DNA of 48,995 nt from Thermomicrobiales bacterium (GTDB taxonomy: Bacteria > Chloroflexota > Chloroflexia > Thermomicrobiales > UBA6265): NCBI GenBank assembly GCA_020432165.1, contig JAGQGU010000044.1, positions 1-48,995 of the forward strand, read 5' to 3'. Made by a program: the position numbers and the translations under genes. Positions within the stretch are counted from its first letter, which is position 1, and each line of letters starts with the position of its first letter. Below, piece by piece: positions 1-48,995 of this stretch. The notes beneath the pieces were generated by a model, which was not told where the DNA came from, searched no databases, and was given only the letters and a program-made list of their open reading frames with translations.

Positions 1-23
1 CACCTCAGAGTGCCAAACTTAAG
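1..23. repeat. Left copy of 23-bp terminal inverted repeat
   Basis: The first 23 bases are the exact reverse complement of the last 23 bases of the window (48973-48995); the match stops at base 24. The repeat contains GAGTGCCAA, which resembles the right half of a CIRCE (HrcA) operator, and lies one base from a hairpin at 25-58. Whether it is a genomic repeat, an insertion-sequence end or an assembly/linker boundary cannot be decided from the window. Confidence 0.9.
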
Positions 24-24
24 C

Positions 25-58
25 GCGATCACCAGACTTTGTGTCTGGTGATCGCTTT
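25..58. terminator. Hairpin terminator downstream of rlmB
   Basis: A perfect 13-bp stem (25-37 with 43-55) closes a TTTGT loop. It lies just past the rlmB stop codon on the minus strand. The T-runs on either side are short (TTT on the plus side, CTTAAGTTT on the minus side). It may end rlmB transcription, or that of a plus-strand gene outside the window. Confidence 0.6.
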
Positions 59-85
59 AGGCTGTCTTTGCTGCGGAGCGCATGG

Positions 86-1021
86 CTACGATTCGGTGAT
101 CTCTCGTCGGAGCAGGTCGTACAGCACAATCGAACCGGCTGTAGCAGCGTTCAGTGAATCCACAGCGCCACGCATCGGCAGACTAAGGATGACCTGACAG
201 CGCTTCCGCACAATGGGGCTGAGACCACTGCCCTCGGCACCGAGCACCAGTCCGACCGGGGTTGGCACATCGATCGTGAAGATATTGTTGCCCGTCTCGT
301 CCTCATCCAGTCCCACGATCCAGCGACCAGACTCCTCGATCTTGTCCAGCGCCCGTGCCAGATTCGGGGTCATCGCCACGCGCAAGTGCTCGACGGCACC
401 GGCGGAGGAGTTGACGACCGCGGGTGTCACACTGACGGATCGATCTTGCGGTAGCACGATACCGGCGACACCCACGGCATCGGCAGCACGCATGAGGGTA
501 CCGAAATTCTGGGGATCGTTGAGATGATCCATGATCAGAATGGTGCCAGGCTCCTCAATGATCTCTTCGAGCTCGGAGTAGAGGAACTCCCCAGCCTCAA
601 GCCCAACCCCCTGGTGATTACCACCACGGGTGAGATCGTCCAACAGCATGCGGGGGACACGTTCAAGCAAGGCCCCACGCTCCTTCGCCAGCTGGATCGT
701 TTCCTCAACGCGCTCATCTTCCTTCACACCATCGGCGATGAAGAGTCGCGTGAAGGTACGCCGGCCGGCACGTAATGACTCGCGGACGGCATTCCGACCG
801 TAGAGCAGATCGCCCCGGATCTGTATGCCCGGACTGCGCTTTCGCTGCGGGCGAGGCGCATCATCCGGGTTGCGGCGGGGACCGCGATCATTTGCGCCTT
901 GTGGTCGTTTGCCAGCCTGTTGCTCACGGCTATTGGCCGGGCGCGCAGTGCGGCCATGCGGCCCACTTGGCTGTCCTGGATTACGAGGACTTCCAGATCG
1001 TCCCTTGGCGGGTGTCTTCAA
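86..1021 (-). CDS. rlmB: 23S rRNA 2'-O-ribose methyltransferase, RlmB/TrmH (SpoU) family
   Basis: The 311-residue protein has a basic, Pro/Arg/Gly-rich disordered extension (about residues 1-65). A SpoU substrate-binding domain follows (from LLYGRNAVRESL), then the SPOUT methyltransferase domain. Family motifs are present: DHLNDPQNFGTLMRAADAVG (motif 1), LVLGAEGSGLS (motif 2) and SLPMRGAVDSLNAATAGSI (motif 3, the knot and SAM site). In E. coli RlmB methylates G2251 in the peptidyl-transferase P loop; the exact target here is inferred. The ATG at 1021 overlaps the end of cysS by 41 nt on the same strand, so the two are probably cotranscribed. No ATG lies nearer the conserved domain, but a GTG or TTG start inside the low-complexity region cannot be excluded. 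Confidence 0.9.
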   Translation of the reverse strand: MKTPAKGRSGSPRNPGQPSGPHGRTARPANSREQQAGKRPQGANDRGPRRNPDDAPRPQRKRSPGIQIRGDLLYGRNAVRESLRAGRRTFTRLFIADGVKEDERVEETIQLAKERGALLERVPRMLLDDLTRGGNHQGVGLEAGEFLYSELEEIIEEPGTILIMDHLNDPQNFGTLMRAADAVGVAGIVLPQDRSVSVTPAVVNSSAGAVEHLRVAMTPNLARALDKIEESGRWIVGLDEDETGNNIFTIDVPTPVGLVLGAEGSGLSPIVRKRCQVILSLPMRGAVDSLNAATAGSIVLYDLLRREITES

Positions 1022-2384
1022 TGGTTACTCCCAGTTCGGCGAGATTGTCTCGCACCTTGTCGGCCAGATCGAACTGGCGGGCAGCGCGCAAATCGTTGCG
1101 CAGTGATATCAATAGATCGATAAACGGGGCGGCATCGTTGAGTGCCTCACCCTGTGGTGTAGAGAGGTCCAGACCCAGTATTTCGGTGAGTTCGATCAGC
1201 TTCCAACGGGCGGTCTCTACTGACGCGTTGAAGGAGTCCTGACCGCGATTGCGATTAATCACACGGGCGAGCTCGAAGAGCGACGCCACCGCGACCGGTG
1301 TATCGAAATCGTTGCGCATAGCCGCATGGAAGGCGGCTTCGGTCGTCTCCACAAGAGCATCCAATTCGGAATCACGATCAGCCGTCGGTGACACCGGCAG
1401 CGGTGAGGCTGCCGCGCGCAATCGGTCGAGACCATTCTGCGCTGCTTCAAGGCCTTCTTCGGTCCATGTCAGTGGCATGCGATAGTGCGATCCGAGGACC
1501 TGCAGACGGAAGGCCATCGCCTTGCCGTTCTCAACGATCTCCTTCAGGCGAACGATATTGCCGAGCGACTTGCTCATCTTCTCGCCACCCAGCTGGAGCA
1601 AACCATTGTGCATCCAGTAGCGGGCGAAGTAGGGATGACCGAAAAATGCCTCGCTCTGCGCGATCTCATTTTCGTGGTGCGGGAAGATGAGATCGGCCCC
1701 CCCACCATGAATATCGATCTGTTCGCCAAGATGATGCGCGCACATAGCGGAGCACTCGATATGCCAGCCGGGGCGACCATCGCTCCATGGGCTTGCCCAG
1801 GTTGGTTCGCCCGGCTTTGCGGCCTTCCACAGTGCGAAGTCCAGGGGATCGTCCTTGTGTTCTCCGACAGCGATGCGGGCACCGCTGAGCAAATCCTGAA
1901 TATCACGGTGGCTTAGTTTGCCGTACTCATCGAAACTGCGCACTTTATAGTAGACATCGCCATTGGCCGCATAGGCGTGACCGTTATCAATGAGACCCTG
2001 AATCATCGCGATGATCTGCGGAATCTCTTGGGTTGCCCGTGGATTGATCGTTGCCTTCAGGATATTGAAGGCGCTCATCTCATCATCCCAGGTATCGATC
2101 ATGCTTTGGGTAAGTTCATTAGGATCGATACCGAGCTCGGCAGCGCGATTGATGATCTTGTCATCGATATCGGTGAAATTCTGGGCGTAAGTCACCTCAT
2201 AGCCAGCGTACTGGAGGTACCGGCGGATGGCATCGAAGGCGATGCTGCTCATGCCGTGGCCGATGTGCGCATGGTCGTACACGGTGACACCGCACACGTA
2301 CATACGCACCTTGCCGGGTTCGATCGTCTCGAACGGCTCAACCTGACGGCTCATGGTGTTGTAGATAGAAAGTTGCTCAGACAT
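981..2384 (-). CDS. cysS: Cysteinyl-tRNA synthetase
   Basis: This class I aminoacyl-tRNA synthetase (467 aa, normal for the family) charges tRNA-Cys in the cytosol. It opens with the Zn-ligand Cys of [10 protein letters not shown], followed by the HIGH-type motif HAHIGHG. Further in are the zinc/binding segment WHIECSAM and [11 protein letters not shown], and the KMSKS loop [15 protein letters not shown]-type helical anticodon-binding region ends the protein. The open frame extends to a TTG at 2399, but the ATG at 2384 is preferred: GAGGA lies 8 nt upstream and the protein then begins MSEQLSIYN, as usual for CysRS. It is followed by overlapping rlmB, a cysS-rlmB order common in bacteria. Confidence 0.97.
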
Positions 2385-2535
2385 GGGTATGGTCCTCAAT
2401 CAGGGCGAAAAGACATCGAGGCATGGGGGTACACCGAATCAGCCGATGTACCCCACCATACAGGCGCAGTTGCAGGCACGGCAAAGCAATCCGTATGCGT
2501 TCTTCTGGATTGTGCTCGTGCTCAGAATCATAGAT

Positions 2536-2847
2536 TTACTCAGTCTTGGCGGCGGTGGCCGCAGGCGTTTTTGTGTCGGTGGACTCAGTCGATTTCGTCG
2601 CGGCCGGTTTGGACTCCGCAGGCTCGGACTTCTTCGAGACATCCTTCACACCGCCCACCGGATCGGAGGTCGGGCGCGAATCGGTGATGTACCAACCTGA
2701 ACCCTTGAACACAACCGGAGATGCGTGGATAACCCGACGCACCGGCTTGCCGCATACCTCGCAGGCGGTTATTGGATCGTCTGCAAAGCTCTGCCGCACC
2801 TCAAACTCATGCTCACATTCGGTTCCACGATACTGATAGAGGGGCAT
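2536..2847 (-). CDS. FmdB-family small zinc-ribbon protein with an incomplete zinc site
   Basis: The 103-residue protein starts MPLYQYRGTECEHEFE, the FmdB-family opening, at an ATG with AGGAG 10 nt upstream. In the family the first ligand pair is YRCxxC; here the first Cys is Gly (YRGTEC), while the second pair CEVCGKPVRR is intact. The zinc ribbon therefore has three visible Cys ligands. After GSGWYITD the protein ends in a 45-residue Lys/Ala/Glu/Thr-rich, probably disordered tail. FmdB proteins are named as putative regulators of an amidase, but their role is unsettled, so no function is assigned. It lies between polA and cysS on the same strand. Confidence 0.8.
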   Translation of the reverse strand: MPLYQYRGTECEHEFEVRQSFADDPITACEVCGKPVRRVIHASPVVFKGSGWYITDSRPTSDPVGGVKDVSKKSEPAESKPAATKSTESTDTKTPAATAAKTE

Positions 2848-2930
2848 GAAGCCTGAACTCCTGTGAAATGTAAGACCCACACAACGAACCAGCCCTGAAT
2901 TGCTGGCTGAATAAGTGTATCAGGACGTGT

Positions 2931-5690
2931 CTAGGCCAATTCGAAGGGTGTCATGTCCTCCCAATTCGAGCCGGTTTTCATCTCGGTCACAACCGGGACA
3001 TCCAGTACCATCGCGTTCTCCATGGTGTCGCGGACGATGGGAGCAATCTCCTCAATCCGTGTTTCATCCAGCTCCAGCACCAGTTCATCGTGCACCTGCA
3101 GGAGCATGTTGACGGCGAGGTCGCGCTCCCGAAGCTGATCCTCCAGATCGATCATCGCGATCTTGATGATATCGGCCTGGGTACCCTGGATCGGCATGTT
3201 CATTGCCATTCGAACCGCACCCTGACGGCGCATACCATTGCTGCTGTTCAGATCGGGTAGATAGCGGCGGCGACCACGCAGTGTTTGGACATAGCCATGT
3301 TTCTTGCCGAACTCGATCTGGGTATCGAAGAACTCGCGCACCTTCGGCAGTCGCTCCCAGTAACGATCAATGAACAATTGCGCTTCGGCGCGCGGCATAC
3401 CGGTATCACGACTCAATCCGTATGCCTGCATACCGTACAAAATGCCGAAATTCACCGTCTTGGCGATACGACGCATATCGCTCGTTACCTCGTCGGTTGG
3501 CACATCGTTCACGAGTGCAGCCGTGGCGCGGTGGATATCCTCGCCATGGCGGAAGGCATTCACCAGCACCGGATCGCCACTCATGTGAGCAAGAATGCGC
3601 AACTCCATCTGCGAGTAGTCGGCGCTCAGGAGAATCGCGTTGTCCACGATCCTCGATTCCGGTCGGCGATCGGCAATGAAGGCGCGACGAATGCGCCGAC
3701 CAAGTTCGGTGCGAATCGGGATGTTCTGCAGATTCGGATTGATGCTCGCAAGGCGACCCGTGGCCGCAACGGTCTGGTTATACGTCGTATGCACACGACC
3801 ATCGTGCGGGTTTACGAACGATGGCAAGGCATCGGCATAGGTGGATTTCAGCTTGGCCAGGGCACGATGCTCCAGAATCAACGGCACGATCTCGTGCTCG
3901 TTCCTGATGCTCTCCAGTACGTCGGAATCCACGGAGTAGCCGGTCTTGGTCTTCTTGCCAGCTGGCAGTTTGAGTTCGTCGAAGAGGAGGGTGCCGATTT
4001 GCTTGTTGCTGGCAATACTGATCGGCCGACCAGCGAGGGTATCGACCTCGCTATCAATCTCCAGAATGCGCTTGCCCATCTCCTGTGAAAAGGTCTTGAG
4101 TTCCTCTGGATTGATGGCAATACCCCTGCGTTCCATGCGCATGAGTACACCAACCAGCGGAAGCTCGATACCGCTCAGAAGGTCCATCTGTTCCCGTGCT
4201 TCCAGATCACTGCGAAGCGGTTCAACCAGGCCGAATGTGCATTCGACATCCGCCATGGCGTAGGGGGCAGCCAGTTCTATCGCCACGGTATCCATGGTCT
4301 GCTGGTTCTTGCCAGTGCCGATAAGCTCGTCAATCTCTGTTTGACGAATACCGAGACGATTGAACGAGAGATCCTTGAGTCGCAATGAATGCTCGCCGAG
4401 GAGGTAGGCACCGATCATCGTATCGAAGTTGATTGGACGATCACCGAATCCGTGCCGGTACATCACATGCAGATCGTATTTGCCATGATGGGTGTAGAGC
4501 TTCAGGTTATCCGCAAGCAACACGGGATCAAGTCTCTCTCGCACCAGATCCAGGCTGAGCTGCGTACCAGAGTTGTGTCCGACGGGAACGTACCAGCTTT
4601 CGTGATTGCTCACGGCAATCGCGATGCCAACCAGATTAGCCATGAGCGGATCGACCGATGTGGTCTCGACATCCAGCGCGATCTCGCCCACCTCCTGAAT
4701 CCGGGCGAGCATAGTATCCAGTTGCTCTTCAGTAGAAACAACTGTCTGGATGCTTTCCGGCTTCTCGATTACCGGTGTGGGTTCAGCAGAATGGGCGCCA
4801 CCTCGAGTGCATGGAGGTAGTTTGTCCACCAGACCACGGAACTCCAGCACGCGGAAGAGGTCGACTGCGGCATCGTGATCGTAGTCACCGAGTTCGGCTT
4901 CACTGAGATCGAGGGAGATATCGACATTCCGCACGATGGTAGCGAGATGCTTGCTCTCCAGCGCCTGTTCCAGTGTTCCTTCCAGCGCGTTACGGGCGCG
5001 AGTGGGTGTCACTTCATCCTTGTGCGCAAAAATCTCCGCGATTGGTCCAAACTCCATGATGAGCTTCTTGGCTGTTTTGTCACCGATGCCAGGCACACCG
5101 GGGATATTGTCCGAGGTATCGCCGACCAGCGCCTTGTAGTCGGGCACATACTCGGGGCCAAATCCATAGCGTTCGATGACCTCCGGTACACCGAACTCGC
5201 GCAACTCACCAAACCGGCGGGCACCGGGCAGGACGATCGTGACCTTGGGTGCTGCCAGCTGGAGAAGATCGGAATCACCGGTGATGACGAAGACATCGTG
5301 ACCCTGCGCGGCGAGTTCGCCGCTAAGGGTGCCGATGATGTCATCCGCCTCGAAGTTGTCCTGCATCTTCACCGGGATATTGAGAACGGCGATGAGTTCG
5401 CGCACACGCTCCAGTTGCTCACGCAAATCCTCTGGCATGCTTGCACGGGTGCCCTTGTACTCGGGATAAAGATCGTGGCGGAAGGTTTTGCCGGTCTCTA
5501 AAGCAATCACGACGTACTCTGGTTTGCGTCTGTTGATCACATCTAGCAGCATCGTCGCGAAACCATAGACGGCGTTTGTTTGCTCGCCGCTGGCGGTGCT
5601 GAGGGTGGTAGGAATAGCGAAATAGGCGCGGAAGATGAGTCCGAATCCGTCAACGAGTACAACCGAACCCGGCGATGTAGTGGCTGGCAT
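2931..5690 (-). CDS. polA: DNA polymerase I
   Basis: The full-length 919-aa enzyme fills gaps in repair and removes Okazaki primers. Residues 1-290 form the 5' nuclease (VDGFGLIFRAYFA, DNFEADDIIG, VITGDSDLLQL, GDTSDNIPGVPGIGDKTA). From about 330 to 500 is a 3'-5' exonuclease that looks active: ALDVETT retains Asp and Glu, KYDLHVMY follows, and YAMADVE carries the ExoIII Tyr-xxx-Asp. The polymerase domain has motif A (LLSADYSQMELRILAHMSGD), motif B (RRIAKTVNFGILYGMQAYG) and motif C (LLQVHDELVLEL). The ATG at 5690 has GGAGGAG 3-4 nt upstream. The gene diverges from the MoxR operon, and the shared 110-bp region holds candidate back-to-back -10 boxes and a LexA-like site. Confidence 0.98.
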   Translation of the reverse strand: MPATTSPGSVVLVDGFGLIFRAYFAIPTTLSTASGEQTNAVYGFATMLLDVINRRKPEYVVIALETGKTFRHDLYPEYKGTRASMPEDLREQLERVRELIAVLNIPVKMQDNFEADDIIGTLSGELAAQGHDVFVITGDSDLLQLAAPKVTIVLPGARRFGELREFGVPEVIERYGFGPEYVPDYKALVGDTSDNIPGVPGIGDKTAKKLIMEFGPIAEIFAHKDEVTPTRARNALEGTLEQALESKHLATIVRNVDISLDLSEAELGDYDHDAAVDLFRVLEFRGLVDKLPPCTRGGAHSAEPTPVIEKPESIQTVVSTEEQLDTMLARIQEVGEIALDVETTSVDPLMANLVGIAIAVSNHESWYVPVGHNSGTQLSLDLVRERLDPVLLADNLKLYTHHGKYDLHVMYRHGFGDRPINFDTMIGAYLLGEHSLRLKDLSFNRLGIRQTEIDELIGTGKNQQTMDTVAIELAAPYAMADVECTFGLVEPLRSDLEAREQMDLLSGIELPLVGVLMRMERRGIAINPEELKTFSQEMGKRILEIDSEVDTLAGRPISIASNKQIGTLLFDELKLPAGKKTKTGYSVDSDVLESIRNEHEIVPLILEHRALAKLKSTYADALPSFVNPHDGRVHTTYNQTVAATGRLASINPNLQNIPIRTELGRRIRRAFIADRRPESRIVDNAILLSADYSQMELRILAHMSGDPVLVNAFRHGEDIHRATAALVNDVPTDEVTSDMRRIAKTVNFGILYGMQAYGLSRDTGMPRAEAQLFIDRYWERLPKVREFFDTQIEFGKKHGYVQTLRGRRRYLPDLNSSNGMRRQGAVRMAMNMPIQGTQADIIKIAMIDLEDQLRERDLAVNMLLQVHDELVLELDETRIEEIAPIVRDTMENAMVLDVPVVTEMKTGSNWEDMTPFELA

Positions 5691-5710
5691 GGTCTCCTCC
5701 GGGAGAAATC

Positions 5711-5724
5711 AGAACACGTGTACC
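5711..5724. promoter_or_regulatory. Candidate LexA (SOS) box in the polA leader
   Basis: The 14-mer AGAACACGTGTACC matches the Gram-positive LexA consensus CGAACRNRYGTTYC at 11 of 13 defined positions, with a GAACNNNNGTAC core. It lies 20-34 bases before the polA ATG, between the candidate -10 box and the gene. No lexA gene is in the window, so the binding protein is inferred. Confidence 0.35.
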
Positions 5725-5733
5725 AATGCTGCA

Positions 5734-5759
5734 AGTATAGGCTTAAGGACGGCTATACT
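5734..5759. promoter_or_regulatory. Candidate divergent promoter, polA / MoxR operon
   Basis: Two TATACT boxes face opposite ways as arms of an inverted repeat (AGTATAG at 5734-5740, CTATACT at 5753-5759). For polA, a weak -35 (TTCAGT) lies 17 bp upstream of its -10 (5734-5739). The plus-strand -10 (5754-5759) has no good -35. They fall in the only gap between two divergent genes. Confidence 0.4.
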
Positions 5760-5800
5760 GAACCGAAACGTCTTTGATCACCCGGAGCTGCCGAATATCC

Positions 5801-6766
5801 ATGGATCCATCCTTCATTCGTTCATTGGTGCAAACCACAGCAGATAACGTGGAGAACGTGATTATCGGCAAGCGGCTGGAGGTAGAGCTGGTGATGACCG
5901 CGCTTCTCTGCCGTGGTCATGTTCTTATCGAGGATGTGCCAGGCGTTGGCAAAACGGTGCTGACCAAGGCGATTGCACGCAGCATTGGTAGTTCATTCCG
6001 CCGCATTCAGTTCACACCTGATCTGCTCCCGGGAGATATCACGGGTGTGAATATCTTCAATCAGCAACGCGGTGCGTTCGAGTTTCGTCCCGGGCCGATC
6101 GTCAGTCAGATGGTTTTGGCAGACGAGATCAATCGCGCCACCCCCAAGACCCAATCCGCGCTGCTGGAAGCAATGGAAGAAGCCCAGATCACCATTGATG
6201 GTGCCACGCACTTGCTACCGCAACCTTTTCTGGTATTGGCCACCGAAAATCCCATCGATTATGAAGGGACATTCCCATTGCCGGAGGCACAACTCGACCG
6301 TTTCCTGATGCGCATCGGTCTCGGTTACCCGGGAAAACAGAATGAACTGGAGATGCTGGATCGCCAGCATCAGCGCCATCCGTTGGAGACGCTAAAGCAG
6401 GTTGCGAGCATCAATGATCTCAAGTCCGCGCAGGAGGCGGTGCGGCAGATTCATGTGGCGCCATCGATTCGAGAGTACATTGTCGCGATTGTGGAAGCCA
6501 CGCGGAATCATGATGAGGTCTTCCTCGGGGCAAGTCCGCGCGGAAGTATTGCGCTCTTCAATGCAACCCGTGCCTGGGCGGCGATTCGCGGTCGGAATTT
6601 TGTGTTGCCGGATGACGTCAAGTTTTTGGCGACACCCACACTGGCACATCGCATCATCGTTTCCCCCTCCGCCCGTATGCATGGTTACGACAGCCGCAAT
6701 GTGGTTGCCGATTTGCTCCGGCAGCTTCCGGTTCCGCAAACCTCAACCTCGCCCGCCGCGGTGTAG
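5801..6766 (+). CDS. MoxR-family AAA+ ATPase
   Basis: The 321-residue AAA+ protein belongs to the MoxR branch, which acts as a chaperone-like ATPase in assembly of protein complexes. Walker A is [14 protein letters not shown] (from about residue 46). The family segment [15 protein letters not shown], Walker [21 protein letters not shown] and sensor 1 [23 protein letters not shown]-type sequence follow. The C-terminal lid contains [10 protein letters not shown]. The frame is open to a TTG at 5774, but the ATG at 5801 fits the family start; only a distant GGAG precedes it. It is followed with no gap by the DUF58 gene and then a membrane transglutaminase, the classic three-gene MoxR module. Confidence 0.93.
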
Positions 6767-7981
6767 GTGGTGGGCTGGCAACGAACCATAGCCCTGATCG
6801 GGATGATGCTCGTTGCCGCGGTGATGTGGGATCTCCCGGTGCTGGATCGCATCATTGTGGCGTTGGTCGTTCTCTTCATCATTTGCTGGTACTGGAACAA
6901 GACCGCCCTGGCCGGACTCGGTATCGAACGCACGGTGCTCATGGATCGTGTCAACGTCGGCGATACGATGGTCGAGGAAATCACGGTCACCAATTTCTCG
7001 CGATTGCCCAAACTATGGGTGGAGTTGAGCGATCACAGTACGCTACCTGGCCACAACGCACATAGTGTCGTCAGTTTGCGCGGGCGCGGGCGATCCAGCT
7101 GGAACGTACAGACTGCAGCAGAGCGGCGGGGGAGATATCGCCTCGGACCGATTTTGGCCTCCGCCGGTGATCCGGTGGGGATGTTCACCAGCGACGTAAC
7201 GCTACCCGTTAGTCACGAGATTCTGGTCTTCCCCGCCCGGATCGATGTTTCCGGTATCAGTCTGCCCACGGCCCAGCTTTCTGGCGGACGGGTGGCCCCC
7301 CGCAACACATTGATGACGACGGCGAGTGTCAGTTCTGTCCGCGACTATGCACCGGGCGACCCTATGAACCGGATCGCCTGGAGTGCCACCGCCCGTCGTG
7401 GCCAGTTGATGGTGAAGGAGTTCGAACCGGATCCGACTGCTGATCTCTGGATATTGCTTGATCTCAATGATGATGGGCAATTCGATTTGCAACAGCGGCA
7501 GGACCTGCCCCCGGAATATCGCCACCTGAACACCACTGTCGAGTACATCATCTCCATTGGCGCGTCGTTGGCAAACGTTGCGTTAGCCCAGGGGAGAAGG
7601 GTGGGCGTGATTCTGAATCGAGAAGAGCCGATTCGATTGGAACCGGATAACTCCGAGCGTCAATCCTTTCGCATCGCCGAGACGTTGGCTGTAGTAACAA
7701 GCAGCGGTTCACGATCGCTCACAGAGAGTCTCGCCGCCGATGCGCGGAAGTTCTCCCGCACGAGCGGTCTGGTGGTGATTACTGCAGATCCTCGATCGGA
7801 TTGGGTCGCGGCTGGTGCAGCGCTTGTTGAGCGACTTGTGCCGGTCACCGCTGTCATCGTGGATGCTGGTGGCGATGGCCCGGACGATATCGATCCTTTG
7901 ATGACACGACTCGCGCGGGCGCGAGTTAATGTGCATCGCTATCCTACGATCACCGGCATGATCAAGCGAGAGAAACAGTAG
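6767..7981 (+). CDS. DUF58-domain membrane-anchored protein
   Basis: The 404-residue protein begins at one of two tandem GTG codons directly abutting the MoxR stop codon, so translation is coupled. Two hydrophobic segments near the N-terminus (about residues 5-20 and 24-42) are followed by a β-rich extracytoplasmic-type region. The DUF58 signature RDYAPGDPMNRIAWSATAR then KEFEPD lies near residues 195-225. The C-terminal half resembles a von Willebrand A-like fold. DUF58 proteins are consistently encoded next to MoxR and transglutaminase genes and are thought to be the client or partner of the ATPase; the biochemical role is not established. Confidence 0.9.
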   Translation: MVGWQRTIALIGMMLVAAVMWDLPVLDRIIVALVVLFIICWYWNKTALAGLGIERTVLMDRVNVGDTMVEEITVTNFSRLPKLWVELSDHSTLPGHNAHSVVSLRGRGRSSWNVQTAAERRGRYRLGPILASAGDPVGMFTSDVTLPVSHEILVFPARIDVSGISLPTAQLSGGRVAPRNTLMTTASVSSVRDYAPGDPMNRIAWSATARRGQLMVKEFEPDPTADLWILLDLNDDGQFDLQQRQDLPPEYRHLNTTVEYIISIGASLANVALAQGRRVGVILNREEPIRLEPDNSERQSFRIAETLAVVTSSGSRSLTESLAADARKFSRTSGLVVITADPRSDWVAAGAALVERLVPVTAVIVDAGGDGPDDIDPLMTRLARARVNVHRYPTITGMIKREKQ

Positions 7982-7990
7982 ACTTTTTGT

Positions 7991-10585
7991 ATGAGTAGTA
8001 TCTCTTCACCCAACCGTCAAGAAGAGCCACGCTGGTTGGCCTGGGTTGTGCCAACGCTCATGCTCGCTCTGATCGCGCTCTCTGGTATCTCGATGGCCGA
8101 TACGTGGAGTGGTGAGAACTCCTGGCGTCTTGCGGTCATCGCTGTTGTCGCGGGCATCTTCTCCATGTTGCTTTCGCGAAGCCGCGTCTTCGATGGATTC
8201 GCCATCATTCTCGCACTCGGAGTCGGATTGATCTTTAGCGCGGTCATGACTGCGGTCTGGACAGAATATCTGACTGGTAGTGCCTGGGACCGCATTCAGG
8301 CATTTCCGCGACCAGTCTGGGATGCGCTCTTTCGTAAAGGTGTCGATGGCGAGATCCGGGACCTCTCCGCAGAGTTTCTTTTGTCTTTCACGATCTGGCT
8401 CACCGGTTGGATTGCCGCATGGATGCTGGTTCGGGTCGATGCCGTTGGTCTGGCGATTATCGCGCCGGTCGTACTGATCCTTGCCAATCAGCAGGTGGCC
8501 GATACCGTTGGCGCTATCTACATCGTGATTATGGTGGCATTGTGCGTGGTCATCGTCGTCACCGCGCGTATCGCCTCGCGGGAACGTTCCTGGAAGACCC
8601 GTCGGATGCGCGTGGCCCATTCACTCATGTTCAAGGTTTTCAGCGTTGGCATCATGCTCGCCATCATTGTTTCCAGCACGATGGTGCTCTCGCCATCGGC
8701 CTGGAGTCAGACGGTCATACGACCCCTGATTGAGAACATTGGTGACAAAATCGAGACGGCCCAGCAGGAGTCCAGTAGCTGGCTGGGGAGTTGGGGTAGT
8801 TCCTCAGCTGTTCGCGATGACGCCAGCTACACGGAATTCTCCGATTCGTTTGGTATTGGTGGTCCGCTGAATCTTACCGACGCGCCAGAGGTGCTGGTGT
8901 ATGTGGATAGTGAGTCAGCACCATACCTGACGGCACGGAATTATGACTACTACACCGGCCGCGGTTGGTCATCGAGCTCGATCGACTTCCGCGATAACTC
9001 TGGCAGTGTCCGTCAATCGCCCGAGCTTCGTTACAACCCCGGTTGGGAAGTTGCACTCAGCGCCGATGCCCGCAACTCGCGGGAGAGTGTTACCGCTCAG
9101 GTGCGGGCTTTCAACGATCGCTCACAGGTGCTTCTCACTATCGATTCCTATCTGAGTGCGGATGTACAGACGGTCGTACGCATGGGATGGTCGACCGTCA
9201 ATGATGAACCCTTTGCGGTGACAGTGAGCACACTCAACACGCTCCCACCCGATGTGCAGCTTCTGGCCAATCTTCTCCTCCAGTCGCAACTCACCGGCGA
9301 TGTCACCGATTGGGGGCCATCGGCAACATCGGGATCATTGCAGGCGGCAATCGATAACGAGGTGGACGATCTCGCCCGACGAGGTATCACGGTGCGTTGG
9401 GATGCCTCCGCTGAAGGGATTGTCGGCAGTATCTATGTCACTGGACGCTTACCCGAGTTTGATGATGTCGAGGTTGTTTTTGGAACGACGTTGCCGGCGA
9501 GCGAAGGATACAGCGTCACTGGTTTGACCAGTATCGCCACCGATGACGAGTTGATTGATGCCGGAACTGCTTATCCGGATTGGGTTACCAGCCGGTATCT
9601 GCAGACTGGCGATACGATCACCGATCGCACGATCGAGCTTACACACCAGATTGTTGGTGATGAGACAAATCCATATCGGCAGGCTGCGCTTATAGAAAGC
9701 TGGTTGCGCGCGAATATCGTCTATGACACTGATGTCGATGCGCCTCCTGATGGCCAGGACCTGGTCGACTATGTGCTTTTTGACAATCGGCGCGGATATT
9801 GCGAGCACTACGCTGCTGCCATGACTGTCATGTTACGAGAGTTGGGCATCCCGGCGCGGGTGGTGGTTGGGTATGCCCCTGGTGACTACGATCCAGCGAG
9901 CGGCGGTTATATCTATCGTCAGAGCGATGCCCACGCCTGGGTGGAAGCCTATTTCCCTGGATATGGCTGGATCTCGTTCGAGCCAACTGCGAATCGACCC
10001 CTGGGAGAATTTGCACTCCAACCGGGGAGTAGCAGTGAATCTGGTGAGCAGGCAGCGGCGCAGCCGACGAGCCAACCTGAATTCCCAACTGCCGATGTCT
10101 CCACTCCCGATGTGAACGTGGACAACTCTCTGGCAACACCTCAGCCAACTCCTACCGAATCCGCCGGCGGTCCGCCACAGGTTGTGGCATCCACGGATTC
10201 CTCTACTGGACCTCCCGGATGGTTGATGCCTGCCGCAATCACAACCGCTGTCGGTGCCATTCTGGGTGGATCGATCTGGTTCGCCTGGAATTGGGGATTC
10301 CGCGGCCTTAGCCCGGTTCAGGTGCTAATGAGAAAGGTGCAGCGAGTTGGGCGCTGGTTTGGTGTTCGCTCTAGCCCCACCACGACACCACGGGAGTATG
10401 CACGCCGGTTTGATGCAACGGTCGGCAGCGTTTCCGGACCGGTCAAGCGGATTACCCGTGCTTACGAGATTGAGACCTTTGGACCTGGGCGATTGCGGGA
10501 CAGTGTGGTGACGGATGCCCAGAACGCCTGGAAAGAGATTCGGCATCTTCTTTGGCGCTTCCGCCATCGGAAAGGCAAACCATGA
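7991..10585 (+). CDS. Membrane-bound transglutaminase-like protein (TgpA/DUF3488 type)
   Basis: The 864-residue protein has an N-terminal multi-helix membrane region (roughly residues 15-240). A large extracytoplasmic region carries a transglutaminase-like core with Cys604 (RRGYCEHYA), His648 (SDAHAWVE) and an acidic third position Glu664 (ISFEPT). A Ser/Pro/Thr-rich linker, one further helix (about 740-760) and a cytoplasmic DUF4129-like tail follow. The catalytic residues look intact, with Glu in place of the more usual Asp. The architecture matches TgpA-type proteins of MoxR-DUF58 clusters, proposed to act in cell-envelope protein processing or crosslinking; the substrate is unknown. The ATG at 7991 lacks a clear Shine-Dalgarno. 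Its last four bases overlap the next start (ATGA). Confidence 0.9.
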
Positions 10586-11481
10586 AAACGTTGCTTGTTG
10601 CCGGTGCCATCAATACCGATCTTGTTGCCCAGGTTGAGCGGGCGCCAGAAGTTGGAGAGACGGTGATTGGCGGCACCTTTGCGGAGTTTGGCGGGGGAAA
10701 GGGTGCGAACCAGGCTGTGGCCGCAGCGCGCTCTGGAGCCTCTGTGGCGCTCGTCAGTGCGGTTGGTGATGACGCATATGGCGAGGCGCGCTTACGCGGT
10801 TTGCGAGCCGACGGTATCGATACCGGTGCCATCGCGACGATGAGTGGGTCTGCTTCGGGTATCGCGATCATTATTGTTGAGGCGTCGGGCGACAATCGCA
10901 TTTGCGATTTACCCGGAGCGCGCGAGCATTTGACACCCGATGCTGTTTCCCAGGCCTATATCGCGATTCAGCCGGATGCTGTGCTGGCTACAAACGAGCT
11001 CTCACCTGATTGCTTGCGGGTTCTTTTCAGCCAAGCCCGTCAGGCTGGTGTGCCGGTATGGTTCAATGTGGCTCCATATACCGAATCCGCACGGGGACTC
11101 ATCCCGTTGGTCGACACATTGATGGTAAATCGCGGTGAGGCTGAGGACATTCTTGGTGTTCGTGGTCACGAATATCCTATCGATGAACTCGCTGCCGGAT
11201 TACGGCAGCAGGGTGTGAAGCGTGTAGTGATGACGCTCGGTGGCGATGGTGTACGTGGTTTCGATGGCGATGCTGACTTCGTGGTTCCGGCGCTCCAGGT
11301 ACATGCCGTTGATACAACCGGGGCAGGGGACACCTTTGGCGGTGCCTGGGCCGCTGAAACGCTTCGTGGAGCGGGTTTTTCTGAGGCGCTGAACTATGCC
11401 AATCGCGCGGCGGCCGTCTCGGTGACGCGACCAGGTGCGCAGAGCTCAATCCCGACCCGGGATGAGGTATTACGTGACTAG
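10582..11481 (+). CDS. rbsK: PfkB-family sugar kinase, probable ribokinase
   Basis: The 299-residue kinase phosphorylates a sugar or nucleoside with ATP; ribose is the likeliest substrate by similarity. PfkB signature 1 is seen as [19 protein letters not shown] followed by SAVGDDAYG (about residues 38-65). Signature 2 is [14 protein letters not shown] (about residues 245-258), containing the catalytic Asp and anion hole. The frame is open upstream, but the ATG at 10582 overlaps the transglutaminase stop in ATGA and gives the standard [13 protein letters not shown] start. Its own stop overlaps the start of the YdjC-type gene. No ribose transporter is nearby, so specificity stays open. Confidence 0.88.
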
Positions 11482-12282
11482 TCTCAGAAAGCTCGTGATC
11501 CATCATGACGACCTTGGAGGGAGCCATAGTGCGAACATGGCCTTCGTGGAGTTGGTTGATGTAGGCGTCGTGACATGTGGATCGGTGATGGTGCCTGGGC
11601 CATGGTTCAGTGAGGTTGTTGAGATCGCCCATCGGCGGCCAGATCTTGATATCGGCGTGCACCTGACCCTGACTTCAGAGTTTCCTTGCTACCGTTGGAG
11701 ACCACTTACATGTGGTCGGTCCCTGGTGGATGCCTTCGGGTATTTCTGGTCTGATCTGACTGGTGCGAGAACCGCGGAACCTGAGGAAGTCTACATCGAA
11801 CTGAAGGCACAGATTGATACCGCGATCGCTGCTGGTATCGATGTGACACATCTTGATTCCCATATGGGGACGATCTGGCAGCCGGAGTTTATCGATGTCT
11901 ATCTGCAGCTTGGTCAGGAGTACCACCTGCCGATTGTAGTGACTCGCGATGTGCAATCACTTTCGGCCCCTCACTCAGACCTCAGTGGTGTTTTTGATCG
12001 CTTGCAGAACAAGGAAATCCTGATTTTCAGAAATTCCTCACTACTCCCTTTGAAGAGACTCACCCAACTCTTGCTGACTATCACAGGATTTTCAGTCAGG
12101 CGGTGGTTGGACTCAACTGGTGTGGATTCCATTTCGCGACACCTGGTGATATCGAATATCTAGCTGACGATGCCAGCACCAGGATATCGGAATACACCGT
12201 TTTTAGGTCTGGGGAGACATTGTTGCCGGATGATTGCCAGCTCGTTGGGATGCGTGGTTTGCGTGATGCAATGCGTGCTTGA
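11474..12282 (+). pseudogene. YdjC/ChbG-family carbohydrate deacetylase, frameshifted
   Basis: The gene starts at GTG 11474 (GAGGT 7 nt upstream), overlapping rbsK by 8 nt. The first ~175 residues carry family motifs: LVIHHDDLGGSHSAN, DIGVHLTLTSE and THLDSHMGTIWQPEF, which hold the metal-binding Asp and His residues. The reading frame ends at 12163 with a tail unlike the family. From about 12000 the -1 frame instead encodes a natural continuation (PFEETHPTLADYHRIFS, LNWCGFHFATPGDIEYLAD) ending at 12282, giving a family-like length near 270. A single missing base between 11998 and about 12030 would explain it. It is either a real inactivating mutation or a sequencing error. The family removes acetyl groups from short N-acetylated sugars. 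Confidence 0.8.
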
Positions 12283-12287
12283 TCCCC

Positions 12288-12357
12288 ACCCGCAAAAGGT
12301 TTAGCCCCTTACACGATTTCCAATCGTGCGCACCAGGTCGGGCTATGCGATCCATCC
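12288..12357 (-). pseudogene. Truncated tRNA-Ser(GGA) remnant
   Basis: Read on the minus strand, this is a degenerate copy of tRNA-Ser(GGA) (13041-13129). It keeps the acceptor 5' strand (mutated), D arm, anticodon arm with loop TTGGAAA, variable arm and the first strand of the T stem. It ends abruptly at the T loop, so the T-stem 3' strand and acceptor 3' strand are missing. The homology continues through the spacer up to about 12391. Confidence 0.85.
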
Positions 12358-12391
12358 TTGCGCCGATGTGTTGTATCGCAATCTCTGCGGC
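12288..12391. repeat. Direct repeat, copy A (tRNA-Ser fragment plus spacer)
   Basis: About 104 bp match 13060-13163 (offset 772 bp) with roughly eleven substitutions. The right end of the match falls exactly where the next tRNA (Ser-CGA) begins in copy B. The two copies flank a short segment with a single gene, the GyrI-like protein. Confidence 0.85.
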
Positions 12392-12430
12392 TAGCGAGGA
12401 TTTGTCTGTTTCCCTCCCATGCTCGCTGAC

Positions 12431-12943
12431 CTACGTAATTCTCCGGATCGGCACCCACCATTCCCACCTGCTGCCGTGCTCGGTGTTGGTATTCTCGACT
12501 TCGATCACGTTGATCTGACTTCCCGGTCCATCGAATCGTTCATAGCCTTCTGGCATTGGCGCGGTTTCCTGATACGCCTTCGTGTACCAAAGACCGTTTT
12601 CTCCCGAGGCTTCCTCTGCATCCTCCATCCAGTCGGTGGTAACTACAAGGTATTCACGGGCAGGATATTTCCCAAGGACGTACCCCTCTGGTACCTCGTC
12701 GATGTCGCCGACAATCGTTCCAGGTGTGTAGGTAATACTTTCGGAGTTATTGTTGTGATAGAGAATCATACAGGTGTATTGATACAGCCCATGTTGAGCG
12801 TTTATCTCGTATCCACCCGATCCGATGAAGTCTCCCCAGACCGCTCCCATGTCCGAGTCCAGCGGGTACTCTTTACCCAGGAACAGGAATTCATCATGCT
12901 TCGTTTGGAAAGTTTTGATCGCTGGTCTGCTGTCGTCTGCCAT
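12431..12943 (-). CDS. Probable GyrI-like / AraC effector-binding-domain protein
   Basis: The 170-residue acidic protein has no signal peptide or membrane segment. The segments DMGAVWGDF, KYPAREYLVVTTDW and the ending WEWWVPIRR resemble stand-alone effector-binding (GyrI/Cass2-type) domains. These bind small hydrophobic or cationic ligands without a DNA-binding domain. The call rests on pattern recognition only. The ATG at 12943 has GAGAGG about 6 nt upstream. The gene lies alone between an intact and a decayed copy of tRNA-Ser(GGA), so it may have been acquired. An antisense frame of similar length (12419-12949, plus) has no such features and is treated as a shadow. Confidence 0.6.
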   Translation of the reverse strand: MADDSRPAIKTFQTKHDEFLFLGKEYPLDSDMGAVWGDFIGSGGYEINAQHGLYQYTCMILYHNNNSESITYTPGTIVGDIDEVPEGYVLGKYPAREYLVVTTDWMEDAEEASGENGLWYTKAYQETAPMPEGYERFDGPGSQINVIEVENTNTEHGSRWEWWVPIRRIT

Positions 12944-13040
12944 CGCTAGCCTCTCGTATCTTCATCCAATCTCTTGTAAGTGTAGAGTAGATGAAAACGC
13001 AAAAACGCGAGCCTTGCCAGGTTCGCGTTTCTGCTTACGG

Positions 13041-13129
13041 CGGAGGGGGCGGGATTCGAACCCGCGAAGGGTTTAACCCCTTACACGATTTCCAATCGTG
13101 CGCACTAGGCCGGACTATGCGACCCCTCC
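13041..13129 (-). tRNA. tRNA-Ser(GGA)
   Basis: The cloverleaf has acceptor GGAGGGG (13129-13123) pairing with CCCCTCC and discriminator G at 13041. The anticodon stem CACGA/TCGTG closes loop TTGGAAA, giving anticodon GGA (UCC/UCU codons). The long variable arm is typical of type II tRNA, and the T loop is TTCGAAT. The genome reads CCG after the discriminator, so CCA is added post-transcriptionally. Confidence 0.96.
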
Positions 13130-13163
13130 TTGCGCCGATGTATTGTACCGCAATCGCTGCGGC
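13060..13163. repeat. Direct repeat, copy B (most of tRNA-Ser(GGA) plus spacer)
   Basis: This is the intact partner of copy A at 12288-12391. It covers the tRNA from the T stem to the 5' end and the 33-bp spacer to the neighbouring tRNA-Ser(CGA). Confidence 0.85.
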
Positions 13164-13249
13164 GGAGAGGGCGGGATTCGAACCCGCGGTGCCTTTGACA
13201 GCACACTGCTTTTCGAGAGCAGCACCTTAAACCACTCGGACACCTCTCC
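13163..13249 (-). tRNA. tRNA-Ser(CGA)
   Basis: Acceptor GGAGAGG (13249-13243) pairs with CCTCTCC; the discriminator is G at 13163. The anticodon stem CTGCT/AGCAG closes loop CTCGAAA, anticodon CGA (UCG codon). A long variable arm is present. CCA is not encoded (CCG follows). Confidence 0.96.
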
Positions 13250-13292
13250 GCGCGAGATTGTACCAGTTTGGCGGCACTCTGTCACAGATATG

Positions 13293-13880
13293 CTAGGACG
13301 ACACGGTGTATCGGTTGAAAGTGACGGCGGTGTTCTCGAGGATGCCATCCAGATCCCGCAGAATGGGCAAGCGGGACATCGTATCGGCAAATGGTGCCAG
13401 CTTGAGTGAAGCATGGCGTTCTGCCATTGTGGCGGCAACTCTTTCGATCATACGCACCGCCCGGTCTTCGCCCTGAGCTTCGTATTCGGATAGCGCGAGA
13501 GTAATCAGCAGGCTTTCATCCTGAGCCGCCAGAATGGCACCACGAGCATCTTCGCCGTTAACTGACGCTGTGACCCAGATGGTCGCAACGTCTCCGTACA
13601 GACCATCACGCTCGCTCATGCTGCCGATTCTATCGGTGGGCATATCAGCGATGTTGACCGCAGCGAGACCCTCATCTGTGACATTAGCGAGTTCATCCAC
13701 GGCGATGTCATAACCGTTCATCGCGGTGTCCGCGAAAACAATCGCCCAGGCAACGAGACGGATTCGCTCGCCGGTGGAGGGGACATCTCCCGCTATCTCG
13801 CGATAGCCATATTGCAGTGAGCCGATGGTTGGATCGAGCGTGGCGGCGGCAGATTCCTGAAGAAGGTATGTTGGAACCAT
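13293..13880 (-). CDS. Conserved-looking protein of unknown function
   Basis: The 195-residue soluble protein starts MVPTYLLQES at an ATG with AAAGGAG 8 nt upstream, a strong site; the frame is open further upstream but unsupported. It has no Cys, no signal peptide and no membrane segment, and is rich in Ala, Asp and Glu. I do not recognise a family. Its placement downstream of the TfoX-like gene on the same strand, between tRNA genes, gives no functional clue. The good ribosome site and distinct protein-like composition argue that it is real. Confidence 0.75.
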   Translation of the reverse strand: MVPTYLLQESAAATLDPTIGSLQYGYREIAGDVPSTGERIRLVAWAIVFADTAMNGYDIAVDELANVTDEGLAAVNIADMPTDRIGSMSERDGLYGDVATIWVTASVNGEDARGAILAAQDESLLITLALSEYEAQGEDRAVRMIERVAATMAERHASLKLAPFADTMSRLPILRDLDGILENTAVTFNRYTVSS

Positions 13881-13954
13881 GGTGCGTGCTCCTTTGTGTG
13901 GGAGCCTCAGTATAGCGGACTCATGGTCAATTTCTCGCGGTCCGTTGCTCTCCG

Positions 13955-14230
13955 TCACTCGCAGCCCGGTTGTTCGATCTGGTGGTCCTGATAGAACTCA
14001 TGGAGACTGGTGCGGGTCGCGAGATCGAGATGATGCCAACGCATACCCTGGATGGCTCCCTCCAGCGCGGAGAGGCGAGATAGGCATGCCGAGGGATCAA
14101 TCTGCTGAATGCGCAGCCACGCCTCTCTGGAACCTGTCCCCCGCAATTGCTCAAAGGTCGTGATACCAACTGCTTCGAGTTGACTCGCCGTATCCCTGCC
14201 GATATTGGGGAGTTCTTCCAGTTCGCTCAT
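13955..14230 (-). CDS. TfoX C-terminal-domain protein
   Basis: The 91-residue protein begins MSELEELPNIGRDTASQLEAVG, a helix-hairpin-helix-like opening, and continues with SREAWLRIQQIDPSACLSRLSALEGAIQGMRW-type sequence typical of the TfoX C-terminal domain (PF04994). Stand-alone versions are widespread; TfoX itself links to competence regulation in proteobacteria, but that role should not be transferred. Two in-frame ATGs exist (14236, 14230). The second has GGAGG 9 nt upstream and gives the family start. Confidence 0.85.
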   Translation of the reverse strand: MSELEELPNIGRDTASQLEAVGITTFEQLRGTGSREAWLRIQQIDPSACLSRLSALEGAIQGMRWHHLDLATRTSLHEFYQDHQIEQPGCE

Positions 14231-14275
14231 GCGCATGTGCCTCCGTTTGGCCGGAGTGTACCACGCGAAAACACG

Positions 14276-14301
14276 AAAGCCGTCTCAATCGAGACGGCTT
14301 T
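14276..14301 (-). terminator. Terminator after tRNA-Arg
   Basis: AAAGCCGTCTC / GAGACGGCTTT form a perfect 11-bp stem with an AATC loop, 8 bases beyond the CCA of tRNA-Arg on the minus strand. It has A/T tracts on both sides, so it could act in either direction. Confidence 0.85.
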
Positions 14302-14309
14302 GTGTATGC

Positions 14310-14385
14310 TGGTATGCCCGGTAGGAATCGAACCTACGGCCTTTGGGTCCGCAACCCAACGCTCTATCCCCTGAGCTACGGGCAC
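14310..14385 (-). tRNA. tRNA-Arg(GCG)
   Basis: Acceptor GTGCCCG (14385-14379) pairs with CGGGCAT, with a G1-U72 wobble; discriminator A at 14313; CCA encoded at 14312-14310. The anticodon stem TTGGG/CCCAA closes loop TTGCGGA, anticodon GCG, reading CGC/CGU arginine codons. The T loop is TTCGATT. GCG at this position is less usual in bacteria than ACG. Confidence 0.93.
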
Positions 14386-14435
14386 ATGTGCGTGCGAGGC
14401 ACAGTATAGTGCGCTTTGCTATAGCGCTGCAACTG

Positions 14436-14528
<93 letters not shown>

Positions 14529-14544
14529 AGTCGCAGGCGATAGT

Positions 14545-15591
14545 CTACCAGATTATCTGGCCCGGCGTCGACGTTTCGGAACCCAATTCTTGGGAATCAT
14601 CCTTCGAGACCCGTGATGAGGCGACCATTCTGCTGTGGCGGCGATGGAGCAGCTGTGTCAACAGTGTTAAATGCGGGAACTCAAGCAGCATACCGACCAC
14701 CAGGGCCGCATAGATCACCGGTTGATCGGGTATCGCCACCATCGTGATGGCCAGCATGAGTGGTGCATTGCGAGCGGCCGTGCTCATGCTCAGCAGGGCA
14801 TGGTTTTCATACGAAAGATGCAGACGATTGCTGATTCCTTCGGCCAGAAACCAGGTGCAGACAAAGAAGGTGAAGACGGCTGCGAGGATATACGGCACCA
14901 AGTTCGCCTGCTCCAGAATCGTGCTGATGTTCGCTGCGAAAACACAAACGACGACCAACAGGATCGCAATCATGGAAAGCCCCGATATTCCTCTGGAGAG
15001 AGGCTTTTTGACACTCTCTGGCGAGTAGTGACCTACCAACTGGATCACTGCCGCGATAATCACCGGAATCACGAACCACCCGTAGATCGTCTCGCCGGTC
15101 TGCGATATCTGGGTGGATACCTGATTGGGTGTGAACAACCAGATATAGATCGGGTAGAGCGCCAACTGCGTCGCCATGGAGATGGGGATGAACATCATGC
15201 CCAGAGCTGTGTTGCCCTTTGCCAGTCGGGTGAAACTCAGAAACCAGTCGGTACATGGACTCATGAAGTAGATCACAAGACCAATCATGGCCAGCTCGTG
15301 TCCATGCAGGAACACCCTGGCCAATCCATACCCCAGAAACGGGATGACGGCGAAGTTGGCGATCCACAAAGCGATGAGAACCGGTCGATCCTGTCGACTC
15401 AGCCTGACCCGGGAGAATGGCACTTCCGCGAAGAGGAGTGTCACCAGGGCCAGGATGGTGAAATCGAGCCAATCATCGGCGAATGATGAGATGCGCGCCG
15501 ATGATTGGCCGAGCAACGAGCCGACCAGAATCGCGCCAAGGAGCATGAATGTGTGCGTGTACTTTCGGAAGAGACTGGTGAGCCTAGGCAT
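14545..15591 (-). CDS. ACR3/BASS-family transporter, candidate arsenite efflux permease
   Basis: The 348-residue integral membrane protein has about ten hydrophobic helices, the fold of the bile acid/arsenite (BART) superfamily. The segment MSPCTDWFLSFTRLAKGN aligns with the ACR3 signature whose Cys is needed for As(III) transport; that Cys is present. The start is ATG 15591 with GGAGG 6 nt upstream, overlapping the flavoprotein stop by 8 nt, so the two are coupled. The C-terminal 30 residues are polar and probably cytoplasmic. Arsenite is the best guess for substrate, but sequence divergence from classical ACR3 leaves other metalloid or anion substrates possible. No arsR or arsC of the arsenate-reductase type is adjacent. 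Confidence 0.75.
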   Translation of the reverse strand: MPRLTSLFRKYTHTFMLLGAILVGSLLGQSSARISSFADDWLDFTILALVTLLFAEVPFSRVRLSRQDRPVLIALWIANFAVIPFLGYGLARVFLHGHELAMIGLVIYFMSPCTDWFLSFTRLAKGNTALGMMFIPISMATQLALYPIYIWLFTPNQVSTQISQTGETIYGWFVIPVIIAAVIQLVGHYSPESVKKPLSRGISGLSMIAILLVVVCVFAANISTILEQANLVPYILAAVFTFFVCTWFLAEGISNRLHLSYENHALLSMSTAARNAPLMLAITMVAIPDQPVIYAALVVGMLLEFPHLTLLTQLLHRRHSRMVASSRVSKDDSQELGSETSTPGQIIW

Positions 15592-16942
15592 GAGCGACCT
15601 CCGCATCTTCGCGGGCGTCTACGGCCTCGTCACAACAATCCTCGCCGCTTTCTCCGCAGGCACATCCTGAGCCGTGTTCTTCCAGCCACGCATCACAGGC
15701 CGAGCAGAGCCCTCGTTCGGGTAGTTGCAGCACGATTTCGTTCGCCGATTCGTCGTCGCAAAGTTCAGCCACCACCGATCGCACTTGCTCATATCCGGTA
15801 TAGAGCAGGAATGTGCCGCAACGACCATAGCTTTTGCTGCCAAGAATGAAGAAGTCCGGTTCTGGTTGGCGCAAGCGATCCACACCATGCGGCGGCACCG
15901 TCCCGCAGGCGTTCCGGTCTGGATCAATGAGTTCGGCGATGTTGTACACGCATTCGAAGATCGAGAAAATCTCTGTGCGGAGTTCCCGTTCGATTGTGAG
16001 ATCGGGCTGAAATCCGGTACAGGCGACGATGCGATCGACAACGGGAAGTTCCCCCGTCGCTGACTCGATACGCAAACCCTCGTCGGTGAGCGCCACATCG
16101 GTGATGCGCACGCCAGTGAGGAGTTGAACCTTACCGCTTCTCACCAGCTCCCGCGTGTCCCGACGAAGCAATGTCCGTTCGTTGAGAAACGAGTCATCGC
16201 CACAGGCATCGCTTTGTTCGTCCCGACGAATCGCCCAGTAGACCTGGGTGTCTGGTTCGGCTTCGGCCAGGGCAACGAGATCGCGGACGACATTCATCGC
16301 CGAGTGACCGCTGCCGACGACGAGGGTGCGTTTCCCCGCATACGTCGCGTGTTGAACGCCGAGAACATCCGGGATGCCATATTCGATGCACGTCGCGAGT
16401 TCTGCTGTATCGCGGAGGGGGAGACCATTGGCGAGGATAGAGTTTGGATGTCCCCACGTTCCACTGGCATCGATAACAGCGCGGCCATAGAAGCGCTGGC
16501 TCTCGCCGTTGACATCGCAGACTACCTCGAAAGGTGCTGTGCTGCGGCGATCTTCGGTGATGCCAATGCTCTGGCGGGCGATTCCCGTCACTCGGTGAAC
16601 GAGGCGAATGTTCGGTTGGATCTCGGGAAGGTTCGCCAATGGCACCAGGTAGCGATCGCGTAGTTCACTCCCTGTTGGATAGTCGTCATCGGATGGCGGA
16701 GCCCATTTGGTGATCTCGAGGAGCTTTCGCGCGACAGGATCGATATTGTACTGCCACGGTGTGAAGAGCTTCACATGTCCCCATGCGCATTGCGATGATC
16801 CGACGGTGTCGGCCTGATCGAAAAGGATGAATGGTTCGTAACGGAAGGCCAGATGTGCCGCCGCCGCCAAACCGATTGGACCCGCACCGATAATGATGAC
16901 GGGCAGCTCGTTGTAAGCCTCAGTGCTGAGATAAACAGACAT
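15584..16942 (-). CDS. FAD/NAD(P)-binding monooxygenase-like protein with Cys-rich tail
   Basis: The 452-residue flavoprotein has an FAD Rossmann motif VIIIGAGPIGLAAAAHL near the N-terminus, a second dinucleotide motif TLVVGSGHSAMNVVRDL in the middle and an ATG-type motif VACTGFQPD. The overall fold resembles flavin monooxygenases encoded in some arsenic islands (ArsO-like); the reaction is unknown. The last 50 residues contain seven Cys (CSAC, then CAC, then CC), mixed with Asp/Glu, a possible metal- or metalloid-binding tail. The start at 16942 (SD-like GGGA) is preferred over ATG 16975, which lies inside a palindromic operator candidate. It is coupled to the downstream ACR3-type transporter. 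Confidence 0.8.
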   Translation of the reverse strand: MSVYLSTEAYNELPVIIIGAGPIGLAAAAHLAFRYEPFILFDQADTVGSSQCAWGHVKLFTPWQYNIDPVARKLLEITKWAPPSDDDYPTGSELRDRYLVPLANLPEIQPNIRLVHRVTGIARQSIGITEDRRSTAPFEVVCDVNGESQRFYGRAVIDASGTWGHPNSILANGLPLRDTAELATCIEYGIPDVLGVQHATYAGKRTLVVGSGHSAMNVVRDLVALAEAEPDTQVYWAIRRDEQSDACGDDSFLNERTLLRRDTRELVRSGKVQLLTGVRITDVALTDEGLRIESATGELPVVDRIVACTGFQPDLTIERELRTEIFSIFECVYNIAELIDPDRNACGTVPPHGVDRLRQPEPDFFILGSKSYGRCGTFLLYTGYEQVRSVVAELCDDESANEIVLQLPERGLCSACDAWLEEHGSGCACGESGEDCCDEAVDAREDAEVAHA

Positions 16943-16973
16943 GGATTGTTCCCATGTGGTGAATACTTTTGCC

Positions 16974-17034
16974 ATCGATAATATTGATACTAAGTATCAA
17001 TATTATCGATATATAGTATCACAATGATTGATAC
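16974..17034. promoter_or_regulatory. Large palindromic operator candidate for the flavoprotein-ACR3 operon
   Basis: Positions 16974-17010 form a perfect palindrome with 18-base arms around a single A. Beside it, GTATC (17016-17020) and GATAC (17030-17034) form a further inverted pair. In all, four GATAC-type half sites lie in 51 bp of AT-rich DNA directly upstream of the operon. An ArsR/SmtB-type repressor is the likely ligand given the operon content. This is inference; no regulator gene is adjacent. Confidence 0.7.
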
Positions 17035-17075
17035 CCCATGCTTGTTTTGGTGGGTTAACCAGAGAAGCGAGATGC

Positions 17076-17109
17076 AAAAAGACCCCACTCTCAGCCTGAG
17101 AGTGGGGTC
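17076..17109 (-). terminator. Terminator of ilvD
   Basis: A 13-bp perfect stem (17081-17093 with 17097-17109) has a GCC loop. On the minus strand it is followed by TTTTT (complement of 17076-17080). It lies 15 bases past the ilvD stop. Confidence 0.93.
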
Positions 17110-17123
17110 CTGACGACTGCCTG

Positions 17124-18968
17124 TTAGGCGTATTCGTCCGGAAGAATTCGCACTGCGCCCTTGTCGGCCGAAGCCGCGAAGGCCGCGTATGCCTTAAGGG
17201 CCGTGCTCACCTGACGCTTGCGTGGGGCTGCGGGCTTCCAGCCAAGCGCGTCCTGTTCTACGCGACGGGCAGCCAGCTCTTCTTCGGAAATGGCCAGATT
17301 GACGGTGCGATTCGGGATATCGATCTCGATCATATCGCCAGTGCGTACCAGGCCGATCGCACCGCCCTGAGCAGCCTCTGGTGAGACGTGACCGATGCTC
17401 AGGCCGGAAGTACCGCCACTAAAACGACCATCGGTGATGAGCGCACACACCTTACCGAGACCGCGACTCTTCAGATAGCTGGTGGGGTAGAGCATCTCCT
17501 GCATACCCGGGCCACCCTTGGGTCCTTCATAACGGATAACGACAACGTCGCCCTCTTTGACTTCTTTACCCAGGATACCTTTGACAGCATCGTTCTGGCT
17601 TTCGTAAACGACCGCAGGTCCCGTGAACTTGAGGATGTGGTCGTCTACACCGGCAGTTTTTACCACACAGCCATCCAGGGCGATATTGCCCTTGAGAACA
17701 GCGAGACCGCCATCTTGCGAGTAGGCATGTTCCTTTGATCGAATCACGCCACTCTCACGATCCAGATCCAGATCATCCCAACGCGCTTCCTGGCTGAATG
17801 CCACCTGGGTCGGGATCCCGCCGGGTGCTGCCTTGAAGAAATTGCGGACCGATTCAGATTCGTTGCGATCGATCGACCAGACATCAATCGCATCTTTGAT
17901 TGTTGGTGCGTAGACGGTCGGTGTATCACGGTAGATCAGACCGGCATCGTCAAGCTGACCGAGGATCGCCATGATACCGCCCGCGCGGTGCACATCTTCC
18001 ATGTGGACATCGGCCTTGGCCGGGGCCACCTTGCTTAGGCAGGGGACGCGACGGCTGAGTTCGTCGATATCATCCATTGTGAAGTCGATGCCGCCTTCGT
18101 AAGCCGCCGCCAGAATGTGCAGCACCGTATTGGTCGAGCCGCCCATAGCGATATCGAGGCTCATCGCGTTTTCGAATGCATGCTTGTTGGCGACGCTGCG
18201 AGGGAGAACAGACTCGTCCTCCTCTTCGTAGTAACGACGCGCCATATCGACGATCACACGACCGGCTTCGAGGAAGAGTCGCTCGCGATCCTTGTGCGTC
18301 GCTAGAGTGGAACCATTGCCCGGCAGGCTCAAACCAAGGGCTTCAGTAAGACAATTCATCGAGTTCGCAGTGAACATACCGGAGCAGGAGCCGCAGGTTG
18401 GACAAGCGGAGCGCTCAATGGTGAGGACCTCAGCATCGGTGTATTTCTCGTCAGCAGCAGCCACCATCGCATCGATCAAGTCCATCGATTGCGTCTTGCC
18501 CCCGAGCACGACCTTACCGGCTTCCATCGGACCACCGGAGACGAAGACGCTGGGGATATTCAGGCGCATGGCGGCGTTCAGCATACCGGGTGTGATTTTG
18601 TCGCAGTTGGAAATGCAGACCATAGCATCGGCACAGTGGGCATTCACCATGTACTCGACGCTATCGGCGATGACTTCGCGGGATGGGAGGGAGTAGAGCA
18701 TGCCGTCGTGACCCATGGCGATGCCGTCATCGACTGCGATAGTGTCGAATTCCTTGGCAATGCCACCAGCCGCCTCGATTTCGCGAGCAACGAGCTGTCC
18801 CAAATCCTTCAGATGCACATGTCCCGGCACAAACTGGGTAAAGGAGTTCACCACGGCGATGATCGGCTTGCCGAAGTCATCGTCTTTCACGCCAGTAGCG
18901 CGCCAGAGTCCGCGGGCACCAGCCATATTGCGGCCGTGAGTTGTTGTACGGGAGCGGTATTTGGGCAT
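17124..18968 (-). CDS. ilvD: Dihydroxy-acid dehydratase
   Basis: The 614-residue enzyme matches the usual family length. It dehydrates 2,3-dihydroxy-3-methyl acids in valine, leucine and isoleucine synthesis, using an iron-sulfur cluster. Cluster-ligand regions are visible: [12 protein letters not shown] and [18 protein letters not shown]. The N-terminus [21 protein letters not shown] and the segment [18 protein letters not shown] are typical of IlvD rather than the sugar-acid dehydratases. The ATG at 18968 has no strong Shine-Dalgarno. The gene stands alone, with a strong terminator behind it and a tRNA-Ser ahead on the opposite strand. Confidence 0.97.
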
Positions 18969-19111
18969 GAGATGTGTGCTTTCTTGTGAGTGAACGAGTA
19001 TGGCCGATGCGGAAGATCGGCTCTGCCTATGGCTTCAATAGTACGCCCATCTGCAAGGTGGCGAAAGAGAGGGGTGGAAAGGCGACAAATGAAGGGAGTA
19101 CACTCATGCGC

Positions 19112-19201
19112 GGAGGGGTGCCAGAGTGGACGATTGGAGCGGTCTTGAAAACCGTCGCGGTGTCAAAGCCGCCGCGGGTTCGAATCCCGCCCCCTCCGCC
19201 A
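19112..19201 (+). tRNA. tRNA-Ser(UGA)
   Basis: Acceptor GGAGGGG (19112-19118) pairs with CCCCTCC; discriminator G at 19198; CCA encoded at 19199-19201. The anticodon loop CTTGAAA gives anticodon UGA (UCA and other UCN codons). The variable arm is long and the T loop is TTCGAAT. Confidence 0.96.
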
Positions 19202-19252
19202 CCTCGCCCGTGGGTGCAACCTGACTCGCCGTCAGTCGGCTGGAGGTACGCC

Positions 19253-19867
19253 ATGAGCTTTTGGAACGACCGTTATGCTGGCAAGAACTACGTTTTCGGT
19301 CGCGAACCCGCTGATTTCCTGATAGATCACAAGGACTTTTTCCAGCCCGATCAATCGGTGTTGGCTGTTGCTGACGGTGAGGGACTCAATGGTGTCTACC
19401 TGGCTCGTCTTGGTCTGCATGTGCATTCGGTGGATGGCTCCGAGAATGCGCTTGCCAAAGCTCGCCAACTCGCCGACGAATATGATGTGACCATCACCAC
19501 CGAGTTGGCTGATCTTAAGGATTGGGAGTGGCCAACTTCGGCTTACGACATTGTGCTCGGCATCTTTATCCAGTTTGCTGATCCTGAATGGCGCTCGCAG
19601 ATGTTCGCCGGTATGAAGCAGGCATTGAAGCCGGGCGGAGTGCTCATGCTCCACGGTTATCGTCCTGAGCAGGTGTGGAACGGCACCGGCGGCCCAAGCG
19701 ATCCCGAGTATATGTATACCGTCGGGTTACTTCGCAGCGAGTTCGCTGATCTCGATATTCTGGAAATCTATGCCGAGGACAAAATCGTTGCCGAAGGCGT
19801 TGCTCACCGCGGACAGTCTGCCCTCATCAGTCTGATTGCCAGGAAACTAATCTCCGATTCCGTATGA
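19253..19867 (+). CDS. SAM-dependent methyltransferase (class I, TehB-like)
   Basis: The 204-residue protein starts MSFWNDRY at an ATG with GGAGG 6 nt upstream; longer frames would run through the tRNA gene. Motif I reads VLAVADGEGLNGVYLARLG, with Asp-Gly-Glu-Gly in place of the usual Gly-x-Gly-x-Gly. Motif II is HVHSVDGSENALAKAR, and the later ALKPGGVLMLHGY is the standard post-motif strand. The family includes thiopurine- and tellurite-type methyltransferases; the substrate here cannot be told. It is a single gene between tRNA-Ser and convergent serS. Confidence 0.85.
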   Translation: MSFWNDRYAGKNYVFGREPADFLIDHKDFFQPDQSVLAVADGEGLNGVYLARLGLHVHSVDGSENALAKARQLADEYDVTITTELADLKDWEWPTSAYDIVLGIFIQFADPEWRSQMFAGMKQALKPGGVLMLHGYRPEQVWNGTGGPSDPEYMYTVGLLRSEFADLDILEIYAEDKIVAEGVAHRGQSALISLIARKLISDSV

Positions 19868-19917
19868 AGCTCTTTCGCTCTTGAGGCCAGCGTTCAGATA
19901 TTGATGTTTCGCTTGTT

Positions 19918-19975
19918 ATCGACGGCTCCGCCGTCGATTCGGGTGGATACCCGCGCATTCGCTTGGGATCCACCC
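19918..19975. repeat. Paired hairpins between convergent genes
   Basis: Hairpin 1 (19918-19938) is a perfect 9-bp stem with a TCC loop. Hairpin 2 (19941-19975) pairs GGGTGGAT-A-CCC with GGG-ATCCACCC around a 12-base loop. They occupy the gap between the methyltransferase and serS, which converge. They lack long T-tracts and look like a REP-type intergenic element that may also attenuate transcription. Confidence 0.6.
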
Positions 19976-19995
19976 CTACGTGTGGCATTTATCTG

Positions 19996-21300
19996 CTAGA
20001 CGGTGTGCTTGCTCGGGCCGATCGGGGGCTGCTTGCCAATAACAGTGCGACCACCCATGTAGGGCACCAGCACTGCCGGCACCTCGATCGAACCGTCTTC
20101 CTGCTGATAGTTCTCCATAATCGCGATCATCACGCGAGGAAGTGCAAGGCCAGAACCGTTCAGCGTGTGCAGGTATGCGGGCTTCCCATTCTCGGCGCGA
20201 TAGCGAATGTTCGCCCGACGTGCCTGGTAATCGCGCATATTGCTGCAGCTGCTGACCTCCAGCCATTCCTGGCAACCCGGTGCCCAGATCTCGATATCGT
20301 AGGTATGGGCAGCTCCGAAACCGAGATCACCGGTGCAGAGATCGAGCAGGCGATAGTGCAGCCCCAACTCCTCGGCGATATAGCACGCTTCTTCTACCAA
20401 TCGCTCCAGCTCATTGGCCGAATCTTCTGGCTTCACGAACTTGACCAACTCAACCTTCATGAACTGGAAAACGCGTTTGATCCCGCGGACATCACGTCCT
20501 GCCGAAACCTTCTCCCGCCGGAAGCAGGGCGTCGCCGCGACGTGATAGACCGGGAGGACATCGCCATCGAGGATCTCTTCACGATAGAAGTTGGTTACCG
20601 GCACCTCGGCGGTGGGAATCAGCCACTTGTCTTCCTCGATATCGCGGAAGAGGGTATCGGCGAACTTCGGTAGCTGGCTGGTGCCAACCAGAACCTCCCC
20701 GAATACCTGATACGGCGGCTGCACTTCGAGATAGCCGTGACGCTGCGTGTGCACATCCAGCATCCAGTCGATAAGTGCGCGCTGGAGCCGCGCCAAATCA
20801 CCACGCAGGATGTAGTTGCGTGAGCCCGCAATCTTCACGGCGCGTTCGAAGTCGATCAGCTCGAGTTCTTCGGCCAGATCCCAGTGCGGTTTGGGCTCAA
20901 AGTCGAACTCGCGTAGTGGTGCACCGCGCTCTGGACCGGGCACATTCTCCGCTTCATCCTTACCGAGCGGCACCTCGGGATCGGGCAGATTGGGGATGCC
21001 GAGCAGGATGTCGTTCAGCGTAGCTTCCGCTTCGGCCGCCTGCGCATCCAGTTCGGTGATCTTGTCGCCCAGACCGGCCATCTGTGCGATCAATGCCTGG
21101 CGTTCTTCCGGATCCTTCGTTTTGCCGACGAGTTTCGAGCCGGCGTTGCGCTCGGCCTTGATCTCCTCGACCTGCGTAATCAGTGCGCGGCGCTGGCTAT
21201 CCAGCGCGAGGATGCCATCGACATCTACCTCGATATTGCGTGTTTCAATGCGTTGCTTGAATTCTGCCGGATTCTCGCGAATATACCGAATATCGTTCAT
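19996..21300 (-). CDS. serS: Seryl-tRNA synthetase
   Basis: The 434-residue class II synthetase charges all serine tRNAs. The N-terminus MNDIRYIRENPAEFKQRI leads into the long antiparallel coiled-coil arm (about residues 25-105) that grips the serine tRNA variable arm. Motif 2 is ATPCFRREKVSAGRDVRGI, followed by QFMKVELVKF. Motif 3 is LHTLNGSGLALPRVMIAIME, with EVSSCSNMRDYQARR before it. The frame extends upstream, but ATG 21300 gives the family start, with GAGAGG 10 nt ahead. Four serine tRNA genes lie within 8 kb. No T-box was seen ahead of it. Confidence 0.97.
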   Translation of the reverse strand: MNDIRYIRENPAEFKQRIETRNIEVDVDGILALDSQRRALITQVEEIKAERNAGSKLVGKTKDPEERQALIAQMAGLGDKITELDAQAAEAEATLNDILLGIPNLPDPEVPLGKDEAENVPGPERGAPLREFDFEPKPHWDLAEELELIDFERAVKIAGSRNYILRGDLARLQRALIDWMLDVHTQRHGYLEVQPPYQVFGEVLVGTSQLPKFADTLFRDIEEDKWLIPTAEVPVTNFYREEILDGDVLPVYHVAATPCFRREKVSAGRDVRGIKRVFQFMKVELVKFVKPEDSANELERLVEEACYIAEELGLHYRLLDLCTGDLGFGAAHTYDIEIWAPGCQEWLEVSSCSNMRDYQARRANIRYRAENGKPAYLHTLNGSGLALPRVMIAIMENYQQEDGSIEVPAVLVPYMGGRTVIGKQPPIGPSKHTV

Positions 21301-21370
21301 TTCCTGGTGACCTCTCCATACAAAGCCATGTCTGGTTAAGCGTGCCGCCAAATGGCGGTCGCTGACAAGG

Positions 21371-21415
21371 GTTCTGCCCCGCGAGCCCTGAGCGAATGTC
21401 AGAACGCCGCGGGGC
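21371..21415. other. Crossing stems ahead of serS / at the HNH gene end
   Basis: GCCCCGCG (21376-21383) can pair with CGCGGGGC (21408-21415), and GTTCT (21371-21375) with AGAAC (21401-21405). The two helices cross, so they are either mutually exclusive or form a pseudoknot. The element lies 71-115 bases upstream of the serS start and overlaps the last codons of the HNH gene. Confidence 0.4.
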
Positions 21416-21959
21416 TTTCAGAGACTGGAGAGGCATACACAGTCGCGAGCTCGATCCCCGGCAGGAACTTCAGCCAATCAGGCTGTCTTCGCAGATCAAG
21501 CCGACGTTCAATCGTGTAATAGGCGCTTGGGCGAGGCTCGCGGGGCACAGTGTGGAGTTCCATCCGTGCTTCCAACACGCTCTTGCTCCCCTTGCGGTGA
21601 TTGCAGGTCTTGCAGCAAGTCACCACATTTGTCCATTCGTGCTGGCCGCCACGACAGCGTGGTACCACATGATCGATCGTGAGGTCGCGCCCGTAACTGC
21701 CGCAGTACTGACAAGTAAAACCGTCGCGGATGAATACTTCGCGACGGTTAAGTTTCACTCGTGGACGTGGCCGCCGGACAAATGTCCGCAGCCGAATGAC
21801 CGAGGGGATAGTGTAGGCTCGCAGTTGGGTATGAAGATGCTGGGGGCATTGCTCCAGAACATCCGCCTTCCCACCAAGAACGAGCACAACCGCACGGCGA
21901 ATGTCGCACACATTCAATGGTTCATAGTTCTGGTTGAGCACCAAAACAGCGTTGTTCAC
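21399..21959 (-). CDS. HNH endonuclease-family protein
   Basis: The 186-residue protein opens MNNAVLVLNQNYEPLNV, typical of a stand-alone HNH family common in Actinobacteria and Chloroflexota. The nuclease core has zinc pairs CQYCG and CCKTCNHRKG and the catalytic segment LTIDHVVPRCRGGQHEWTNVV, containing the HNH His residues. The start is GTG 21959. The cellular role of these orphan HNH proteins is not established; there is no adjacent modification gene, phage gene or intron to indicate restriction or homing. It lies upstream of serS on the same strand. Confidence 0.88.
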   Translation of the reverse strand: MNNAVLVLNQNYEPLNVCDIRRAVVLVLGGKADVLEQCPQHLHTQLRAYTIPSVIRLRTFVRRPRPRVKLNRREVFIRDGFTCQYCGSYGRDLTIDHVVPRCRGGQHEWTNVVTCCKTCNHRKGSKSVLEARMELHTVPREPRPSAYYTIERRLDLRRQPDWLKFLPGIELATVYASPVSESPAAF

Positions 21960-22123
21960 CCTGCCGAACCTTTCGGATCAGGGTTGGCACAATCCTTCGC
22001 ACCAGGTCCTGTGGCAACCGCTCGCGATTCACCTGGAACCCATACTAGCAAACGTTATGCGCAAACGGAAGAGGCTATTCGTGAAAAGATTGTTGAGGCC
22101 GTCATTCCCGCACGGCCTCAACG

Positions 22124-25015
22124 TCAGAGCATTGGTTTCAGGAACTGTCCCGTGAAGCTCTTCTTCACCTTCACAATATCTTCGGGTGTGCCTTCGGCAA
22201 TGATCTGACCGCCGCCAGCACCACCTTCTGGTCCGAGATCAACGATCCAGTCGGCCGATTTGATGATATCGAGATTGTGCTCAATCACCAGCACGGTATT
22301 GCCGCTATCGACCAGGCGTTGCAACACATGCAGCAGACGTTCGATATCGGCGAAGTGGAGACCGGTAGTTGGCTCGTCCAGGATGTACATCGTCTTGCCG
22401 GTCGAGCGGCGAGCCAGCTCGCTGCTCAGCTTCACGCGCTGCGCCTCACCGCCGGAGAGCTGTGTCGCTGGCTGTCCCAGCTTGATATAGCCGAGACCAA
22501 CATCGAAGAGTGTCTGCAGCTTGTTGTTGATGCTGGGCACATTCTCGAAGAAGGCGAGCGCTTCTTCCACATTCATATCGAGCACATCCGCGATCGACTT
22601 ACCCTTGTAGAGAATCTCCAGTGCCTCGCGATTGTAACGAGCACCATGGCACACCTCGCAGGGCACAAAGACATCCGGTAGGAAGTTCATCTCGATCTGG
22701 ATGATGCCTTCGCCCTTACAGGCTTCACAGCGACCACCCTTGACATTGAAACTGAACCGGCCCGCCTTATAGCCGCGTGTCTTGGCTTCCGGCATCGATG
22801 CGTAGAGCTCACGAATCGGTGTAAAGAGACCGGTATAGGTTGCCGGATTCGAGCGAGGTGTGCGGCCGATCGGACTCTGGTCGATCTCGATCACCTTGTC
22901 GAGGTTCTTCACACCCTCCAGGGCATCGTGCTGCCCAGGGCGTTGCCTCGCGCGGTTGAGATCCATCGCCAGTCGCTTGTGCAGCGTATCGGTGATAAGG
23001 GAACTCTTGCCGGAACCTGAGACACCCGTGACGCAGATGAAGGTGCCGAGCGGGAATTCCACACTCACATCCTTGAGATTGTTCTCCTTGGCCCCCATCA
23101 GCACCAGCTTCTTGCCGTTGCCTTTGCGCCGCCTGGTGGGCGTTTCAATCTTCCGGCGACCACTCAGGAAATCACCGGTGATCGAGTTCGTGTTCGCCTT
23201 GATCGCGTCCAGATCACCCTCAGCCACCAAATGACCGCCATGCTCGCCCGCACCGGGGCCGATATCAACGATCCAGTCGGCGGCACGCATCGTATCCTCA
23301 TCGTGCTCAACCACGATGAGCGTGTTGCCGATATCCCGCAATCGCTCCAGTGTCTTGATCAGACGAGCATTATCGCGCTGATGAAGGCCAATGCTCGGCT
23401 CATCCAGGATATAGAGCACACCCATGAGACTCGAGCCGATCTGGGTGGCCAGACGGATACGCTGGGCTTCACCACCAGAGAGCGTGTTGGCGCTCCGCTC
23501 CAACGTCAGATAGTCGAGTCCAACATCGACCAGGAAACCGAGGCGCTCACAGATCTCCTTCAGGATCTGCCGCGCGATCAGGTACTCGCGTGCAGTCAAT
23601 ACCGCCGTATCATCCTCGGCAGGATCGATATTCAGGCCCTGAAACCAGTCGCTGGCTTCATGCACTGGCATGCGGCTGACATCGACAATGCTCTTGTCGC
23701 CAACCGTCACCGCCAGGATCTCTGGCTTGAGTCGCTGTCCAAGACAGGTCGGGCATGGCCGCGTGGCCATATAGCGCTCGATCTCTTCACGCATCCAATC
23801 TGACTCGGTGGCAGAGTGACGACGCTGCAGATTCGGGATCACACCCTCGAAGGTGACTTCATAGGTACGCTTACGACCCGTGCGCGGTGAATACTGGACG
23901 GTGATCTTCTCTTCTCCAGTGCCGTAGAGAATGCGATTCACATCCTCTGGCTTCATATCCTTGACCGGGGTGTTCAGGTCGAAACCGAAGCGGTCGGCCA
24001 CACCATAGAGCATGGCGCTGTACCATTTGCTGTTCTCCATCCCCGTCTTCATCCACGGCACCAGCGCACCCTGAGCGATGCTCAGCGCCCGGTTCGGGAC
24101 AACCAGTTCCGGATCGAACTCCATCACGGTGCCGAGCCCCATACAGGTCTCGCAGGCACCGTGTGGATTGTTGAAGCTGAAGTTGCGCGGCTCGAGTTCG
24201 CCGAAGCTGAGTCCGCAATGCGAGCAGGCGAACTTTTCGGAGAAGGTCATCTCTTCGCCATCGATGATCTGCGCCAGGGCGATACCATCGGCCATGCGCA
24301 GCGCCACTTCCAGCGAATCGATAAGCCGGACCTTGTCTGGATGCTGTTCACCCTCAGCCAGCGGTTCCTCCGGATGACGCATAACGAGGCGATCGACGAC
24401 CACATCGATATTGTGTTTCTTGGTCTTGGCGAGCTTGATCGTCTCATCCGTCTCGCGGATCTCACCATCGACCCGGATGCGAGCAAAACCTTGTCGGCGT
24501 ATCTCTTCGATCACTGCCAGGTGCTCACCCTTGCGATCGCGAATGATCGGACCAAGGATCATCAATCGTGTGCCGTCGGGCAATCCCAGCAGAATGTCTG
24601 CGATCTGCTGAGGTGTCTGCTGCTCGATGGGACGCCCACAATTCGGACAATGTGGGTGCCCCGTACGTGCCCAAAGCAGGCGCATGTAGTCCCATACCTC
24701 GGTAACGGTACCAACCGTCGAGCGAGGATTGCGACTCGTGCCCTTCTGATCGATCGAGATCGCGGGCGATAGCCCTTCGATGTGATCGAGGTCAGGTTTC
24801 TCCATTTGACCAAGAAACTGGCGGGCATACGCGCTCAGGGATTCAACATAGCGTCGCTGTCCCTCGGCGAAGATCGTATCGAACGCTAGGGAGCTCTTGC
24901 CCGACCCGGAAAGCCCGGTGAAAACCACCAGGCTATCGCGGGGAATATCGACATTGATGTTCTTCAGATTGTGCTCTCGGGCACCACGAATGCGGATTTG
25001 ATCGAACTGGGGCAT
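22124..25015 (-). CDS. uvrA: Excinuclease ABC subunit A
   Basis: The 963-residue damage-recognition ATPase of nucleotide excision repair has two ABC modules. The first has Walker [18 protein letters not shown], and the second [17 protein letters not shown]. Signatures [12 protein letters not shown] and [12 protein letters not shown] are each followed by a Walker B ([14 protein letters not shown] and [14 protein letters not shown]). Zinc-module pairs CPNCG, CSHCG/CETCMG and [18 protein letters not shown] are present. The open frame begins at 25120, but ATG 25015 ([18 protein letters not shown]) has GAGG 5 nt upstream and is the family start. It diverges from T-box-valS; a strong LexA-box candidate lies 37-50 bases upstream of its ATG. 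Confidence 0.98.
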
Positions 25016-25045
25016 CGTGACCTCGGTGATGTGGGCAACGAAATA

Positions 25046-25066
25046 GCGAATAGAACATTTATTCGC
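25046..25066. promoter_or_regulatory. Candidate LexA (SOS) operator of uvrA
   Basis: On the minus strand 25065-25052 reads CGAATAAATGTTCT, matching CGAACRNRYGTTYC at 11 of 13 defined positions; the differences are C5 and the last base. It is embedded in a longer inverted repeat with perfect 7-bp arms (GCGAATA 25046-25052, TATTCGC 25060-25066). uvrA is a classical SOS gene, so the position fits. Confidence 0.6.
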
Positions 25067-25142
25067 ATCTGGCAGTGTACCACGAGTGTGAAGGGTATGA
25101 ATAGTGGGTGTGATTGGCAAGAAATCAGGACACCTGTCCTGC

Positions 25143-25148
25143 TATACT
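25143..25148 (+). promoter_or_regulatory. Candidate -10 box for the T-box/valS transcript
   Basis: TATACT lies 15 bases before the first T-box stem; no good -35 is seen at normal spacing. A 14-bp palindrome AGGACA-CC-TGTCCT (25127-25140) sits directly upstream and could be a regulatory site. Confidence 0.4.
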
Positions 25149-25162
25149 TCCTGCAATCCTGT

Positions 25163-25403
25163 GACCGGGAGGAGTAGGCGTGGCAGCCGATCAGAGAGCA
25201 GCATCCATCGGGTGGAAGGTGCAGCATAAGGCCAGACGCTGAAGGTCGCCCGTGAGGAGCATCGGTGAAGTAATTAGCCGATGACGGGTTCGCCCGATAA
25301 CGCGATTCGAGTGCGGCGGAATTCTCCGCCGAAGCGAGGTGGTACCGCGGATACCTTTTGGTGTTCCGTCCTGGCGTGATGCTGGGGCGGCTTTTCGTTT
25401 TCG
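25163..25403 (+). ncRNA. T-box riboswitch (valine, transcription-attenuating)
   Basis: The leader carries the conserved T-box sequence GAGGTGGTACCGCGG (25336-25350). Stem I shows AGTA (25173-25176), AGAGAGC, a GGTG-type apical motif and a candidate valine specifier GTC at 25245-25247. A stem III-like hairpin (GGCGGA/TCCGCC) precedes the T-box. In the antiterminator, AGG and GCGG of the T-box pair with CCGT-CCT (25366-25372). The same bases begin the alternative terminator, a 10-bp stem CCGTCCTGGC / GCTGGGGCGG (25366-25375, 25381-25390) followed by CTTTTCGTTTTCG. The logic is standard: uncharged tRNA-Val stabilises the antiterminator and valS is expressed. The purine after the specifier is G rather than the usual A. 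Confidence 0.93.
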
Positions 25404-25455
25404 TCCCACGGTAGTGTCGCCCTTGTGGGCGACCCCACAAGATATGGAGACGAAG

Positions 25456-28119
25456 ATGTCGACACAGGGTACCGAACTCGCAAAAACATACAGTCCTGCC
25501 GAGGTCGAATCCGGCCTCTACGACTGGTGGGATACCCAGGGATATTTCCAGCCCAACGATTCCGATCTCACCGAAGGCCGCAAGCCATTTGTTATCATCA
25601 TGCCGCCGCCAAATGTGACCGGTGTGCTCCATGTCGGCCACGTCATGTTTGTGGCGCTGGAAGACATCATGATCCGTTGGCACCGCATGCAGGGCGATCC
25701 TACGCTGTGGGTGCCCGGTGCCGATCATGCAGGCATTGCTGGTCAGTGGGTGGTGGAGAAGCTACTGGCGCAGGAAGGACTCACGCGTCACGATCTTGGT
25801 CGCGAGAAGTTCCTCGAACGCGTCTGGGCGTATATGGACGATGTCCGACCCCAGATCCGCACGCAGATGAAACTCCTTGGTGCCAGTGCCGACTGGAGTC
25901 GATTCGCCTTCACCATGGATCCCGGTCCAGCCAAGGCCGTGCGCAAGGCGTTCAAGCATCTCTATGACAAAGGGCTCATCTATCGTGGTGAACGTCTGAT
26001 CAGTTGGTGCCCGCGCTGCAATACCGCCATCAGCGATCTCGAGGTGAAGTATCAGGATGTCCAGACCAGTCTCTGGCATCTGGCCTATCCCGTGGATGGC
26101 TCCGACGAGAAGATCATCGTTGCGACCACCCGACCGGAAACGATGCTTGGCGATACTGCCGTTGCGGTGAACCCGGATGATCCTCGCTATGCGCATCTCA
26201 TCGGTAAGCAGGTGCGGCTGCCCATCGTTGATCGCCTTATCCCGATCATCCCGGATGAGCATGTGGACAAGGAGTTTGGTACCGGAGCGGTCAAGGTCAC
26301 TCCCGCTCACGATCCGAACGACTTCGAGATCGGCAAGCGTCACAATCTGCCATTCATCACCATGTTGAACAAGGATGCGACGATCAACGCCGAGGGCAAG
26401 GAGTTCGAAGGACTCACCAACATCGACGGTCGCAAGGCCGTGGTGCAGCGCTTTGAGGAACTCGGCTTGTTGGTCAAGATCGAACCCTACAGCCATAGTG
26501 TCGGCCACTGCGATCGTTGTGGCACTGTGATTCAGCCGATGATCAGCGATCAGTGGTTCGTGCGCATGGACGAACTGGCACGGCCTGCTTATGAGGCGGC
26601 GCAGAACGGGCAGCTTAGCTTTGTGCCGGAGCGCTTCAAGGGTGTCTACGACAACTGGTTGGAAAACATTCACGACTGGACGATCTCGCGTCAGCTCTGG
26701 TGGGGGCATCGTATTCCCATCTGGACCTGCCTGGATTGCGGTCACAAATGGGCGAGTGAGGACGAAGTCGAGACCGCCTGCCCGGAGTGCAACAACACTC
26801 ATGTGGTTCAGGATCCGGATGTGCTGGATACCTGGTTCAGCTCTGGCCTCTGGCCGCTGAGCACCTTGGGTTGGCCGGATGATACTGAGGATTTGCGCCG
26901 ATTCTATCCGGGTTCGGTGATGGAAACCGGCTACGAAATCCTCTTCATCTGGGTTGCCCGAATGATGTTCTTTGGTTTGGAACTGAAGGGAGAAGCGCCG
27001 TTCCACACGGTCTATCTGCACGGTATCGTCCGCGATATCGAAGGCGCCAAGATGTCCAAAACCAAGGGCAATGTGATTGATCCGATCACCGTCTCGGATG
27101 AGTACGGTGCTGATGCTCTGCGATATACCCTGGTGACCCAGGCGAGCCCAGGCAATGACAGCCGTCTTAGCCTTCAAAAGGTCGAGGCGAGTCGAAACTT
27201 CGCCAACAAGCTCTGGAACGCGACCCGGTTCGCGCTGCGCACCATCGGCGAGCATGAAATCGCGCTCGCCGCCGAAGGACCGTCGCGGCCGACGGAAGGC
27301 CTTGAACTGGCGGATCGTTGGATCCTGAGTCGGCTCGATGCCGTCACGGCTTCGGCAACACAGTTGATGGAGCGCTACCTCTTTGGTGAGGCGGGGCGTC
27401 AGATCAACGAGTTCATTTGGAACGAACTCTGCGACTGGTATATCGAAGCCAGCAAGGTGCGCAAGAACGAGGGAGAAGGAACGGTTGTTGCCCAGGTGCT
27501 GGCATTCACCCTGGAACGCAGTCTGAAGCTGCTGCATCCTTTCATGCCGTTCATCACCGAGCGTTTGTGGCAGCAGCTACCGCACAGTGGCGACAGCATC
27601 ATGATTGCTGCCTGGCCGGAGGCTGGTGCGCGTGACCTGGAAGCTGAAGAGGTGTTCACCACGCTGATGGATCTGGTGAGTTCTATCCGCAACGTGCGTG
27701 TCGAAGCTGGTGTGGAACCTGCGCGTTGGATCAGCGCAGCTGTTCACGCCGGTGGGTTGACCGAGCAGATGGAGAGCGCTCGTCGCGAGCTCGGATTCCT
27801 CGCCCGTATCGCCAACGACCAGTTGGTCATGACTGCGGATGCGCCCAGCAATGAACCCAACACCTTGAGTGCTCGCGCTGGTGATGTCACGGCTATCATG
27901 CCGCTGGCCGGTATGGTCGATCTCTCAGCCGAACGCGAGCGCTTGCAGAAAGAACTGGCAGAAGCGGAGGCGGAGAAGGGGCGAGCCGAAGCTCAACTTG
28001 GCAACAAGGGATTCGTGGATCGCGCACCGGAGAATGTCGTGCAGGTGCAACGTGACCGGCTGGCGCGCGCAACCGAGCAGATTGCCCAGATTACGGAGCG
28101 TTTGAGTGTGTTAAGCTAG
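25456..28119 (+). CDS. valS: Valyl-tRNA synthetase
   Basis: The 887-residue class I synthetase charges tRNA-Val and edits threonyl mistakes through its CP1 domain. The HIGH-type motif is PPPNVTGVLHVGHVMF, and the tRNA-side loop is EGAKMSKTKGNVIDP (KMSKT instead of KMSKS). The editing domain contains TTRPETMLGDTAVAVNP. Two zinc-ribbon-like CxxC sets are seen (CPRC; CLDCG with CPEC). A C-terminal coiled coil (ERERLQKELAEAEAEKGRA) ends the protein, as in ValRS. The frame stays open to 25339, but that stretch overlaps the T-box and its terminator. The ATG at 25456 with GGAGA 5 nt upstream is therefore chosen. It is controlled by the T-box leader and followed by an MFS gene 28 nt on. Confidence 0.97.
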   Translation: MSTQGTELAKTYSPAEVESGLYDWWDTQGYFQPNDSDLTEGRKPFVIIMPPPNVTGVLHVGHVMFVALEDIMIRWHRMQGDPTLWVPGADHAGIAGQWVVEKLLAQEGLTRHDLGREKFLERVWAYMDDVRPQIRTQMKLLGASADWSRFAFTMDPGPAKAVRKAFKHLYDKGLIYRGERLISWCPRCNTAISDLEVKYQDVQTSLWHLAYPVDGSDEKIIVATTRPETMLGDTAVAVNPDDPRYAHLIGKQVRLPIVDRLIPIIPDEHVDKEFGTGAVKVTPAHDPNDFEIGKRHNLPFITMLNKDATINAEGKEFEGLTNIDGRKAVVQRFEELGLLVKIEPYSHSVGHCDRCGTVIQPMISDQWFVRMDELARPAYEAAQNGQLSFVPERFKGVYDNWLENIHDWTISRQLWWGHRIPIWTCLDCGHKWASEDEVETACPECNNTHVVQDPDVLDTWFSSGLWPLSTLGWPDDTEDLRRFYPGSVMETGYEILFIWVARMMFFGLELKGEAPFHTVYLHGIVRDIEGAKMSKTKGNVIDPITVSDEYGADALRYTLVTQASPGNDSRLSLQKVEASRNFANKLWNATRFALRTIGEHEIALAAEGPSRPTEGLELADRWILSRLDAVTASATQLMERYLFGEAGRQINEFIWNELCDWYIEASKVRKNEGEGTVVAQVLAFTLERSLKLLHPFMPFITERLWQQLPHSGDSIMIAAWPEAGARDLEAEEVFTTLMDLVSSIRNVRVEAGVEPARWISAAVHAGGLTEQMESARRELGFLARIANDQLVMTADAPSNEPNTLSARAGDVTAIMPLAGMVDLSAERERLQKELAEAEAEKGRAEAQLGNKGFVDRAPENVVQVQRDRLARATEQIAQITERLSVLS

Positions 28120-28147
28120 CGGCGACGGGGGTCGGGAGTGAATATGC

Positions 28148-29395
28148 GTGCGTAAAGTCGGTAATGCGCGGCCATTGTGGTGGCTGCTTGTTTCGAATTT
28201 CATTTCGTCCTCCGGGAATATCTTCTCTAATCTCGCGATCCCCTGGTTTGTGTTGGCCACCACCGGTAGCGCCGCCAGAATGGGTGTTGTGGTGGCCGCG
28301 GGGACCATTCCCACGATCTTGGTCGGTATCTTCGGGGGCGCACTAATTGACCGCTTCGGATACCGTGCCACGAGTATCGTGTCGGATATGGCCAGCGCCA
28401 TCTCTGTGCTCTCGATTCCATTGCTGCACGCCACGATTGGTCTCGAGTTCTGGCAACTCATTGTGCTGGTTGTGCTCGGTGCCGCATTGGACGCACCTGG
28501 ACGGACAGCCCGTCGGGCTCTGTATCCGGAGTTGATAGAACTGTCCGGGATAGCATCGGATCGAGCCAATGCGCTCTACATGACCTCGTCACGCACTGCG
28601 GATCTGCTGGCACCACCGGTGGCTGGTGTCATGATTGCTGCCATCGGCGCAGCCAATCTGCTCTACGTCGATGCTGTTTCGTTTGTGATATCCGCAGCGA
28701 TTATGGTGGCAGCCATACCCACCATCCCGCTTGCTGGTCCGGTGAGCAAGTTCGCGAACATGCGAGAGTATCTGGTTGAGGTCAAGGACGGTTTTCGGTT
28801 TCTTCGGAGCCGCGAGGTGCTTTTCTGGATGCTTGTCAGTTTCTCCGTGGGGACCTTGGTGGCAGAGCCCATCTACTCGGCGATTCTGCCTGTCTACTCC
28901 CGCGAGATTCTGAAGAGTTCAGTGGCTCTGGGATTCATCTTCTCCGCTCTGGGAATCGGTTCACTACTTGGCAATGTGCTCTATGCCTGGATTGGTGAGA
29001 AGGTGAGTCGATCTGCGGTTCTTCTCGGCGGATTCACGGTCCGGGCGCTCGCCTTCTCGGTGATGATCCTGAAACCCGATTGGTGGGTGGTCGCCCTCGC
29101 CATCTTCATGGGGGCGGTGGCCTTCGAGCCGATCAATCCCGTGTATATGTCCGTGCAACAGGAGGAGGTTCCTGCCGGGATGCGTGCTCGCGTCTTCGGC
29201 GCATCATCCGCGATGATGATGTGTCCGGCACCGATCGGTATCCTGATGTTCGGATTTCTGATGGAGGGACTTGGTATCGAGAAGACGCTCTATGTCTTCG
29301 TAGCACTCAATCTTCTTGTCCCGATAGGAATGGCTATGGTTCCCTCACTACGTTCAATCAAACGCCCCGAGACGCTGGAGAGCGCCCGTGCATAG
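28148..29395 (+). CDS. MFS transporter, multidrug/macrolide-efflux type
   Basis: The 415-residue protein has about twelve predicted membrane helices. The N-terminal loop GGALIDRFGYR between helices 2 and 3 is the MFS signature, and helix 1 contains SNFISSSGNIFSNLAIPWFVL, typical of the MefA/enterobactin-exporter-like (MFS_3/DHA3) group. Substrate is unknown. The GTG start at 28148 has GGGAG 9 nt upstream. It follows valS by 28 nt and overlaps the glycosylase gene by 8 nt, so it is probably in a valS-MFS-mpg-mutL transcription unit. Confidence 0.88.
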   Translation: MRKVGNARPLWWLLVSNFISSSGNIFSNLAIPWFVLATTGSAARMGVVVAAGTIPTILVGIFGGALIDRFGYRATSIVSDMASAISVLSIPLLHATIGLEFWQLIVLVVLGAALDAPGRTARRALYPELIELSGIASDRANALYMTSSRTADLLAPPVAGVMIAAIGAANLLYVDAVSFVISAAIMVAAIPTIPLAGPVSKFANMREYLVEVKDGFRFLRSREVLFWMLVSFSVGTLVAEPIYSAILPVYSREILKSSVALGFIFSALGIGSLLGNVLYAWIGEKVSRSAVLLGGFTVRALAFSVMILKPDWWVVALAIFMGAVAFEPINPVYMSVQQEEVPAGMRARVFGASSAMMMCPAPIGILMFGFLMEGLGIEKTLYVFVALNLLVPIGMAMVPSLRSIKRPETLESARA

Positions 29396-30017
29396 CGATT
29401 TCTTCAATCGCCATCCGGTCATCGTAGCGCACGACCTGATTGGCTGTGAGTTGACGATTGTTCGTGACGGGATTGTTACCGGCGGACGTATTGTCGAGAC
29501 GGAGGCGTATGCGGGGATGGGGGATCCTGCCTCGCATAGTGCCCGTATGAAGTTCGCCCGCGGTGTGTTGGCTGGTCCAACCGGTCGTCTCTACATCTAT
29601 CGCTCATATGGCATCCATCTCTGCCTCAACATCGTCTCCCATGAGGACTTGCTGGGCGGTGGGGTGCTGATTCGTGCTATCGAACCAGAGATCGGTATTG
29701 AAGCCATGCGCGAACGACGCGGTAATGTGCCTGATAACCAGTTGCTGCGTGGTCCGGGCAATGTCGGCCAGGCGCTGGCCATCTCCCTCGACGATATTGG
29801 CAAGCCGGTCGATGGTAGCAGCGACTATCTGCTGCGTCCTCCTGTCAGGCAAGGCCGCATCTACGCGGGCGAGCGCATCGGCATCAGCAAGGCGGTGGAG
29901 GCTCCCTGGCGTTTCTTCGATCCCGACTCCAGATCAGTTTCCAGTCATCGCCGGGGAGAAGAGGTGAGCATGGAGACGCTTCTCCAGCACCGCGACTGGC
30001 CGACTTCGGTAGAATAG
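29388..30017 (+). CDS. mpg: DNA-3-methyladenine glycosylase (AAG/MPG family)
   Basis: The 209-residue base-excision enzyme removes alkylated purines and hypoxanthine. The family core is present: GGRIVETEAYAGMGDPASHSA (with the catalytic Glu), GRLYIYRSYGIHLCLNIVS and the product-side segment LLRGPGNVGQAL. The GTG start at 29388 overlaps the MFS stop by 8 nt, with GGAG 7-9 nt upstream. mutL follows 37 nt downstream. Its products, AP sites, are substrates for endonuclease IV, also in this window. Confidence 0.94.
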   Translation: MHSDFFNRHPVIVAHDLIGCELTIVRDGIVTGGRIVETEAYAGMGDPASHSARMKFARGVLAGPTGRLYIYRSYGIHLCLNIVSHEDLLGGGVLIRAIEPEIGIEAMRERRGNVPDNQLLRGPGNVGQALAISLDDIGKPVDGSSDYLLRPPVRQGRIYAGERIGISKAVEAPWRFFDPDSRSVSSHRRGEEVSMETLLQHRDWPTSVE

Positions 30018-30054
30018 AGATTCGTAGAGACGATTCTCACCAACCGGACCATTC

Positions 30055-31800
30055 ATGCCCATTCAACTCCTGACAGACGAAACCATTGGCAAGATCGCAG
30101 CAGGCGAGGTGGTTGAGCGCCCTATGTCGGTGGTGAAGGAACTCATCGAGAACGCAATCGATGCCGGTGCCAGCCGCATCGATATCGAGATTGAGGAGGG
30201 CGGCAATAAGCTCATCCGCGTGATCGATAACGGCGTGGGTATGACCACGGACGAGCTACCCCTGGCAATCACGCGGCATGCGACCAGCAAACTCCGTAGC
30301 TTCGATGATCTGGAAACCCTGCATACGCTCGGCTTTCGGGGCGAGGCGTTGCCCAGTATCGGATCGGTTGCTGATCTCTCCATTCGGTCTGGTGCGACCA
30401 CTGGCGGCGGCTCAATCGTCGTTGACTACGGACGTGTTGCTCCGGCACGGGTTGATGCCGCACCGCGTGGTACCACAGTAACGGTCCGGGATCTCTTCGC
30501 GAACGTCCCTGCCAGGCGCAAGTTTCTCCGCCAGGCCAGCACTGAAGCCACGTATATCAATCGTCTTATTAGTGCCTACGCCTGCCATCGCAGCGACATT
30601 CAGTGGACATTGACCAACGATGGTCGCTCCGCGATCCGTACCGACGGTCGCGGTAATGATGAATCCGCTGCCATCGGTGTCTTTGGGAACGAACTGCGCG
30701 GGAATGTGTTGTTGCTCGGCGAGATGTCCGACGAGATGCGTGTACCCGGTGTTGAGGTGTCGGGCTGGATAAGTTCACCGGCTGTGCATCGGTCGCATCG
30801 GCAGAGCCTGCACTTCTTCGTAAATGGCCGCCTGATCCAGCATCGGGCGCTCACGTTTGCGCTGGAAGAGGCCTACCACAGCCTCTTGATGGTGGGACGG
30901 CATCCACTGGGGATGGTACGCATTGAGCTCGATCCTGCCATGGTGGACGTGAATGTGCATCCAACCAAGGCCGAGGTGAAGTTTGCTGATGAGCGTGCGG
31001 TCGCTCGTGCTGTGCAACGGGCAGCCCATGCGGCGTTGCTCAATCAGCAGAATGATGTCTTGCCGGAGATCACTTTCACCCCGATTCCGCGCGCAACGCT
31101 GGAACCGACACAGATCACGTTCTCCTCGGGAGCCGATCCTATCATGCTCGGCGGGATGCAGGAACTCGATTCACGCCGCCGTACCGAGCAGGAGGTAGAA
31201 GCACCCGCCCCTGCGACCCATTCGTCCGGGATTCCGGTTCTGCGCGTACTCGGACAAGTTGGTGCGACCTACATCATTGCCGAAGGTCCGCAGGGAATGT
31301 TCCTGATCGATCAACACGCCGCGCACGAGCGCATTATGTACGAAAAGATTCTGGCGCAGATGTTGGCCAAGAACATTGATCAGCAGCCGATGCTTGATCC
31401 CCTCGTCATCGAGCTCCCTCCAGATGAACTGGCTATCTTCGAGAAATCGACGGAGGAGTTGCAGCAGATCGGATACGATGTCGCACGCTTCGGTGATACC
31501 AGTATCATCATCCGCGCCATACCGGCGTTGGTGCGAAACGTCGAAATCAGCGAGCGCTTCCACGAGATACTCCGCGAGTTAGTCGATGGCGGAGCCGGTG
31601 ATAGCTGGATGGATTCGGTTGCCATCAGCGCCAGTTGCCACACCGCCATTCGTGCCGGTCAGCCGCTAAGCCTGCCGGAGATGCGGGAGTTGGTGGCGCA
31701 GCTCGAACGTTGCGAACATCCCCGTGCATGCGGACACGGTCGCCCGACGATGCTGCACATGAGCCAATCCGAGCTGGAGCGTCAGTTCAACCGCCGGTAG
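30055..31800 (+). CDS. mutL: DNA mismatch repair protein MutL (endonuclease-type)
   Basis: The 581-residue GHKL ATPase links MutS recognition to strand incision. N-terminal motifs: KIAAGEVVERPMSVVKELIENAIDAG-type motif I with Glu/Asn, VIDNGVGM and HATSKL, TLGFRGEALPSI. The C-terminal domain carries the nuclease motif DQHAAHERIMYEK and the metal-site segment CEHPRACGHGRPT. This MutL should therefore nick DNA itself, as in bacteria lacking MutH. mutS is not in the window; it is often adjacent in other genomes. The start ATG 30055 is preceded only by a weak site. Confidence 0.97.
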   Translation: MPIQLLTDETIGKIAAGEVVERPMSVVKELIENAIDAGASRIDIEIEEGGNKLIRVIDNGVGMTTDELPLAITRHATSKLRSFDDLETLHTLGFRGEALPSIGSVADLSIRSGATTGGGSIVVDYGRVAPARVDAAPRGTTVTVRDLFANVPARRKFLRQASTEATYINRLISAYACHRSDIQWTLTNDGRSAIRTDGRGNDESAAIGVFGNELRGNVLLLGEMSDEMRVPGVEVSGWISSPAVHRSHRQSLHFFVNGRLIQHRALTFALEEAYHSLLMVGRHPLGMVRIELDPAMVDVNVHPTKAEVKFADERAVARAVQRAAHAALLNQQNDVLPEITFTPIPRATLEPTQITFSSGADPIMLGGMQELDSRRRTEQEVEAPAPATHSSGIPVLRVLGQVGATYIIAEGPQGMFLIDQHAAHERIMYEKILAQMLAKNIDQQPMLDPLVIELPPDELAIFEKSTEELQQIGYDVARFGDTSIIIRAIPALVRNVEISERFHEILRELVDGGAGDSWMDSVAISASCHTAIRAGQPLSLPEMRELVAQLERCEHPRACGHGRPTMLHMSQSELERQFNRR

Positions 31801-31810
31801 AGGCTCGTCG

Positions 31811-32695
31811 CTATACGTCCGCTGCCAGAATCTCCTGTAACCGTGCGGTCGCTTCCTGCTGAAAAGCCAACTCTCGTTCTTCCTGAATGGACATCATCCA
31901 CATGAGTGCATCCAGATCACGCAGTCGTTTCAGGTCGTCCAATACGGCGTTCGTGAAGCGAGGGAGACCGGAGAATTCGGCATAAAGATCCAGCACGTGG
32001 TCATCGTCGTAGGCCGGATTCATCGCCAGACAGGCCAAATCCCAGGCATATGGTCCACTGCAGGAATCCTCCCAATCGATCCAGATGCAATCGTCGCCAA
32101 CTGCCATGGAGTTCTTTCGCTGGGCATCCCCATGGATAAGTCCGCCTGGTGGATCCAAAATCGTTATTCGATCCAGGCACCGAGAGAAATAATCATGAAG
32201 TCTCGAAAATGTCGAATCATCGACTATCCCGCGACGGGAGAGGCTCTGCAGGTTGTGCGGAGTACCTTCAGCAATGAGCGCGAACCACGGTTCGTCCAAC
32301 GATATGTCTGCACCGAGGCGATGGATCTCGGCCAGCGATGACACCATCGCCTCAATAGATGCCCCGGCGGTGATGCCATCGACCTTTCTCCAAAGAGAAA
32401 TCGGAAAACCATCGACCACATACACGTCGCTCACGGGTTCCTGTACGGGTGCTCCCCGTTCAACGAGCTCGCGGCAGATGTGTACCTCGCGGTGGTAAGC
32501 ATCAACAGGATCTTCGCGGACCAGATCGGCCAATGTTGCCGCTCGCGCGATGACACCAGAATTGCCCAGCTCGGCGACGGTGTTCCAGCGCTCGGAGAGG
32601 ATGGTCAGCTCGGTTTGCAGACCATGCTCCTCAGCCAGACGGCGAATAGCTTTTCTCGCCCGTTCCCGGCGATCAGTATCGTCCCCGGATGTCAT
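31811..32695 (-). CDS. APH/choline-kinase-like phosphotransferase
   Basis: The 294-residue protein has an aminoglycoside-phosphotransferase fold. The Brenner-type catalytic loop is GLIHGDAQRKNSM (catalytic Asp and Asn, about residues 185-200), and the metal-binding Asp lies in IWIDWEDSCSGPYAWDLACL. Such proteins phosphorylate hydroxyl groups on small molecules; antibiotic resistance is only one possibility. The start at 32695 overlaps the upstream glycosyltransferase gene by 23 nt, so the two are translationally linked. A sugar- or lipid-linked substrate is therefore a reasonable guess. Confidence 0.82.
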   Translation of the reverse strand: MTSGDDTDRRERARKAIRRLAEEHGLQTELTILSERWNTVAELGNSGVIARAATLADLVREDPVDAYHREVHICRELVERGAPVQEPVSDVYVVDGFPISLWRKVDGITAGASIEAMVSSLAEIHRLGADISLDEPWFALIAEGTPHNLQSLSRRGIVDDSTFSRLHDYFSRCLDRITILDPPGGLIHGDAQRKNSMAVGDDCIWIDWEDSCSGPYAWDLACLAMNPAYDDDHVLDLYAEFSGLPRFTNAVLDDLKRLRDLDALMWMMSIQEERELAFQQEATARLQEILAADV

Positions 32696-33425
32696 TGATC
32701 TTTACCTTCAATACATCCAGCACATTCTGGATCGTATCGGTCAGCGGATTTACCTTGCTCTGTTCTCCATATTCCCAGGTGATGGGGATGATGGCGATCT
32801 CATGGTCATACTTGCGTGCGAGGTAGAGCAACTCCACATCGAAGGCTGTTACGCGGGCGGTCCGTACTTCCCGGGCATCGCGGTAAAGCAACATTCGGGG
32901 CAGAACATCGTCGAGTGTGGCACGGGTGAAGACCTTGAATCCGCACTGGGTATCATCAATCCCGGGCAGGAGAAGGAGCCGCACAAGACCGTTGAAGATA
33001 CGTCCCATAACATGACGATAGGCTGGTTCATTGAGGCGATTCGAGCCCACACCTTCGCGCGATGCGATCGCCACACCCGCGCCGTTGCGCAGGGCTTCTT
33101 CACAGCGATCCCAGGTATCGAGCGGCGTGGCGAGATCGGCATCCATGAAGCCGACGATGTTCCCGCGCGCGGATTCCAGTCCGCTTAGCACCGTGGCGGC
33201 TTTACCACGATGCTTCTCCGCGAGAACGCGCACCATCGGCGTGTTGCTGGCAATCTCTTCAGCCAGGGCAATCGTATCGTCGGTGCTCCCGTCATCCACG
33301 ATCAGAATCTCGGCATCGCGACTCACGAAGAACGAAACAACCGCCTCAAGTGTGCGACCGATGCGGTGAGCTTCGTTGTAAACCGGGATGACCACGGTGA
33401 TTTCTGGCGTCGATTGTCCGTGCAT
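32673..33425 (-). CDS. GT2-family glycosyltransferase (polyprenyl-phosphate sugar transferase type)
   Basis: The 250-residue enzyme begins MHGQSTPEITVVIPVYNEAHRI at ATG 33425. It shows the GT-A fold landmarks: VVIPVYNE, ILIVDDGSTDDT and the metal-binding FMDADLATP. The downstream segment GIDDTQCGFKVFTR is characteristic of dolichyl/polyprenyl-phosphate glucosyl- or mannosyltransferases (Alg5/DPM1-like). No C-terminal membrane helices are present. An in-frame GTG at 33431 is an alternative start, and GGAGG lies rather far upstream of both. It overlaps the kinase-like gene. Confidence 0.85.
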   Translation of the reverse strand: MHGQSTPEITVVIPVYNEAHRIGRTLEAVVSFFVSRDAEILIVDDGSTDDTIALAEEIASNTPMVRVLAEKHRGKAATVLSGLESARGNIVGFMDADLATPLDTWDRCEEALRNGAGVAIASREGVGSNRLNEPAYRHVMGRIFNGLVRLLLLPGIDDTQCGFKVFTRATLDDVLPRMLLYRDAREVRTARVTAFDVELLYLARKYDHEIAIIPITWEYGEQSKVNPLTDTIQNVLDVLKVKINDIRGRY

Positions 33426-33546
33426 TGTCACCGTACGTATATGCCTCCTGACGGATTCGTCAGCGTGAAGTTTATCACGGGCACCTGGGTACTCCTGATC
33501 ACGCGTACAATGGAAATAACGGGTGGAATCGTCAGAAAGGGTCAGA

Positions 33547-33909
33547 ATGATCACCGCTTATCTCTACAGATCGTGCACCTCGTGTCGCAAGGCTGAAGTA
33601 CTCCTGAAAGAACTCGATGCTGAATTCGAGATACGGGAGTTCTTTAAGCAAAAGTTCACCGTGAAGGAACTCAAGGCCTTGCTCAAGCAGACGGGACTGA
33701 GTGTGAGCGATATCCTCTCTACACGCAGCACACCCTATAAGGAACAAAACCTCGCCGAGAAAGACCTCTCCGATAATGAGATTTTGGAGATGATGACTGA
33801 GGAGCCACGTCTGCTCAAGCGGCCGCTCCTGGTTTCGGGCATGGATGCAGTCGTGGGCTACAACGAGGATGCTATCCGCGCACTCGTCGCAAAGGATAAT
33901 GCCGTATGA
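33547..33909 (+). CDS. Spx/MgsR-like ArsC-family protein
   Basis: The 120-residue thioredoxin-fold protein has an N-terminal redox CxxC (YLYRSCTSCRKAEVLL). The central ISTRS-type segment reads DILSTRSTPYKEQNL, and the C-terminal core is LLKRPLLVSGMDAVVGYNEDAIRAL. These match Spx/MgsR more closely than plain ArsC. Spx binds RNA polymerase alpha and redirects transcription in oxidative stress in Firmicutes; transfer of that role here is inference. The extra C-terminal helix of Bacillus Spx is absent. ATG 33547 has AAAGG 6 nt upstream. It is coupled to nfo by an ATGA overlap. Confidence 0.82.
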   Translation: MITAYLYRSCTSCRKAEVLLKELDAEFEIREFFKQKFTVKELKALLKQTGLSVSDILSTRSTPYKEQNLAEKDLSDNEILEMMTEEPRLLKRPLLVSGMDAVVGYNEDAIRALVAKDNAV

Positions 33910-34757
33910 CACTGGACTTTGGTGTCCACGCCTCGGCCAGTGGCGGTGTGGACAAAGCGTTGCAGCGTGCGATTGACGTAACCGCAACCAGCTGTCAGAT
34001 CTTTAGCAAGAACGAGCGACAGTGGCTGGCTAAACCGCTTGATCCTGGAGTTGTTGAGAACTTCCACCGCGAGCGGGAACGTACCGGTATCAAGCAGATG
34101 GTGATTCACGATAGTTATCTCATCAATCTGGCTTCGCCAAAGGAAGACTTGCTGGAGAAGTCGATGGCGGCTTTCACCGATGAGTTGGAACGAGGCGAAC
34201 TGCTCAATATCCAGAATCTGGTCACACATCCTGGTGCGCATACGGGAAGCGGAGCCGATGCTGGCATCCGGACATTTGCGGAGTCGTTGAATCGCATCTT
34301 CGATGCATTGCCCGATAACCACGTCATCACCTGCCTGGAGACAACTGCAGGGCAGGGGACGACGCTGGGACGCTCCTTTGAGGAGATCGCGGCGATTATC
34401 GATCTGGTGGAAGACAAATCACGCGTGGGTGTCTGTTTCGATACCTGCCACACGTTCGCCGCTGGCTACGATCTTCGCAGCGAGGAGAGCACGGTCGCGG
34501 TTTTCGATGAGTTCGACCGTGTGATAGGTCTGGACAAGCTCCGCGTGCTCCACCTGAACGATAGCAAGCAACCGTTTGGAAGCAACAAGGATCGCCATGA
34601 TCATATTGGTCAGGGCGAGATCGGTCCTGCGGCCTTTACGGCCATCGTGAACGATGCGCGGCTCTCCGGTCTGCCGGGCATTATTGAGACAGAGGCAGGG
34701 GAGAAGAACGCCTTCGATCTTGTTAATCTCGCGACACTGCGCGGATATGTGAGATAG
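33906..34757 (+). CDS. nfo: Endonuclease IV (AP endonuclease)
   Basis: The 283-residue TIM-barrel enzyme cuts at abasic sites in base-excision repair. Zinc-ligand motifs are all visible: VTHPGAHTG (His), CLETTAGQG (Glu), VCFDTCHTFAAGYD (Asp, His), HLNDSK, RHDHIGQGEIG (Asp, His) and IIETEAG (Glu). The ATG overlaps the Spx-like stop (ATGA), so expression is coupled, suggesting a joint oxidative-stress response. A strong terminator follows. Confidence 0.97.
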   Translation: MTLDFGVHASASGGVDKALQRAIDVTATSCQIFSKNERQWLAKPLDPGVVENFHRERERTGIKQMVIHDSYLINLASPKEDLLEKSMAAFTDELERGELLNIQNLVTHPGAHTGSGADAGIRTFAESLNRIFDALPDNHVITCLETTAGQGTTLGRSFEEIAAIIDLVEDKSRVGVCFDTCHTFAAGYDLRSEESTVAVFDEFDRVIGLDKLRVLHLNDSKQPFGSNKDRHDHIGQGEIGPAAFTAIVNDARLSGLPGIIETEAGEKNAFDLVNLATLRGYVR

Positions 34758-34760
34758 ACG

Positions 34761-34797
34761 AAACATCCCCGGTCGTTCATCACGACCGGGGATGTTT
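34761..34797. terminator. Bidirectional terminator between nfo and nuoI
   Basis: A perfect 16-bp stem (34761-34776 with 34782-34797) has a TCATC loop and AAA/TTT flanks. It separates the convergent nfo and nuoI genes. Confidence 0.93.
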
Positions 34798-34824
34798 GAA
34801 TCGTTTCATGAGTCAAATGCAGAG

Positions 34825-35334
34825 TTAGTCCCGCAGATTCTCCATCACATGGCGATTGGGATCGAAGCGATTGCGTGCGTTCGTCTGCTGGTGATCTGGT
34901 CCAACACCGGCCTCCCACCAGGTCTCGCCTTGTGCACCGAAGGCGGCAAGCTCGGTTTTGGTGTAGACCAGGCCCTCGCGATTGAAGGTCGCCAGCTCAT
35001 ACTCCTGGCTCATAGTAATCGCGTCCACCGGACACACCTGGCTGCAGAGTCCGCAGAAGAGGCAACGACCGCTCTTGAGAATGAACTCACCGAGTTCGCG
35101 ATCGCCTTCTTCCGACGGCACGACGTGCATTTCCAGGCAGCTGGTTGGGCAGATGCGGGCGCAGAGACCACAAGCCACACAGAGCGCTTCACCGGTCTCC
35201 GGATCGGCGCGTAGCGCTGGCAAGCCGCGGAAGCGACTCATCATGGCGCGACGCTCTTCCGGATACTCCTGCGTCAGTTTTGGTTGAAAGAGTCGGTTCA
35301 GAGTGACCTGAAAACCCTTGACTTCATCGAGCAT
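34825..35334 (-). CDS. nuoI: NADH-quinone oxidoreductase subunit I
   Basis: The 169-residue protein carries two 4Fe-4S motifs, CVACGLCARICPTSC and CLFCGLCSQVCPVDAI. These correspond to clusters N6a and N6b that pass electrons in the peripheral arm of complex I. RFRGLPALRAD before the first motif is typical of NuoI. The ATG at 35334 has AAAGG 7 nt upstream. It follows nuoG after 18 nt on the same strand, with no nuoH between them and no other nuo gene in the window. Confidence 0.95.
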   Translation of the reverse strand: MLDEVKGFQVTLNRLFQPKLTQEYPEERRAMMSRFRGLPALRADPETGEALCVACGLCARICPTSCLEMHVVPSEEGDRELGEFILKSGRCLFCGLCSQVCPVDAITMSQEYELATFNREGLVYTKTELAAFGAQGETWWEAGVGPDHQQTNARNRFDPNRHVMENLRD

Positions 35335-35352
35335 GGAACGACCTTTCGAGAA

Positions 35353-37710
35353 CTACGCCACCACGTTGGGGCGATTGGCGTCGGCAAAGAGAATGGACGT
35401 GCCGCTATCGGTGAGCGACGTATTGGGGGTGACGATGCCACCACGCTCGAGGCGGGCGTAGGTCACACCACTGTATCCCGGCACCACCTTGGCGATCTCG
35501 GCCATCACGCGGCTGGCGTGAACTGCCGGCAGATCGTATCCCATGCGCGCGGCAACTTCAGAGACAATCTCGATACCATCGCGGGCATCGCCCATTGGTG
35601 GTACGGCGGCGCGTACGCGCTGAACAGTGCGATCGAAGTTGGTGAAGGTGCCATCCTTCTCCAGATTCAATGCCATCGGCAGCACCACGTGTGCGATCTC
35701 GGTTAGCGGAGATTCGTAGGAATCGGTCACCACCAGGAACTCGAGCTTCTTCAGCGCCTCGTAAAGCTTCTCGTCAGCAACCTTGCGACGCGTACCGAAT
35801 CCACCCTCGACCCACATCGCCTTAATCTTGCCGGACTCAATGGCCCCGACCAGATCATCGAAAGCAACACCTTCGTCGGCAGGAATCGGCGCGCCGTAGA
35901 GGCTCTCAAGCAATCCGCGAGCACTGTCATCGCTCACGCTGGCACCACCTGGCAGCAAGCCAGCGGTGAAGCCCATATCGGTAACGCCCTGATAGTTCGC
36001 CGGACCACGCAGGCTGGCGACGCCACCACCGGCACGACCGATGTTGCCGGTCATGATCGAGATATTGGCACAGGCCGTGGCGATGGCTTCAGCATCGGCA
36101 TAGTCGTGCTCGGAGCTATCCTGATGGCGAATCGGCACCAGGCGATCATCGGCCACGTCGTGGGCAACAGTATGGAAGACCGCTCCAGGGGCATAACCAC
36201 CCTCAGGCGTCTCGCCTGGCATTTCGTGCGCACCGGTGACGAAGATGATGGCCGCTTCGGTGATCTTCTCCGCCGGCACACCTGTCTGCGCGGCGATCTC
36301 AGCGAGGTTGACATTGACATCGACCGACTGCTGCGCCAAACCGAGGCGGTTGATTTCCAGAGCAATGCCCTGGAGTACCAGCGATGTCGTATTCGGATTC
36401 GGCTTCAGCCAAAGAGCAGCGCGATCGCAGAGCGGATAACGCTCGGTGGCAACAACCACAATGCGACTCTCGCGATAGATGCGGCTGTGGTTGATCCAGT
36501 AACTGGCACCGGGCGCGTGTTCGTAGATGCTCGGTCCAACGACGAGAATGTTCTTGGCGTCGCTGAGCAGTTCCTGCATGTTATTGGTATTGGCGACATC
36601 GTAGCCAAGCGACTTCCGCGTCGCACGCTCAACTGCAGCCATATTCGGTGTGAGCATGCGATTGATCGTATTGCTCTTCATCACAACGCGGCTGAACTGC
36701 TGAAGTATCCAGGCTTCTTCGTTCGTATTCTCGCCACTCGCCAACACACCGAACTCGCCGTTGCGATAAGAGCCGAGTCCTTCGGTAACGAGGTCAAGCG
36801 CCTCGCTCCACGTCACGTGGAACTCCTGGCCATTTTCGTCGCGCGTGACTGGATGGGTGAGGCGATCCGGACTCTGAATCCGCTCGTGACCCCACTTGCC
36901 CTTCTCACAGACATAGCCGTGATTGACACCGCGTTCCCAGAGATTGGTACTGCGGCGCACGATGCCCTTGTTGGATTCGATATTGATGGTGCAGCCGACA
37001 TCACAGAAACCACAGATGGTTTCGGTGGTGTCCAACTCCCACGGATGGTGGCCAAAGTGACGATCGGTGAGCGCGCCAACCGGGCAAACCGCGATGCACA
37101 TACCGCAGTTGACACAGGTGCCTTCGGCGATCATATCCTCACCAAAGGCGGGAGCGATGGTCGCTTCCAGGGCACGATTGGTGCTCTCGATCGCGATCAC
37201 ACCGATCATCTCGTCGCAGACACGTGTGCAGCGATTGCACATGATACAGCGATCCCATTTGTAGTCGATATTGACACTGAAGTGTTCGTACGGGGTGGCA
37301 TTCTTCGGACGGCGATAGGGATTGGCGTTGATGTTATGCAGGTAGGTATTGTCCTGCAGGTAACATTCACCACTCTTGTCACAGGTCGGGCAATCGAGCG
37401 CGTGATCGATGAGGTACATCTGCAAGATGTATTGGCGCGCCTTCAGCGATTCCTCGCTGTGCGTCTCCACAATCATGCCCTCGGCGAACTGGGCCGCGCA
37501 CGATTCGATGAGGCCGCCGCGCTTGCCCATGACTTCCACAGTGCAGATACGGCAGGATCCCCAGGCGCGCATCAGCGGCTGGAAACAGAGATTCGGGACA
37601 TCGATTCCCGCAGATCGAGAAGCTTCGAGAATGCTGGTGCCGGCTGGTACAGTCACATTCTGACCGTTAATCGTGCCGGTGATCATTTTTTGCTGTGTGG
37701 TTGCCACCAT
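35353..37710 (-). CDS. nuoG: NADH-quinone oxidoreductase subunit G
   Basis: The 785-residue iron-sulfur subunit has an N-terminal 2Fe-2S domain (LCFQPLMRAWGSCRICTVEV, then SCAAQ). A His/Cys-ligated cluster follows (HALDCPTCDKSGEC), then a two-cluster ferredoxin part (CIMCNRCTRVCDE, CVNCGMCIAVCPVG). The molybdopterin-oxidoreductase-like domain begins with CGFCDVGCTINIES, keeping the extra 4Fe-4S site. The frame is open to 37797, but ATG 37710 (MVATTQQK) fits the domain start; GGAGG lies 12 nt upstream. It is cotranscribed with nuoI. Confidence 0.95.
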   Translation of the reverse strand: MVATTQQKMITGTINGQNVTVPAGTSILEASRSAGIDVPNLCFQPLMRAWGSCRICTVEVMGKRGGLIESCAAQFAEGMIVETHSEESLKARQYILQMYLIDHALDCPTCDKSGECYLQDNTYLHNINANPYRRPKNATPYEHFSVNIDYKWDRCIMCNRCTRVCDEMIGVIAIESTNRALEATIAPAFGEDMIAEGTCVNCGMCIAVCPVGALTDRHFGHHPWELDTTETICGFCDVGCTINIESNKGIVRRSTNLWERGVNHGYVCEKGKWGHERIQSPDRLTHPVTRDENGQEFHVTWSEALDLVTEGLGSYRNGEFGVLASGENTNEEAWILQQFSRVVMKSNTINRMLTPNMAAVERATRKSLGYDVANTNNMQELLSDAKNILVVGPSIYEHAPGASYWINHSRIYRESRIVVVATERYPLCDRAALWLKPNPNTTSLVLQGIALEINRLGLAQQSVDVNVNLAEIAAQTGVPAEKITEAAIIFVTGAHEMPGETPEGGYAPGAVFHTVAHDVADDRLVPIRHQDSSEHDYADAEAIATACANISIMTGNIGRAGGGVASLRGPANYQGVTDMGFTAGLLPGGASVSDDSARGLLESLYGAPIPADEGVAFDDLVGAIESGKIKAMWVEGGFGTRRKVADEKLYEALKKLEFLVVTDSYESPLTEIAHVVLPMALNLEKDGTFTNFDRTVQRVRAAVPPMGDARDGIEIVSEVAARMGYDLPAVHASRVMAEIAKVVPGYSGVTYARLERGGIVTPNTSLTDSGTSILFADANRPNVVA

Positions 37711-38059
37711 CGTTGTGGAACGCCTCCATTTGGGCCAGGCCCAATGTCCACCCACCTGACGATTTCGACGCACGCAAACGCATGCGGACACCGTCATTCA
37801 CACTGCCACGATAGTACCACAGAAGAGACGACCTGATCTCCCGAAAACCCGGATGATATAAGGGAAGTTGGCAGTTGACTCCGGGGAACATAGCCGAGTT
37901 TTTCGGTCGGATTTTGTTCTTTTGGAGCTTTGTTCCTGACGATTGCCGGAGCTGATCGGATCGATGCTGAATCGCGCGCTTTTTCACGTGCCACACTTTG
38001 GTTTATTCTTTGCGAATAAGGATCATTTGCTGTACGCACACTCCGAGGGAAACACCAAC
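37711..38059. other. Intergenic region between divergent nuoG and gatB
   Basis: About 350 bp contain no supported gene. Visible elements are TTGACT near 37880 as a weak -35-like hexamer on the plus strand, TTATTC-TTTGC-GAATAA (38003-38019), a small inverted repeat ahead of gatB, and AT-richer DNA around 37895-37930. Both genes' promoters should lie here, but neither can be placed with confidence. Confidence 0.5.
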
Positions 38060-39532
38060 TTGAATGTAACCAGTATTGATGTCAGCACGCTCAAGACCGT
38101 AATCGGGCTTGAGGTTCATGCGCAGGTGCTGACAAAAAGCAAGATGTACTGCTCGTGTTCCGCTGATTACGCGAACGCCGAGCCAAATACCCACGTCTGT
38201 ATGGTCTGTTTGGGATTGCCCGGCGCGTTGCCGGTGATGAACGAGCAGGCTATTCAGACGGTGATCCGTACCGGCCTTGCACTGAACTGCGAGATTCCCG
38301 AGTTCTGCAAGATGGATCGCAAGAACTATGTCTATCCGGACCTGCCGAAGGGCTACCAGATCTCGCAGTATGATCTGCCCCTTTGTATTGATGGCACGCT
38401 CGAGATCACGGTCGATGGCGAAACTCGCACGGCCGGCATCACCCGCGTCCACATCGAAGAGGACACCGGTCGCCTCGTTCACGATATCGCCGCCAACGAG
38501 GGGCTGAGCCTGGTTGATCTCAATCGGTCGGGTGTACCACTGATGGAGATTGTGGGTGAACCCGATCTGACCACGCCGGAGGAAGCACGGGAATATCTCA
38601 TTGCCTTGCGCCGCATTCTGCGCGCCATCGGTGCCTCCACCGGCAATATGGAAGAGGGTGCCTTCCGCTGCGACGCCAATATCTCCGTTCGGGCGGAGGA
38701 TGGTAGCTTCATCGGCCCCAAAGTCGAGATCAAGAACATGAACTCCTTCCGCGCTGTTGAGCGGGCTCTCAAGTATGAGGAAGTTCGCCAGCGCGAGGCC
38801 GTGGTCAATGGCGAAGAGCTTGTCCAGGAGACGCGAGGCTGGGTCGATGGCCAGGGGATCACGGTGAGCCAGCGCAGCAAGGAAGCGGCGCACGACTACC
38901 GGTATTTCCCGGAGCCGGATCTGCCGCCGCTGCATATCTCCCGCGAGATGGTCGCGCAGATCAGCACGACCGTTGGCGAACTGCCAGTCGATCGTGAGCG
39001 TCGGTTCGTCTCAACCCTGGGTGTTTCTGTTGCGGATGCCGCCGTGCTGAATAGTGAGCGGGGAATCGCGGATTATTTCGAAGCTGCGGTTGGCGAAAAC
39101 ACAAGCAATGGCTATCCGCAGCAGATCGCGAACTGGTTGCTGAACGATGTCATGGGTATGGCCAAGGCCCGAGGCATGGCCGCCGATGAATTCCCGATTA
39201 CGTCTGATCAGCTTCGGGAGCTGGTGGATCTGGTCGTGGGCAAGAAACTCACCGGCACAGCCGCCAAGAGCGTTCTGGCGGGACTGAACGATGGCGAAGC
39301 TCCAACCACGGCCGCCGAGCGGCTCAATCTTCTGGCTATGGAAGATGATGGTGCTGTCCTCGCTGCGGCCCGCGAAGCGATGGAGGCTCAGCCAGCTGCT
39401 GTGGCGGACTACCGCAGTGGCAAGCAGGCGGCCATCGGTCGCCTGATGGGTGAAACGATGAAGCGCACTGGCGGTCGTGCCAGCGCCGATGACGTGCGTG
39501 CTGCACTTCTCAGCCTCCTAAACGAGGCATAG
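38060..39532 (+). CDS. gatB: Aspartyl/glutamyl-tRNA amidotransferase subunit B
   Basis: The 490-residue subunit binds and activates misacylated Glu-tRNA-Gln/Asp-tRNA-Asn in the GatCAB complex. Family landmarks: [53 protein letters not shown], the [13 protein letters not shown] segment and [14 protein letters not shown] YqeY-like C-terminal tail domain follows (about residues 340-490). The frame is open to 37943 with no well-placed ATG. A TTG at 38060 has GAGGG about 12 nt upstream and places the core as in other GatB proteins, so it is preferred; ATG 37964 is an alternative. gatA and gatC are elsewhere. A gdh gene follows 22 nt downstream. Confidence 0.94.
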
Positions 39533-39554
39533 GTTTCAGAAAGGTTTCTCGTGT

Positions 39555-40844
39555 ATGACTTCCACCACAATTGTCGACGACACAACGCTGACCATCCATT
39601 CGGAGCGCAGCCTGTTTGATGTCGCGGTCGAGCAATTCAGTATCGCTGCCGATGTTATTGGGCTCGCGGACGATCTGCGTGCGCGCCTCAGCACTTGCCA
39701 GCGCGAAATGACCGTGCACTTCCCGGTGAAGATGGATGATGGCTCGGTCAAGGTCTTTGAGGGCCACCGCGTACAGCACAATCGCATGCCTGGTCCGACC
39801 AAGGGCGGTATCCGCTATCACCAGAACGTCACCATTTCCGAGGTCAAGGCGCTGGCAATGTTCATGACCTGGAAGTGCGCGGTCGTTGGTATCCCCTATG
39901 GTGGTGCCAAGGGTGGCGTGAAGGTCGATGCCAAGGCACTCAGCGAGAAAGAGCTCGAGAACCTTACCCGTCGCTTTACCAGCGAGCTCATGCCGATTAT
40001 CGGTCCTGATACCGATATTCCGGCACCAGATGTCAACACCAACGCCCAAACGATGGCCTGGCTGATGGATACCTACTCCATGAATGTCGGTCACGCCGTC
40101 CCCGGTGTCACCACCGGCAAGCCGATCGTGCTCGGTGGTTCCGAAGGCCGCAACGAGGCGACAGGGCGCGGTGTGGTATACGCCATCGAGGAGGCCGCTC
40201 GCGATATCGATCTTGATCTGTACGGCGCCACCGTTGCCGTGCAAGGGTGCGGTAACGTCGGTGGTATCGCTGCCGAGCTGATCGAGGAGATCGGTGCCAA
40301 GGTTGTCGCTATCAGCGATTCTCGTGGCGGTATCTACAACGCCAACGGTCTGAACATGAAGAAGGTCATGGCCTACAAGGCCGAGACCGGTAGCCTGGCC
40401 GGATTCAACGATTCCGAGGAGATCACCTCCGAGGCGCTGCTCGAGCTCGACTGCGATATTCTCATCCCGGCCGCTCTCGAAAACGCGATCACCGCAGAAA
40501 ATGCGCCTCGCGTCAGGGCCAGGATTATCGCCGAAGGTGCAAATGGTCCGACATCACCAGAGGCCGATCTGATTCTTCATGATGCCGGTATCCTCTTGCT
40601 GCCTGATATCTACGCCAACGCCGGCGGTGTCACCGTGAGCTACTTCGAATGGGTGCAGGCGATGCAGGCCTTCCCCTGGAGCGAGCAGCAGGTCAACGAA
40701 CGTTTGCGGTTGATCATGAGCAAGAGCTACGCCGCCATGCGCGATACCAGCAAGGCGAACAATGTGAGCTTCCGCACTGGTGCGCTGGTGCGTGCCATCG
40801 AGCGCGTTGCTGAGTTCACCCGTATCCGGGGTGTCTATCCATAG
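39555..40844 (+). CDS. gdhA: Glutamate dehydrogenase
   Basis: The 429-residue Glu/Leu/Phe/Val dehydrogenase-family enzyme interconverts glutamate with 2-oxoglutarate and ammonia. The catalytic region shows PGPTKGGIRYH and FMTWKCAVVGIPYGGAKGGV (substrate and catalytic Lys), then IPAPDVNTNAQTMAW. The dinucleotide motif is VAVQGCGNVGG. Length and N-terminus fit the hexameric small GDH class. Coenzyme preference cannot be read with certainty. ATG 39555 has AAAGG 10 nt upstream. It is probably cotranscribed with gatB and ends at a hairpin terminator. Confidence 0.95.
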   Translation: MTSTTIVDDTTLTIHSERSLFDVAVEQFSIAADVIGLADDLRARLSTCQREMTVHFPVKMDDGSVKVFEGHRVQHNRMPGPTKGGIRYHQNVTISEVKALAMFMTWKCAVVGIPYGGAKGGVKVDAKALSEKELENLTRRFTSELMPIIGPDTDIPAPDVNTNAQTMAWLMDTYSMNVGHAVPGVTTGKPIVLGGSEGRNEATGRGVVYAIEEAARDIDLDLYGATVAVQGCGNVGGIAAELIEEIGAKVVAISDSRGGIYNANGLNMKKVMAYKAETGSLAGFNDSEEITSEALLELDCDILIPAALENAITAENAPRVRARIIAEGANGPTSPEADLILHDAGILLLPDIYANAGGVTVSYFEWVQAMQAFPWSEQQVNERLRLIMSKSYAAMRDTSKANNVSFRTGALVRAIERVAEFTRIRGVYP

Positions 40845-40877
40845 TTTCGGGTTTCATCAGGAACCAGATATCTTTGG

Positions 40878-40911
40878 CGAGAGGGATGGGGGTAAAGCCT
40901 CATCCCTCTCG
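40878..40911 (+). terminator. Terminator after glutamate dehydrogenase
   Basis: CGAGAGGGATG (40878-40888) pairs with CATCCCTCTCG (40901-40911) around a 12-base loop, followed by TGTT. The T-run is short. Confidence 0.75.
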
Positions 40912-41037
40912 TGTTGACACAACTGACACATTTCCTCCGAACAACCACCGCAAATCCACATCTGCATCTTTCTAGACTCGGAACCAGGAATGAAGGCGAA
41001 CGCTTCGCTGGGTACCGTGTCGAAGGAGAGAAAAGGC

Positions 41038-41778
41038 GTGTCGAGAGAACGTGGGTATATTCGGGCGAATGGGATCACGAAGCGCTATGGTGAAGGCGAA
41101 AATGCCGTTGTAGCGCTGGACGATGTAAGTGTCGAATTCGCCAAAGGCGAATTCACTGCTATTATGGGCGCTTCTGGCTCTGGCAAGTCCACGCTGATGC
41201 AGTGCATGGCGGGACTGGACGCAGTGACATCGGGACAGATCCAACTCGGCGAAACGGAGTTGAGTGGTCTCAGTGATGACGAGATCACTGAGATTCGCCG
41301 CGACCGCATGGGGTTCGTTTTTCAAGCGTTCAATCTTTTGCCCGCATTGAACGCGGAGCAGAATATCACGCTACCCCATCGACTTGCAGGTACGCGAGTT
41401 GACCGCGCCCGTTTTGACCAGCTTGTATCTATGCTTGGCATTGTGGACAGACTGGATCATCGTCCGGCGGAGCTCTCCGGTGGGCAACAGCAGCGCGTGG
41501 CCATCGCCCGAGCACTCATACATTCTCCAGAGATCGTTTTCTGCGATGAACCAACCGGCGCGCTGGATTCACGTTCAGGCGAGCAGGTGTTGCGATTCCT
41601 GCGCGAGAGTGTGGACACATTTGGCGTAACAGTGGTGATGGTGACCCACAGCGCCACCGCAGCGGCGTGGTCCGATCGCGTCGTTTTTCTGGCCGACGGT
41701 CAGATCTCAGGTGAGGATACCAACCCTTCGGTTGAAAGCGTCCTCGCGGTGATTGGTGGAGTAGGGGGACGATCGTGA
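41038..41778 (+). CDS. ABC transporter ATP-binding protein (MacB/LolD type)
   Basis: The 246-residue ATPase has Walker A GASGSGKSTLMQCMAGLD, a Q-loop in VFQAFNLLPALNA, signature LSGGQQQRVAIARAL and Walker B IVFCDEPTGALD, with the H-loop in MVTHS. The pattern is that of mechanotransmission-type (MacB, FtsE, LolD) ATPases paired with FtsX-like permeases. An ATG at 40990 opens the frame, but GTG 41038 with GGAG 9 nt upstream gives the usual domain start. Its stop overlaps the GTG of the permease gene (GTGA). Confidence 0.9.
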   Translation: MSRERGYIRANGITKRYGEGENAVVALDDVSVEFAKGEFTAIMGASGSGKSTLMQCMAGLDAVTSGQIQLGETELSGLSDDEITEIRRDRMGFVFQAFNLLPALNAEQNITLPHRLAGTRVDRARFDQLVSMLGIVDRLDHRPAELSGGQQQRVAIARALIHSPEIVFCDEPTGALDSRSGEQVLRFLRESVDTFGVTVVMVTHSATAAAWSDRVVFLADGQISGEDTNPSVESVLAVIGGVGGRS

Positions 41779-44264
41779 TCTCTCTCATGCTCCAGCAGCT
41801 TCGTACCAATTGGAAACGGACCACAGCCGTCTTTCTCGCTGTTCTCCTCGGAGTTGCTTTTGTCACCGCCTCGCTCTTCGTGGGTAATCTCTATAACAAC
41901 TCGCTCCGAGATGCGACTGGGGATCAGGTTCTCGGTGCCGATCTGGTCGTGACAAGTGAGAATGGTGACATCGACGCCAGTGTCATCTCCACTATCGCGG
42001 AACAACCGGGAGTCGTATCGGTAGACAACCGTCTCCTGACCTCTGGTGGGCTCTCGGTAGGTTCAACAAGCTCGTATCTCTCTATCGGCCCGATACCGCA
42101 GATAGAAGCCGTGCGAGCCAATATCCCCTTGAAGGAGGGTGTCTGGCCAACTGCACCAGATGAGATCGCGATCAGTCAGGCGCAGGCTGATGCGGGTGGG
42201 CTAACCGTTGGCGAGACGATTTCCTGGACCTCGTGGGAGAGCGACCAAACGCACACGTTCACCATCGTTGGTATCAGTCCAAATGATACCGGGATTGGTA
42301 TGAGTGTCATGGGTGCGTTTGTCACTCCCGATTCCTTCGTCCAAATCGCACCAGACGCCAGATCGATAGGCCTTCTTGTTGATCTCGACGACACAGTGAG
42401 TCCGGGCAGTGTGGCAGCGTCTATGGAGTCGGTCGCGGGATCATCCGTACAGGTTCGCACGTTCGATGACTACGTTGATGACGCAGTGGAGTACTACGCT
42501 GGAGGCGCAGTAGCGATCCAGGTGATCGTGCTGGGATTCGCGGTGATTGCCATGATCGCCGCCGGAATCGTCATCGCCAACTCCTTCGAGATCAGCTATG
42601 CCCAACGCACACGCGAGTTGGGGCTCTTGCGAAGCGTTGGTGCTACCGCTCGCCAGGTCCGGCGCATGGTACTCATGGAAAGCGCAGTTATAGGTCTCAT
42701 TTCGGCAGTTGCTGGCGCTCTGTGCGGTGTCGCGATTGTTGCGAGTTTGAATAGATTGCTCTTCGATTCAGGTAGGTTGGTCTTCGATCCTGTGCGCTTC
42801 ATCGTTCCCGTCATGCTTGGTTTGGTGGTGACGATGATTGCGGCGCTCGCACCTTCCCGCACGGCCATGCGCGTTCAACCGTTGCAGGCGATTCGGCAAA
42901 CGGAAGCGCCATTGGTGGATCACCGCGCCTCCAGATTGCGCAAGCTCGCCTCCATCGCGCTGATAGCACTCGGACTAGCCGTGATGGGAGGCGGTATTGT
43001 CCTCGCGTTCACGGTTAGCGTGGACTCAGGTATGCCGATGTTGGTTGGCATCCTCGGGGGAGCTGTCAGTTTCCTCGGCGTCCTGATCAGTACCCAGGTG
43101 GTGGTGCCGGCTATCGCCCGATTCATGGCTCGCATAGTTGGCAATCGATCATCTGCGACCGGAGAGCTGGCTTTCAGTAATCTGAATCGCAATCCAAGGC
43201 GTACAGCTTCGACCTCTACGGCACTCCTGATGGGAGTTACCCTCATCACCATGATGGCCGTTGGAGTGACGATGATTAAGTCGACACTCATCAACGTGGT
43301 GAACACCGAAAACCCAATTGATCTGGAGATTGAGGGGAGAGATGACAATGGTTCACTGACAAGCCTATCCGCGAGTGAGTTGCGCAGATGGCAAGAGATC
43401 GATGGTGTCCACGCGTTTGTGGTGACCTATGGCGGTAGTGTCGCCACGACGGACGATTATCCCGTGGACCTGGTTGGAGTCGACCTGACCAACGCCCAGA
43501 AGGTTCTTCGCACTAACGTGCTTGCCGAAGCCAGCGACGATACGCTGGTCATCAATCAGGATCTCGGCAGGAGCCTGGGTGTTACGGATGGCGACACCAT
43601 CACACTAATCGCCAACGGGAATCAGGTGACACTTCGGGTCATCGTTGAACGTGGTATTGGCGATCACGCGGTGGTGTCGCAATCTGTGCTGGAGACCCTG
43701 ACTCCCGATGCACCGATGATGGGGGTATGGATTCGGTTGGAGGATAGTGCCTCTACCGGAGATGTGCTCAAAGAGGTGAGGAAGACCGAACTTCCCGGCA
43801 TTACCCTGAGCATTTCTGGGAGTGCTGCTTTCCGCGCCGAGATGCTGGATATCCTCGATACCATCTTCCTGATTGCGCTCGGATTGTTGACCGCGAGTAT
43901 TGTGATCGCCATCGTAGGTATTGGGAACACACTCACCCTCTCCGTTATCGAACGAACACGCGAGACAGGTATGTTACGTGCCATGGGATTGAAGCGCGGT
44001 CAGGTGCGCACCATGCTGGCGACCGAGGGAGTGCTTCTGGCGCTGATCGGATGTGGCGTGGGATTGATTCTGGGAACGCTTTACGGTATCGCTGGTGTTT
44101 ACTGTGTCTTTGGCGATTCGTTTGCGGTCGTATTCAGTCTTCCGTGGCTGTGGTTGCTGGAGATCGTTATCGTGGCTGTCTTGAGCGGCGTTATCGCCTC
44201 GATCATCCCTGCTCGACGGTCATTGCGCATTGAGCCGGTGGAAGCGCTGGCGAGCGTGAGCTAG
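41775..44264 (+). CDS. ABC transporter permease with two FtsX-like domains
   Basis: The 829-residue protein carries a tandem duplication of the FtsX/MacB_PCD unit: one helix near residue 20, an extracytoplasmic domain (about 45-245), three helices (about 250-375), then a second set (about 405-455, extracytoplasmic 490-690, three helices to the end). Both repeats have the RTRELGLLRSVGATARQV / RTRETGMLRAMGLKRGQV cytoplasmic segment that couples to the ATPase. Such transporters export peptides, lipoproteins or antimicrobials; no substrate is indicated. GTG start, coupled to the ATPase gene. Confidence 0.9.
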   Translation: MISLMLQQLRTNWKRTTAVFLAVLLGVAFVTASLFVGNLYNNSLRDATGDQVLGADLVVTSENGDIDASVISTIAEQPGVVSVDNRLLTSGGLSVGSTSSYLSIGPIPQIEAVRANIPLKEGVWPTAPDEIAISQAQADAGGLTVGETISWTSWESDQTHTFTIVGISPNDTGIGMSVMGAFVTPDSFVQIAPDARSIGLLVDLDDTVSPGSVAASMESVAGSSVQVRTFDDYVDDAVEYYAGGAVAIQVIVLGFAVIAMIAAGIVIANSFEISYAQRTRELGLLRSVGATARQVRRMVLMESAVIGLISAVAGALCGVAIVASLNRLLFDSGRLVFDPVRFIVPVMLGLVVTMIAALAPSRTAMRVQPLQAIRQTEAPLVDHRASRLRKLASIALIALGLAVMGGGIVLAFTVSVDSGMPMLVGILGGAVSFLGVLISTQVVVPAIARFMARIVGNRSSATGELAFSNLNRNPRRTASTSTALLMGVTLITMMAVGVTMIKSTLINVVNTENPIDLEIEGRDDNGSLTSLSASELRRWQEIDGVHAFVVTYGGSVATTDDYPVDLVGVDLTNAQKVLRTNVLAEASDDTLVINQDLGRSLGVTDGDTITLIANGNQVTLRVIVERGIGDHAVVSQSVLETLTPDAPMMGVWIRLEDSASTGDVLKEVRKTELPGITLSISGSAAFRAEMLDILDTIFLIALGLLTASIVIAIVGIGNTLTLSVIERTRETGMLRAMGLKRGQVRTMLATEGVLLALIGCGVGLILGTLYGIAGVYCVFGDSFAVVFSLPWLWLLEIVIVAVLSGVIASIIPARRSLRIEPVEALASVS

Positions 44265-44272
44265 AAAAACAG

Positions 44273-44300
44273 CAAGAGGGGCACGCGCGTGCCCCTCTTG
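44273..44300. terminator. Terminator between ABC exporter and trkA
   Basis: A 28-base perfect palindrome (CAAGAGGGGCACGC and its complement) lies between convergent genes and can end transcription from both sides; T-rich sequence follows on the plus strand. Confidence 0.85.
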
Positions 44301-44314
44301 TCATCTTCTGCTGT

Positions 44315-44974
44315 TTAGTCCACCACCAGCAATTCCCGCAACTGGCTTTCCTCGCTGAGATGCGTGACGGCGATAATCTCATCACCTACCTCGATTTGCG
44401 TATCGGGTTTCGGCACGATGACTTCCGCTCCACGCGCGATGGCAGCAATAGCGCAACTCACCGGCAGATCCATTTCGTCGATCGAGAGACCGACAACGGG
44501 CGACCGATCCGAGATCGTGGCCTCCACAATCGCAAGTCCCGCGTGGCGCAGATTCATCAAATGCATGAAGCTGCGTTCCGGAATCGCCTGACCGATGAGG
44601 TTAAGGATGAAATTCGTCTGGCTGACGGTCACATCCACACCCAACAAGCGGAAGAGGTGCTCATTCTTGGGGTTGTTCACGCGAGCGATGGTGCGTCCCA
44701 CATGGAACTTGTTCTTGGCAACCTGACATACGACGAGATTGTCCTCGTCTTCACCGGTAACCGCCACCACCACATCGGCGCGGGCGGCGCCCGCCTTTGC
44801 CAGCGTCGACGCTTCGGCTCCGTCGCCGCGTACCACGACCGTGCCGAGCCGTTCGTTGTAGTACTCCACCTTGGCCGGATCATTTTCGATCAACAGGACT
44901 TCGTGATCTTCCATCAGGAGATTTTTGGCAAGGTAATAACCAACCTTACCCGCACCCACAACAATCACATACAT
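44315..44974 (-). CDS. trkA: TrkA-family K+ transport regulatory protein (RCK-N plus RCK-C)
   Basis: The 219-residue cytosolic protein has an N-terminal NAD-binding RCK domain (MYVIVVGAGKVGYYLAKNLL, GxGxxG; acidic strand end at LLIEND) and a C-terminal TrkA-C domain (about residues 140-219). It should gate a Trk/Ktr-type potassium channel in response to nucleotide. It starts 1 nt after the stop of a second, shorter TrkA-N protein. No TrkH/KtrB pore gene is nearby in the window. Confidence 0.9.
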   Translation of the reverse strand: MYVIVVGAGKVGYYLAKNLLMEDHEVLLIENDPAKVEYYNERLGTVVVRGDGAEASTLAKAGAARADVVVAVTGEDEDNLVVCQVAKNKFHVGRTIARVNNPKNEHLFRLLGVDVTVSQTNFILNLIGQAIPERSFMHLMNLRHAGLAIVEATISDRSPVVGLSIDEMDLPVSCAIAAIARGAEVIVPKPDTQIEVGDEIIAVTHLSEESQLRELLVVD

Positions 44975-44975
44975 G

Positions 44976-45386
44976 TTAGCGACCTCCGTAGGTAGCGATC
45001 TTGTCCATGATCATGGCTGAGATCGTGGTGGTCGGGCAGATCGTATCCAGACCCATTTCGCGATACGCGTCGGCGCGGACAGGATCGTACAGACGCACGA
45101 TGCAATGAGGCACGTTGAAGATCGTTCTGGCCACCTGCGCACCCATGATATTGCGATTGTCGGCGTTGGTTGTGGCGATAAAGACATCCACATGATCGAT
45201 GCCTGCCATGCGCAGCACATCTTCATCGATACCGGTGCCAAGCACCGTGTTCCCGCCGAACTCCTTGGGCAGACGTTCGAACGATGCCGAAAGGCGGTCG
45301 ATCATCGTCACCTGATGCCCTGCCTCATCAAGCAATACCGCGACGCGGGCACCTACGCGTCCGCATCCCATAATGACGACATTCAT
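44976..45386 (-). CDS. TrkA-N domain-only protein
   Basis: The 136-residue protein has a single NAD-binding RCK domain: MNVVIMGCGRVGARVAVLL (GxGxxG) and VTMIDR acidic strand end, ending without the TrkA-C domain. It probably works with the adjacent full-length TrkA. Its ATG overlaps the stop of the UspA-type gene (ATGA), so the three genes form one operon. Confidence 0.9.
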   Translation of the reverse strand: MNVVIMGCGRVGARVAVLLDEAGHQVTMIDRLSASFERLPKEFGGNTVLGTGIDEDVLRMAGIDHVDVFIATTNADNRNIMGAQVARTIFNVPHCIVRLYDPVRADAYREMGLDTICPTTTISAMIMDKIATYGGR

Positions 45387-45961
45387 TCGACTTCTCTCTC
45401 CAGTTCTTCCAGCAGGATTCCGCTCATGGGGCTACGCAGAATGATCACCTCGCAGGGTGCATTCTTAAGCACGTAATCGACCGTTTCACCATAGGTGCGC
45501 TTGCCCATTCGCTTGGAGACATGCGCGCTCATGATGATGACATCAGCGTTCTGAATACTGACCTCATCCACAATCGCGGCCCCGGCAGAGCGTGCCTGCA
45601 GCAGATCGGTCTGAATATTGGAGCTTTTGAGTTCGAGTTCTTTGGAGATCTCGTCGCGAGCAAGCTGGAGAACGCGCTCACCCTGGGTCACATCGGCCGG
45701 AAGTTCGGCGTCGAGTGGGAGGGCTTGTTCGACTTCCACTACGTAGATCAGGGAGACGAACGCTTGCTTCTTCTGCGCAATGCGAGCCACATACTGCAGC
45801 AATCTCGTCTCGGATTCGTGCCCGGTTACCGGGACAACGACGCGGATGGTCTCCGCTGGTGCGGTGCCTATTGAACCACGCAATGCGTGGCGAATACTGG
45901 CCAAGTTCTGGCGTCCTTTTCTCTCACCCCGGCGATGGTCAAAATCCCGAATCGGAGTCAC
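45383..45961 (-). CDS. UspA-family protein with degenerate nucleotide motif
   Basis: The 192-residue protein has a 40-residue basic N-terminal extension, then a Usp fold from TIRVVVPVTGHESETRLLQ. In ATP-binding Usp proteins a Gly-rich loop (GxxG-x9-G-S/T) precedes the last helix. Here the corresponding stretch SAHVSKRMGKRTYGETVDYVL lacks most of those glycines, so ATP binding is doubtful. GTG 45961 has GGAG 5 nt upstream. It leads the operon with two TrkA proteins, suggesting a link to potassium or osmotic control. Confidence 0.85.
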   Translation of the reverse strand: MTPIRDFDHRRGERKGRQNLASIRHALRGSIGTAPAETIRVVVPVTGHESETRLLQYVARIAQKKQAFVSLIYVVEVEQALPLDAELPADVTQGERVLQLARDEISKELELKSSNIQTDLLQARSAGAAIVDEVSIQNADVIIMSAHVSKRMGKRTYGETVDYVLKNAPCEVIILRSPMSGILLEELEREVE

Positions 45962-46060
45962 ATGTGCTCCGCGGGAGTCATCTCGCCGCTCGGCCCGTAT
46001 TGTACATGTCCGCGATTGTTTCTGCCTGTTCGGGCTACCTGGTCAACGATTGTCAGATCA

Positions 46061-48028
46061 TCACCGCGTCGCTCGCGCAACACTCAGATGCACCAACAAG
46101 GCACTAATATCACCCGGTGTGACACCTGGAGTTCTTTGGGCCTGCCCGACCGTGAGCGGCTTGTTGGCATTGAGGCGTTGCTGTGCTTCGATGCGTAGTC
46201 CCCTAACCAGCGTGTAGTCCATCTCAGGATCGAGTCGATCTTCGGCCGCTCTGCGATGGCGCTCTGCCTCACGCTCTTCCTTGTCGATAAACGCGCCGTA
46301 GGTAATGGCAATTTGCGTTCGCTCCAGTGTGATACCGGCGGGAATCTCCCCCTTCCACATCTCCAGCGTTTGCAGTGCTCTTAGGACTGCCTCTAGCGAT
46401 GTATGGGGGCGTCGTGCCACGTCAAGCGCCGTCAATGAGCGATTCGCCGGAGCGACTCCTTCTGCTTGCAGTGCGGCGGCGTGCCGGGGATTGTCTCCCA
46501 GCCAAATCGATCCCAGTTCGGATTGAATGCTGGCGATGGTCTGTTGCTCGGTTGCGACCGTATGTGCACGTGCTTCACTGATCAACCCGGCGGCATGCGC
46601 TCGTTCGGCGAGTCGGGCATCGGCGGTGTCGGATCGCAGAATCAGTCGATACTCGGCGCGAGAGGTAAGCATGCGATAGGGTTCGCTGAACTGCTGGCTG
46701 GTGAGATCGTCGATCATCACCCCGATATAGCTGTCGGTGCGGGAGAGAATCAACTCCGGCGTGCCAAGCGAGCGTGCTGTCGCATTCGCACCCGCCACGA
46801 GACCTTGACCGGCGGCTTCCTCGTATCCGCTCGTACCATTCACCTGGCCCGCCATAAAGAGCCCCTCCACTTTCCGGGTCTCCAGTGTCTGCAACAGTTC
46901 AGTGGCATCCAGAGCATCGTATTCGACCGCATAGCCATAGCGGGTAATGCGGGCGTTCTCCATACCGCGAACACAGCGAACGACGTCGTGCTGCACATCG
47001 GCTGGCAAGCTGGTACTCAGTCCTTGCACGTAGACCTCGTGGCTTCGCCAGCCTTCCGGCTCAATGAAGATAGGATGGCTCGTCTTGTCCGCGAAGCGAC
47101 CCACCTTGTCCTCAATACTGGGGCAATAACGAGGACCAGTACCTTCGATACTGCCGTTGTACATGGGCGCGCGATGCAGATTCGCGCGAATGATCTCATG
47201 AGCAGCTTCGTTCGTAGCGGTTTGATAGCAGGGCACCTGCCATCGTCCACCCAACCACACAGGCTCACTGAAGATTCCTGAGTCCGCCGACGGTAGAGAG
47301 ATCTGATCGATCCCACCTTTGGCTCCGTTTCTGCTGATCCAACGCGGGGGCTCATCGCCGGGTTGGAGTTCGCACACGCTCACATCCAGCGAACGTGCAT
47401 CGAGGCGGGGAGGGGTGCCAGTCTTGAAGCGCTTCAGGCGAAGACCGATATCGGCGAGACTGGCGGAAAGCTGTTGATCATTGGCATCACCAGCGCGGCC
47501 ACCAGCATGGCTCGACTCTCCGCTGACCATTCTTGCCCGCAGGAATGTACCGGCCGTGACAACGATCGTGGAGCATGCGATTTGACCACCGTGGCGGAGC
47601 GTGACCCCTGCGACTTGCGGGCGAGCACCGGTGGTTAGGGCGATACCAATCGCCTCATCCTGCACGAGGTCCAGATTCGGCTGGAGTTCGACTCGTTCCT
47701 TCATGGCGATCGCATAGAGGCTCTTGTCGCACTGCAACCGAATCGCCTGCACCGCCGGTCCCTTGCTGGTATTAAGCATGCGAGCCTGCAGGGCAGTAGC
47801 ATCGGCCACTTCGGCCATAGCGCCACCCAACGCATCGACCTCGGCCACGATCTGGCTCTTGGCAGGTCCACCAATGGAGGGGTTGCAGGGCATGAAACCT
47901 ACGCGGTCCAGATTCGGTGTCAGAATGAGCGTTCGTGCGCCCATGCGCGCCGCTGCCAGAGCTGCTTCGGTGCCCGCGTGGCCAGCGCCGATAACGACAA
48001 CATCGTATGTGTTCGTGATGGAATGCAC
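46061..48028 (-). CDS. mnmG: tRNA uridine-34 carboxymethylaminomethyl-modifying enzyme MnmG
   Basis: The 655-residue FAD enzyme acts with MnmE to modify the wobble uridine of certain tRNAs. FAD-binding VVIGAGHAGTEAALAAARMG opens the protein. Family segments FMPCNPSIGGPAKSQIV and LKRFKTGTPPRLD follow, then GPRYCPSIEDKV and LFMAGQVNGTSGYEEAAGQG. The C-terminal helical domain begins near YRMLTSRAEYRL. GTG start at 48028. mnmE and rsmG, often neighbours, are not in this window. Confidence 0.97.
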   Translation of the reverse strand: MHSITNTYDVVVIGAGHAGTEAALAAARMGARTLILTPNLDRVGFMPCNPSIGGPAKSQIVAEVDALGGAMAEVADATALQARMLNTSKGPAVQAIRLQCDKSLYAIAMKERVELQPNLDLVQDEAIGIALTTGARPQVAGVTLRHGGQIACSTIVVTAGTFLRARMVSGESSHAGGRAGDANDQQLSASLADIGLRLKRFKTGTPPRLDARSLDVSVCELQPGDEPPRWISRNGAKGGIDQISLPSADSGIFSEPVWLGGRWQVPCYQTATNEAAHEIIRANLHRAPMYNGSIEGTGPRYCPSIEDKVGRFADKTSHPIFIEPEGWRSHEVYVQGLSTSLPADVQHDVVRCVRGMENARITRYGYAVEYDALDATELLQTLETRKVEGLFMAGQVNGTSGYEEAAGQGLVAGANATARSLGTPELILSRTDSYIGVMIDDLTSQQFSEPYRMLTSRAEYRLILRSDTADARLAERAHAAGLISEARAHTVATEQQTIASIQSELGSIWLGDNPRHAAALQAEGVAPANRSLTALDVARRPHTSLEAVLRALQTLEMWKGEIPAGITLERTQIAITYGAFIDKEEREAERHRRAAEDRLDPEMDYTLVRGLRIEAQQRLNANKPLTVGQAQRTPGVTPGDISALLVHLSVARATR

Positions 48029-48139
48029 CCGCTATGACCCTCGGGAGATGTGATTACTGCCCAAATCTGGCACTATGGTGATATGTACCGCTTTCGCGAC
48101 GTAACGTGCCATGGCTGAAGACGAGAGAGGAACGCCAAT

Positions 48140-48934
48140 ATGACGAACCAAACCACCACAAATGCTACACCCAGCGTGCAAGTTCATGAGATCGGTTTAC
48201 CCCAGCAGACACCGGTGGCACCGGTCGTAGCAGGTGCCGCAGCGTTGATCGGACTCGCGTATGGACTCGGCCGCAAGCGTACCGAACCAGCACCCAAATC
48301 GGTAGCTGACTCTTCACGTGCGTATTTGCGTGCGGCTCTCGCTCGTGCCCAGGAGTCCGACCTCGCCAAAGTCACCGCCAAACAGGCGAAGACTGCGGAA
48401 AAGAAGGTGAAAACCGCCAGGGTTAAGGCGAAGGGTCCTTCCGAACAGACGATGAAAGAGCTGGAAAAGCTCGGCAAAAAGATCGGAGAGCAGGTCTCGG
48501 GTGCTCAGGGAGAAGCCGTCACACTCCTCAGCGCTCTCAAAGAAAGTGGACCTGAGATCGAAAAGATCATTCAGACCGAGATCAAGACGCGACTCGCGGG
48601 TTTCGCCGGAGACGCCAAGGCGGTTGCGGAAGTGGGGAAAGAAAAGAGTGCTGACCTCACCAGCCAGGCTCGGCAGACCGCTGAAAAAGTGAGCGCCGAC
48701 GCGCAGGAATCAATGCAGGGTCTGGTACAGACTGCGGAGGAGAAGCGTAAGGTCGCCGTCGAATCTGTACAGCGCGGCGGGCAAGAGACACGTTCTCTCG
48801 TCATCTGGATGGCAGCGGCTGGCGCGCTTGTCTACGGCGTACTCCTGAACGAAGAGCAGCAACGTAAGGTGAGAGATACCCTCACCGAGGCGTACCACGA
48901 GATCAGGGCACTGATCCACGATGTAGCATCCTGA
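48140..48934 (+). CDS. Unrecognised membrane-anchored, coiled-coil-rich protein
   Basis: The 264-residue protein has a short polar N-terminus, one hydrophobic segment (about residues 27-43, PVVAGAAALIGLAYGLG) and a long Ala/Lys/Glu-rich helical region (about 55-215). A second hydrophobic segment follows (about 222-240, LVIWMAAAGALVYGVLL), then a charged tail. The middle has heptad-like spacing and resembles apolipoprotein- or late-embryogenesis-like amphipathic helices in general character only. I do not recognise a family. ATG 48140 has AGAGGA 8 nt upstream and a strong terminator follows, so it is a real single-gene unit. Confidence 0.8.
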   Translation: MTNQTTTNATPSVQVHEIGLPQQTPVAPVVAGAAALIGLAYGLGRKRTEPAPKSVADSSRAYLRAALARAQESDLAKVTAKQAKTAEKKVKTARVKAKGPSEQTMKELEKLGKKIGEQVSGAQGEAVTLLSALKESGPEIEKIIQTEIKTRLAGFAGDAKAVAEVGKEKSADLTSQARQTAEKVSADAQESMQGLVQTAEEKRKVAVESVQRGGQETRSLVIWMAAAGALVYGVLLNEEQQRKVRDTLTEAYHEIRALIHDVAS

Positions 48935-48938
48935 CAGC

Positions 48939-48973
48939 AAAAAGGGGCGGATTCTCACGAATCCGCCCCTTTC
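48939..48973 (+). terminator. Terminator of the final gene
   Basis: AAAGGGGCGGATTC (48941-48954) pairs perfectly with GAATCCGCCCCTTT (48959-48972) around TCAC. The 14-bp stem starts 7 bases after the stop codon and abuts the terminal repeat. Confidence 0.93.
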
Positions 48974-48995
48974 TTAAGTTTGGCACTCTGAGGTG
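48973..48995. repeat. Right copy of 23-bp terminal inverted repeat
   Basis: This is the exact reverse complement of bases 1-23. It begins at the last base of the preceding terminator and contains TTGGCACTC, like the left half of a CIRCE operator (consensus TTAGCACTC-N9-GAGTGCTAA). Confidence 0.9.

Follow-up and report, generated by a model that had tools for sequence, protein, structure and literature searches.

A divergent ArsV-like flavoprotein with a conserved Cys-rich tail is encoded by a gene overlapping that of a BASS permease in a Thermomicrobiales bacterium

Introduction

The flavin monooxygenase ArsV oxidises methylarsenite as well as antimonite, and in the ArsV-ArsK and ArsV-ArsW systems the exporter belongs to the MFS type. 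Passages of two papers cite ArsV for the oxidation of organoarsenicals and antimonite and ArsW for the extrusion of methylarsenate (PMC10080717, PMC9144182), and an excerpted account of Achromobacter As-55 places arsV among the genes induced under Sb(III). A flavoprotein gene is likewise clustered with an ACR3/BASS-type exporter gene in the ArsO-ACR3 systems of Streptomyces FR-008 and Rhodococcus BCP1. In Bacillus subtilis, the flavoprotein CzcO is said to aid the metal exporter CzcD (PMC12607644), a role that brings to mind the pair studied here. Finally, BASS permeases annotated as "arsenic resistance protein" are known from Planococcus and Staphylococcus plasmids, and in the three records examined their genes form no operon with a flavoprotein of the family considered here. 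To our knowledge, the conserved Cys tail of the ArsV-like flavoenzymes has so far no mechanistic explanation.

Here we describe a gene pair, P0001-P0002, in a 48,995-nt stretch of DNA (the window; contig JAGQGU010000044.1 of assembly GCA_020432165.1) from a Thermomicrobiales bacterium. P0001 is a divergent representative of a widespread family of flavoproteins, which has a conserved disordered tail and lies mostly in ars neighbourhoods, and its gene overlaps that of a divergent BASS permease, P0002. Most likely, the pair consists of an ArsV-type oxidase bearing the Cys tail of its family and a divergent BASS exporter that has become its new partner. It resembles ArsV-ArsK/ArsW in its flavoprotein family, the ars neighbourhood of its homologues, next-in-line exporter gene and Cys tail, but differs in having a BASS permease, no adjacent arsR, a very divergent sequence and extra Cys. 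ArsO belongs to a different family from P0001, and the BASS arsenic resistance proteins share the PCTDW, ARNSP and E motifs with P0002.

Results

Layout of the locus

The features of the locus are collected in Table 1. The original prediction gave the interval of P0001 correctly; the gene lies on the minus strand, as the plus-strand frame is interrupted there by stops. The longest ORF of P0001 opens at 16975, within the palindrome, and 16942 is the likelier start. For P0002, ATG 15591, which has GGAGGT five bases upstream when the DNA is read by eye, is likewise a likelier start than 15606. The two ORFs overlap, as had been predicted, and from ATG 15591 the overlap with the P0001 stop amounts to 8 nt, which suggests translational coupling of the two genes. 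Upstream of the pair stand ilvD, a terminator-like repeat and then the palindrome, and the repeat likely separates ilvD from the pair. No match to a sigma-70 promoter was found on the minus strand before P0001.

Table 1. Coordinates of the P0001-P0002 locus and its flanking elements in the window
Feature	Position	Strand	Evidence
ArsV-like NAD(P)H/FAD flavoprotein P0001, 452 aa	15584..16942	-	ORF call, family searches, predicted fold
BASS-fold permease P0002, 353 aa ORF, likely start 15591	14545..15606	-	ORF call, profile searches, predicted fold
Cys118 codon of P0002	15255-15253	-	
Glu309 codon of P0002	14682-14680	-	
Disordered Cys-rich C-terminal tail of P0001, residues 411-452	15587..15712	-	pLDDT, conservation
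Cys346 codon of P0001, sole body Cys invariant across the family	15905..15907	-	alignments
37-bp perfect palindrome, probable repressor operator	16974..17010	.	two arms of 18 nt around a 1-nt spacer
GC-rich inverted repeat following ilvD, likely ilvD terminator	17081..17109	-	T run in DNA

Downstream of the pair are tRNA-Ser and tRNA-Arg genes. Within about 6 kb the window holds four tRNA-Ser (gga, cga, gct, tga) and one tRNA-Arg (13039-14528 and 19112-19201), and a same-genus genome has the identical set in identical order. Two further ORFs were recorded: a class I methyltransferase with a Pfam match to TehB (tellurite resistance), divergent from ilvD (18974-19867), with a possible but uncertain link to metalloids, and an ORF matching the integron-associated effector-binding protein Cass2 (12431-12943).

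Identity of the flavoprotein

None of the curated NCBIfam models matched P0001 above its cut-off. The best, ArsO (NF040505), scored 49.7 bits (cut-off 425), and bacillithiol disulfide reductase YpdA (TIGR04018) scored 30.1 (cut-off 339.9). One cluster of Streptomyces FR-008 encodes both an ArsO (554 bits) and, as a distinct gene with an MFS gene after it, a homologue of P0001, so P0001 is not ArsO. The cofactor motifs are intact, and G19, G21 and G24 of the FAD motif (GxGxxG) and G210, G212 and S214 of the NADPH motif (GxGxxA/S) are invariant over 45 rows. In a fold search, the body of P0001 was nearest to YpdA and to the N-hydroxylating monooxygenases SidA/PvdA; the original description as a flavoprotein is supported.

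Over its full length, P0001 is homologous to proteins encoded between arsR and arsK on Rhizobium (46% identity) and Ensifer (42%) plasmids; the arsK-linked transporter of Ensifer scored 513 against an ArsK model cut-off of 400. We take arsR-flavoprotein-arsK to be the gene arrangement of ArsV, and these arsK-linked flavoproteins are presumably ArsV. From this gene arrangement we infer that P0001 is an ArsV-type NADPH/FAD monooxygenase. While a search of genome contigs with the single P0001 sequence found no homologue, an alignment-based search did; the family is widespread over many phyla.

The Cys-rich tail

P0001 has Cys at positions 52, 142, 185, 247, 308, 331, 346, 375, 395, 413, 416, 427, 429, 436 and 437. 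Of the seven Cys that had been claimed for the last ~50 residues, six lie there and the seventh, Cys395, is upstream of the tail, whereas the described arrangements are all present as CSAC (413-416), CAC (427-429) and CC (436-437). The tail is charged, and Cys 416, 427 and 429 are additional to the family-conserved tail Cys; the body contains nine Cys, where the family median is two. For six Cys in residues 411-452 the binomial probability is 3.9e-6 if Cys makes up 1% of residues and 1.7e-7 if it occurs at the family body rate. Conservation is the better test of the tail, and across the homologues the tail is indeed conserved.

Cys346 and Cys413 are retained in all 30 flavoproteins formed by P0001 and 29 phylum-survey homologues, and the two Cys of the CC pair in 29 each. 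Cys346, Cys413 and Cys436 are invariant in a 16-row alignment spanning several phyla, and Cys346, where the relatives' motif is HSCGTV, in 45/45 aligned rows. The wider survey covered 112 loci, 32 from surveyed genomes and the best 80 of 386 alignment-search matches, which lean to close relatives. A GVC-type anchor Cys was present in 111 of them, and among these 111 a tail CC occurred in 105 and at least three tail Cys in 109. Cys density over the 112 loci was 11.6 per 100 residues in tails and 0.58 in bodies. The short or altered ORFs L123 and L124 were retained in the homologue counts, and ORF starts were taken as the first ATG/GTG/TTG, so that homologue N-termini are often overlong. The Cys-rich tail is thus, by its conservation, a trait of the family and not peculiar to P0001, and the possibility raised with the original prediction, that the tail Cys would be unconserved, is not borne out.

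The structure model of P0001 has a mean pLDDT of 85, with values under 50 at residues 411-420 and 426-452; the model leaves the tail disordered and so does not place the Cys cluster near the flavin. To see whether the tail also occurs as a module in other proteins, the 58 tail residues of the Ensifer homologue were searched over plasmids by BLAST, a search limited by the low-complexity filter. It gave 19 records; several rows lacked annotation, and the annotated rows were flavoprotein genes, one also touching arsK. PMC6514093 describes vicinal Cys pairs that form the MAs(III) sites in ArsI and in one type of ArsR.

Gene neighbourhoods of the homologues

For neighbour counts, the duplicates L111 and L154 (of L057 and L058), which are included in the 112 loci above, were removed, leaving 110 distinct loci, and markers were called by BLAST (E 1e-6) against reference proteins. 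Within 5 kb we found ArsR in 73 loci, MFS (ArsK-like) in 63, ArsC in 42, ArsN1 in 22, ACR3 in 16 and ArsH in six. At least one of ArsR, ArsC, ACR3, BASS, ArsN1, ArsH or an ArsK-type MFS was present at this distance in 97/110, which speaks against the non-metal contexts considered with the original prediction; the remaining 13 had none of the ars markers within 5 kb, several of them on short contigs. Fourteen further loci of the same order had an ArsR-type gene in 13 cases and an MFS gene in nine.

In 69 of the 110 loci, the flavoprotein was immediately followed by an ORF of 150 aa or more on the same strand. By Pfam, 44 of these 69 genes matched MFS_1, and by BLAST none was BASS/ACR3, bar one chance-like 38-residue match (E 0.001). 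A BASS/ACR3 gene occurred anywhere in 17 homologue loci, never less than 428 bp from the flavoprotein. Lysinibacillus pFN9A has a P0001 homologue and a BASS gene as convergent neighbours; on plasmids of Arthrobacter and Cytobacillus a few kb separate the two genes. On Firmicutes plasmids, a small conserved protein of ~68 aa lacking a Cys cluster is encoded directly downstream of the ArsV-like gene (L034 7281-7490, L035 7260-7463, L096 6299-6505).

No MFS gene adjoins the P0001-P0002 pair, and no ArsR match was found on the window's contig; 15 ArsR-type matches lie elsewhere in the genome. By gene content, the unusual feature of the locus is that a very divergent BASS permease replaces the usual MFS partner, with no adjacent arsR.

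The permease

The original description of P0002 as an ACR3/BASS permease with the signature Cys holds for BASS, by Pfam and fold, and for Cys118, but not for ACR3. P0002 matches SBF/BASS (PF01758) with 65.3 bits against a cut-off of 24.3, while ACR3 proper (TIGR00832) gives 69 against 282.8 and the ACR3 motif NNFELA is absent. The second SBF protein of the genome, encoded on contig C21, is a genuine ACR3 (413 bits) with ArsR-like genes nearby. P0002 retains Cys118, in SPCTDW, and Glu309. The conserved Cys and Glu are discontinuous-helix residues in ACR3; they are common to all 37 compared BASS/ACR3 rows and are therefore not specific to ACR3.

The nearest proteins are the arsenic resistance proteins of Planococcus (31% identity) and Staphylococcus (29%), and among 61 genomes of the order and 158 of the class the best relative reached 28%. 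The placement of P0002 in the tree is unsure because of its very long branch. The model (pLDDT 69) adopts an ASBT/NTCP fold, and the solved BASS relatives returned by the fold search are bile-acid transporters, one of them pantoate-bound.

The palindrome

The palindrome contains two ATCGAT/ATTGAT dyads, a pattern with one other match in the whole window. In three relatives of the order, TATATCGAT...ATCGATATA palindromes lie upstream of the ArsV-like gene, in the ArsR-ArsV intergenic region, and one order relative shares the 12 bases TATATCGATAAT, read by eye, with the window. These palindromes and shared bases suggest that 16974-17010 is an ArsR-type operator. The inner core, TGATAC-N3-GTATCA, has further exact sites in the same genome, among them sites on contigs C31, C53 and C105 (L195-L198), which could represent a regulon; since the core lies beside other genes, the regulator may sense another metal. 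Judged by reading the ORFs, some of these sites precede genes whose products resemble redox enzymes or lipoproteins that bind metal. For the ArsR next to the genome's ACR3, the closest sequences are ArsRs from ArsV-like loci of relatives, a weak likeness of 45.6% over 68 residues.

Divergence and the variable slot

P0001 forms the longest branch in a 56-row flavoprotein tree that includes the Rhizobium pC6.5c protein (L033), at 2.11 against a median of 0.4. By the 16-row alignment, near-invariant residues are lost at two places, GGG becoming ACG near 247 and GRAPTF becoming GRCGTF at 375. Together, the branch and the lost residues suggest that the substrate of P0001 may have changed relative to the family.

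In the same-genus genome the flanks match the window, with 77% DNA identity on the ilvD side and 97% on the tRNA side, and the corresponding slot between them holds no trace of the pair. The slot is thus a variable one, in which the window has gained the pair or the other genome has lost it, and in that genome (L224 7151-9325) it carries fragments of DDE_Tnp_1-associated and pRiA4b ORF-3-like genes beside the tRNA genes.

Discussion

The arrangement of a redox enzyme with an exporter had been put forward as an uncommon detoxification pair; the coupling of a flavoprotein and an exporter is, however, the known ArsV-ArsK/ArsW pattern. What is worth testing is the exporter swap and the conservation of the tail. 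The comparisons above establish fold, conservation and gene neighbourhood, and from them we infer the substrate of P0001, the function of its tail and the export direction of P0002. The pair probably detoxifies arsenic- or antimony-type poisons, and with moderate confidence we regard it as a two-gene detoxification operon of an ArsV-type oxidase and an exporter, with capture by the tail and a repressor at the palindrome. The palindrome would be occupied by a repressor, likely of the ArsR/SmtB type and acting in trans, that is released when the metalloid appears. Cys413 and the CC pair 436-437, together with the three extra Cys found here, could then trap antimonite or trivalent arsenicals in thiolate form, raising the local metalloid concentration at the flavin site, where the invariant Cys346 might serve as a landing ligand. 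The C4a-(hydro)peroxyflavin of P0001 would oxidise the trivalent metalloid to its pentavalent form, and P0002 would export the oxidised product or leftover trivalent species in place of the MFS exporter (ArsK/ArsW) of most relatives.

The pair could instead act on a different soft metal, or on an organic compound such as a thiol adduct, with P0001 acting as a YpdA-like reductase of disulfides or low-molecular-weight thiols and P0002 as an organic-anion mover. The best PDB fold matches of P0001 are bacillithiol disulfide reductase YpdA, the solved BASS relatives transport bile acids and one carries pantoate, and the palindrome core is common to sites beside other genes, yet the YpdA model score is far below its cut-off, the homologue neighbourhoods are ars-rich and P0002 retains the PCTDW and E motifs found in arsenic-annotated BASS proteins; we therefore think this unlikely, though deserving of some weight. 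That the locus is a decaying, recently arrived relic, in which P0001 has since diverged under less than full constraint, would fit its long branch, its lost near-invariant residues and the variable slot, which a transposase remnant occupies in the same-genus genome. Such decay is quite improbable for two open, overlapping frames with an intact palindrome, in which the FAD/NADPH motifs, Cys346, Cys413 and CC436-437 are all kept.

A different role for the tail alone, as a storage or chaperone element passing the trivalent metalloid directly to the permease and not to the flavin, is rather doubtful. The predicted disorder and C-terminal position of the tail would allow it, as would the gene overlap and the published description of vicinal Cys pairs as MAs(III) sites, but homologues retain the tail beside quite different MFS exporters, and a specific contact with the permease is therefore unlikely to be what is conserved. 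The broader proposal, that capture by the tail presents metalloids to the flavin throughout the family and is here re-paired with a BASS exporter of the oxidised or trivalent product, we put forward as speculative and of low probability; if it is true, the BASS "arsenic resistance protein" clade gains a defined role.

Should the detoxification operon be confirmed, it would mean that ArsV-type oxidation can couple to an exporter of a different superfamily. It would also provide a testable substrate for BASS permeases annotated merely as "arsenic resistance protein", and would draw attention to the conserved Cys tail in a flavoenzyme family of many phyla.
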